From assembly GCA_015486845.1 (NCBI GenBank), contig WFQU01000103.1, positions 1 through 37,688 on the forward strand: a DNA stretch of 37,688 nt. The letters run 5' to 3'. The DNA comes from Anaerolineae bacterium. Its GTDB lineage: Bacteria > Chloroflexota > Anaerolineae > JAADDB01. Positions 1 through 37,688 of this stretch are shown here, in pieces (the first letter of the stretch is position 1; the number at the start of each line of letters is the position of its first letter). Made by a program: the position numbers and the translations under genes. Under the pieces are notes generated by a model that ran no database searches, was not told where the DNA came from, and saw nothing but the letters and a program-made list of their open reading frames with translations.

Positions 1-187
1 CCTCCACTCCGGTGCCGTGGCGAGGTACGTCAAGGTTGCGTCCGCTGCCAAGAGGCTGCTCAACACCAGCCCCCTTTCAGGGGGCTTCTTGGCGACGTAG
101 CACGGGGATTTGACCCCCGTGCGCTCGGGCGGAGAATGCTGTTGATTAGAAGTTCAACTTCTGCGAGAAGTTGAACTTCTTAAAGGG
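1..187 (+). repeat. Composite intergenic repeat, module B (3' part)
   Basis: The window opens inside a repeat that recurs near 10796-10985, 16705-16985 and 21345-21625. It contains three hairpins: AGCCCCC/GGGGGCT near 69-86, GCACGGGG (100-107) with CCCCGTGC (115-122), and a perfect 15-bp stem AGAAGTTCAACTTCT (148-162) with its complement (166-180) around a 3-nt loop. The block ends with a conserved TTAAAGGG. The left end is cut by the window edge. It is non-coding as far as I can see. Confidence 0.85.
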
Positions 188-290
188 CAAGCTGCGTTGC
201 GCTTAGCTTTTTCCCCTCCCCATGTCGGGGAGGGGAAGGCTTACCGCCCAAAAGGGCGGTAAGCCAGGGGAGAGGTCTTATTTTCAAAGG
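188..290 (+). repeat. Intergenic repeat, module C, abutting the RBS of the next gene
   Basis: This block resembles 11150-11268. It holds two perfect hairpins: CCCCTCCCC (213-221) with GGGGAGGGG (227-235), and CTTACCGCCC (240-249) with GGGCGGTAAG (254-263) around AAAA. It ends in a shared phrase, GGAGAGGTCTTATTTTCAAA. The sequence directly after that phrase is the strong Shine-Dalgarno (AAGGAGGT) of the M24 peptidase gene, so repeat and RBS are contiguous. The stems could act as a terminator or an mRNA 5' structure; neither is proven. Confidence 0.75.
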
Positions 291-297
291 AGGTACG

Positions 298-1476
298 ATG
301 GATTACAAAAAAATACAAGCATTGTTGCAAGCCAAACAGATCGACGGGTGGCTGCTTTACGACTTCGAAGGGATGAACCCGGTGGCCCGGCGGTTAGCGC
401 CATTGCCAGAAGGCAATCTGCTCACCAGACGCTGGATATACTGGATTCCGACCACCGGCCGACCAACCTGGTTGGTGCACCGCATCGAAAAGGGAGGTTT
501 TCGGGCTGTCAGCGAGCCCGTGCGCAGCTACATCAGCTGGCGTTCCTGGCAAGAAGGTATTCGATCATTGCTGGGCAATGCCAAACGCGTCGCCGTGGAA
601 TATTCCCCGGGCAACGCCATTCCTTACGTGAGCCGGGTCGACGCTGGCACAGTCGAGATGCTGCGTTCGTTAGGATTGGAGGTTGTATCCTCGGCGGACC
701 TGGTGCAGGCGGTGGAAGCTGTACTCTCACCCGAGCAATTATCCAGTCAGCGCCGGGCAGCGACAGCGTTGTTGGAAATCAAAACGGCCGCCTTTGCTTT
801 AGTGCATCAACGACTACAAGCGCAGCAACAGATTAGCGAGGTTGACGTACAACGGTTCATTGTGGATCAATTCGAGAAACGCGGCCTGACGACTGGCCAT
901 CCGCCCATTGTCGGCGTCAACGGGCACGCTGCCGATCCACATTTTGCGCCTAATCCAAAGGACGACACGCCGATTCGCCCCGGCGATTTCCTGCTCATCG
1001 ACTTGTGGGCTAAAGAAAAGACGCCGGGCGCTGTTTACGGAGATATCACCTGGGTGGGCTACGGCGGCACAGAAGTGCCGGCGCGCATACAGCATGTTTT
1101 CAACATCGTGCGCCGGGCACGCGATGCGGCGGTGCAACGTGCGCAAGATGGCCTACACGCCGGACAACCTGTCTACGGCTATCAAGTGGACGATGCCGCC
1201 CGCACCGTGATTAGCAGAGCCGGTTTCGGCGATTATTTCATTCATCGCACCGGACACAATATCAGCGTAGAAACCCACGGCAACGGCGTCAATATGGATA
1301 ATCTGGAGACGCAAGATCGCCGGCAATTAGTACCGGGGATTTGCTTCTCCGTGGAGCCGGGCATTTATTTGCCAGAAGAAGGTTTCGGCGTTCGCCTGGA
1401 AATCGACGTTTATGTGCACGAACATGCTGTGGAAGTTACGACTTTGCCTTTGCAAGAAGCGCTCATTCGTTTCTAA
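298..1476 (+). CDS. M24 family metallopeptidase (Xaa-Pro aminopeptidase-like)
   Basis: This is a probable cytoplasmic aminopeptidase or prolidase of the pita-bread fold, a family that cleaves Xaa-Pro bonds with two metal ions. The N-terminal half (about 1-150) is a creatinase-like domain and the C-terminal half (about 155-392) is the catalytic domain. All five expected metal ligands are visible: D235 (LLIDLW), D249 (GDITW), H320 (RTGH), E353 (SVEPGIY) and E368 (RLEID). The 392-residue length is normal. The ATG sits about 5 nt after an excellent AAGGAGGT, so the start is firm. The gene stands alone between a repeat block and a convergent gene. The exact substrate cannot be read from sequence. 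Confidence 0.93.
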   Translation: MDYKKIQALLQAKQIDGWLLYDFEGMNPVARRLAPLPEGNLLTRRWIYWIPTTGRPTWLVHRIEKGGFRAVSEPVRSYISWRSWQEGIRSLLGNAKRVAVEYSPGNAIPYVSRVDAGTVEMLRSLGLEVVSSADLVQAVEAVLSPEQLSSQRRAATALLEIKTAAFALVHQRLQAQQQISEVDVQRFIVDQFEKRGLTTGHPPIVGVNGHAADPHFAPNPKDDTPIRPGDFLLIDLWAKEKTPGAVYGDITWVGYGGTEVPARIQHVFNIVRRARDAAVQRAQDGLHAGQPVYGYQVDDAARTVISRAGFGDYFIHRTGHNISVETHGNGVNMDNLETQDRRQLVPGICFSVEPGIYLPEEGFGVRLEIDVYVHEHAVEVTTLPLQEALIRF

Positions 1477-1512
1477 ACAGCCAATACGCGCATCAGCGTG
1501 AAGCCAATAACA

Positions 1513-1547
1513 AGCCCGGCCACGATGGTCTCAATCGCAGCCGGGCT
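1513..1547. terminator. Bidirectional terminator-like hairpin between convergent genes
   Basis: AGCCCGGC (1513-1520) pairs with GCCGGGCT (1540-1547), and an inner CGAT/ATCG stem (1523-1526 with 1534-1537) continues it across a small CA/CA internal loop. It lies between the stop codons of the M24 gene and the secreted glycosidase. The + strand continues CATTCTATTTAT and the - strand TTGTTATTGG, so the T tracts are only moderate. Confidence 0.55.
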
Positions 1548-1555
1548 CATTCTAT

Positions 1556-4500
1556 TTATCGCTGTGCCGCTATGTTGAACATGAGTGTTCTGGCCAGTGC
1601 CGGCAACGTCGGCACGAGGTACAATTTGTCATGTTGAAAATCGGATGCCAACCCGAAAGGCAATGTAGCTGCCCGGCCAGGCAGCAAACGCACTGTTTTA
1701 CCATCTTTCGGGTCAATGACATAAACACCCGGTGCATCGGCCACGTACAAATAGCCACTGGTTGGATCGACCGCCAGCGCATAAGCCAAAGCAAAGGGAC
1801 GGTCTAACCGGCATTGGATTTTCCCTACCATGACGCCTCGCTCCGTATCGATCATCGCGATATTGTGCAAGCGCGGCGACAAAGTATAAAGCACATACAA
1901 ACGGTGTCTTTTCGTGTCCACAGCCATCCCCTGAGGAATGCCTAAGCCGGGCAGACGGGTCTTGAATCGCTGGCCGCCGGGCTTTACGGACATGGTCAAA
2001 ACACTACGTTCCCCCGGCAAAGAAACGAAAAGCTGATCACTTTGCGGTGGTGCCAGCACTACGTAAGGCGCGCTTCCTACCCGGTAACGATTAACTTCCC
2101 GTCCGCTGGCGGCGTCAAAAGCCACCACATCGCCACTGCCGGTAGCTGCCACGTACAATGTGTTGTTCCGCCAGGCCAGGCCGCTTGGCTGCCGGGCGCC
2201 GGAGAGGCGCCGAACTTTTAACCCGGTTTTATTGTAAACTGCCACCTGGTTGCCTTCCCAACTGGAAAGATAGAGCTTGCCGCCGGCAAACAGCATATCT
2301 TGCGGCGAAATACCGGGCAATGTCGATGATTGAATTGTTATGGCCTCTTTGTCACTGAATTTTGTGGCGCGTAACACGCCACGATCCGCAGTGTAAACAG
2401 TGCCGCTTTGCGGATCAATGGCTAACGCGGATAACCGGTCTGCCGGCGCGTTCTGCGTATGCAATGGCCACGCCGCCGCGCTGATCAGCGGCACATATAG
2501 TCGTGCAGTCGGCGTGATGGGTGTCCTCTGCGCGGGCAAAGGTGCCGTCGTCGTGGCTGCCAACGCCGTGGCCGGCACAGGGCCATCCTGGATTATCGTA
2601 ACTACGCCATGGGCACCATTGGTATAAAGAAGCTGGTGCGTTTCGTCGAGCAACAACTGATTGGCCGGGGCCCCGGCCAACGGCAGGGCCGGGAAGCGGT
2701 GACCGCCTAACGTCAACGGTAAAATCGTGTCCCGGTCGGCGCAAGCGATGAAGAGATGCGTCGTCATCTGGTTATAAGCTACTGCCTGGGGCACACAGCC
2801 AACGGCAATATCGTAACGCACACCGTTGAGCATATTCAACACTGTAATGGAGCGGTCCGTCTCATTAGCCGTAAGAAGTAAGTTTTCCCTGCCCGGCGGA
2901 AGCACCGCAATGGGGCCACGGCCCACTAACCATTTTGACTTCAACAAACCATCGGTGCGGTTTAGCAGCATGACCTGATTTTTGCCGTGGACAGCCACGT
3001 AAATTGTGTCGGCATCCAGCGCCACCCCGGCTGGCTGCCACGGAATTGACCATGATTCGCTCACGGTCAGCGCCGCGGTCAAACGCAAAAGTTGGTTCTG
3101 CCCCGGCAAAGTCAGATAAGCTTCATGCCCACTCGACTCCGCTACGCTGGCGAATACCTTGCTCGCCAGACGCTTCGTAATCCAGCGGGATGGTGTGGCC
3201 AAAGCGGTAGTATTCCAGACCTGGTTACCTTGCGTTACCCAGATCTGGCCGCTGGCAGCGCTATAATCCAGGCCGACCACCTGTGTCAACGTAACCGGTA
3301 GCGTTACCGCCCAGCGCGATTGGCCGGACAAAGCGTCGTATGTCACGATCCGATTGCCCTGGCTGACGCAAAGGGTTCCTCCATCCAGCGCTAAGCGCTG
3401 CCCAGGCGTGGTTAATTGCCAGTAAGCCAACACTTGTGGCGCACGCACCTGCGTAGGCGTAACAGGCTGGGGTGGTTGTGGCACCGGCGGTATCGTTGGT
3501 AGTGGCGTGTTAGTCGCTGTCACCATTGCGGTGGATGTGGCTGTATTGGTTGGAGCTCCGGTCGGCGTAGCCGTGTTGGCCGGCGTTGCCGTCCTTGTTG
3601 CGGTGGGCGTGGGTGTCTTGGTTGGTGAAGGCGTCTTGGTCGGCGTCGGCGAAGGCGTTCGGGTTGGCGTGGCGGTGCATGTGGCGGTAGGCGTGGGTGT
3701 AGGTGCGACGACATAAACACCGGCCACATTGTTCAGCGAAGGCAGCGTGCCGCCGTTATAGGTTCCCCCCGCGTTCAGGTAAAAATTGGAGGAATAATTG
3801 TGTACCGGCGTGCGCGCCTGGAAGCGCAATATCAGGGTGCCACTTCCTTCGCCCCACTTGCCCAATGGCTTGACATAATCGTATTCCGGGTGATGGCTGC
3901 CGTTGGGTGCCATCCAGTCCCAGGGCGTCCAATAGCCGTCCGGATCACTGAGTTCGTATGGTGCAACGACTTTTACTTCCGGCCAAATGCGCCAATAATC
4001 CCCTTCGAAAGCGCTTTTCATGTAATCGGCACGGTTCCACTCAAAAATGGACGGATAGCCTTGCCAGGTAAAATCGGCCTGGCCGATGGCATAGCCGGTT
4101 TCGCTGATGATGACTTTGACGCCGGTGCGGCCCCAGGCAGCTAATTGGGCCAATTCCAGCTGGTAACTGTCAATGGTGAGACGGTTGACATTGCCGGCGC
4201 TACCGTTGTGGATATTGTACTCCGGTGGATGATTGCCGGGGTAGGGATGCGTTGCCCAATAATCAAATTTCCATAAAATATCCGGCTTGGCCCGCAACAT
4301 GGCGTTGATGAAAGCGAGATTATCGTAATCGCCGCCGGGGCTCAGCGGTGCGTTGAGCACTTTGATGCGGGAATCCCCAATAGCGTGAATGGCGTCCGCC
4401 ACCGCGCTGAAGAATTCGGCGTACTCGGTGGGGTTGGCTTGATTGCTCCATTCCATGTTCAAATTGGGCTCATTGCCCACTTGGATGTATAGCGTGCGAC

Positions 4501-5179
4501 CGTCCACCCGGGGCAAGCCTGCCACAAAAGCGCGGTAGCGCTGGGCAATCTCGCTGTACGGCGGCCAGCCATTCCGTTCCGGTTTGTACCAATAGCCGCC
4601 ACCTCGTTTGCCGCCGAAGCGGACAATCACGTCGTTGTGGTGGTTATAGGCATCCCAGATAAAATTGGCCCACTCAGAAGGCAGTGCCGTGGTCTGCAAT
4701 GTCACCGGCGAGAAAAGCTGTTTAATGGTACCGTTGTCGCCAATGAGATCGTGCGCCCAGGCCACATGGTTACGGGGTAAAGAAGCATCTTGCCAGTGTT
4801 CCTGGGCAAACGTGTTGATGCCGAAAAAATTGCCGGCTTTGCCACCGGGAAGACGGCTTAGATTCCAAGTGTAGCGGCTGCCACGCTGAGATGGGCTTGG
4901 TGCGCCGTAATATACGCCATTGCCGTACACGCGGCTGGAACCGGCCACGTAACTGAAACCGGCCGGCAATTGCACGTTCAGGTGCAAGCTGTGGGCATCG
5001 TAACTGTGGCTGTTCGTCAGCTTGACGGTGTAGTTGACGACATTTCCGCCCACGACGACATCAGGATAAACCGAGGCGGTGGCGTGAATCGTGGCCGTGT
5101 CTGCTTGCCCGACAGGGGTCAAAATGAGGGCCAAAGCCGAGAAAACGAACAATATAGTTGTGAGCCATTTTTTGTGCAT
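1556..5179 (-). CDS. Secreted clan-A glycoside-hydrolase-like protein with split DUF11-like domain, Thr/Pro linker and beta-propeller regions
   Basis: The protein has 1207 residues from the ATG at 5179, which starts a good signal peptide (MHKKW, then a hydrophobic stretch). A start 30 nt further upstream has no RBS and would spoil the signal. Residues about 28-113 look like the first half of a DUF11/Ig-like domain (LPAGFSYVAGSS, then YTWNLSRLP). Residues about 117-440 resemble a clan-A TIM-barrel glycosidase, with GNEPN (E237, likely acid/base) and ISETGY (E360, likely nucleophile). Residues about 444-491 (TLILRFQARTPV onward) resemble the second half of DUF11. A Thr/Pro-rich linker (about 492-578) follows, then two stretches of YVTN/NHL-like blades (about 580-880 and 910-1207). 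It is likely an exported cell-surface polysaccharide-acting or binding protein. The GH family and substrate are not assigned. Confidence 0.8.
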   Translation of the reverse strand: MHKKWLTTILFVFSALALILTPVGQADTATIHATASVYPDVVVGGNVVNYTVKLTNSHSYDAHSLHLNVQLPAGFSYVAGSSRVYGNGVYYGAPSPSQRGSRYTWNLSRLPGGKAGNFFGINTFAQEHWQDASLPRNHVAWAHDLIGDNGTIKQLFSPVTLQTTALPSEWANFIWDAYNHHNDVIVRFGGKRGGGYWYKPERNGWPPYSEIAQRYRAFVAGLPRVDGRTLYIQVGNEPNLNMEWSNQANPTEYAEFFSAVADAIHAIGDSRIKVLNAPLSPGGDYDNLAFINAMLRAKPDILWKFDYWATHPYPGNHPPEYNIHNGSAGNVNRLTIDSYQLELAQLAAWGRTGVKVIISETGYAIGQADFTWQGYPSIFEWNRADYMKSAFEGDYWRIWPEVKVVAPYELSDPDGYWTPWDWMAPNGSHHPEYDYVKPLGKWGEGSGTLILRFQARTPVHNYSSNFYLNAGGTYNGGTLPSLNNVAGVYVVAPTPTPTATCTATPTRTPSPTPTKTPSPTKTPTPTATRTATPANTATPTGAPTNTATSTAMVTATNTPLPTIPPVPQPPQPVTPTQVRAPQVLAYWQLTTPGQRLALDGGTLCVSQGNRIVTYDALSGQSRWAVTLPVTLTQVVGLDYSAASGQIWVTQGNQVWNTTALATPSRWITKRLASKVFASVAESSGHEAYLTLPGQNQLLRLTAALTVSESWSIPWQPAGVALDADTIYVAVHGKNQVMLLNRTDGLLKSKWLVGRGPIAVLPPGRENLLLTANETDRSITVLNMLNGVRYDIAVGCVPQAVAYNQMTTHLFIACADRDTILPLTLGGHRFPALPLAGAPANQLLLDETHQLLYTNGAHGVVTIIQDGPVPATALAATTTAPLPAQRTPITPTARLYVPLISAAAWPLHTQNAPADRLSALAIDPQSGTVYTADRGVLRATKFSDKEAITIQSSTLPGISPQDMLFAGGKLYLSSWEGNQVAVYNKTGLKVRRLSGARQPSGLAWRNNTLYVAATGSGDVVAFDAASGREVNRYRVGSAPYVVLAPPQSDQLFVSLPGERSVLTMSVKPGGQRFKTRLPGLGIPQGMAVDTKRHRLYVLYTLSPRLHNIAMIDTERGVMVGKIQCRLDRPFALAYALAVDPTSGYLYVADAPGVYVIDPKDGKTVRLLPGRAATLPFGLASDFQHDKLYLVPTLPALARTLMFNIAAQR
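3446..3706 (-). repeat. Low-complexity Thr/Pro linker-coding tract
   Basis: This in-frame tract of the secreted glycosidase gene encodes about 87 residues dominated by Thr, Pro, Ala and Ser (PTPTAT, TPSPTPTKT). On the + strand it reads as degenerate GGCGTNGG repeats. Linkers of this kind join catalytic and binding domains of secreted proteins, especially in Chloroflexota. The tract is prone to slippage, so its length may vary between strains. Confidence 0.85.
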
Positions 5180-5255
5180 GATCTCAATTCCGCTGTCTCT
5201 GTAAAACATTACGGCTGGGTGATCAATAGTTTCTGCGCTCGGGCTTAATACTGTT

Positions 5256-5825
5256 TCACTGAGGTTTAGGGCGCTTATCGAACCTCAGATTCCACCGATG
5301 CGTCCAGATTCTAATATCACGCCTTCTCTGTAAACTATGAAACAGTCGGCTATCAAAACGTCTGGTTATGATCAAACCCCTTACGCGCTGGTCCGGTTTC
5401 GCCAGGTGTTTCCTAACCCACTCCATGTAACGATCCACCTGTGCAATAACGCGATCAGGTGCTCGGTCCCTTTTGAGTTCTACAACGACCAGACTGCTCT
5501 TTTGGTCAATGCAGAGTAAATCGATTTCACCCGCTTTCGTACGATATCGGACACCTACTGGGGTATCTCGTTTTCCACTTCTGCTCTCCAACTCGCTGTG
5601 GTCGTCAAAAATACTCCATCCCGGAAACAACTCTTTGAAATGTTCAAGGATATACTTCTCTATGTGTCGTTCAAGAATCTCTTCAGCGGAAGACAACGAG
5701 TCAGCGTTCTTGAGCTGTTTTTCCTTTCGCTCAATGAAATAGTCCGAAACGAGAAAACCACCTATGATTATTAAAACACCTACTATGGCACCGAAAAACG
5801 CGCTGGCAAACGGAGATATCATCAT
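5256..5825 (-). CDS. Membrane-anchored PD-(D/E)XK nuclease-like protein (NucS/RecB-like fold)
   Basis: The protein has 189 residues from the ATG at 5825, which has GGAAGAG 7 nt upstream. A longer in-frame reading to 5966 would run through the promoter and leader hairpin, so I reject it. One N-terminal membrane segment (FFGAIVGVLIIIGGFLV) is followed by a charged helical region. The C-terminal domain carries the nuclease core GEIDLLCID, then VVVELKRDRAPDRVIAQVDRYMEW, with the D, the ExK and the downstream Q and Y typical of NucS/DUF91-like enzymes. The membrane anchor is unusual for this family. The role (repair, defence or RNA/DNA turnover) is unknown. The gene ends 76 nt before the start codon of the secreted glycosidase on the same strand. 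Confidence 0.72.
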   Translation of the reverse strand: MMISPFASAFFGAIVGVLIIIGGFLVSDYFIERKEKQLKNADSLSSAEEILERHIEKYILEHFKELFPGWSIFDDHSELESRSGKRDTPVGVRYRTKAGEIDLLCIDQKSSLVVVELKRDRAPDRVIAQVDRYMEWVRKHLAKPDQRVRGLIITRRFDSRLFHSLQRRRDIRIWTHRWNLRFDKRPKPQ

Positions 5826-5864
5826 CAACTGACTCTTCCAAATAAAGGTCTTCTGCAAATCTTT

Positions 5865-5886
5865 ATCCCTGGATTGCACCAGGGAT
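5865..5886 (-). other. Leader hairpin of the nuclease mRNA
   Basis: A perfect 8-bp stem, ATCCCTGG (5865-5872) with CCAGGGAT (5879-5886) and a 6-nt loop, lies between the putative promoter and the start codon of the nuclease gene. No T run follows on the coding strand, so it may be a 5'-UTR structure or a protein-binding palindrome rather than a terminator. Confidence 0.45.
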
Positions 5887-5915
5887 CTCTGGCGGATAGT
5901 GGTACAACCACCAAG

Positions 5916-5924
5916 ATTATAGCA
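5916..5924 (-). promoter_or_regulatory. Extended -10 promoter for the nuclease gene
   Basis: On the minus strand the sequence reads TGC TATAAT, a perfect -10 hexamer (5916-5921) with the extended TGn motif (5922-5924). No good -35 is visible, which is tolerated by extended -10 promoters. It lies about 90 nt upstream of the chosen ATG. Confidence 0.5.
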
Positions 5925-5988
5925 TATTTCACGCGTTCTTAGCGAATGGCGGAAACAGAACGTCATGCCCGAGGCGACGGAAAGAAGG

Positions 5989-7812
5989 CTATACCGGCCA
6001 CAGACGCGGCACCATGAAGAGCGCTACCAGCAAAATGAGCAAATAAACCGGCAAGCCGGATTTAATGAAGTCGCGAAACCGATAGCCGCCAGGCCCGGCA
6101 ATGAGCAAATTCGTCTGGCTCATGTACGGCGAAAGGAAATATGTCGAAGTAGCCAAAGCTACTGTCACTAACAAAGGTGCCACACTATGGCCGGCCTGAT
6201 GCGCCACGGAAATAGCGATGGGCCCCATCAGCACGGCAGTTGTCGTGCCGCCGATAATTTGGGTCAGCAGGCTGGCCAACAAGAAAATCGCCAGCAGGTT
6301 AATCTGCACGCTTTGCTGGACCAACCAACCGCCCATCGATACACCTATAAACGTCGCCAAGCCGCTTTTTTGCATGGCAATGCCCACGGGCAAAAAACCG
6401 GCGATCAGCACTAACGTACCCCAATCGATCGCTTTGTACATTTGTCTCGGCGTCAACACACCCAATAAGACCACCGCCGTGGCCGTGCCAGCCATGACCG
6501 TCACGGTGGATAATAGATTGCTGCTCAAAAGAACCAACATACCCATGAGCAGCGCCAACATCGGCCAAGTCTTCGGCGTGACTTGACTGCCTGGCACTTC
6601 TCCTAAATCGCTCAGCAGGCTCATGATGCCATCTTGCGCTGCAATGCGCATATTTTGCCGGGCGCCGTGTACCAGCAAGGCATCACCAATCCGTAACGGC
6701 AAATGGCCAATATCCTGATAAAACGATGTCGGCCCCCGTAAAACAGCTAAGACATTCAAATGATAGCGTTCACGGAATTGCCAGGAAGCAAGGGTTCTGT
6801 TCACCAATTGTGAGCGCGGGGGAATGATCATTTCCGCGACGCTTTCTTCCGGCGGCATCAAGCGCACTAATTCACTCAAGCGTATCCGGCCCATGATCTC
6901 CAAATCGTGCGTAGCGCATAGCTGCGCCACCGCCCCCGGCCGGCCTTCTAAGATGAGCAAATCGTTGGCGTAAACCACTAAGTCGGTCACAGCAGCTTGC
7001 AAAGGCGCCGTTTTCTGGCCGGCGGGAAGAACGCCAATGACAAGCACGTCGAACTGTTGGCCAAATTGCAACAGGGACAAATGAGCGCCGTTCAAAGAAG
7101 AGCCGGAGCGAACCCTGACCTGATAAAACAAACGACGCACGCCATAGCCTTTTTCAACAGCTTTGGCTTGGCTATCCACAGGCTTAATAATAGCGCTACT
7201 GGTAAAGGGTAGCCATTTCTGACCAATCAGGAGCAAGTAGGCCATACCGACTAACAATAACGTCACACCCAAAGGCAAAAAGGCAAAGGTCGATAGCGCC
7301 TTACCCGTTTCCTGCTCCAATAAGCCGGCGATGACGATATTAGGCGGTGTGCCGATGATGGTCATCATGCCGCCGAAAACAGTGGCTAAAGAGAGAGGAA
7401 CGAGCACTTTACCGGGACGGAGGGACCCGCTTTCAGCCAGCTTCATCACCACTGGCAAGAAGACGGCCACCACACCAATATTGCTCATGAAAGCAGAGAG
7501 CAGCGCAGCTAAGAACATGATCGCCATGGTTAACCGGCGTTCGTCGGAACCAACTAAGCGCGTCAACTGCTGTCCCAACCAAACGGCCACGCCGCTATAA
7601 CGCAAGCCAGCGCCAAACACGAAAACAGAAGCAATGATGATCGTGGCTGGGGCGCTGAAGCCGGAGAACGCCTCCGCCGGAGACAGCAAACCGCTGAAGC
7701 TAAAAGCCAATAACGTGCACAACGCCACAATATCGCTGCTCAACTTGCGACTAAACAGCAAAAGGATACTGCCCAAAAGAATAAGGGTTGTCATCCACAT
7801 GGTCGGCGTCAT
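5989..7812 (-). CDS. SLC13/ArsB-NhaD superfamily permease with two TrkA-C (RCK-C) domains
   Basis: This is a polytopic inner-membrane transporter of the ion-transporter superfamily (SLC13, CitM, ArsB), which usually moves anions such as sulfate or dicarboxylates with Na+ or H+. Two hydrophobic blocks (about residues 1-200 and 415-607) flank a soluble middle of about 200 residues with two RCK-C-like units (GSSLNGAHLSLLQFGQQFDV and VNRTLASWQFRERYHLNVL). This is the layout of bacterial SLC13 permeases with regulatory TrkA-C pairs. From the ATG at 7812 it is 607 residues. The ATG lies 4 nt after the stop of the 7TM sensor gene, so the two are probably co-transcribed and the sensor may relate to the transported solute. 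The substrate is not determined. Confidence 0.87.
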   Translation of the reverse strand: MTPTMWMTTLILLGSILLLFSRKLSSDIVALCTLLAFSFSGLLSPAEAFSGFSAPATIIIASVFVFGAGLRYSGVAVWLGQQLTRLVGSDERRLTMAIMFLAALLSAFMSNIGVVAVFLPVVMKLAESGSLRPGKVLVPLSLATVFGGMMTIIGTPPNIVIAGLLEQETGKALSTFAFLPLGVTLLLVGMAYLLLIGQKWLPFTSSAIIKPVDSQAKAVEKGYGVRRLFYQVRVRSGSSLNGAHLSLLQFGQQFDVLVIGVLPAGQKTAPLQAAVTDLVVYANDLLILEGRPGAVAQLCATHDLEIMGRIRLSELVRLMPPEESVAEMIIPPRSQLVNRTLASWQFRERYHLNVLAVLRGPTSFYQDIGHLPLRIGDALLVHGARQNMRIAAQDGIMSLLSDLGEVPGSQVTPKTWPMLALLMGMLVLLSSNLLSTVTVMAGTATAVVLLGVLTPRQMYKAIDWGTLVLIAGFLPVGIAMQKSGLATFIGVSMGGWLVQQSVQINLLAIFLLASLLTQIIGGTTTAVLMGPIAISVAHQAGHSVAPLLVTVALATSTYFLSPYMSQTNLLIAGPGGYRFRDFIKSGLPVYLLILLVALFMVPRLWPV

Positions 7813-7816
7813 GACT

Positions 7817-9763
7817 TCAGCCCGATTCCTGGGGTGGTGGCTGGGCTCCATTTTGGCCGACAGCAGAAGATTCCTGGGCCTCCATTTCCTGCAGAATGCG
7901 CGCCACTTCGGCAATGGCGATGCGTTGTTTGCGATATAAGTCCGACTCGCTCATAGCCAATTTTTGTGCTACCTCGTGCACCTTTTTCCCCTGGATGAAT
8001 TTAAGCTCCAGGATATTGTACAGAATCCATTCTGAAGTGGTCATGTGCCGTTGTCCTTCTGGTCGCAATTGTTCAATGGCTTGCAGCAATACCGATTGGA
8101 GAGCTCGGGTTGGATGTTTACCCCGAGCTATTTCCTCGTTCACAGAGCGCAATGTGAGCAACGGACTTTCGTGCAGTCGAGGCCCGCCCCACAAATGCGT
8201 CAGTGCCTGGTGCACCAATTTGATCATATCCTGTTGTCGCAATGAGGCCGGCATGACGCCAGAGCTGCCCGATTCCAAGACAAGCCGTTGGCTTAAGCCG
8301 TGAGTCTTCTGCAATTGGGCAATAGTCGGCATAATATCTTGCACGATGGCAAAAATACCCCACTGCAAATAACGATCCTGCACGGCCGCTTCCGCTTTCA
8401 TTAGCCACGGTTCTAAAGAATCATAGGCATCTTCAGCCAACGGCGGCGCCTCCGGCGGAACGGCGATGCCGAGTAACCCAATCACCAGTTTTCTTTCCGG
8501 CGCGAAAAGCGGCGCAATCCAAAAACCATCGAAACAGTGCAAACGGTGCGCTTTTGCTGGTTCATCTTTCTGCAGCGAAAATAACAACTGGGCTAAATTA
8601 TGACCTGTCAAGAAATGCAACGCCGGCGCTGCCGGACCATACGCCACTTCCAATTGCCATTCGTCATCGTTCATCGTGGCCACGAAACCGTGCATCGCGT
8701 GTAACTGGCTACAGATGAGCAACAGGATGTTATTCAAGAATTGCCGTAGGTCGCTGGTTGTCAAAAGCCGTTCGTTTAGCTCGGCCAACCAATCCAATTC
8801 CTGGCGATCATGCGTGTATATCAATCGATCCAGTACTGGTTCGATCCAGTGGATAGCAGCTTGCAGGGCAATGATCGCTGTGGCGATGGCAAAAATCCAA
8901 AGAAAATCTCGGGGCATGCCCATCACTTTGTCCAAGCGACTGATGATTAACGTGATTATAATGACCAACCCGGCTAAGGCCGGGCCGCGCAGCAAAAAAC
9001 GCAGCATATTGCGACGGATCATCCGGTCCGGCCACAAGCCGCCGTAATAGGCAACGACATAAGCCATCACTACGATCATAGTCGCCATGATCACCGAACC
9101 GACTAAGTTGACGCTTAAGACTAATTCAACGGTTTCGTGGTTGGTAGAGTTAGCAAATGCCAAATACGGGAAGACAGCCACACCAGGCGCAGCGAAAGAA
9201 AGGCCTAAATAAAGTGCTCTGCGCCGGGCTTCCGGCGTTAGTGCTTGCTGGTAGCCCCGGTAAGCCGTGTACATACCGTAACTCAAGGTGCCCACGTAAT
9301 AAACGACGAAGAAAGGGAAAAGCGGGCCGGCTTTCAACACATTCAACGGCGGTCGGTACGAAAGGCTGGTCACCAATAAATCGCTAAACAGCACCAGCGG
9401 CATCAAAAAAGTGCTCAAAAGATAGCTGCCAATAACGGCTGCCCGGCGCCGGGCAGATGGAAACTGTCCCCGGAAAAGGCCATCCGTGATGTGCAAATAG
9501 GCTGCAGGCACGAAAACAATGCCTAACCACTGTAGTTGCAACCAATGCCGGGCGCTAATTTCGGAAGTAGCGCGCGGCACAACGATGTCCCCGGCGTAAA
9601 CAACCATGACACAGCCCAATAGAATCGCAAAACTCAAGGAAATATCGTTGCGAACATTGGCCAATGTATAAACAATAAGCGAAAGAACCAAGATAACAAC
9701 GCTGGAGGATATCAGTAAATTGGCGAAAGAAAGCCAATCGAGCCACGACAAAGCGTACAGCAT
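7817..9763 (-). CDS. 7TM sensor protein with GAF-like region and C-terminal HTH-like output domain
   Basis: Residues 1-310 hold about eight hydrophobic segments like the N-terminal 7TM sensor module of some histidine kinases. A helical linker and GAF-like region follow (about 325-460; LDWLAELNERLLTTSDLRQF). No histidine-kinase H-box, ATPase N/G boxes or GGDEF motif is present. The end (about 505-625) has HLWGGPRLHESPLL, then WILYNILELKF and KVHEVAQKLAMSESDLYRKQR, which reads as a helix-turn-helix-like domain. To my knowledge this pairing is typical of Chloroflexota proteins of unknown mechanism. The ATG follows AGAAGGA by 6 nt. It is the first gene of a probable operon with the SLC13-like permease. 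Confidence 0.75.
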   Translation of the reverse strand: MLYALSWLDWLSFANLLISSSVVILVLSLIVYTLANVRNDISLSFAILLGCVMVVYAGDIVVPRATSEISARHWLQLQWLGIVFVPAAYLHITDGLFRGQFPSARRRAAVIGSYLLSTFLMPLVLFSDLLVTSLSYRPPLNVLKAGPLFPFFVVYYVGTLSYGMYTAYRGYQQALTPEARRRALYLGLSFAAPGVAVFPYLAFANSTNHETVELVLSVNLVGSVIMATMIVVMAYVVAYYGGLWPDRMIRRNMLRFLLRGPALAGLVIIITLIISRLDKVMGMPRDFLWIFAIATAIIALQAAIHWIEPVLDRLIYTHDRQELDWLAELNERLLTTSDLRQFLNNILLLICSQLHAMHGFVATMNDDEWQLEVAYGPAAPALHFLTGHNLAQLLFSLQKDEPAKAHRLHCFDGFWIAPLFAPERKLVIGLLGIAVPPEAPPLAEDAYDSLEPWLMKAEAAVQDRYLQWGIFAIVQDIMPTIAQLQKTHGLSQRLVLESGSSGVMPASLRQQDMIKLVHQALTHLWGGPRLHESPLLTLRSVNEEIARGKHPTRALQSVLLQAIEQLRPEGQRHMTTSEWILYNILELKFIQGKKVHEVAQKLAMSESDLYRKQRIAIAEVARILQEMEAQESSAVGQNGAQPPPQESG

Positions 9764-9775
9764 AGTTAGTCCTTC

Positions 9776-9919
9776 TATAACGATTCAGCCCAACGACTAT
9801 AAGTCACGGCAACATCCGCAAAAGTGCCCCACGGTGACTGGCAGGCAACCTGCGCAGGCAGGTTTCGCAACTGTGGCAGCGATTTCCAATCGCCGGACGA
9901 GGTAGGCTGAATCGTTATA
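9776..9919. mobile_element. Non-autonomous TIR-flanked element (MITE-like) carrying module A
   Basis: A 144-bp segment is bounded by perfect 15-bp inverted repeats, TATAACGATTCAGCC (9776-9790) and GGCTGAATCGTTATA (9905-9919). If the outer TATA is a target duplication, the TIR proper is ACGATTCAGCC. The interior is module A of the repeat family (also at 25003-25110 and 37407-37470), with hairpins including GCGATT/AATCGC. It encodes no protein and fits the gap between the sensor gene RBS and the GNAT stop codon, about 10 nt from each. The copies at 25 kb and 37 kb lack these TIRs. Confidence 0.55.
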
Positions 9920-9928
9920 TCCCTCTCT

Positions 9929-10471
9929 TTACCGCAGCAGCGCTGTAAGAAAGATGGCAATATCTCCATTGCTGAAGTGGTCATCGTGGTACCCACTCAT
10001 GTAAAAGTTATACTTCTGCAAGAAACGAATCAGCGGATAGGCTTTCGTTGGCACCGCCGCAAAAATACGCGTCACGTCCTGCTCTTTGGCCCAGCCGACA
10101 CCCCGCTTTAACAATTGAGCGCCAATTCCCTGGCGTCGCCATTCCGGTGCCACGACGATGTGGTGCAACCAGGCAAAGGATTCCCACGGTTTCGTGGCTA
10201 AATCAATGAAACCTACCACTTGTTTCTCGTCCGAGCTCAAAGCGGCCAAAACGCATTGTCGTTCCCGGTAATGATGGAAAACGGTGTCTTCAATATCCGG
10301 ACAATGCATCCGAACCGGTCGAGGCAAACGAGCACGCCGAAACGTCACCGAGAAGTTATCCTCTGTTTGCTGAGGCTCCATTTGCCAAACATATTGCGTC
10401 TCGAAACGGCTATCAAGATGAAAACAAGCATTTAGCTCTTGCAAATCAGGTCGTCGTATGCGCACATACAT
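9929..10471 (-). CDS. GNAT family N-acetyltransferase
   Basis: This is an acetyl-CoA-dependent acyltransferase of about 180 residues. The GNAT core is clear: a beta strand, AWLHHIVVAPEWRRQGIGAQLLKRGVGWAKE (motif A, with the Q/RxxGxG/A pyrophosphate loop RRQGIGAQ), then YPLIRFLQKYNFYMSGY (motif B). The N-terminal part includes RIRRPDLQELNACF, as in a family of Chloroflexota GNATs with long N-termini. I start at the ATG at 10471. A TTG at 10537 would add 22 residues, and AAGGA lies about 17 nt upstream of the ATG, so the start is not certain. A TAAAAT -10-like box lies just upstream. The substrate (small molecule or protein N-terminus) is unknown. Confidence 0.83.
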   Translation of the reverse strand: MYVRIRRPDLQELNACFHLDSRFETQYVWQMEPQQTEDNFSVTFRRARLPRPVRMHCPDIEDTVFHHYRERQCVLAALSSDEKQVVGFIDLATKPWESFAWLHHIVVAPEWRRQGIGAQLLKRGVGWAKEQDVTRIFAAVPTKAYPLIRFLQKYNFYMSGYHDDHFSNGDIAIFLTALLR

Positions 10472-10626
10472 AGTATTTAATCGCCGTTTCCTTTCCGCAA
10501 AGTGAGCATCTGTTTCTGCCCCTTGTGTATCACGCAAGCTATTTTATCACGAATTGGCGTCAGGGGAAAGGTCGTCGCAAGCTATGTGTAGCCTGCGTGC
10601 ATTTTAGCCCGGCTGTTACAGCAATT

Positions 10627-10671
10627 AGGACGCAGATGAACGCTGGCTGCGCACGCAGATAAAAAATAATG
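10627..10671 (-). repeat. Intergenic repeat, module D, inverted copy
   Basis: On the minus strand this reads TTTTTTATCTGCGTGCGCAG, then CAGCGTTCATCTGCGTCCT, closely matching the + strand at 17193-17245 and, in part, 21640-21675 and 25103-25140. The orientation is opposite to those copies. Similar CTGCGTnnATCTGCGT phrases also occur in other bacteria to my recollection; I cannot search here. Confidence 0.65.
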
Positions 10672-10727
10672 GCGAAAAGATAAGCCTGATGACATCATTA
10701 TTAGCGAAGCGCTGCACTTTCCCCAAC

Positions 10728-10985
10728 ACCGGCGTCGAGGCTTTAGCCGGTGGTAGACCCACTCACCCACCTAAAGGCTTGACGCCAGCCACCCCCATGC
10801 CCGGGGCTGAAAGCCGCCGGGCTACGTCAAGTTCAAGCCCGCTTTAGCGGGCTGTCTCGCCACAGCCCCCTTCAGGGGGCTTTTTGGCCACGTAGCACGG
10901 GGATTTGACCCCCGTGCGCTCGGGCGGAGAACGCCGGCGAATAGAAGTTCAACTTCTTCGAGAAGTTGAACTTCTTAAAGGGAGC
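10728..10985 (+). repeat. Intergenic repeat, module B variant with inverted 5' segment
   Basis: Positions 10728-10785 are the reverse complement of the module B palindromic segment seen directly at 37608-37660 (GGTGG/CCACC stem, GGCTAAAGCCTC). From about 10796 the module B 3' part runs in direct orientation: an added hairpin AGCCCGC/GCGGGCT, then AGCCCCCT (10864-10871) with AGGGGGCT (10874-10881) and TTTTT, then GCACGGGG/CCCCGTGC, then the 15-bp stem AGAAGTTCAACTTCT (10943-10957) with 10961-10975 and loop TCG. The mixed orientation shows the modules can be reshuffled. The gap from 10472 to 11496 contains no convincing gene. Confidence 0.8.
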
Positions 10986-11012
10986 CTAATTTTTTAGGCG
11001 CCCTGCGGAGTT

Positions 11013-11114
11013 TGTCATTGCGAGGCCCGGCAGGGCCATGGCAATCTTCCTCACTGGCGTTGGGGATTGCTTGACCAAAAAGAGGGTCACACTGTCGCTT
11101 CGCTCGCAATGACA
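11013..11114. repeat. Short dispersed repeat with TGTCATTGCGAG inverted ends
   Basis: A 102-bp segment has 12-bp perfect inverted ends, TGTCATTGCGAG (11013-11024) and CTCGCAATGACA (11103-11114). The interior GGCAATC and GGATTGC also pair. I recall this CATTGCGAG...CTCGCAATG type of small palindromic repeat from many unrelated bacterial genomes. It carries no gene. Only one copy is in the window. Confidence 0.65.
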
Positions 11115-11149
11115 CGACTGATTTGAAGGCGTTGCGCCAGCTATATTTA

Positions 11150-11268
11150 GGGGTGACCTCTCCTCTAAGCTGCGCTGCGCTTAGCTTTTCCCCCTCCCCG
11201 ATACGGGGAGGGAAAGGCTTGCTGCCCCTTTGGACGGTAAGATAGAGGAGAGGTCTTATTTTCAAAAA
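11150..11268 (+). repeat. Intergenic repeat, module C, degenerate copy
   Basis: This copy matches 188-290: CTGCGCTGCGCTTAGCTTTT, then CCCCTCCCC with GGGGAGGG, then CTTGCTGCCC...GGTAAG, then GAGAGGTCTTATTTTCAAA. The second hairpin, perfect at 240-263, has decayed here. Unlike the first copy, it is followed by a promoter region rather than an RBS. Confidence 0.7.
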
Positions 11269-11284
11269 AGCTATCTTTGCAACC

Positions 11285-11314
11285 TTACAAAAGTGAAAGA
11301 TCCGATGTTATAAT
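11285..11314 (+). promoter_or_regulatory. Sigma-70-type promoter upstream of the sigma-factor operon
   Basis: TTACAA (11285-11290) and TATAAT (11309-11314) are separated by 18 nt, with an extended TGT directly before the -10. It is the best promoter candidate in the gap before the sigma-factor gene and implies a leader of about 175 nt. The match is to housekeeping sigma consensus; autoregulation by the ECF-like sigma cannot be judged. Confidence 0.5.
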
Positions 11315-11320
11315 AAGATG

Positions 11321-11496
11321 TCATTTTCATTCTCGGTAGAATAGAAGTGAATTAGCCTTACAGTTGTTGTGCTAATTACAAGAACCGCCATCAGAATCAG
11401 CGACCGGATTCGCCGGCCTACCGAACTGCCGGCAAGCCCGATGCCCTGCTACCCGCCAGGCGATTGCAGACCTTACTGCCCAGGTAAAACTATGCT
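11321..11496 (+). other. GC-rich leader of the sigma-factor mRNA
   Basis: The predicted 5' UTR switches from AT-rich to a GC-rich stretch (about 11385-11485) with self-complementary parts: GCCGGC (11412-11417) with GCCGGC (11428-11433), and CCTG/CAGG and GCAG/CTGC pairs further on. A 30-codon Cys-rich ORF (11441-11533, starting MPCYPPGDCRPYC) overlaps the sigma start in another frame but has no RBS. I recognise no known riboswitch class. Confidence 0.3.
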
Positions 11497-12039
11497 ATGC
11501 GTGATCACAACGTACTGCTACAGGAATGTTTAGCCAGACAAGAGCAAGCCTGGGCAGAATTACGACGCATGCTAACTGCTTTGTTGTATAGCGTGGGCCG
11601 GGAACGCTGTGGACTCGATCCGCCAGATGTTCCGGAAGTGGTGCAAGAAACACTGTTAACGCTACTGGCCGACGATATGGCTGTTCTGCGTCGCTTTCGG
11701 CATCAAAGTCGTTTTTCCACCTACCTGACCGGTGTCGCCCTCAACGTTTGCCGAAAATGGCGCAGCCGCTATCGAACTACTAATACCGTCCCGCTCATAG
11801 ATGACCTCTTACCTGCCACTTGGGATGATCAAAATCGTGTCGATTTCTGGAACCTTGTCGAGGTAGCACTATCTTCCTTAGACATGCGCATTCTCAGGTT
11901 GTATGCGGACGGTTACACGGCAGAGGAGATTGCTGCCAAACTATCTACCCACGCTGTGCCTTTGACCTCGAACAATGTTTATGTGCGCAAGCATCGAGCC
12001 CTGAAAACGATAAAACGATTCATTGAACAAAGTAAATAA
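11497..12039 (+). CDS. RNA polymerase sigma factor, ECF-like
   Basis: The protein has 180 residues with the two-domain plan of group 4 sigma factors. Region 2 is about residues 8-90 (VVQETLLTLLADDMAVLRRF, then STYLTGVALNVCRKWRSRYR, the -10 recognition part). Region 4 is about residues 120-178, an HTH (LRLYADGYTAEEIAAKL, then NNVYVRKHRALKTIKRFI) with an unusual loop, STHAVPLTS, between the helices. No anti-sigma gene is adjacent. It precedes the condensing-enzyme operon by 144 nt on the same strand and may control it. The start ATG has only a weak AGG upstream; a second ATG at 11492 is out of frame. Confidence 0.87.
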   Translation: MRDHNVLLQECLARQEQAWAELRRMLTALLYSVGRERCGLDPPDVPEVVQETLLTLLADDMAVLRRFRHQSRFSTYLTGVALNVCRKWRSRYRTTNTVPLIDDLLPATWDDQNRVDFWNLVEVALSSLDMRILRLYADGYTAEEIAAKLSTHAVPLTSNNVYVRKHRALKTIKRFIEQSK

Positions 12040-12183
12040 TACTTGCCTGATGACTTTTCCCCATACCGGAAAATATAAAACTTTTTTCGCCGCAGATTGT
12101 AAGAAATGCTCCTTTATTTTGTACTTATGTACGCATGCGGAGCGTGTGCATAATCCTATTTTCCTCTCTTAGAAAGGAGCATC

Positions 12184-13431
12184 ATGGAATCCTCATCCTA
12201 CATTTTCGACTGGAATCATCCCCCTGAAAGCATGCCAGTGCCCAACATCGCTGTTTGGGATGAGACTTTACGCGACGGTCTGCAATCTCCTTCTATTGTC
12301 GATCCTCCATTGGCGGATAAACTGGCAGTTTTACGCTTGTTAGTCAAAGTTGGGGTGCAAGGCGCAGATTTGGGATTGCCCGGTGCGAGCCAACGCCAAC
12401 GCAATCATGTTGCCGCGTTGGCCCGCATGATTGAGGAGGAACATCTGCCTATCTTCCCTTATGCAGCAGCACGAACGTTACGTGATGACATTGCACCCAT
12501 TGCCGAGATATCTCAGGAGGCCGGCATAGCAATGGGCGCAGCTATTTTCGTAGGCACGAGTTTCGTCCGGCAATACGTGGAATCTTGGACCATAGATTGG
12601 ATTCTGCGCCGAGTGGAAGAGAGCATCAGCTTTGCCGTTCAAGAAGGATTACAACCTCTTTTCGTGACGGAAGACACCACCCGTTCAAACCCCGAGACCT
12701 TACGCACCATCTATCGCACAGCGGTGGACAACGGGGCAACGCATGTCTACGTCTGCGACACAGTAGGCCACGCGACGCCGGACGGCACACGACGCGTTAT
12801 CCAACATATTCGCTCTGTTGTTGGTCCGGAGATTGGCATCACCTGGCACGGACACAATGATCGCGGCCTGGCTTTGGCCAACGCGTTGACGGCCATTGAA
12901 GCCGGCGCTAATGTCGCTGATGGCACAGCATTGGGCATCGGCGAGCGACTGGGGAATACACCTTTAGGACTTTTGCTACTTAACTTGAAATTATTAGGTT
13001 GGTTGGATCACGATCTCACTGCGTTGGACGAACTATGTCACTTTGTCGGTGAAATAACCCACATTACCATCCCGCCCAATTACCCGGCCATTGGCCGTGA
13101 CGCGTTTCGCACGAGCACGGGCATACACGCTGCAGCCATTATCAAAGCAATGGAACGAGAGGAAGGATGGCTGGCTAACCGTGTTTATTCTGGTATGCCG
13201 GCGGAATGGCTCGGCCGCAAACAGGAAATTCGAATTGGTCCCATGAGCGGCCGCTCCAATGTGCTTTACTGGTTGCGCAGCCGGGGTATTGAGCCGCAGG
13301 ATGGCCAGATCGAAGAGCTTTTATCCTGGGCTAAAGCATTGAACCGCGTGTTGGAGGAAAACGAAATCGAGGCTTTCCTGCACGCCCAAAAGCTGCACCA
13401 GATTCCGGCAGTGGAAGGCGGCGCGTCATGA
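12184..13431 (+). CDS. HMGL-family condensing enzyme (isopropylmalate/homocitrate/citramalate synthase-like)
   Basis: This TIM-barrel acyl-CoA-dependent aldol-type enzyme should condense acetyl-CoA (or another acyl-CoA) with a 2-oxo acid. Visible motifs are DETLRDGLQSP (D26, R30, D31), HGHNDRGLALANAL (H222 and H224, metal ligands) and GERLGNTPLG (N258, metal ligand). It has the catalytic barrel and a short C-terminal segment but no LeuA-type allosteric domain (415 residues versus more than 500 for leucine-regulated LeuA). LRDGLQ replaces the usual LRDGEQ of IPMS and homocitrate synthases. AGAAAGGAG precedes the ATG. Its stop overlaps the next start (ATGA). The partner genes indicate condensation followed by hydroxyl migration, as in LeuACD or the AAA lysine pathway, but the product is not known. 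Confidence 0.85.
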   Translation: MESSSYIFDWNHPPESMPVPNIAVWDETLRDGLQSPSIVDPPLADKLAVLRLLVKVGVQGADLGLPGASQRQRNHVAALARMIEEEHLPIFPYAAARTLRDDIAPIAEISQEAGIAMGAAIFVGTSFVRQYVESWTIDWILRRVEESISFAVQEGLQPLFVTEDTTRSNPETLRTIYRTAVDNGATHVYVCDTVGHATPDGTRRVIQHIRSVVGPEIGITWHGHNDRGLALANALTAIEAGANVADGTALGIGERLGNTPLGLLLLNLKLLGWLDHDLTALDELCHFVGEITHITIPPNYPAIGRDAFRTSTGIHAAAIIKAMEREEGWLANRVYSGMPAEWLGRKQEIRIGPMSGRSNVLYWLRSRGIEPQDGQIEELLSWAKALNRVLEENEIEAFLHAQKLHQIPAVEGGAS

Positions 13432-14762
13432 GCATGACCCTCGTGGAGAAAATCATTGCGGACCATGCTAATTTAGCAGAAGTCCACGCCGGCGAGATTG
13501 TCGTGGTCCATCCGGATTTAGTCTTAGCCAATGAGCTTTCTGGCATCTTAGCTATCGAGACTTTTTTTCGGCACGGACGTGATCACATTTTCGATCCGGA
13601 TCAGTGGGTTTTCGTGCCCGATCATTTCGTCCCGGCACGGGATATCCGAGCAGCGAACACTGCCCGGCGCTTTCGCGAATTCGCCTACGAAAACGGCATT
13701 CAGAAATATTACGAACTCGGCCGGGGCGGTATCGAACATGTCCTTTTGCCCCAAGAAGGGTTAATTTGGCCGGGTGCGTTGGTCATGGGCGGCGATTCCC
13801 ACACCTGCACGTACGGCGCATTGGGTGCCTTTGCCATTGGCGTCGGCAGCACCGATCTGGCTGCGCTCATGGTCAGTGGAGAGCTCTGGCTATCGGTTCC
13901 AGAAACGGTACAAATCGTTTATCGCGGCACGCCCAGCCCTTGGGTGGAAGGCAAAGATATGATTCTTTATACCTTAGGGCAAATTGGTGGCGATGGAGCA
14001 CATGGACAGGTTATGGAATTTCACGGTGCGTTGCTCAGAACGCTTTCCGCCGCCGATCGCTTTACCATGTGCAACATGGCAGTTGAAGGTGGTGCCATGA
14101 CCGGCATAATACCCCCTGATGCGGTTACACAAGCATATATCGTCGCTCATGGCAACAAATATTACGACGAAAAAGCACTTAGCACGACATACGGCAATGC
14201 CCACAAGATCATAGATATCGACATAACAGGCTTAGAGCCACAAGTCGCCCAACCTTTCTCGCCGGCCAACAGCGTTCCGGTCAGTGCCATCGGCGATGTG
14301 CCGCTGGATCAAGTCATGATTGGTTATTGCACCAATGGCCGGTTGGAAGATCTGCGCCGTGCCGCCCACATCCTGGCCGGTCGTAGTGTACACCCGCACA
14401 CGCGATTACTCATTACGCCAGGATCACAACAGGTTTACCAACAAGCCTCAGCCGAAGGATTATTGGATATCTTTTTAGCGGCCGGCGCGATGATTTCCCC
14501 GCCAAGTTGCGGCGCCTGCCTCGGTGGTCACTTAGGTGTTTTAGGTGCAGGTGAAACTGCCCTTTCTACCACGAATCGAAATTTCGTAGGGCGCGTCGGG
14601 GATGTCAAGAGTCGTGTCTATTTAAGTAATCCTACCGTAGCTGCTGCTTCAGCTGTCGCCGGGCGGATCATCGCCCCACAAGAATTACCCGGCCTGGTAT
14701 CCCATCCACAACAAGTCATCCCCACGACTGAACTTTGGTCCCCATTGGAGGTCACAGCATGA
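13428..14762 (+). CDS. Aconitase-superfamily large subunit (isopropylmalate isomerase/homoaconitase-like)
   Basis: This [4Fe-4S] hydro-lyase catalytic subunit has 444 residues, closer to the archaeal LeuC/HacA type than to the roughly 466-residue E. coli LeuC. The three cluster cysteines are present: C301 (GYCTNGR), C361 and C364 (PPSCGACLG). GGDSHTCTYGALGAFAIGVGSTDLA (122-145) matches the family signature. It would isomerise the 2-hydroxy acid made by the upstream synthase to the 3-hydroxy form through a dehydrated intermediate, together with the small subunit encoded next. The start overlaps the upstream stop (ATGA) and its own stop overlaps the next start, so translational coupling is likely. 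The substrate is not assigned. Confidence 0.9.
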   Translation: MSMTLVEKIIADHANLAEVHAGEIVVVHPDLVLANELSGILAIETFFRHGRDHIFDPDQWVFVPDHFVPARDIRAANTARRFREFAYENGIQKYYELGRGGIEHVLLPQEGLIWPGALVMGGDSHTCTYGALGAFAIGVGSTDLAALMVSGELWLSVPETVQIVYRGTPSPWVEGKDMILYTLGQIGGDGAHGQVMEFHGALLRTLSAADRFTMCNMAVEGGAMTGIIPPDAVTQAYIVAHGNKYYDEKALSTTYGNAHKIIDIDITGLEPQVAQPFSPANSVPVSAIGDVPLDQVMIGYCTNGRLEDLRRAAHILAGRSVHPHTRLLITPGSQQVYQQASAEGLLDIFLAAGAMISPPSCGACLGGHLGVLGAGETALSTTNRNFVGRVGDVKSRVYLSNPTVAAASAVAGRIIAPQELPGLVSHPQQVIPTTELWSPLEVTA

Positions 14763-15256
14763 TAGAAGGACATGTTTGGAAGTATGGCGACAATGTCGAT
14801 ACCGATGTGATTCTGCCCGGTCGTTATGTTTCCCTCACCAACCCGGCCGATTTGGCACAACATTGCCTGGAAGATTTAGACGCTGAATTTGCCCAGCATG
14901 TCCGGCCAGGCGACATTATCGTTGCTGGCAGTAATTTTGGCTGCGGCAGCTCTCGAGAAATGGCGCCTTTAGCCATCCAAGGCAGCGGCATTAGCTGCGT
15001 CATCGCAGCCAGCTTTGCGCCTATTTTCTATCGCAACGCTATCAACATCGGTCTACCTATCCTGGTAACACAACAAGTTGCCGCGGAAACCAAGCAAGGA
15101 GACATCTTGAACGTTGATTTATTAACCGGAAGGGTAGAAAACGTCCTCAACAGACGCATTTTTCAGGCTGAACCATTCCCCCTTTTGCTCAACGACATCA
15201 TTAGGTCAGGTGGTTTATTGCCATATTTGACAAATAATCGGCAAGGTTTAAAATAG
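14759..15256 (+). CDS. Aconitase-superfamily small subunit (LeuD/HacB-like)
   Basis: This 165-residue swivelling-domain subunit partners the large subunit encoded directly upstream. Diagnostic motifs are NVDTDVILPGRY (near residue 12) and GSNFGCGSSREMAPLAIQG (about 60-78), then AASFAPIFYRNAINIGLP. The start is the ATG at 14759 after GGAGG; a more upstream in-frame GTG would put the RBS inside the gene. The loop after the DTD motif reads RYVSLTNP. From memory, IPMI small subunits have YLV(Y/M) and homoaconitases YLRT here, so this loop matches neither well and hints at a different substrate. Confidence 0.9.
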   Translation: MIEGHVWKYGDNVDTDVILPGRYVSLTNPADLAQHCLEDLDAEFAQHVRPGDIIVAGSNFGCGSSREMAPLAIQGSGISCVIAASFAPIFYRNAINIGLPILVTQQVAAETKQGDILNVDLLTGRVENVLNRRIFQAEPFPLLLNDIIRSGGLLPYLTNNRQGLK

Positions 15257-15268
15257 GAGAAACCAAGC

Positions 15269-15964
15269 ATGCAAATTTATACCAAGACAAGAGAGACCCC
15301 CATGGCATTGTATGTTATCAATCACGAGACAATTCGACAAGCAGGGCAAATCCTATTGGAAGGTGGCCTCGTGCTCTTTCCTACAGGGTGCATTTACGCA
15401 CTTTTCGTGCGGGCAGATGATCCACAAGCCGTTGATCGTTTACGCTTCGTCAAGCAACGCCCACCTGAACAAGGTGTATCATTAGTCGTTCCACCAGAAG
15501 TTTTGCCACAGTTCGCTGATGTTGGCCGCTGGTCTGTGAATATGCTCCGACATATTTACCAGTGGCCGGTAGGCCTGTTATTCCAGGCGTTACCACACAC
15601 GCCAAATACAGTGATCGTCAACGGTAATGTGCTTAACCTTTGGCACGATGCTTATCCGCCATTGCGCGCACTCTGGGAAGCGGCCGGCGGCGTACCCATT
15701 GCCGGCACTTCGGCCAATCTACGCGGGCGCCCCGGTCACTACACATTTGCTGGCAGCTGGCGCGATCTGAATCCCTATATCGATTTAGGCGTTTCGGCAG
15801 AAGAGCCCATGACGTATAACAATTCCACAACACTCATCGATATGGAAGCTACGCCGCCTCGGGTTATCCGGCAGGGCGCTATTTCTGTGACAGAGGTACA
15901 GCATTTCATCTTGCCGGATGTGATTGCCGACCCCTACATGACCGTAGCCAAGTCAGCACCGTGA
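15269..15964 (+). CDS. YciO/YrdC-domain protein (Sua5-related)
   Basis: This 231-residue protein has the YrdC fold, which binds double-stranded RNA and nucleotides and in Sua5/TsaC makes threonylcarbamoyl-AMP for tRNA t6A. The segments fit the YciO branch: LLEGGLVLFPTGCIYALFV, FVKQRPPEQGVSLVV, PIAGTSANLRG and NNSTTLIDMEATPPRVIRQG. The typical PT(E/D)T(V/S)YGLG is altered to PTGCIYALF, so it may not be the housekeeping t6A enzyme. AGGAGA precedes the ATG, 12 nt after the LeuD-like stop. The location at the end of an isomerase operon is unexpected. A carbamoyl-transfer or regulatory role is possible but unsupported. Confidence 0.82.
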   Translation: MQIYTKTRETPMALYVINHETIRQAGQILLEGGLVLFPTGCIYALFVRADDPQAVDRLRFVKQRPPEQGVSLVVPPEVLPQFADVGRWSVNMLRHIYQWPVGLLFQALPHTPNTVIVNGNVLNLWHDAYPPLRALWEAAGGVPIAGTSANLRGRPGHYTFAGSWRDLNPYIDLGVSAEEPMTYNNSTTLIDMEATPPRVIRQGAISVTEVQHFILPDVIADPYMTVAKSAP

Positions 15965-15972
15965 AATTGAAC

Positions 15973-16035
15973 GTGGCTGTCACACCCAGCGTATCGTTGC
16001 AGCGTAAACGTCAAAAATTTGGGTGCGACAGCCAC
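15973..16035 (+). other. Long imperfect hairpin downstream of the YciO-like gene
   Basis: GTGGCTGTC (15973-15981) pairs with GACAGCCAC (16027-16035), and after one mismatch CACCCA (15983-15988) pairs with TGGGTG (16020-16025), giving 15 pairs with a 31-nt loop. It lies 9 nt after the operon stop. It could be a 3' stabiliser or part of the termination region. Confidence 0.5.
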
Positions 16036-16037
16036 TT

Positions 16038-16080
16038 GCCCAATCATTGTGTCCACTACCCTTGGGCTTCCTTTTAATTT
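16038..16080 (+). terminator. Putative terminator of the sigma/condensing-enzyme operon
   Basis: GCCCAA (16038-16043) pairs with TTGGGC (16062-16067), and the T-rich stretch TTCCTTTTAATTTTAG follows directly. The stem is short and the loop 18 nt, so confidence is moderate. It follows the long hairpin at 15973-16035 and precedes a convergent gene. Confidence 0.45.
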
Positions 16081-16163
16081 TAGTTATGCCTCTTATGAAG
16101 GCTTTGCCGCAATTCCTCCCCGGTAGTAAGCGAGCCGCTCTGTTCACATGAGAATGTCTCTTC

Positions 16164-16514
16164 TCAATTTAGCGCATATTGCCCCAGCGCAGAAACGGAA
16201 AATGGCTTGGTAAGGTAGCCCCGCGCACCATGTTGCAATGCGATTTCTCGCTGTTCTTCCTCCTCGGGGGAAACACTCATCATCACCACGGAAGATCGCA
16301 TCCCGGGCAATAAGTGTTTCAAAGTCATCCAGCCATCTTCCCCTGGCAAGCTGATATCCAATAAGATCAGAGCAGGGTGGACTTGCTGCGCTTTGCGTAA
16401 TCCCTCCCGACCATCTTGGGCGGTAAAGACCATATAACCTTCTAATGCCATTTGTTTTTTGAGAAAATCGCTAAATGCGTTGTGATCGTCGATGATAAGG
16501 ATACTCTCAAACAT
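16164..16514 (-). CDS. Stand-alone response regulator receiver domain
   Basis: This single REC domain of 116 residues has the acidic pair in ILIIDDH (D9, D10), the phospho-acceptor Asp in LILLDISLPGEDGW, the switch Ser in VVMMSVS and the conserved Lys in YLTKPFS. There is no output domain, so it may act like CheY/Spo0F or as a phosphate shuttle. The ATG at 16514 has AAGGGG 8 nt upstream, preferred over a GTG at 16547. The gene is convergent with the preceding operon and no kinase is adjacent. Confidence 0.9.
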   Translation of the reverse strand: MFESILIIDDHNAFSDFLKKQMALEGYMVFTAQDGREGLRKAQQVHPALILLDISLPGEDGWMTLKHLLPGMRSSVVMMSVSPEEEEQREIALQHGARGYLTKPFSVSALGQYALN

Positions 16515-16699
16515 ACAAAATGCCCCTTCCTCCTGACTGAGACACACCTCACATTAGATTCGTTTTCAGTATAAATGAATCCGCACCGCTTTGCCGTCCC
16601 ATTTTAGTACTATGATTTTCCAACGACAGGTAGCAGCATTTGCATCAAGGACTCCTAAACTAAATACCTGACCTCAAGAGCCATGCACTGCGCAGATAG

Positions 16700-17005
16700 G
16701 AGTCGGCATGGGCCTGCGGCGCGCCACAGCGGATGAAAACCTACGGCTGGACCCGAGCCTTTAGGCGGCTTTGTAGCATTCCCCCCGGCTAAAGCCTCTA
16801 CTCCGGCGCCGTGGCGGGGTACGTCAAGGTTGCATCCGCTGCCAAGAGGCTGCTCAACACCAGCCCCCTTTCAGGGGGCTTCTTGGCGACGTAGCACGGG
16901 GATTTGACCCCCGTGCGCTCGGGCGGAGAACGCTGTCGATTAGAAGTTCAACTTCTGCGAGAAGTTGAACTTCTTAAAGGGGGCCTGATTTTTTAGACGC
17001 TCTGC
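16700..17005 (+). repeat. Composite repeat module B, near-complete copy
   Basis: The copy begins near GGAGTCGGCATGGGCCTGCG and runs through the partially paired GAGCCTTTAGGC...GGCTAAAGCCTC segment. It continues with AGCCCCC/GGGGGCT, GCACGGGG/CCCCGTGC and the 15-bp stem AGAAGTTCAACTTCT (16942-16956) with 16960-16974, ending in TTAAAGGG. An 18-codon ORF starts at 16708. Together with the following partial copies it fills most of the gap between the response regulator and the next gene. Confidence 0.85.
16708..16764 (+). other. Repeat-embedded micro-ORF, copy 1 (18 codons)
   Basis: ATG to TAG encodes MGLRRATADENLRLDPSL. GGAG lies 5 nt before the ATG. The same length, stop and spacing recur at 17048 and 37569. 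It may be a real small peptide or a by-product of the repeat sequence. Confidence 0.25.
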
Positions 17006-17031
17006 GCCTTTACGCCGCCGCGTCAACTGAT

Positions 17032-17260
17032 TTTCAGGGGAGTTATCATGAGCCTATGGCACACCACAGCGAATGAAAATTTACGACTGGCGTCGAGCCT
17101 TTAGGCGGCTTTGTAGCGTTACCCCCGGCTAAAGCCTCTACTCCGGCGCAATGGGAGCTATTTTCAGGGGAGAATCTGTTACTAATTTCTTGACCATTGT
17201 TTTTTATCTGCGTGCGCAGCCTGCGTTAATCTGCGTCCCATTTTATTTTCAGAGGGCACA
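17032..17260 (+). repeat. Second partial module B copy followed by module D
   Basis: TTTTCAGGGGAGTTATCATG starts a 5' module B fragment (to about 17155, CTACTCCGGCGC) that lacks the three downstream hairpins. After TATTTTCAGGGGAG, module D follows (17193-17255: ATCTGCGTGCGCAGCCTGCG, then TTAATCTGCGTCCC and ATTTTATTTTCAGAGG). The joining phrase TATTTTCAnnGGAG recurs at several module boundaries. Confidence 0.75.
17048..17104 (+). other. Repeat-embedded micro-ORF, copy 2 (18 codons)
   Basis: It encodes MSLWHTTANENLRLASSL, with GGGGAG 5 nt upstream of the ATG. Compared with the copy at 37569 it has synonymous changes (CTA/TTA, CGG/CGA, TCG/TCA) and two replacements (R4W, D9N). Confidence 0.25.
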
Positions 17261-17701
17261 ACGAACTCCAATGTATCGAGCTAAATCAAGAATGTAAAAT
17301 TTTAGTCCGCGATGTGTACAAGAATTAGCCTCTATCAGCAACATGGGCTGGTAGAAATCACGCTGTGCGACTCAAAGTCGTCGTTACAGGCTGCCAAGTT
17401 CGTCAGTGCGGACTACCCACCTTAGCTGGCTGTATAGCGCGATTATGGCTGCCATGTTTTAGTGGTTTGCCAATTAGCGGCCAAAAGTGTAAAATATCCT
17501 CAGTTTCTCCTGGCCAAACAAGGCCGGCGCAGGCCATTTAGCGCCGTTGCCGGGCAGATTAGCCAAAGGGGACACAATTTTGGCCTGCTGGCTTTGATTA
17601 CGCAGGATGGTTTATGCCGGCCGCCGAAAAGATTGATGAGATACTGCGCGTGACAAAAGGCCAGCGCTAGAACGGGAGAAACATCAAAGGGGGAGTGAAT
17701 T
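17261..17701 (+). other. Unassigned intergenic stretch
   Basis: Between the module D copy and the next gene I see no convincing coding region. A 63-codon open frame (17462-17653) has no family resemblance, no clear RBS and no start support. It might be a decayed gene. The stretch ends with AAGGGGGAG, the RBS of the following gene. Confidence 0.4.
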
Positions 17702-18760
17702 TTGCTGCGTCCATTTTTATGGCATGACACATTATATTTCATCCGTCAGCGCGAACAATTTGTTCCGTTGAGCATGGCGATCCATGTCATCAACGCGCCC
17801 ATGCCGCTCTGGTTAGCCTGGAATGAAAAAACCCCCTGGCAAAAACAGAAAAGCTTTACCTATCACTGGCAGCAAGAACAGCAACAAGGATTCCTGCAAA
17901 TGCTCTGCCGGCCGCAACAAGCCCAAGCTGATATTCTGTACATCGCGCCCCCACCGACTTCTGAGGAGGAGATTCGGCTGCTTTGGCCGCAAAAACTGAG
18001 TCTAATAAGCCAAAAAAGCAGCCAACGTGGATTACAGCGCCTTTTCGTTGCGATCCCCACTGGCAGCGCCATCGTAGAAGCCTTCTTAGCCGCCGGTTTC
18101 AAACGTTACGGGCGTAACATGATTTTCCGCCGAATGTCTGCCCTCGTCGGAACAAAGCGACTACCCGCGCCATGGCAAATGCGCCCGGCCTACGAGATCG
18201 ACCGCTGGCAAGTGGAACATTTCATCGCCCAAACCGTCCCGGCCACCGTCCGGGCAGCCGAAAACTGTGCTGATTCCACCACTGCTTTAGCCCCGTCTAC
18301 CAACAATAAAGGCGCAGCGGGACAACAACTTCTGTTCCAAGGTGATACGTTGCACGGTTTCGTTTCCTGGCAAAGTGGGCGCCTCGGCACATGGATGGAA
18401 TTCTTACTGACGCCGACAGCCAACCATTTGCTCGGGCCGCTTTTGGGCCAGGTGACACGGTCATTGACGATTTCGGAGCGCAAACCGATTTACGTGGCCG
18501 TTCGGCATCATCAACAAGAACTGGTAGCGCCACTGCAGCAAATGGGCTTTACTTTGCTGTTAGAAGAAGATCAAATGGTCAAGTATTTAGCGCTACCGGT
18601 CAGGAAAGAAGAACTGGCAACGCAAGCTGTTTTGGCCGGACATCCTATTATCCCGGCCAATTCGACGTTATGGCCAGGCCGTGAAGCATTGCACGCGCGA
18701 ATTAAAACAGTCCGGCAAAGGGAACGTATGGCTTCCCTCCGACCGGAACCCAACAGGTGA
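17702..18760 (+). CDS. Uncharacterised protein, possible degenerate acetyltransferase-like fold
   Basis: The protein has 352 residues and no clearly recognised family. The N-terminal half includes ADILYIAPPPTSEEEIRLLWPQKLSLIS, then RLFVAIPTGSAIVEAFLAAGFKRYGRNMIFRR, and the C-terminal half has QGDTLHGFVSWQSGRLGTWMEFLLTP, then KPIYVAVRHHQQELVAPLQQMGFTLLLEEDQMVKYLA. This alternation (VAV...PLQQMGF) recalls the end of a GNAT fold without a clear acetyl-CoA loop. The TTG start is supported by GGGGGAG 7 nt upstream. The next gene starts 45 nt later, so it may be co-transcribed with the R3H ATPase, thymidylate kinase and cyclic-di-AMP receptor genes. Confidence 0.7.
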   Translation: MLRPFLWHDTLYFIRQREQFVPLSMAIHVINAPMPLWLAWNEKTPWQKQKSFTYHWQQEQQQGFLQMLCRPQQAQADILYIAPPPTSEEEIRLLWPQKLSLISQKSSQRGLQRLFVAIPTGSAIVEAFLAAGFKRYGRNMIFRRMSALVGTKRLPAPWQMRPAYEIDRWQVEHFIAQTVPATVRAAENCADSTTALAPSTNNKGAAGQQLLFQGDTLHGFVSWQSGRLGTWMEFLLTPTANHLLGPLLGQVTRSLTISERKPIYVAVRHHQQELVAPLQQMGFTLLLEEDQMVKYLALPVRKEELATQAVLAGHPIIPANSTLWPGREALHARIKTVRQRERMASLRPEPNR

Positions 18761-18805
18761 AAAATCTACCTTAATACTGCAATGAGGTTTTGAATTCCAA
18801 CATTA

Positions 18806-20341
18806 ATGATGAAACAAACGAAAATTACAGATGACATCGAAGCGCTTTTGGCCGTTTTGCCGCCGTTCATCGCCACGGCACTGCACCAAAAAAACCGCTT
18901 CGACGAATTATTAGAAGTCGTTATTGATTTAGGGCGTGTACCCGAGGCCCGCTACACGTTCGGAGAAGAAGCGCTTGCGAATCAAGAAGTGAACAGGGAG
19001 AACATTACTTATGTCGTGGAGCGAGTCGGCACTTTTACCGCTGATAACCGGGCCGGCATCGAGCGCACGTTACACCGAATTTCTTGCATCCGCAATCGTC
19101 GCGGCGAAATTGTCGGCTTGACCTGCCGGGTAGGACGAGCCGTTTACGGCACCATCGATATCATCGAAGACTTGATCCTTTCCGGTAAGAGCTTGCTCTT
19201 GCTGGGACGACCCGGCGTGGGCAAAACGACCCTGTTGCGGGAGGCCGCTCGCATCTTAGCGGAGAAAAAACGGGTGGTGATCGTAGATACCTCCAACGAA
19301 ATCGGTGGCGACGGCGACATTCCCCATCCATCCATTGGCAGGGCGCGGCGCATGCAAGTGGCCGAACCCAATTTACAACATGAGGTAATGATCGAAGCGG
19401 TGGAAAACCACATGCCAGAAGTCATTGTCATTGACGAAATCGGTCGGGAACTGGAAGCGCTGGCCGCTCGCACTATTGCCGAGCGCGGCGTACAACTCAT
19501 AGGGACTGCCCACGGTAATACTTTAGAGAATCTATTGACCAACCCGACCCTAAGCGATTTAGTTGGCGGGGTGGAAAGCGTCACGTTGGGTGACGAAGAA
19601 GCGAGACGACGCGGCACACAGAAGACAGTTCTAGAACGCCGCGCTCGGCCCACTTTCGACATCTTAGTGGAAATCAAAGACCGTCACCATTTAGTCGTGC
19701 ACAAAGACGTGGCGCAGGCCGCAGACGATTCTCTGCGCGGCCATACGCTGACACCAGAATTGCGCTATCGGGACGAGGAAGGCAACGTGCACGTGGAAGA
19801 AATGGCTTTGCAGAATGAGGAAACAGTACCGGTGAACACGAGAAAGCAGTTGCAATCCGCGGATACCATTTTACACGTTTTTCCTTACGGCATTTCCCAC
19901 GATCGGTTGCGCAAAGCTGCCACCCATTTGAGCATCAACGTTGAAGTAGTCAAAGAACTGCCCGCCGCCGACGTGCTCTTGACCATGAAGAACTATTATC
20001 GCCGCTTCCCGCCGCCCATCGCCCAGGCCGAACAGCGCAATATCCCGGTGTATGTGCTGCGCACTAACACAGTCACTCAAATCGAAAACGCGCTAACCGT
20101 GCTGCTATCAGGCGGCAATGGCGCACACGAAGAGGAGAGAGGCAATAGCGAACTAGCCGCGGCATTGACCGAAGCAGAAGCAGGCATCCAGAAAGTGCTG
20201 GCCGGAGCGCCTTCAGTGGAACTACGCTCACAGAAGCCAGCCGTCCGCAGACGCCAACATGAACTGGTGCGCGCCTATCACTTAATCTCGCACAGTTACG
20301 GCCGAGAGCCCAATCGCCGATTACGCATTTATCGGGAGTGA
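18806..20341 (+). CDS. R3H-domain AAA ATPase (SpoIIIAA/Ycf45-like)
   Basis: This single-stranded nucleic-acid-binding type ATPase has 511 residues. The ATPase core has Walker [17 protein letters not shown] (about 131-146), [20 protein letters not shown], and Walker [17 protein letters not shown] (about 206-221), followed by [15 protein letters not shown], as in Ycf45 and SpoIIIAA homologues. A C-terminal R3H domain (about 485-510; [22 protein letters not shown]) would bind single-stranded nucleic acid. The exact function of the family is unsettled. Two ATGs are adjacent (18806 and 18809) and the RBS is weak. The stop lies next to the thymidylate kinase start, so they form an operon. Confidence 0.9.
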
Positions 20342-20343
20342 AT

Positions 20344-20967
20344 ATGTTTATCACGTTCGAAGGGCCGGAAGGTAGCGGCAAGACAACACAAATCCAGCGT
20401 CTGACAACCTGGCTGCAAAAACAAGGCTATGCCGTTTTAGCTACTCGTGAGCCGGGGGGAACGCCTATTGGCGATGCAGTGCGAGCCATCCTGCTAGATA
20501 AAAAGAATACCGCCATGACCAGCAGGGCGGAAGTTCTGCTTTTTTCTGCCGCTAGAGCGCAATTAGTGGAAGAGGTTATCAAGCCCTTTTTGGAAAAAGG
20601 TGGCATTGTGCTTTCTGATCGCTTTGCCGATTCAACTTTTGCTTATCAAGGATATGGCCGGGGGTTAAACAGGGACGATCTGCGACGCATTACCGCATTC
20701 GCCACCCACAGCGTCTGGCCTAACATGACGATTTATCTGGATCTCCCCGTAGAAATTGGCCTACGGCGCAAATCGAACGGAGCCACCAAGGAATGGAACC
20801 GCATGGAGGAAGAGACTTTAGCGTATCACCGGCGCGTACGAGATGGCTATTTAGCCTTAGCCGCGCAGGAACCAAAACGCTGGTTATTGCTGGATGGCAC
20901 CCAGGGAATAGACCACATCGCCGCACAGATTCGACAACGCGTCGCCAGCGCCTTAGCCGAATCGTGA
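20344..20967 (+). CDS. tmk: Thymidylate kinase
   Basis: This enzyme phosphorylates dTMP to dTDP with ATP in the cytoplasm. It has 207 residues, normal length. Motifs are the P-loop FEGPEGSGKTTQ at the N-terminus, TREPGGTPIGD, the DR(Y/F)-type motif LSDRFADSTFAYQGYGRGL, and the C-terminal RDGYLALA. I choose the ATG at 20344, 5 nt after GGGAG; the GTG at 20338 would overlap its own RBS. The next gene is a PII-like c-di-AMP receptor, as in Firmicutes where tmk and darA (yaaQ) are neighbours. Confidence 0.95.
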   Translation: MFITFEGPEGSGKTTQIQRLTTWLQKQGYAVLATREPGGTPIGDAVRAILLDKKNTAMTSRAEVLLFSAARAQLVEEVIKPFLEKGGIVLSDRFADSTFAYQGYGRGLNRDDLRRITAFATHSVWPNMTIYLDLPVEIGLRRKSNGATKEWNRMEEETLAYHRRVRDGYLALAAQEPKRWLLLDGTQGIDHIAAQIRQRVASALAES

Positions 20968-20981
20968 CAGAGGGGAGAATC

Positions 20982-21320
20982 ATGGAAAGAACGAAATTAA
21001 TCGTGGCCATCGTCCACCAAGAGCGTGTCGACAGCCTGACTACGGCACTATCGGCAGCTAAGATGCGGCTGACAACTATTTCCACCACCGGTGGCTTTCT
21101 CAAACAGGGCAACGCAACCGTGTTAATCGGCATTGAAGAGGAGCGACTCGAGGACGCCCTGGCAATCATCAAAGAGAATTGCCAAAAGCACAAAGAATGG
21201 ATTACTGCGCCGGCCCTTTTCGAAGTAGACAGAAGTGTGCAGCAGCCGGAGCCCGTGGAAATCGAAATAGGCGGCGCGGTGGTTTTCGTTTTGGACGTAG
21301 ATAGCATGTGGCGCTTTTAG
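20982..21320 (+). CDS. PII-like cyclic-di-AMP receptor (DarA/PstA, DUF970 family)
   Basis: The protein has 112 residues with the family hallmarks: MERTKLIVAIVHQERVDSL, STTGGFLKQGNATVLIGIEEERLEDAL, and a C-terminal GGAVVFVLDVDSMWRF. The TTGGFL/GN region binds c-di-AMP in DarA homologues, which are trimeric PII-like signal proteins without known enzymatic activity. The start at 20982 follows AGGGGAGA. In-frame sequence further upstream overlaps tmk and is not part of the gene. It is 14 nt after tmk, an arrangement conserved in other phyla, which supports the assignment. A c-di-AMP synthase gene is not in this window. Confidence 0.9.
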   Translation: MERTKLIVAIVHQERVDSLTTALSAAKMRLTTISTTGGFLKQGNATVLIGIEEERLEDALAIIKENCQKHKEWITAPALFEVDRSVQQPEPVEIEIGGAVVFVLDVDSMWRF

Positions 21321-21344
21321 GTGCGCCCCGTTACAAATCACCAA

Positions 21345-21690
21345 GTCGGCATGGGCCTGCGGCGTACCACAGCGGCTGAAAATGATGCGGCTGGCATCGA
21401 GCCTTTAGGCAGGTTGGTGGGTCTACCAACGGCTAAAGCCTCGATTCCGGATGCGCCGGCGGGGTGCGTCAAGGTAACGTCCGCTGCCAAGAGGCTATTC
21501 AACACCAGCCCCTTTCTAAGGGGCTTATCATTTACGTAGCACGGAGCTTTGAGCTCCGTGCGCTCGGGCGGAGAACGCCGTCGAATAGAAGTTCAACTTC
21601 TTGAAGAAGTTGAACTTCTTAAATGTGTTTGAGATCAGCGTGTGTCAGCGCGCATCAGCGTTGATCTGCGTCCTATTTTATTTTCAAGGG
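21345..21690 (+). repeat. Composite repeat module B (divergent copy) joined to module D
   Basis: This copy runs from GGCATGGGCCTGCGGCG to TTAAATG (module B, to about 21625), then module D (21640-21675, ending CTGCGTCC) and the joint TATTTTATTTTCAAGGGAGG. Stems differ from the other copies but keep pairing: AGCCCCTT/AAGGGGCT near 21507-21525 and GCACGGAGC (21539-21547) with GCTCCGTGC (21553-21561). The 15-bp stem is at 21587-21601 and 21605-21619 with loop TGA. A one-base insertion near 21385 breaks the micro-ORF. The final AAGGGAGG is the RBS of the next gene. The 380-nt gap holds no other gene. Confidence 0.85.
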
Positions 21691-21700
21691 AGGAAGAAAC

Positions 21701-22120
21701 ATGGAACGAAAAATCCGCATTTTAGTAGCTAAGCCGGGATTAGACGGCCACGACCGGGGCGCCAAAGTTGTCGCCCGGGCTTTACGTGACGCTGGGTTTG
21801 AGGTAATTTACACAGGCATCCGCCAGACACCGGAAATGATCGCCGAAGCAGCGCTACAAGAGGATGTGGATGTTGTTGGGCTTTCCATTCTATCCGGCGC
21901 TCACATGGCCTTGGTACCGCGTATTATGGAACTTTTGCACGAACGGGGCATGGACGATGTGTTGGTTGTACTGGGTGGTATCATTCCGAACGAAGATGTC
22001 AAAGCATTGGAGAAATTAGGCGTGCGCGGCGTGTTCGGCCCCGGCGCCAGCACACAAGAGATCGTGGCCTTTATCCGCGAAGAACTTAACTTGTCGCCAG
22101 CCCCAGCAGTCGCAGCGTGA
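21701..22120 (+). CDS. Methylmalonyl-CoA mutase cobalamin-binding (C-terminal) subunit
   Basis: This stand-alone B12-binding domain of 139 residues has DGHDRG (the DxHxxG motif whose His is the lower cobalt ligand), [11 protein letters not shown], and [12 protein letters not shown] plus GVFGPG. It resembles the small subunit of split methylmalonyl-CoA or isobutyryl-CoA mutases. It would form an adenosylcobalamin-dependent mutase with a catalytic subunit encoded elsewhere. GGGAGG gives a strong RBS, which continues directly from the repeat block. The next gene, 7 nt on, is the mutase chaperone MeaB, so the pair is an operon for B12-dependent acyl-CoA rearrangement. Confidence 0.92.
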
Positions 22121-22127
22121 AATAACC

Positions 22128-23129
22128 ATGACCATACCCTTGATACAAGCGATGCTCAACGGCAACCGCCGGGCTCTGGCCAGGATTATCAGTCAAGTGG
22201 AAAATGACGGGCCAGAAGCGCGTGCGCTCTTGGCCGAACTTTACCCGCGCACCGGTCAAGCACACATTGTCGGCATTACCGGCGCACCGGGAACTGGAAA
22301 ATCGACGCTAGTCAATGCCTTAGCGCAATTATATCGTCAGCAAGAAACGCCGCCCAAAGTAGGCATCATCGCCGTGGATCCCACGAGCCCCTTCTCCGGC
22401 GGGGCGCTTTTAGGCGACCGGGTACGGATGCAGAACATGGCCGGGGATCGGGGCGTGTTTATCCGTTCCATGGCCACCCGGGGCAGCTTAGGGGGGCTGG
22501 CGCGCACCACAGCAGATGTGGCCATGGTCTTGGACGCAGCAGGATTCAGCCGTATCCTCGTGGAAACAGTAGGCGTCGGCCAGGCGGAAGTGGATATTGC
22601 TAATATGGCCCACACCACCATCGTAGTGGAAGCCCCCGGCTTAGGCGACGAAATCCAGGCCATTAAAGCCGGCGTGCTGGAGATTGCCGATATTTTCGCG
22701 GTGAACAAAGCCGATCGAGATGGCGTTAATCGCACCGTCATGGCGCTGGAAATGATGTTAGGCAGCGGCATGCAGGTTGTCTCGCACCACGGACGGGTGA
22801 TGAAGGTGGATACAGCGGCGCAAACGCCGGCGTGGAGACCGCCCATCGTTAAAACTATTGCACTGCGCCACGACGGTGTCAGTGATCTTCTACAAGCCAT
22901 CGAGCAACATCGGTCTTATTTATGGCAAGCAGGACAGTGGCAGCGCCGGGAAGCAGAACGACTGCGCCATGTCTTGCTCCATGTCGTACAGGACGAAATC
23001 ATGGCGCGCTTTCGCCGACATGTCAGCGAGGAACAATTTCAGCACGTTGTAGCAGAACTTTTAGCCCGACGCATCGATCCTTATACTGCTGCCGAGCAAC
23101 TCATTGACGCCGTGCCCCAGCAGCGCTAA
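22128..23129 (+). CDS. meaB: Methylmalonyl-CoA mutase-associated GTPase MeaB (ArgK family)
   Basis: This G3E-family P-loop GTPase protects and reloads the cobalamin mutase. It has 333 residues, typical for MeaB. Motifs are GITGAPGTGKST (P-loop, about 49-60), VDPTSPFSGGALLGDRVRM, a switch region SMATRGSLGGLA, VETVGVGQAEVDI and NKAD (G4). The start lies 7 nt after the mutase small subunit stop, so the genes are coupled. The older name ArgK refers to a supposed arginine kinase role that is not supported. Confidence 0.95.
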   Translation: MTIPLIQAMLNGNRRALARIISQVENDGPEARALLAELYPRTGQAHIVGITGAPGTGKSTLVNALAQLYRQQETPPKVGIIAVDPTSPFSGGALLGDRVRMQNMAGDRGVFIRSMATRGSLGGLARTTADVAMVLDAAGFSRILVETVGVGQAEVDIANMAHTTIVVEAPGLGDEIQAIKAGVLEIADIFAVNKADRDGVNRTVMALEMMLGSGMQVVSHHGRVMKVDTAAQTPAWRPPIVKTIALRHDGVSDLLQAIEQHRSYLWQAGQWQRREAERLRHVLLHVVQDEIMARFRRHVSEEQFQHVVAELLARRIDPYTAAEQLIDAVPQQR

Positions 23130-23209
23130 GCCCCAGGGCAGCCGACCACAATAAGCCAGATCCAAATCTATCACTGGAAAGCCCTTTCCAAGAAAGGAAT
23201 TGATATACA

Positions 23210-24292
23210 ATGGAACAACGACCATGGCGAATGAGCATCCAGACCTGGTTTGGTTTATTAGCTTTAGCGCTTACCATTTGGACGACGATTGCTTATGCCC
23301 AGTTATTAGCCGAAGTAGGCGGCATCCTTTTGGGCGCGTTCCTCCTAAGTTTGGCCATGAAGCCTTTAGTCGATATTCTCGAAAACTGGCACGTCCCGCG
23401 CGGTGTTACGGTTCTGCTGGTTTTTTTCGCTTTGTTCGGTGCGGCAACCATGGCCGGGACACTGCTCGTTCCGGTCATAAGCGCCAATATCACTAATTTG
23501 CAGGATAACGGCCCAGAACTCATCAGAAATGTCTTCCAACAAATCATCAATATGCCGGTCATCGGCCAATGGGTGCCGGCTAATGATATTATTGTCCAAC
23601 ACGCAATCCAATGGACCGAGTCGTTGCTCAGCCCAGCTATGAGCGCCGTCGCTGGGATTGGCAGCATCGCCATAGACCTATTCATCGTGCTGGCATTGGC
23701 ATTTTTCATCACAACTGATACAAAATTAGGGCCACTATTCGTCGAAACCTGGATTCCTTCCCACTACCAACCCCGTTTCCGAGCCACAACTAATAGATTG
23801 CACCACCAGCTCACGCGCTGGATGTGGGCACAAGCAGCCATCGCTTTTTATTTTGCTTTCGTCTTCAGCATCGGTTTAGCCTTATTAGGCGTGCCTTTTG
23901 CGTTTACCATTGGCATCATCGGCGGCATTCTGGAAGTTATCCCTTACGTCGGCGGCGCGATTGCCGTCTTTTTAGCGCTGTTCAGCGCGTTGACTGTGCA
24001 CCCCATACTCATGCTCTGGGTAGCCATCTTTTATCTTGTCGTCGTTGAAATAGAATCGCATGTCATTGCGCCAGCCTTCTACGGCCGCGTTATGGGCTTG
24101 CATCCGGCTATTGTGCTCATTGCTTTGCTAGTCGGCGCTAAGATTGCCGGCATCATTGGCATCCTTTTCGCTGTGCCGGTAGCTGTGATCATCGCGGCTT
24201 TGCTGCGTGAAGTGCGTAGCGTCTGGATCACGCCGCCCCACACACCCGCTCCCATGAAAACAAAACAGGAACACAACCCGCCCGTACCATAG
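23210..24292 (+). CDS. AI-2E/PerM family transporter (UPF0118)
   Basis: This inner-membrane protein of 360 residues has about seven to eight membrane segments in the family order: two N-terminal helices, a long amphipathic periplasmic or cytosolic middle region (about 90-140), then the C-terminal block with IIGGILEVIPYVGG and VVVEIESHVIAPAFYGRVMGLHPAIVLIALLVGAKIAGIIGILFAVPVA, both diagnostic. Family members have been linked to AI-2 export, Na+/H+ antiport or auxin-like export, so the substrate is open. AAAGGA lies 11 nt before the ATG. It is 80 nt after meaB with no clear functional link. Confidence 0.92.
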   Translation: MEQRPWRMSIQTWFGLLALALTIWTTIAYAQLLAEVGGILLGAFLLSLAMKPLVDILENWHVPRGVTVLLVFFALFGAATMAGTLLVPVISANITNLQDNGPELIRNVFQQIINMPVIGQWVPANDIIVQHAIQWTESLLSPAMSAVAGIGSIAIDLFIVLALAFFITTDTKLGPLFVETWIPSHYQPRFRATTNRLHHQLTRWMWAQAAIAFYFAFVFSIGLALLGVPFAFTIGIIGGILEVIPYVGGAIAVFLALFSALTVHPILMLWVAIFYLVVVEIESHVIAPAFYGRVMGLHPAIVLIALLVGAKIAGIIGILFAVPVAVIIAALLREVRSVWITPPHTPAPMKTKQEHNPPVP

Positions 24293-25002
24293 CGATTAAT
24301 AAGTCCGGATTAACGTGAAAACACACGCCAATTGGAGGAAATCGCTCACCAAAAAGAGAGCCATACTATAGAAACCAATGCTCCTTGCGATGATACACCC
24401 AAATTTTGATGCTTTGGGCTTTAGTGTCTCTGCGTCAACCACCACAGTAACCATTTTTCTTTACATAGAAGCCAATAATCGGTAAAATGCGCTATGCGTC
24501 GCCGTGAACACGCCAAATAAGTAAGAGGCAGCATTGTATATAAAAGGGGGCTATAGAAGGTATCCGGCATAGCACAGGGAATGAAGATGCGCCGGATCTG
24601 GTTCGTTGCGGGCAGTACACGCTCTCGCCGCACTGCTGTCCGCCGCCATCCTGTCGGCAACCAGTTCTGACATATCGTTGGCGGCTCGAGTTCGGACCAG
24701 TTTGATGTTATTCACTAGTGTGAACCAGGCTCGAGAACAGAAATTATTCGCATTACCGGTGCGACTGGCTTGCCTAAGCAGCAACCAATAACCTATTTAA
24801 TTCGTTTTACCACCTTAGCTGGGGGAACGCTTTTCGGAAAGGTTGGAGGGGAACCGTAGGGGTTCCCCCGCCAGGAGCTCGAGGGCAGCGCCCTCGGAAG
24901 AGAAAAAGGAGGCGATATTATCTTTCGACCAGACCTCGCCTTAGGAAAAGTAATGCTACAGCGATAGGCATGGCGTTTGTTGATGACGGCTGATGGGGCC
25001 CA
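24293..25002. other. Gene-free stretch with scattered decayed-looking frames
   Basis: I see no convincing gene. Open frames of about 60-80 codons on both strands (24421-24791) lack family resemblance and RBSs. One + strand frame near 24742 reads IIRITGATGLP, which recalls a Rossmann start, but it soon reaches a stop. The stretch may be a decayed gene. Two hairpins near 24848-24896 belong to the repeats. Confidence 0.4.
24848..24896 (+). repeat. Twin hairpins, module E
   Basis: GGGGAACC (24848-24855) pairs with GGTTCCCC (24861-24868), and CGAGGGC (24880-24886) pairs with GCCCTCG (24890-24896). The second hairpin recurs as CCGAGGGC/GCCCTCGG at 37513-37531, so it is part of the repeat family. 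Confidence 0.6.
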
Positions 25003-25160
25003 GTGACTAAAAGTCACGGCAACATCTGCAAAATCGCCCTACGGCGATTAGCATGCAACCTGCGCAGGCAGGTTTCGCAGTTGTAGTAGCGATTTCTAAT
25101 CGCCGGGCGTGCGCAGCCTGCGTTGACCTGCGTCCCATTTTTATTTTCAGAGGAGCCATT
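25003..25160 (+). repeat. Composite repeat module A joined to module D
   Basis: This copy contains GTGACT/AGTCAC, AATCGCC/GGCGATT, AACCTGC/GCAGGTT and GCGATT/AATCGC hairpins, then module D (GTGCGCAGCCTGCG, CTGCGTCCC) and TTTTTATTTTCAGAGGAG. It matches 9791-9900 and 37407-37470 with substitutions. It sits upstream of the DedA gene, with its final GAGGAG about 50 nt before that start. Confidence 0.8.
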
Positions 25161-25175
25161 CGCATTAGGATCGAG

Positions 25176-25211
25176 ATGAAACATCCCTTGAACAGGGACC
25201 AAAAAGTATGA
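25176..25211 (+). other. Possible 11-codon leader ORF overlapping the DedA start
   Basis: ATG to TGA encodes MKHPLNRDQKV. AGGA lies 6 nt upstream of the ATG, and its stop codon overlaps the DedA start as ATGA. The DedA start itself has no good RBS, so coupled translation from this leader would make sense. It is very short and could be chance. Confidence 0.3.
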
Positions 25212-25945
25212 CGCATATTATCCAAACCGTCCGTGATTTCTGGACCTATCTGGCCGTAGGACAAATCCAGCAATTAGGAGCTTGGAATTATGTATTACTG
25301 GCGATACTTGTCATGATCGAAGGCCCTTTGGCCACGCTTTTCGGCGCCGCCACTGCCGCATCTGGCCTGTTGCACCCCGGCTTAGTCTTCATGGCTGCCG
25401 CGCTCGGCAACCTTTTTGCCGATACGCTCTGGTATACCTTAGGCTACGTCGGCAAAACAAATTGGATCGTGCGTTATGGTCGTTGGCTTGGCGTAAAGCC
25501 AGAACACGTCGTTCGTTTGGAACAAGATATGAAAGCGCATGCTCCCAAAGTAATCTTGATAGCGAAATTGACGTGGAGCTTCTCCATCCCGGCGTTGATA
25601 GCTGCCGGCATGACACGAACAGCATGGCGACGTAGCTTTAGCGCCATTATTCTGGCTGAATGCCTTTGGACTGGCACGTTAGTGCTCGTCGGCTACCATT
25701 TCAGCCAATGGCTGCCGCATATGGAACAAAAACTGCAAATCATTGCTGTCGTAGGAGCGCTTCTTTTTTTGCTCTTAATAGTGCGCTATATAAAGAAAAG
25801 ATATGGACTTATCGCTCATAACGCTCCAAACGATGATGACAACGATCACCTTTCACCTCCTCAGCACACCATGAACATGACAGAAAGGAGAGCCTTGGAT
25901 AATGCGTATCGTCATAGCAGGGCAGACTTACCACCCCGAAGCTAA
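25208..25945 (+). CDS. DedA family membrane protein
   Basis: This VTT/DedA-type inner-membrane protein of 245 residues has about five membrane segments and the family features EGPLATLFGAATAASG, FMAAALGNLFADTLWYTLGYVGK and FSIPALIAAGMTRTAWRRF-like. Family members flip phospholipids or undecaprenyl phosphate and act as proton-dependent membrane-homeostasis proteins. The C-terminal tail (about 205-245) is hydrophilic and the reading frame overlaps the start of the glycosyltransferase by 44 nt. The neighbours are glycolipid-type glycosyltransferases, which fits a membrane-lipid role. Confidence 0.9.
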   Translation: MTHIIQTVRDFWTYLAVGQIQQLGAWNYVLLAILVMIEGPLATLFGAATAASGLLHPGLVFMAAALGNLFADTLWYTLGYVGKTNWIVRYGRWLGVKPEHVVRLEQDMKAHAPKVILIAKLTWSFSIPALIAAGMTRTAWRRSFSAIILAECLWTGTLVLVGYHFSQWLPHMEQKLQIIAVVGALLFLLLIVRYIKKRYGLIAHNAPNDDDNDHLSPPQHTMNMTERRALDNAYRHSRADLPPRS

Positions 25946-27134
25946 TGGTCAAGCTGTATTTACGACTCATTTGGCCGAGGGCTTAGCACAACAAGGACAC
26001 GAAGTGATGGTCGTATTGCCCTCAGAACGCTTCAAATCGTATCGAACAAACAACCAAGGCGTGCGCATTGAGAAAGTTTCCGCACTACCTATTTCGCCCA
26101 ACCACACCGATATACATATAACACCATTCCCCCAATGGCGCGTGCAGCGCCTTTTCAAGGCATTCCAGCCCCAGTTAGTACATATTCAGGACCATTACCC
26201 CCTTAGCTGGAGTATTTTACAGGCTGCGCGCCGGAACAAGTTGCCGGTCATAGGCACCAACCACTTTTTGCCGGAAAATCTCTTGCGCAACCTGCCGGTG
26301 CCGGCCTGGGGAGAAAAGGCCGCCCAACGTGTCCTCTGGCGAACCATGCTCTTGGCTTACAACCATTTAGACATTGTGACCACACCAACGGAGACTGCCG
26401 CAAACATCTTGCGCCAACAAGCCATTCGGGTCCCGGTACACCCTATTTCTTGCGGTGTCGATACCAACCATTTCTTCCCCGATGTAACGGTCGATCGCGA
26501 AGCCATGCGCCGCCAATATAAGCTCTCCCCTCAGAAAGCGTTGTTCTTATATGTAGGTCGGCTGGATCACGAAAAGCGACTCGACGTTTTATTGGACGCC
26601 ATGCACATTTTACAACGCGACGATTTACAGTTAGCCATTGCCGGCCGGGGATTACACCAAAAAGCGTTGCAAGCAAAGACTGCAGCACTCTCTTTGAACG
26701 AGCGCGTCCGGTTCCTTGGCTACGTTCCGGCACCAGATTTGCCAGGACTGCTCAACAGTGCAGATATCTTCGTCATGCCCAGCGAGGCAGAGTTGCAAAG
26801 CATAGCCACTTTGGAAGCTATGGCAACAGGCCGGCCAATTCTGGCCGCTAACGCTCGCGCCCTGCCAGAATTAGTTGAAAACGGCCTAAACGGCTACCTC
26901 TTTCGAACAAATTGTGCCAAAGATGCCGCCAAGCGCATCCAACAATTGATGGAAGAACAGCATCGTTGGCCCCGTATGGGCCTGGCCAGCCTGGAAAGGG
27001 TAAGCAACCACAGCATTGAAAACAGCGTTCAGCAATACGAAGCACTATATCGTAAGGCCGTTCAGCTTCATGCAAACAGTCGTTACAACGCTAAAGCGAC
27101 ACCCCAGACTAAAAAAATCAATAATTTTTATTGA
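25902..27134 (+). CDS. GT4 family glycosyltransferase
   Basis: This GT-B retaining glycosyltransferase has 410 residues. The N-terminal acceptor domain starts MRIVIAGQTYHPEANGQAVFTTHLAEGLAQQGHEV and has LVHIQDHYPLSW, TNHF. The C-terminal donor domain has LFLYVGRLDHEKRLDVLLDA and the E-x7-E type motif ending TLEAMATGRPILAA. It resembles diacylglycerol alpha-glucosyl- and mannosyltransferases such as PimB- or MgdA-like enzymes. AAAGGAGAG lies about 11 nt upstream of the ATG, inside the DedA frame. It probably makes a glycolipid together with the downstream GT28 enzyme, but donor and acceptor are inferred. Confidence 0.9.
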   Translation: MRIVIAGQTYHPEANGQAVFTTHLAEGLAQQGHEVMVVLPSERFKSYRTNNQGVRIEKVSALPISPNHTDIHITPFPQWRVQRLFKAFQPQLVHIQDHYPLSWSILQAARRNKLPVIGTNHFLPENLLRNLPVPAWGEKAAQRVLWRTMLLAYNHLDIVTTPTETAANILRQQAIRVPVHPISCGVDTNHFFPDVTVDREAMRRQYKLSPQKALFLYVGRLDHEKRLDVLLDAMHILQRDDLQLAIAGRGLHQKALQAKTAALSLNERVRFLGYVPAPDLPGLLNSADIFVMPSEAELQSIATLEAMATGRPILAANARALPELVENGLNGYLFRTNCAKDAAKRIQQLMEEQHRWPRMGLASLERVSNHSIENSVQQYEALYRKAVQLHANSRYNAKATPQTKKINNFY

Positions 27135-27288
27135 CAGCGACATTATCGTGTCCTTTTAGCGTTTCAGATGTTTATTAGTATGGACTATCTCTGTGAAAAC
27201 AATCCGGGGACAGGGACAGAAGCCCTACCGACAAAGCAAATTCGATAACGCGACCGCTATGCCAAGATAAAAGAAACGGCTGTATAAC

Positions 27289-27297
27289 TGGTATAAT
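27289..27297 (+). promoter_or_regulatory. Extended -10 promoter for the GT28 gene
   Basis: TGG TATAAT is an extended -10 (hexamer 27292-27297) lying 22 nt before the ATG at 27320. No clear -35. The predicted leader is short and contains the RBS AAGGAAAG. Confidence 0.5.
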
Positions 27298-27319
27298 TAT
27301 TGCCAAAAAGGAAAGTCCT

Positions 27320-28519
27320 ATGAAAGTATTGATTACTTATGCTAATGCTGGCGGCGGACATCGCAGCGTTGCCTTAGCGCTGCAGGAAGCTTTTCGCCGT
27401 TATTATCCCCACGTTTCCACTTCACTTTTAGATGTCATGGCCAATTATGCACCTTTCCCGCTGCGCCAATTCCCGCAGCTTTACCCGCGACTCACCCGGG
27501 GGGAAGCCTCCATCTGGAAGTGGATCTACACCATGACCGATGGGCCTGTCCAAGCACAAGTCATAGCCCAGAGTTGGAACATCATGGTACGTCAACGCTT
27601 GCACGCAGCGCTCCGAGATTACCCAGCGGACGTCATCGTGTCTGTTTATCCATTGCTTAATCGCAATATTGGGCGCAGTTTGCGTCGGTTGCCCAACAGG
27701 CCTATTTTCTCCATTTTGGTGACAGATTTAGGGACGGCACACTCACTCTGGTTTTCCCGAGATGCCGATTACTATTTAGTACCCACGGAGCAGGTTTACC
27801 GCCGGGCATTGCTGCGCGGGGTTTCGCCTGAAGCTATAAGTACCGTAGGGTTACCGGTGAGCCTGGCCTTCGACAACCAACAAGAAGATCAAGCCTTACT
27901 CCGCCGCCATTTGGGATTGCACCCTAAAATGGCCACGGTTCTATTGCTCGGCGGGGCGGAAGGTATGGGCGGCTTGCTGCCCATCGCCCAAGCCATTGTT
28001 GCCTGTCGCCCCCATGCCCAGTTAGTGATCATTACGGGGCGTAACGAGAAACTGCGTGTGCGCCTCGAGGCGCGAAAGTGGCGTATTCCGGTCAAAATAG
28101 TCGGCTACACTGATAAAATGCACGAATGGATGCAAGCGGCCGACCTGCTGCTGAGCAAAGCCGGCCCCAGCACAATCAGCGAGGCGCTGGCAACAGGCTT
28201 GCCGTTAGTGCTCACCGGCTATTTGCCTGGTCAGGAAGAAGACAACATTCGTTTCGTTGTGGAGTCCGGCGCCGGCGTTTACCAAAGCGAGCCAGCAGAG
28301 ATCGCTAAGTTGGTCAAGCAGTGGACTACGCCGGGCAACCCTGTCTTACCGCAGATGGCCAGCAAAGCTAAAGAAACAGGCCAGCAAAAAGCAGCCAAAA
28401 ATGCCGTGGATATCCTTTACGCCTTAAGCGAAAACCCACAACAACTTCTGCGACCCAAGCCGAATAGCAGTTATCGACGCGCCAAGGTCACAAAATTCTT
28501 CAATCGGCTTACTCTTTAA
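27320..28519 (+). CDS. MGDG-synthase-like glycosyltransferase (GT28)
   Basis: This is a putative processive diacylglycerol glycosyltransferase of 399 residues at the membrane surface. The N-terminus has the glycine-rich TYANAGGGHRSVALALQEAF, the family's lipid-binding/nucleotide region. The C-terminal half has VLLLGGAEGMGG, IVGYTDKMHEWMQAADLLLSKAGPSTISEALATGLPLVL and PGQEEDNIRFV, which match MGDG synthase and UgtP-type enzymes. Its product would be a monoglycosyl- or diglycosyl-diacylglycerol. It has its own promoter, separated by 185 nt from the GT4 gene, and forms a functional group with GT4 and DedA. Confidence 0.88.
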   Translation: MKVLITYANAGGGHRSVALALQEAFRRYYPHVSTSLLDVMANYAPFPLRQFPQLYPRLTRGEASIWKWIYTMTDGPVQAQVIAQSWNIMVRQRLHAALRDYPADVIVSVYPLLNRNIGRSLRRLPNRPIFSILVTDLGTAHSLWFSRDADYYLVPTEQVYRRALLRGVSPEAISTVGLPVSLAFDNQQEDQALLRRHLGLHPKMATVLLLGGAEGMGGLLPIAQAIVACRPHAQLVIITGRNEKLRVRLEARKWRIPVKIVGYTDKMHEWMQAADLLLSKAGPSTISEALATGLPLVLTGYLPGQEEDNIRFVVESGAGVYQSEPAEIAKLVKQWTTPGNPVLPQMASKAKETGQQKAAKNAVDILYALSENPQQLLRPKPNSSYRRAKVTKFFNRLTL

Positions 28520-28599
28520 CGATAGCAACCCAATCTGGTATCAACTCCCCCCATCTGCCTACGGCGGGAAAGTTGGACATAGTAAGACAGGTATCAACA

Positions 28600-28690
28600 C
28601 GGGCTTGCAGCACACTACAGCGAATGAAAATGACCCTGTTCCCCAGAATTAGGGGCCGGAGGGCTATTTTCAGAGCGGACTGCTTATTAT
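28600..28690 (+). repeat. Degenerate partial module B copy
   Basis: GGGCTTGCAGCACACTACAGCG and AATGAAAATGACC resemble the module B start (GGGCCTGCGGCG...CAGCGGATGAAAA). It is cut short, then CCCC/GGGG pairs around AGAATTA, then TATTTTCAGAGCGG, the usual joint phrase. It lies between the convergent GT28 and hisS genes. No distinct terminator is recognised there. Confidence 0.55.
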
Positions 28691-28745
28691 ATCAGGAGTC
28701 TTGCCGGCGATCAGTATGGCCTTTCTTAGCGCCGGCCCCAAAACA

Positions 28746-30008
28746 TTACATGGCTAATTTCCCGGACAGCCATGCGCTCAGGTCCTCTAACGGTACATCA
28801 AATTGTTCATGTACTTGTAAGTCTTTCACCTGGGCAACACCTTTAGCCAGCTCATTTTCCCCTAAAATAACGACAAAATGCACTTGTTCCCGGTTAGCCT
28901 GCCGCATTTGCGATTTCAGACTGCGGTTGCCAAAGGGCAGAATAACACCAATATCGTGTAAACGTAGATCGACAGCTAAGGGTACCGCTTTCTCTTTAGC
29001 GGTCGCCCCCAAATAGGCAAGAAGCACCTGAGGCCGAGGAAGACCAGGCACTGCGACCCCTTGCGCTTTCATGGCCATAATCACGCGCTCCAAACCAGAA
29101 CCAAAGCCGATACCTGGCGTAGGCGGCCCGCCAATTTCCTGCGCTAAGCCGTCATAGCGGCCACCGCCACAGACAGCAGCTTGGGCACCGATGCCTTCCA
29201 CCCACACTTCGAAAACAGTTTTACGATAATAATCCAGGCCACGCACTAATCGGTGATTTACCGTATAGGCCATCTGGGCAGCGTCCAAATAGTGGGTCAG
29301 TTGGCCAAAATGCTGCTTACAGTCATCACACAGATAATCCGTTATTCTCGGTGCCGAGGCGATAACCGGCTGGCAGCGATCTTCTTTACAATCCAGTACG
29401 CGCAACGGACTGCGCACTAAGCGCCGTTTGCAATTGTCACAAATTTGGTCATAGTGCAGTTGGTAATGCGCTTTGAGCTTTTCCACATAGCGGGGCCGGC
29501 AATTGGGGCAACCGGTGCTATTCAGTTGAAAGTGTAAACCGTGGAAACCCAACAGGCTGAAGAAATGCCATGCCAAGGACATGACCTCGAAATCCATGGC
29601 GGGGTCTTCCACGCCCAAGGCTTCGACATTGAACTGCGTGTGTTGACGAAATCGGCCGGCCTGAGGCCGTTCGTAGCGGAAAATAGGCCCCACCGAGAAC
29701 AGTTTAGCCGGCTGAGGCCGTTTATCTAAGTGATTTTCCACATAAGCCCGCATGAATCCGGCGGTAAATTCCGGGCGTAACGTGACCTCATCTTCCCCTT
29801 TGTCCGTAAAGGTATACATCTCTTTATCAACAATGTCGGTGCCTGGGCCAACACTACGAACATAGAGCGCTGCCTCTTCGAGAATAGGCACGTCCAAGCG
29901 TTGAAAACCGTATAATGCTGTTACCTGATTAATCTTCTCTTGCACGAACCGCCAGTAAGGCTGATCCTCCGGTAAAATATCCTGCATGCCGGTCAATCGT
30001 TTATACAC
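28746..30008 (-). CDS. hisS: Histidyl-tRNA synthetase
   Basis: This class II aminoacyl-tRNA synthetase of 420 residues charges tRNA-His in the cytoplasm. It shows motif 1 region DKEMYTFTDKGEDEVTLRPEFTA, motif 2 FRYERPQAGRFRQHTQFNVEALG (110-132), HisA loop LVRGLDYYRKTVFEVW (254-269), HisB GGGRYDGLA (281-289) and motif 3 GIGFGSGLERVIMAM (299-313). A Cys-rich insertion (CPNC, CDNC, CDDC) of the kind common in this family is present. The start is GTG at 30008 with GAGGAGG 7 nt upstream; an out-of-frame ATG lies just before it. No T-box is evident. Confidence 0.96.
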   Translation of the reverse strand: MYKRLTGMQDILPEDQPYWRFVQEKINQVTALYGFQRLDVPILEEAALYVRSVGPGTDIVDKEMYTFTDKGEDEVTLRPEFTAGFMRAYVENHLDKRPQPAKLFSVGPIFRYERPQAGRFRQHTQFNVEALGVEDPAMDFEVMSLAWHFFSLLGFHGLHFQLNSTGCPNCRPRYVEKLKAHYQLHYDQICDNCKRRLVRSPLRVLDCKEDRCQPVIASAPRITDYLCDDCKQHFGQLTHYLDAAQMAYTVNHRLVRGLDYYRKTVFEVWVEGIGAQAAVCGGGRYDGLAQEIGGPPTPGIGFGSGLERVIMAMKAQGVAVPGLPRPQVLLAYLGATAKEKAVPLAVDLRLHDIGVILPFGNRSLKSQMRQANREQVHFVVILGENELAKGVAQVKDLQVHEQFDVPLEDLSAWLSGKLAM

Positions 30009-30384
30009 GCTGCATCCTCCTCATTACATCGAGACGCTTTTGTCCGGGGCGCCCCGCTTCGTTTTGGATAAAAGGCCGTACCGTCCGAATATGTTACTCT
30101 CGCGACAGCCCGTTCGCCTTGATCCGAGAAAAAATGCCTTAGGTCACTACCTGCGGGGATGCAACAGCAATTTCGGGGTATGAATCCAGTATCCCCAGCT
30201 CAGTTCTTACGCCCAGACGATGGCTACACAGTATCGGTAAAAATTTTTCGCACAAAGCAAGCCTAAGGTTACCATGGCTGCGGGCTCACAGAAGTCCCCG
30301 GAAGAAAGATTGGTCCACGGAGGTGCGGCTTCCAACCGTTTATCTTTACCAAACTGGACGGCCACAGACCGTGATAATAGGCAT
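30009..30384. other. Intergenic region between moaD-like gene and hisS
   Basis: I find only the hisS RBS (GAGGAGG) and a perfect palindrome GGGGCGCCCC near 30047-30057. No gene, T-box or clear terminator is recognised in this stretch. On the minus strand it follows the MoaD-like stop codon. Confidence 0.45.
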
Positions 30385-30624
30385 CTACCCGCCGCCAACG
30401 GGCGGGAAGAGACCGATTTCATCCCCCGGCTGTAAAACGGTCTCATCAGGGCGCAAACGACCGTTCACATAAATCAGTTTAATCTCGTCCCGGGGCAATT
30501 GCAAGCGCTGCACAAGGAAAGCAATGGTCGTGCCCGTTGGCAGTTCCAACGGCTGCTTTTCTCCAATGGCCAGCTCCGGAAAATAATCTCGTAACGTGGC
30601 AAACAGTTTGACGTAAACTTTCAT
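30385..30624 (-). CDS. MoaD/ThiS family sulfur-carrier-like protein
   Basis: This 79-residue ubiquitin-like fold (MKVYVKLFATLRDYFPEL, LPTGTTIAFLVQRLQLP, VNGRLRPDETVLQPGDEIGLFPPVGGG) ends in Gly-Gly-Gly, with the C-terminal GG that carries thiocarboxylate in MoaD. It may donate sulfur for molybdopterin or tungstopterin biosynthesis. It lies 22 nt downstream of the radical SAM maturase gene on the same strand, which together suggest a tungsten/molybdopterin enzyme set. The RBS is weak. It is not clear whether it serves the general MoCo pathway or only one enzyme. Confidence 0.88.
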   Translation of the reverse strand: MKVYVKLFATLRDYFPELAIGEKQPLELPTGTTIAFLVQRLQLPRDEIKLIYVNGRLRPDETVLQPGDEIGLFPPVGGG

Positions 30625-30646
30625 GGCTCGCGTCTTTCTTTAACGG

Positions 30647-31843
30647 CTATGGGCATTTGATGATATCCTGTGCCCAGAGACAATCGGCACAAGACGGATT
30701 CCAACCCCAACAGCCTTCATTCTCCTCACGCAAATCACACGTCTCGCGCAAATCGCAATCGGGACAAGAGGGGAAATGAAACGTGCGTACTTCGCCCCGA
30801 AAACGAGTATACGTCTCGGACATCCATATTTCCGCCAAAGTCTGCTCATTCACATTGCCCAAAGTATAGCGGCTGACATTCTTCTTGCGGCCGTCCAGTG
30901 CGTAGTAAGCGTAGTTGTGCGAAAGTGCGTAGCAAGGTACCACCGAACCATCCCAACCAACCACCGTAGCCCGATCGTGAATGAACTTGCAACGACGCTC
31001 GGCACTCCAGTGCATGCGGGGCAGATCCACCGTTCCCCAAAACATCCAATTCTCGTCGGAGACCGGCCAACTCGCCTGTTCTAATGGCAGCAAAGGCGAT
31101 TGTGGGGCATACCCATAAAGTATTTCGTCCCGCAGCGATTCTGTGTAAGCGAGAACATTGGTCACAATCAGCCGAGAAGCCTGCAATTCAGCCATCAATT
31201 TGGGCATGGCCGGCAAATCTCCGATATTACTCTTCATAGCCACAAACTCGATTTCCAAAATCGGGTGCATGGCGCCGGTCTCTTTCTTGATCTGGTTGAA
31301 TAGTTCCAAGTTGTGTAATACTTTCTGCAGGGCAACATCACGGATGCTCTCGAAAGTTTCCGGCCGGACGCCGTCAATGGAAACAACTAATTTATTCACG
31401 CCTAATTCGATCAACCGGCGAATACGCTTTTCATTCAGCAGCGTGCCATTACTGGCGACCGTCACAGCGTAATCGTGGGCGCGCATGGCCGCAATCATGT
31501 CAAAAGCATGGCGGTGAGACAGGGCCTCACCAAAGCCGGCGAACACGACTTCGCTGAGCTCCGGCAAATCGTTTACCTGCTCCACGATGTGCTGGAACGT
31601 GTCCATGGACATCGCTTCCCACGGATCGCCCCAGACATTACGGACGCACGTGGCACAATGCAAATTACAGTTGGTCGTCGGCTCGATGTAAAGCTTACGC
31701 ACGTCAGGGCGACGTGGCAAAAGCACCACACCGTTTTCCGAGGCATCCAGCCAAAAATCATCACCAGGACGCAAATGACGCCGTTCGGCAAAATCTTCCG
31801 GTAGAGCAATTCGATAATCTTTTTGTAAACGTACTTTACTCAT
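30647..31843 (-). CDS. Radical SAM/SPASM protein with N-terminal AbrB-like domain (tungsten-oxidoreductase maturase-like)
   Basis: This iron-sulfur enzyme has 398 residues. Residues about 1-45 (VRLQKDYRIALPEDFAERRHLRPGDDFWL) resemble a SpoVT/AbrB-like beta-barrel. The radical SAM cluster motif is C59-x3-C63-x2-C66 (TTNCNLHCATC), preceded by KLYIEPTT. The C-terminus is a SPASM-like Cys-rich region with CPDCDLRETC and NPSCADC. The combination of AbrB-like N-terminus and YIEPTT(N/R)CNL is what I associate with maturases encoded next to tungsten-dependent aldehyde ferredoxin oxidoreductases. Here the partner is a MoaD-like gene and no such oxidoreductase is in the window. The modification made is not known. 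Confidence 0.85.
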   Translation of the reverse strand: MSKVRLQKDYRIALPEDFAERRHLRPGDDFWLDASENGVVLLPRRPDVRKLYIEPTTNCNLHCATCVRNVWGDPWEAMSMDTFQHIVEQVNDLPELSEVVFAGFGEALSHRHAFDMIAAMRAHDYAVTVASNGTLLNEKRIRRLIELGVNKLVVSIDGVRPETFESIRDVALQKVLHNLELFNQIKKETGAMHPILEIEFVAMKSNIGDLPAMPKLMAELQASRLIVTNVLAYTESLRDEILYGYAPQSPLLPLEQASWPVSDENWMFWGTVDLPRMHWSAERRCKFIHDRATVVGWDGSVVPCYALSHNYAYYALDGRKKNVSRYTLGNVNEQTLAEIWMSETYTRFRGEVRTFHFPSCPDCDLRETCDLREENEGCWGWNPSCADCLWAQDIIKCP

Positions 31844-31912
31844 TTTCTATTCTTAGTTCACCTTCATTTTTTTAGCGTAACCGCAGCTACTCAGCAAAGT
31901 TCAGCAATTAAT

Positions 31913-31936
31913 AATCGCTGCCACAGTTGCGAAACC
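31913..31936 (-). repeat. Module A fragment (24 nt), inverted
   Basis: The minus strand matches the module A stretch at about 9862-9886 (GGTTTCGCAACTGTGG and the following GCAGCGATT) over 24 nt. It lies in the 5' leader of the radical SAM gene, between the -10 box at 31948 and the start codon. Confidence 0.6.
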
Positions 31937-31947
31937 GGCCGGCGCGG

Positions 31948-31953
31948 ATTATA
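31948..31953 (-). promoter_or_regulatory. -10 box for the radical SAM/moaD-like operon
   Basis: TATAAT on the minus strand within TATATAAT. No good -35 or TGn motif is seen. The intergenic region is divergent (radical SAM gene on the minus strand, recD2 on the plus strand), so the 325-nt gap probably holds both promoters. Confidence 0.35.
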
Positions 31954-32168
31954 TACTCATCGCTGCAAGCCGATTTTACAGACGTTGTCGCAACTTCCAG
32001 TCACTGGATTGCGTAGCTACCCTTTTGCACTGCTTAAGATAACATAATCCGAGAAAATGGCCAAACATAGTGCCTTGTTTAGCGTCTGGTGATCTTCCTC
32101 CGGCCATGAACAAAATGAACTGGCAACAGCGCACCGGCTGTGCTAAGATAAGGCTTGGAGAAATGAAG

Positions 32169-34415
32169 ATGGACACGTTGCGCGGCATTGTTGAACGCAT
32201 AACCTATTATAACGAGGAAAATGGCTACACGGTAGCCCGGCTGGCCCTGGAAAGCGGCGGGGACCGCATAACCGTCGTCGGCAACCTGTTAGGATTGAAC
32301 ATAGGAGAAGCCATCGAAGTGACCGGCCGCTGGCGCAATCATCCCAAATTCGGCCGCCAGTTTCAAGCTGAACGGTTCAGCGTCACGATGCCCAATACGT
32401 TGGTGGGGCTGGAAAAATACCTCGGCTCCGGATTGATCAAAGGCATTGGCCCGAAAATGGCGCATCGCATTGTAGCGAAATTCGGGTTGCAAACCATTGA
32501 TGTCATTGAAACGCGACCGAAAAAACTGTTGGCCGTGTTAGGCATCGGCCCCAAGCGGGTGGCCATGGTCAAAGCTGCGTGGAACGCCCATCGTCAGATT
32601 AAAGAAGTGATGATCTTTTTGCAAGCGCGTGGTGTCAGCGCCGGTCTGGCCGTGAAAATATTCAAAGCTTATGGCAACGACGCCGTTCAGGTGGTGCAAA
32701 GTGATCCATACCGGTTGGCGCGGGAAGTTTACGGTATTGGCTTTATCACCGCTGACAAAATCGCCCAGGGCATGGGCATTCCAGTAGACGCCCCAGAACG
32801 GGTGGCGGCAGCGTTAGCTTATGTTTTGGGCCAACAAGCGAATCAGGGACATACTTATCTGCCGAGCTCGGCGCTGTTGCGAGAAGCAGCCCAATTGCTC
32901 GCTTTACCGGAGGAAAAGATACACCCCGCCTTGGATCTGTTGACCGAACAGGGCGAAATTCGCCGCCAACCATTACCCGGGGCGGAAACAGCGCCGGCCA
33001 ACCAGGTTGCCGAGGAAGAAGCGGTCTACCTGACGCCGTTTTATTACGGCGAAATTGGCGTCACCAACCGGCTACAACGGTTGCTGCAAGTGGCTCGGGA
33101 ACAAGCTGCGCATTCTCCTTTTCGCACTTTCCAAGATGAAGACTGGTCAGCGTCGTTCACGACTTGGGAAACGAAAACCGGCCTACATTTGAGCCGCGAG
33201 CAACGGTTGGCAGTGTACACGCCGTTACAAGAACCAATTACCGTGCTGACTGGCGGCCCCGGCACCGGTAAGACCACGACACTGCGGGCGCTAATTCACT
33301 TTTTGGAAGCCAAAAACTTGCGTTATGCTTTGGCCACGCCGACCGGCCGGGCAGCGAAACGGGTCGGAGAAGCAACAGGACGACCGGCCAGCACGCTGCA
33401 CCGGCTCTTGGCTTTCTCACCACAGGACGGCACGTTCAAACATAACGAAGAAAATCCCCTGCCGGTGGATATGCTGGTCGTGGACGAAATCTCTATGCTG
33501 GACCTGCTCATGGCCAACCATTTACTGAAAGCGGTGCCGCCGGGCGCCCACTTGTTGTTGGTGGGCGATGCAGATCAGTTGCCGTCTGTGGGGGCGGGCA
33601 ATGTCCTGCAAGATATCATCGCCTCCGAAACAGTATCCGTGATCCGGCTGCAAAAGATTTTCCGACAAGCAGAAGGCAGTTACATTATCAGTAACGCCCA
33701 CCGCATCAACCAAGGACAAATGCCGGTGGTAGACGCTCAGCTTTCCCACGATTTCTTCTTTTTCAACGTGCCAGAACCGGAAGCAGCCGCGGCGATGGTG
33801 GTAGACTTAGTGAAGACACGCATCCCGGCCCGATTCGACTTGCCGCCGTCCGAGATCCAGGTGCTCAGTCCCATGCACCGTGGGTTCGCCGGCGTTGTGG
33901 CTTTGAACACGGCGTTACAAGCTGCTCTGAATCCGCCGGCACCGGGAAAGCCGGAATGGGCCAGCGGAGGACGCATTTACCGGTTGGGCGATCGGGTGAT
34001 GCAGATTCGTAATAATTACGACAAGAATATCTACAACGGCGATTGGGGAGAAATCGTGGCCCTGGACCGGATCAACCAGCGGCTGCAAGTGCGCATCGAC
34101 AACCGAATCGTGCCTTACGATATGCTGGATCTGGACGAGTTGGTGCACGCTTACGCTATCAGCATCCACAAAGCACAAGGATCGGAATACCCGGCCGTGG
34201 TCATTCCGCTATTGACCAGCCATTACCTGATGTTGCGCCGGAAATTGCTTTACACGGCCGTTAGCCGGGCCCGGCAGTTGGTAGTCATCGTGGGCAGTTG
34301 GCGAGCGCTACAGATCGCCATTCACAATGCGCAATCAGGGCAGCGCTACAGTGGCCTGGTCCAGAGGTTGCGGGAATCTATCCTGTATAGAAGCTCAACC
34401 TCTGCGAAAAGTTGA
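32169..34415 (+). CDS. recD2: RecD2-type ATP-dependent DNA helicase
   Basis: This superfamily 1B 5'-3' helicase has 748 residues from the ATG at 32169, with GGAG 8 nt upstream; earlier in-frame ATGs lack an RBS. It has an N-terminal OB-like region (RGIVERITYYNEENGYTVARL), helix-hairpin-helix motifs (LGIGPKRVAMVKAAW, YGIGFITADKIA), then the helicase core with Walker A LTGGPGTGKTTT, Walker B VVDEISMLD, motif LLLVGDADQLPSVGAGNVL and motif VI YTAVSRARQLVVIV. The family acts in replication fork and repair processes outside RecBCD. The last residues, after LRESIL, come from a repeat hairpin remnant that also supplies the stop codon, so the C-terminus may be altered from the ancestral one. Confidence 0.93.
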   Translation: MDTLRGIVERITYYNEENGYTVARLALESGGDRITVVGNLLGLNIGEAIEVTGRWRNHPKFGRQFQAERFSVTMPNTLVGLEKYLGSGLIKGIGPKMAHRIVAKFGLQTIDVIETRPKKLLAVLGIGPKRVAMVKAAWNAHRQIKEVMIFLQARGVSAGLAVKIFKAYGNDAVQVVQSDPYRLAREVYGIGFITADKIAQGMGIPVDAPERVAAALAYVLGQQANQGHTYLPSSALLREAAQLLALPEEKIHPALDLLTEQGEIRRQPLPGAETAPANQVAEEEAVYLTPFYYGEIGVTNRLQRLLQVAREQAAHSPFRTFQDEDWSASFTTWETKTGLHLSREQRLAVYTPLQEPITVLTGGPGTGKTTTLRALIHFLEAKNLRYALATPTGRAAKRVGEATGRPASTLHRLLAFSPQDGTFKHNEENPLPVDMLVVDEISMLDLLMANHLLKAVPPGAHLLLVGDADQLPSVGAGNVLQDIIASETVSVIRLQKIFRQAEGSYIISNAHRINQGQMPVVDAQLSHDFFFFNVPEPEAAAAMVVDLVKTRIPARFDLPPSEIQVLSPMHRGFAGVVALNTALQAALNPPAPGKPEWASGGRIYRLGDRVMQIRNNYDKNIYNGDWGEIVALDRINQRLQVRIDNRIVPYDMLDLDELVHAYAISIHKAQGSEYPAVVIPLLTSHYLMLRRKLLYTAVSRARQLVVIVGSWRALQIAIHNAQSGQRYSGLVQRLRESILYRSSTSAKS

Positions 34416-34417
34416 AC
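34388..34417 (+). repeat. Decayed 15-bp-stem hairpin of module B inside the recD2 end
   Basis: AGAAGCTCAACCTCT then GCGA and AAAGTTGAAC match the module B hairpin (AGAAGTTCAACTTCT loop GCG) at 27 of 30 positions. The TGA stop of recD2 (34413-34415) lies inside the right arm. The stem still pairs with mismatches. Confidence 0.65.
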
Positions 34418-34442
34418 GCCTACGTGGGAGATAAATGGCCAC

Positions 34443-36347
34443 TCATGCATTGTCCACCGCCGGGCTTGTGGCCCACTCTTCCATCAATTGTTCCAAACGG
34501 GTTTCAACGCGTTGATATTCGTCGCCTAAGCGTTGTACTTCGGATAGCTGTTGATTCTGGCCGGCCAACGAAATAGCCCCACCCAGTTCCTCCAAACGCG
34601 TCTCCAATCGCTGGATATGTTCTTCCAGTGCAGCGAAGCGGGCGGCCTGTTTCTCCTGTTCTTTGCGTTGCCGACGTAACAACTTGCGCGTTTCATGCTG
34701 CTGTGCACCCTGACGAGCCTGGCGCTGCGGCTTCGCCGCTACCAATAGTCGCTCCCGATCCGCTAAGTAAGCGTCATAACCGCCGCGACTCACGTGCAAG
34801 GCTTCTCTTTCGATCCACCAAACCCGTGTGGCTAAAGCTTGCACCAAGAAACGATCGTGGGAGACGAAAAGGATTGTACCGTCGAAAGCAGCTAAAACGT
34901 CTTGCAAGATTTCCTGCGAAGGCAAATCCAAATGATTCGTCGGCTCGTCTAGCAGGAGTAAATTCGCTTTTTTCAGGGCTAACTGCGCCAGGATAAGGCG
35001 ACTGCGCTGGCCACCACTGAGCGTTTTCACCGGCTGGAAAACATCGTCGCCGCGGAAAAGGAAGCGTCCCAGTAAGGAACGGGCTTGTTCCACCGGTACG
35101 TTTTGGACAGCGAGCAAGGCATCCAAAAGGGTCATCTCCGGGTCTAAATGGGCGTGCAATTGCGCCATGTAGCCAGGACGCACGCCGGCGCCCAGCCGGA
35201 TTGTGCCTTGCTGCGGCGATAGTTCTGCCAGAATCGTGCGCAAAAAGGTCGTCTTACCGCTGCCGTTGGCGCCGATAATGGCAATTCGCTCTCCTCGCAA
35301 GAGTTGCAAATCCGGAGCATGGAACAGCGGCGCTGCATCCGGGTAGCCAATGACTAAGTCATGGGTGCCCAGCACCATATCACCGCTGCGCTGCTTGGCC
35401 TGCAGGGTCAGGCGAATTTGTTGCTCTTCCCGGGGCCGGCTGATGGCTTCGTCGCGCCGGAAGCGCTCTAAACGGGTGCGACGCCCTTGCGCTTCCTTGG
35501 TGCGCTGGCCGGCTAAATTGCGCCGAATGAAATCCTCCGTCTGAGCAATATATTGTTGCTGCGCTTCCCAGCGCCGGCGACGCTCCGCTAATCGCGCCTG
35601 GCGCTGCTGCCGGTAGTGGCTGTAGTGGCCGCGATATAGCTCGATCTCGCCGAAGGCCAATTCCCAGATACGGTTCGTCACTTTGTCCAAAAAATAGCGG
35701 TCGTGCGAGGCGACAATCATTTCCCCGGCCCAGTTCAACAACGCCGATTCCAGCCATTCTAACGCCGCCAGGTCTAAATGGTTCGTCGGTTCGTCCAACA
35801 GGAGCAATTCCGGACGGGAGAGGAGCAGTTGCGCCAGATAGGCCCGAGTGCGCTGGCCGCCGCTGAATTGACGCAACGATTGTTGGAACTGCGCCTCGGT
35901 GAAACCTAAGCCATGCAGCACCCGACGGATTTCGATTTCATATTCGTATCCGCCGGCCAGACGAAACTTTTCTTCCAGATCGCCATAGCGCGCCAAACGC
36001 TCCTCCGAAACATCATCGCGACTCAGTTCCCCCATAAGGGCATGAAGTGTTGCTTCTTGCTGGCGTAATTGGGCAAACGGACGCAACATAGCTTGCCAAA
36101 GGGTCTCATCGCCAGGCTCCGGTGGATCCTGGGGCAAATAGCCAATACGCAAAGCGCGTTTGTGGCGGATCCGACCGCCACTCGATTGTTCCTCCCCCGC
36201 GATGATGCGCAATAGCGTCGTTTTCCCTTCGCCGTTGGGCCCCACTAAGCCAATGCGGTCCGATGCTTCCACACGAAAATTCAAGCGCTCCAATACATCC
36301 AAGGCGCCGTAGCTTTTGCTGATATCGATTCCAGTCAAAACAGACAT
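34443..36347 (-). CDS. ABC-F family ATP-binding protein
   Basis: This soluble tandem ABC ATPase of 634 residues acts on ribosomes in known family members. The first nucleotide-binding domain has Walker A GPNGEGKTT, signature FSGGQRTR and Walker B LLLLDEPTNHLD. An Arg-rich linker with RRRRWEAQQQYIAQTEDFIRRN (about 260-300) is the P-site tRNA interaction motif region. The second domain has GANGSGKTT, LSGGQRSR and LLLLDEPTNHLD. A charged C-terminal coiled coil (about 545-625) makes it Uup-like. GGAG lies 8 nt before the ATG. It converges with recD2. It could be a housekeeping translation factor; no resistance target is implied. Confidence 0.92.
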   Translation of the reverse strand: MSVLTGIDISKSYGALDVLERLNFRVEASDRIGLVGPNGEGKTTLLRIIAGEEQSSGGRIRHKRALRIGYLPQDPPEPGDETLWQAMLRPFAQLRQQEATLHALMGELSRDDVSEERLARYGDLEEKFRLAGGYEYEIEIRRVLHGLGFTEAQFQQSLRQFSGGQRTRAYLAQLLLSRPELLLLDEPTNHLDLAALEWLESALLNWAGEMIVASHDRYFLDKVTNRIWELAFGEIELYRGHYSHYRQQRQARLAERRRRWEAQQQYIAQTEDFIRRNLAGQRTKEAQGRRTRLERFRRDEAISRPREEQQIRLTLQAKQRSGDMVLGTHDLVIGYPDAAPLFHAPDLQLLRGERIAIIGANGSGKTTFLRTILAELSPQQGTIRLGAGVRPGYMAQLHAHLDPEMTLLDALLAVQNVPVEQARSLLGRFLFRGDDVFQPVKTLSGGQRSRLILAQLALKKANLLLLDEPTNHLDLPSQEILQDVLAAFDGTILFVSHDRFLVQALATRVWWIEREALHVSRGGYDAYLADRERLLVAAKPQRQARQGAQQHETRKLLRRQRKEQEKQAARFAALEEHIQRLETRLEELGGAISLAGQNQQLSEVQRLGDEYQRVETRLEQLMEEWATSPAVDNA

Positions 36348-36546
36348 CTATATTTCTCCATGGCCCCAAGTATAAAGCAATCGCCGACCAATGACCAAAG
36401 CCATGAGCCGAAAGATAAACTGGGAAGCAACTTACCAATAAAAAGGACGCCGGGGGAGAGAAGAAAAGGGATGGAAATAGACTTTCGGCTCGAACATCGC
36501 TACATACTGTGTTAAATTTAGAATAGCTATATTAAGACGACACGAT

Positions 36547-36575
36547 TTGACAATCTATAGAAGCATGATTATAAT
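36547..36575 (+). promoter_or_regulatory. Consensus sigma-70 promoter of the DtxR-like gene
   Basis: TTGACA (36547-36552) and TATAAT (36570-36575) are both perfect hexamers with an ideal 17-nt spacer. The transcription start would be about 36582, giving a short leader of about 33 nt before the ATG. Confidence 0.8.
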
Positions 36576-36591
36576 TTTAGCCATTACTAAA
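36576..36591 (+). promoter_or_regulatory. Candidate operator overlapping the start of transcription
   Basis: TTTAG (36576-36580) and CTAAA (36587-36591) form an inverted repeat with a 6-nt spacer, directly after the -10. DtxR/IdeR and MntR boxes are palindromes containing TTAGG-type half sites, so this could be an autoregulatory site, though it does not match the full consensus. Confidence 0.35.
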
Positions 36592-36614
36592 TCTATTTTT
36601 TTGGTATACAAAAC

Positions 36615-37280
36615 ATGACAGCGGTACACGAAGATTATTTACGCACAATCTATATGTTGATGCAACGCGATGAGCGCCCCACCACGACAGCCATTGCCGA
36701 ACAAATGGGTGTTTCGCCCGCGTCCGCAACGAATATGCTAAAGAAGTTGGCCGGGCTGGGGTTAGTAGACTACCACCCCTATCGTGGGGCCAAGTTATCC
36801 GTTGCAGGTGAGCGCATCGCCTTGGAGATTACCCGTCATCACCGGTTGTTAGAACTTTTTTGCAGCCAGGTGCTGGAAATGCCCTGGGATCAAGTAGATA
36901 AAGAGGCAGACCGGCTCGAACACGTCATCAGCGAAACGTTGGAAGAAGCTATTGCGCGCAAATTAGGCTATCCCAGCGTAGACCCGCATGGCGATCCCAT
37001 CCCGAACAAAGACTTGAGTATGCCGGAATCAGGTGGCATACCGCTCATAATGCTGCCAACCGGACATTGCGCCGACATCGTGCGAGTTTTAGCCCAAGAG
37101 CCAGAACACTTACGTTATTTAGGATCACTGAGACTTTACCCCGGCCGCCAACTTCGTATCATTCAAAAAGCACCATTCGACGGCCCACTGCTGCTTACCA
37201 TGGCCACCAACCAAGTCATGTTAGCTGCCGAGATGGCCGCGCAAATATTAGTGCAGGAAACAGCCTGTGCGGAAGGATAG
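36615..37280 (+). CDS. DtxR/MntR-family metal-dependent transcriptional repressor
   Basis: This 221-residue regulator has a winged-HTH (about 1-65; EDYLRTIYMLMQRDERPTTTAIAEQMGVSPASATNMLKKL), a dimerisation/metal domain (about 68-140; HHRLLELFCSQ, EADRLEHVISE, HGDPIP) and a C-terminal SH3-like FeoA domain (about 145-218). Metal-site residues include H76, E80, D99, E102 and H103. At the position of the DtxR/IdeR Cys102 it has D99, and D7 at the Met10 position, as in MntR, so Mn2+ sensing is more likely than Fe2+; this is an inference. No Mn or Fe transporter gene is adjacent in the window. It has its own perfect promoter but no clear RBS. Confidence 0.9.
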   Translation: MTAVHEDYLRTIYMLMQRDERPTTTAIAEQMGVSPASATNMLKKLAGLGLVDYHPYRGAKLSVAGERIALEITRHHRLLELFCSQVLEMPWDQVDKEADRLEHVISETLEEAIARKLGYPSVDPHGDPIPNKDLSMPESGGIPLIMLPTGHCADIVRVLAQEPEHLRYLGSLRLYPGRQLRIIQKAPFDGPLLLTMATNQVMLAAEMAAQILVQETACAEG

Positions 37281-37404
37281 TGTTCATTATAAGCTTATAG
37301 CACATAACCGAAACTATGAATAAGAATGCAGTGTGATTGCGGCCTACAACCGCTCCGATGGAGTCATCATTCACTACCAGAATTGAGGGCCGGGGGGGCA
37401 TTTA

Positions 37405-37688
37405 GCCCAGCGACTAAAAGTCACGGCAACATCTGCAAAATCGCCCTACGGCGATTAGCTTGCAACCTGCGCAGGCGTTGATCGGCGTTCTATTTCTCGG
37501 AGGAGAGGGTAGCCGAGGGCAATGCCCTCGGCCACCCCCCAGAGAAGTTTATTTTCAAGGGAGTTATCATGAGCCTACGGCACACCACAGCGGATGAAAA
37601 TCTACGGCTGGCGTCAAGCCTTTAGGTGGGTTGGTGGGTCTACCACCGGCTAAAGCCTCGATTCCGGTACGGCGGCAGGGTACGTCAA
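37405..37688 (+). repeat. Composite repeat A-D-E-B, cut by the window end
   Basis: Module A (GACTAAAAGTC, AATCGCC/GGCGATT, to about 37470), a short module D part (GCGTTGATCGGCGTTC), module E (CCGAGGGC 37513-37520 with GCCCTCGG 37524-37531), then TTTATTTTCAAGGGAG and the start of module B with GGTGG/CCACC. The rest of module B lies beyond the window. No gene follows the DtxR-like stop codon apart from the micro-ORF. Confidence 0.85.
37569..37625 (+). other. Repeat-embedded micro-ORF, copy 3 (18 codons)
   Basis: ATG to TAG encodes MSLRHTTADENLRLASSL, with GGGAG 5 nt upstream. It matches copy 2 at 17048 apart from two residues and three synonymous changes. Confidence 0.25.

What the first reader, a model, noticed from the sequence alone, without database searches (positions are those of the whole stretch)
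9776..9919. 144-bp element with perfect 15-bp inverted ends and possible TATA duplication
TATAACGATTCAGCC and GGCTGAATCGTTATA bound the segment. Its interior is repeat module A, which elsewhere in the window lacks these ends. It fits between two genes with about 10 nt on each side. It may be a MITE-like vehicle that spread module A, or a TIR pair acquired secondarily.
Basis: seen in the sequence. Interest (0 to 1): 0.5.

Follow-up and report, generated by a model that had tools for sequence, protein, structure and literature searches.

The report
IS66-type MITE between two genes
This is a small, gene-less hopping DNA element (a MITE) that was most likely moved by the enzyme of a common insertion-sequence family called IS66; it landed between two bacterial genes and belongs to a group of such elements scattered through this bacterium and many of its relatives.

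Summary
TATAACGATTCAGCC (9776-9790) and GGCTGAATCGTTATA (9905-9919) form the only perfect 15-bp inverted repeat with a 50-200 nt loop in the window, and none arose in 60 shuffles. The element proper is 142 bp (9777-9918). It is flanked by a decayed 8-bp target duplication, GTCCTTCT/ATCCCTCT (6/8), not a TATA duplication.

Of 12 module-A elements with both ends placed, 9 have 8-bp flanks matching at 6/8 or better, against 1 of 132 cross-pairings. The same TIR, GTAACTACTCAGCC, occurs in 73 of 396 genomes of the class. Of 16 short TIR pairs, 9 have perfect 8-bp duplications. IS66 transposases lie in 1.5-1.6 kb elements with nearly the same TIR and perfect 8-bp duplications. Published ISDge4 (IS66 family, ISBst12 group) has matching ends and an 8-bp repeat.

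In five of five relatives the same gene junction is short and lacks the element.

So it is an IS66/ISBst12-type MITE: a new member of a known kind. Most of the 155 module-A copies examined in this genome lack one or both TIRs, so TIR transposition explains only part of module A's spread.

The parts
9777..9918 (.). The element: 142-bp IS66-type MITE with module A as interior
   Evidence: TIRs exact; same length and ends in copies L011, L045 and others
9777..9790 (+). Left 14-bp TIR ATAACGATTCAGCC (11 of 14 to GTAACTACTCAGCC)
9905..9918 (-). Right 14-bp TIR, reverse complement of the left, with the same three departures from the consensus
9769..9776 (+). Left copy of the decayed 8-bp target duplication, GTCCTTCT; on the minus strand it reads AGAAGGAC and is the likely ribosome-binding site of the gene 7817-9763
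   Evidence: 6 of 8 match to 9919-9926; position relative to the start codon; ribosome-binding role is inferred
9919..9926 (+). Right copy of the decayed 8-bp target duplication, ATCCCTCT
9791..9904 (+). Interior, repeat module A; no gene called in it
   Evidence: no Rfam family
9929..10537 (-). Upstream flanking gene, GNAT acetyltransferase
   Evidence: PF00583, E 8.9e-16
7817..9763 (-). Downstream flanking gene, 648 aa, weak HisKA_7TM match (26.9 bits, below the 28.6 cut-off)
   Evidence: same gene order in five of five relatives
31901..32007 (-). Another module-A copy in the window, with decayed TIRs just outside and no clear duplication
24998..25108 (+). Module-A copy in a composite repeat, without the TIR pair
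37405..37476 (+). Truncated module-A copy, without the TIR pair

Best explanation
The segment is a non-autonomous transposable element (MITE) of the IS66 family, ISBst12 group. An IS66 transposase encoded elsewhere recognised the GTAACTACTCAGCC-type ends and inserted the 142-bp element into the short gap between a GNAT gene and the gene after it, duplicating 8 bp. The downstream copy of that duplication kept the likely ribosome-binding site next to the start codon. The copy is old: its duplication has two mismatches, and no IS66 transposase was found in this assembly. Shown: the ends, 8-bp duplications in related copies, empty sites in relatives, and autonomous IS66 elements in the class with near-identical ends and 8-bp duplications. 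Inferred: that an IS66 transposase moved this particular copy, that it inserted here rather than being lost from five relatives, and that the gene pair still works.
For: Perfect TIRs beyond chance. Module-A elements with both ends placed: 9 of 12 have 8-bp flanks at 6/8 or better against 1 of 132 cross-pairings. TIR in 73 of 396 class genomes, reversed control at most 1 per strand. 9 of 16 short TIR pairs have perfect 8-bp duplications, 0 of 16 at any other length from 2 to 12, 0 of 238 cross-pairings at 7/8 or better. IS66 elements with ends GTAACTACTAAGCC: six loci with 8/8 and one with 7/8 duplications, transposase confirmed by PF03050 and zf-IS66. IS66 remnant with a one-mismatch end in G003, same family as the window. 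Junction empty in five of five relatives. ISDge4 ends and 8-bp repeat, PMC12898284 passages.
Against: The window copy's own duplication is only 6/8. No IS66 transposase in the own genome. No relative closer than genus level was available: the genus holds only the own genome, so the empty sites are in diverged relatives (35-64% identity for the GNAT protein). 3 of the 12 module-A elements show no duplication. Of 30 IS66 loci, 8 have no such end within 3 mismatches and 4 of the 11 paired ones have weaker ends or no duplication.
Confidence: 0.93

Rival explanations
1. Module A is an older repeat that acquired a TIR pair secondarily at this site; the other copies never had ends.
For: Only 3 of 155 own-genome copies examined have both TIRs in good form, and end-lacking copies are the more uniform class (mean identity 0.900 against 0.845 among three TIR copies).
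Against: Two-ended module-A elements with 8-bp duplications occur in a second genus, G003 (L042, L044, L045), and at other places in the own genome (L003, L011, L259, L266). 29 of 155 copies keep a good left TIR without the right one, as expected from loss.
Confidence: 0.04
2. The hairpin is a functional RNA or attenuator between two co-transcribed genes, and the symmetry is kept for folding rather than for transposition.
For: Strong folding on both strands (z -3.8 and -5.3). The two arms carry the same three departures from the consensus. It lies between co-directional genes.
Against: No Rfam family at gathering score. No promoter- or terminator-like site in 9650-10050. Absent from the same junction in five of five relatives. 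RNAalifold on 28 copies gave a covariation term of 0.2 and 1 of 31 pairs with a double change, though few of those rows have both TIRs. Matching changes in both arms are also expected from transposase recognition.
Confidence: 0.03

Closest known systems
IS66 family, ISBst12 group (e.g. ISDge4 of Deinococcus geothermalis, PMC12898284, passages read)
   Same: Ends GTGACTACTCAGCA / GTAACTGCTCAGCA against GTAACTACTCAGCC here; 8-bp duplication.
   Different: ISDge4 is autonomous, with a 449-aa transposase; the window element is 142 bp and has no transposase gene.
IS66 elements found here in the same class (L140, L143, L152, L153, L159, L162, L166)
   Same: Ends GTAACTACTAAGCC, one base from the MITE consensus; 8-bp duplications.
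   Different: 1539-1569 bp with a transposase; interior unrelated to module A.
MITEs of other IS families, e.g. MITEPye1 (TIRs like an IS1182-family element, PMC11578231, passages read)
   Same: Small, TIRs, direct repeats, no transposase, intergenic, folds well.
   Different: Other IS family. MITEPye1 is reported at 1-3 copies per chromosome; module A has more than 150 places here.
REP-type intergenic palindromes (PMC3733652, seen only in the search listing)
   Same: Numerous intergenic palindromic repeats.
   Different: Here there are transposon ends with 8-bp duplications and a matching DDE transposase. REP-specific features were not tested.

Membership tests
MITE of the IS66 family (ISBst12 group) | Terminal inverted repeats matching the family's ends | tested here: met
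   Window TIR 11 of 14 to GTAACTACTCAGCC; IS66 loci in the class have GTAACTACTAAGCC; ISDge4 ends
MITE of the IS66 family (ISBst12 group) | 8-bp target duplication | tested here: met
   Window copy 6/8; 9 of 12 module-A elements at 6/8 or better against 1 of 132 cross-pairings; for the window copy taken alone the evidence is moderate
MITE of the IS66 family (ISBst12 group) | Short and without a transposase gene | tested here: met
   142 bp; no ORF of 80 aa or more lies within it
MITE of the IS66 family (ISBst12 group) | Several two-ended copies at unrelated sites | tested here: met
   L001, L003, L011, L259, L266 in the own genome; L042, L044, L045 in G003
MITE of the IS66 family (ISBst12 group) | Autonomous partner in the same genome | tested here: not met
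   0 PF03050 matches in the own genome; the assembly is in 182 contigs and multi-copy elements may be missing. Partners exist in the class and a remnant in the same family. A MITE can outlive its partner, so this is not taken as a defining failure
MITE of the IS66 family (ISBst12 group) | Observed movement by the transposase | not testable with these tools
   Needs a transposition assay
Known RNA family (Rfam 15) | Match at the gathering score | tested here: not met
   0 matches in the whole window

The most novel reading that the evidence does not exclude
In this genus an IS66 MITE stopped depending on its ends. Its interior (module A) became part of composite intergenic repeats, together with pieces that resemble a second IS66 MITE family, and these composites multiplied to well over a hundred copies by a route that does not use the TIRs (recombination between repeats, or another end-recognising enzyme).
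Probability: 0.3. Interest if true: 0.5.

Novelty: new member of a known kind. Interest (0 to 1): 0.35.

Why it matters
It gives a concrete identity (IS66/ISBst12-type ends, 8-bp duplication) to one abundant intergenic repeat of this lineage, and shows that short elements with the same ends and different interiors are widespread in the class. That helps annotation and raises the question of how an IS family with few intact copies can seed very many small repeats. The basic mechanism is known.

Tried and rejected
TATA or TA duplication (IS630/mariner-like): rejected. In the TIR pairs tested, perfect flanking repeats occur at 8 bp only (9 of 16) and in 0 of 16 at every other length from 2 to 12.

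IS66 in the own genome: 0 matches. I then looked in 25 other genomes.

Age order of TIR-bearing against end-lacking copies from core identity: inconclusive. A first run included a badly cut L259 core that distorted the averages; I dropped that row and repeated the comparison.

Genus-level and order-level searches added nothing: the genus holds only the own genome and the order the same six genomes as the family. The genome-contig scan with the 648-aa protein found no relative. The second scan, with a TIR plus module-A pattern, gave one hit, WFQT01000217.1, Anaerolineae bacterium isolate S014_12, whose printed stretch reads the same as L040 of G003; that the window's genome is of the Anaerolineae is inferred from this.

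Rfam: nothing at gathering score. Promoter and terminator scan: nothing.

Papers: searches listed no paper whose title or abstract start describes an IS66-type MITE. I read only passages of PMC3189936, PMC9769881, PMC12898284, PMC11946415, PMC11578231, PMC6053426 and PMC8024623. The library is partial, so absence from print is not established.

Full report
Observation. The two 15-mers lie at 9776-9790 and 9905-9919 and are exact reverse complements. In the whole window this is the only perfect 15-bp inverted repeat with a loop of 50-200 nt; none appeared in 60 dinucleotide shuffles. The interior matches a repeat found many times in the same genome: 44 matches by nucleotide search (40 of 226 first-look candidates scored) and 151 by a profile (150 of 2071 candidates scored), so both counts are lower bounds.

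Ends and target duplication. I fetched further copies from the own genome, G000, and from G003, another genus of the same family. Copies that keep both ends have the consensus GTAACTACTCAGCC ... GGCTGAGTAGTTAC and are 142 bp long in the commonest form. Directly outside are 8-bp direct repeats. For the twelve module-A elements with both ends placed the matches are: L001 (the window copy) 6/8, L003 7, L011 8, L042 7, L045 7, L044 8, L046 1, L259 6, L266 7, L036 3, L038 6, L040 3. That is 9 of 12 at 6/8 or better, against 1 of 132 cross-pairings. The ends were set by hand; for L044, whose right arm is damaged, I knew the repeat when placing the end, and L003 has an extra base in its left arm. L036, L038 and L040 are longer forms of 204-205 bp. 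In the window the element is therefore 9777-9918 with duplications 9769-9776 and 9919-9926. The 'TATA' belongs to the TIR plus one neighbouring base.

A class-wide family of ends. The exact 14-mer GTAACTACTCAGCC occurs in 73 of 396 genomes of the class (57 of 222 genera), up to 94+94 times in one genome, while the reversed control never exceeds 1 per strand in the table. In the 30 loci fetched from that search, 16 TIR pairs up to 400 bp apart were found. Nine have perfect 8-bp duplications, none has a perfect duplication at any other length from 2 to 12, and 0 of 238 cross-pairings reach 7/8. The sequences next to the ends differ from locus to locus.

The enzyme. PF03050 (IS66 transposase) matched in 13 of 25 genomes searched. 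Of the 30 IS66 loci fetched, 11 have TIR-like pairs 1.47-1.57 kb apart. Six of those have perfect 8-bp duplications (L140, L152, L153, L159, L162, L166) and L143 has 7/8; all seven have ends GTAACTACTAAGCC, one base from the MITE consensus. The other four pairs (L141, L142, L145, L158) have weaker ends or no duplication, and 8 of the 30 loci show no such end within 3 mismatches. The transposase in L153 (496 aa) matches PF03050, zf-IS66 and DUF6444. In G225 the exact 14-mer lies about 113 bp outside the transposase match at two places by coordinates (C8 and C31), and it is seen in L148, L160 and L164. G003 has a broken IS66 piece with a one-mismatch end about 132 bp outside it. The own genome has no match. 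A published element, ISDge4, assigned to the ISBst12 group of IS66, has ends GTGACTACTCAGCA and GTAACTGCTCAGCA and made an 8-bp repeat (PMC12898284, passages). Another paper gives 8-bp repeats and GTAAGCG-starting ends for IS66 in general (PMC11946415, passages); the match here is to the ISBst12-type ends rather than to GTAAGCG.

Empty site. The GNAT gene (PF00583) is followed directly by the 648-aa gene in five of five relatives. The gap there is at most 49 nt by any candidate start, and 14 nt to the first aligned residue in G003, the closest, against 165 nt in the window. No module A is found in those five loci at E 10. Taking out the element and one duplication copy leaves 15 nt in the window. 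The duplication copy next to the start codon reads AGAAGGAC, a likely ribosome-binding site, so the insertion probably spared translation of the downstream gene (inference). No promoter- or terminator-like site was found in the junction.

How far this explains the spread of module A. Among 155 distinct module-A copies in the fetched own-genome stretches, 29 keep a good left end (12 or more of 14) and 5 a right end scoring 11 or more. Three (L001, L003, L011) have both, plus the decayed copy at 31.9 kb in the window. Two more two-ended copies, L259 and L266, came from the TIR pattern search. Many copies sit in composites: 18 of 155 have GGGGTAAC just before the core, 28 a CTGATG or CAGATG junction, and 46 a GCGTTRATC-type piece just after. 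Core identity does not order the two classes in time: TIR copies to G003 0.859, others to G003 0.854, three TIR copies among themselves 0.845, 121 others among themselves 0.900. My reading is that a MITE lineage entered the family, that old two-ended insertions persist, and that an end-lacking form multiplied in this genus by another route. That last step is not shown.

A second family. The TIR pattern in the own genome and G003 also found two-ended elements with a different interior (for example L257 8/8, L269 8/8, L262 7/8, L271 7/8, L277 7/8), whose sequence resembles the piece found next to module A in the composites. That resemblance was judged by eye.

Verdict. An IS66/ISBst12-type MITE, old, and probably immobile in this genome unless a transposase is missing from the assembly. 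A new member of a known kind.

Noticed in passing
L257, L269, L271, L277 (G003) and L262, L270, L284 (own genome): A second group of short two-ended elements with the same TIRs, an interior with ..GGACGC.. / ..TGCGTTCTATTT.. motifs, and 8-bp duplications of 6/8 to 8/8.
   Followed up: partly
Own genome, e.g. window 16699-17250, 21344-21684, 24998-25146 and 37405-37688: Intergenic regions are built from several repeat modules in varying combinations; module A is one of them.
   Followed up: partly
L009, L010, L027 (own genome contig C149, 7728-8113): Three full module-A copies and part of a fourth in tandem, period 114 bp.
   Followed up: no
L036, L038, L040 (G003) and L255 (WFQT01000217.1): A longer form of the element, 204-205 bp, with an extra stretch of about 60 bp at the right end; L042 looks like a deletion form of it.
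   Followed up: partly
window 148-180, 10943-10975, 16942-16974, 21587-21619: Near-palindromic AGAAGTTCAACTTCT..AGAAGTTGAACTTCT units; the same motif precedes some module-A copies.
   Followed up: no
window 3561-3700: Degenerate direct repeats with 18/24-nt spacing inside the 1217-aa minus-strand ORF.
   Followed up: no
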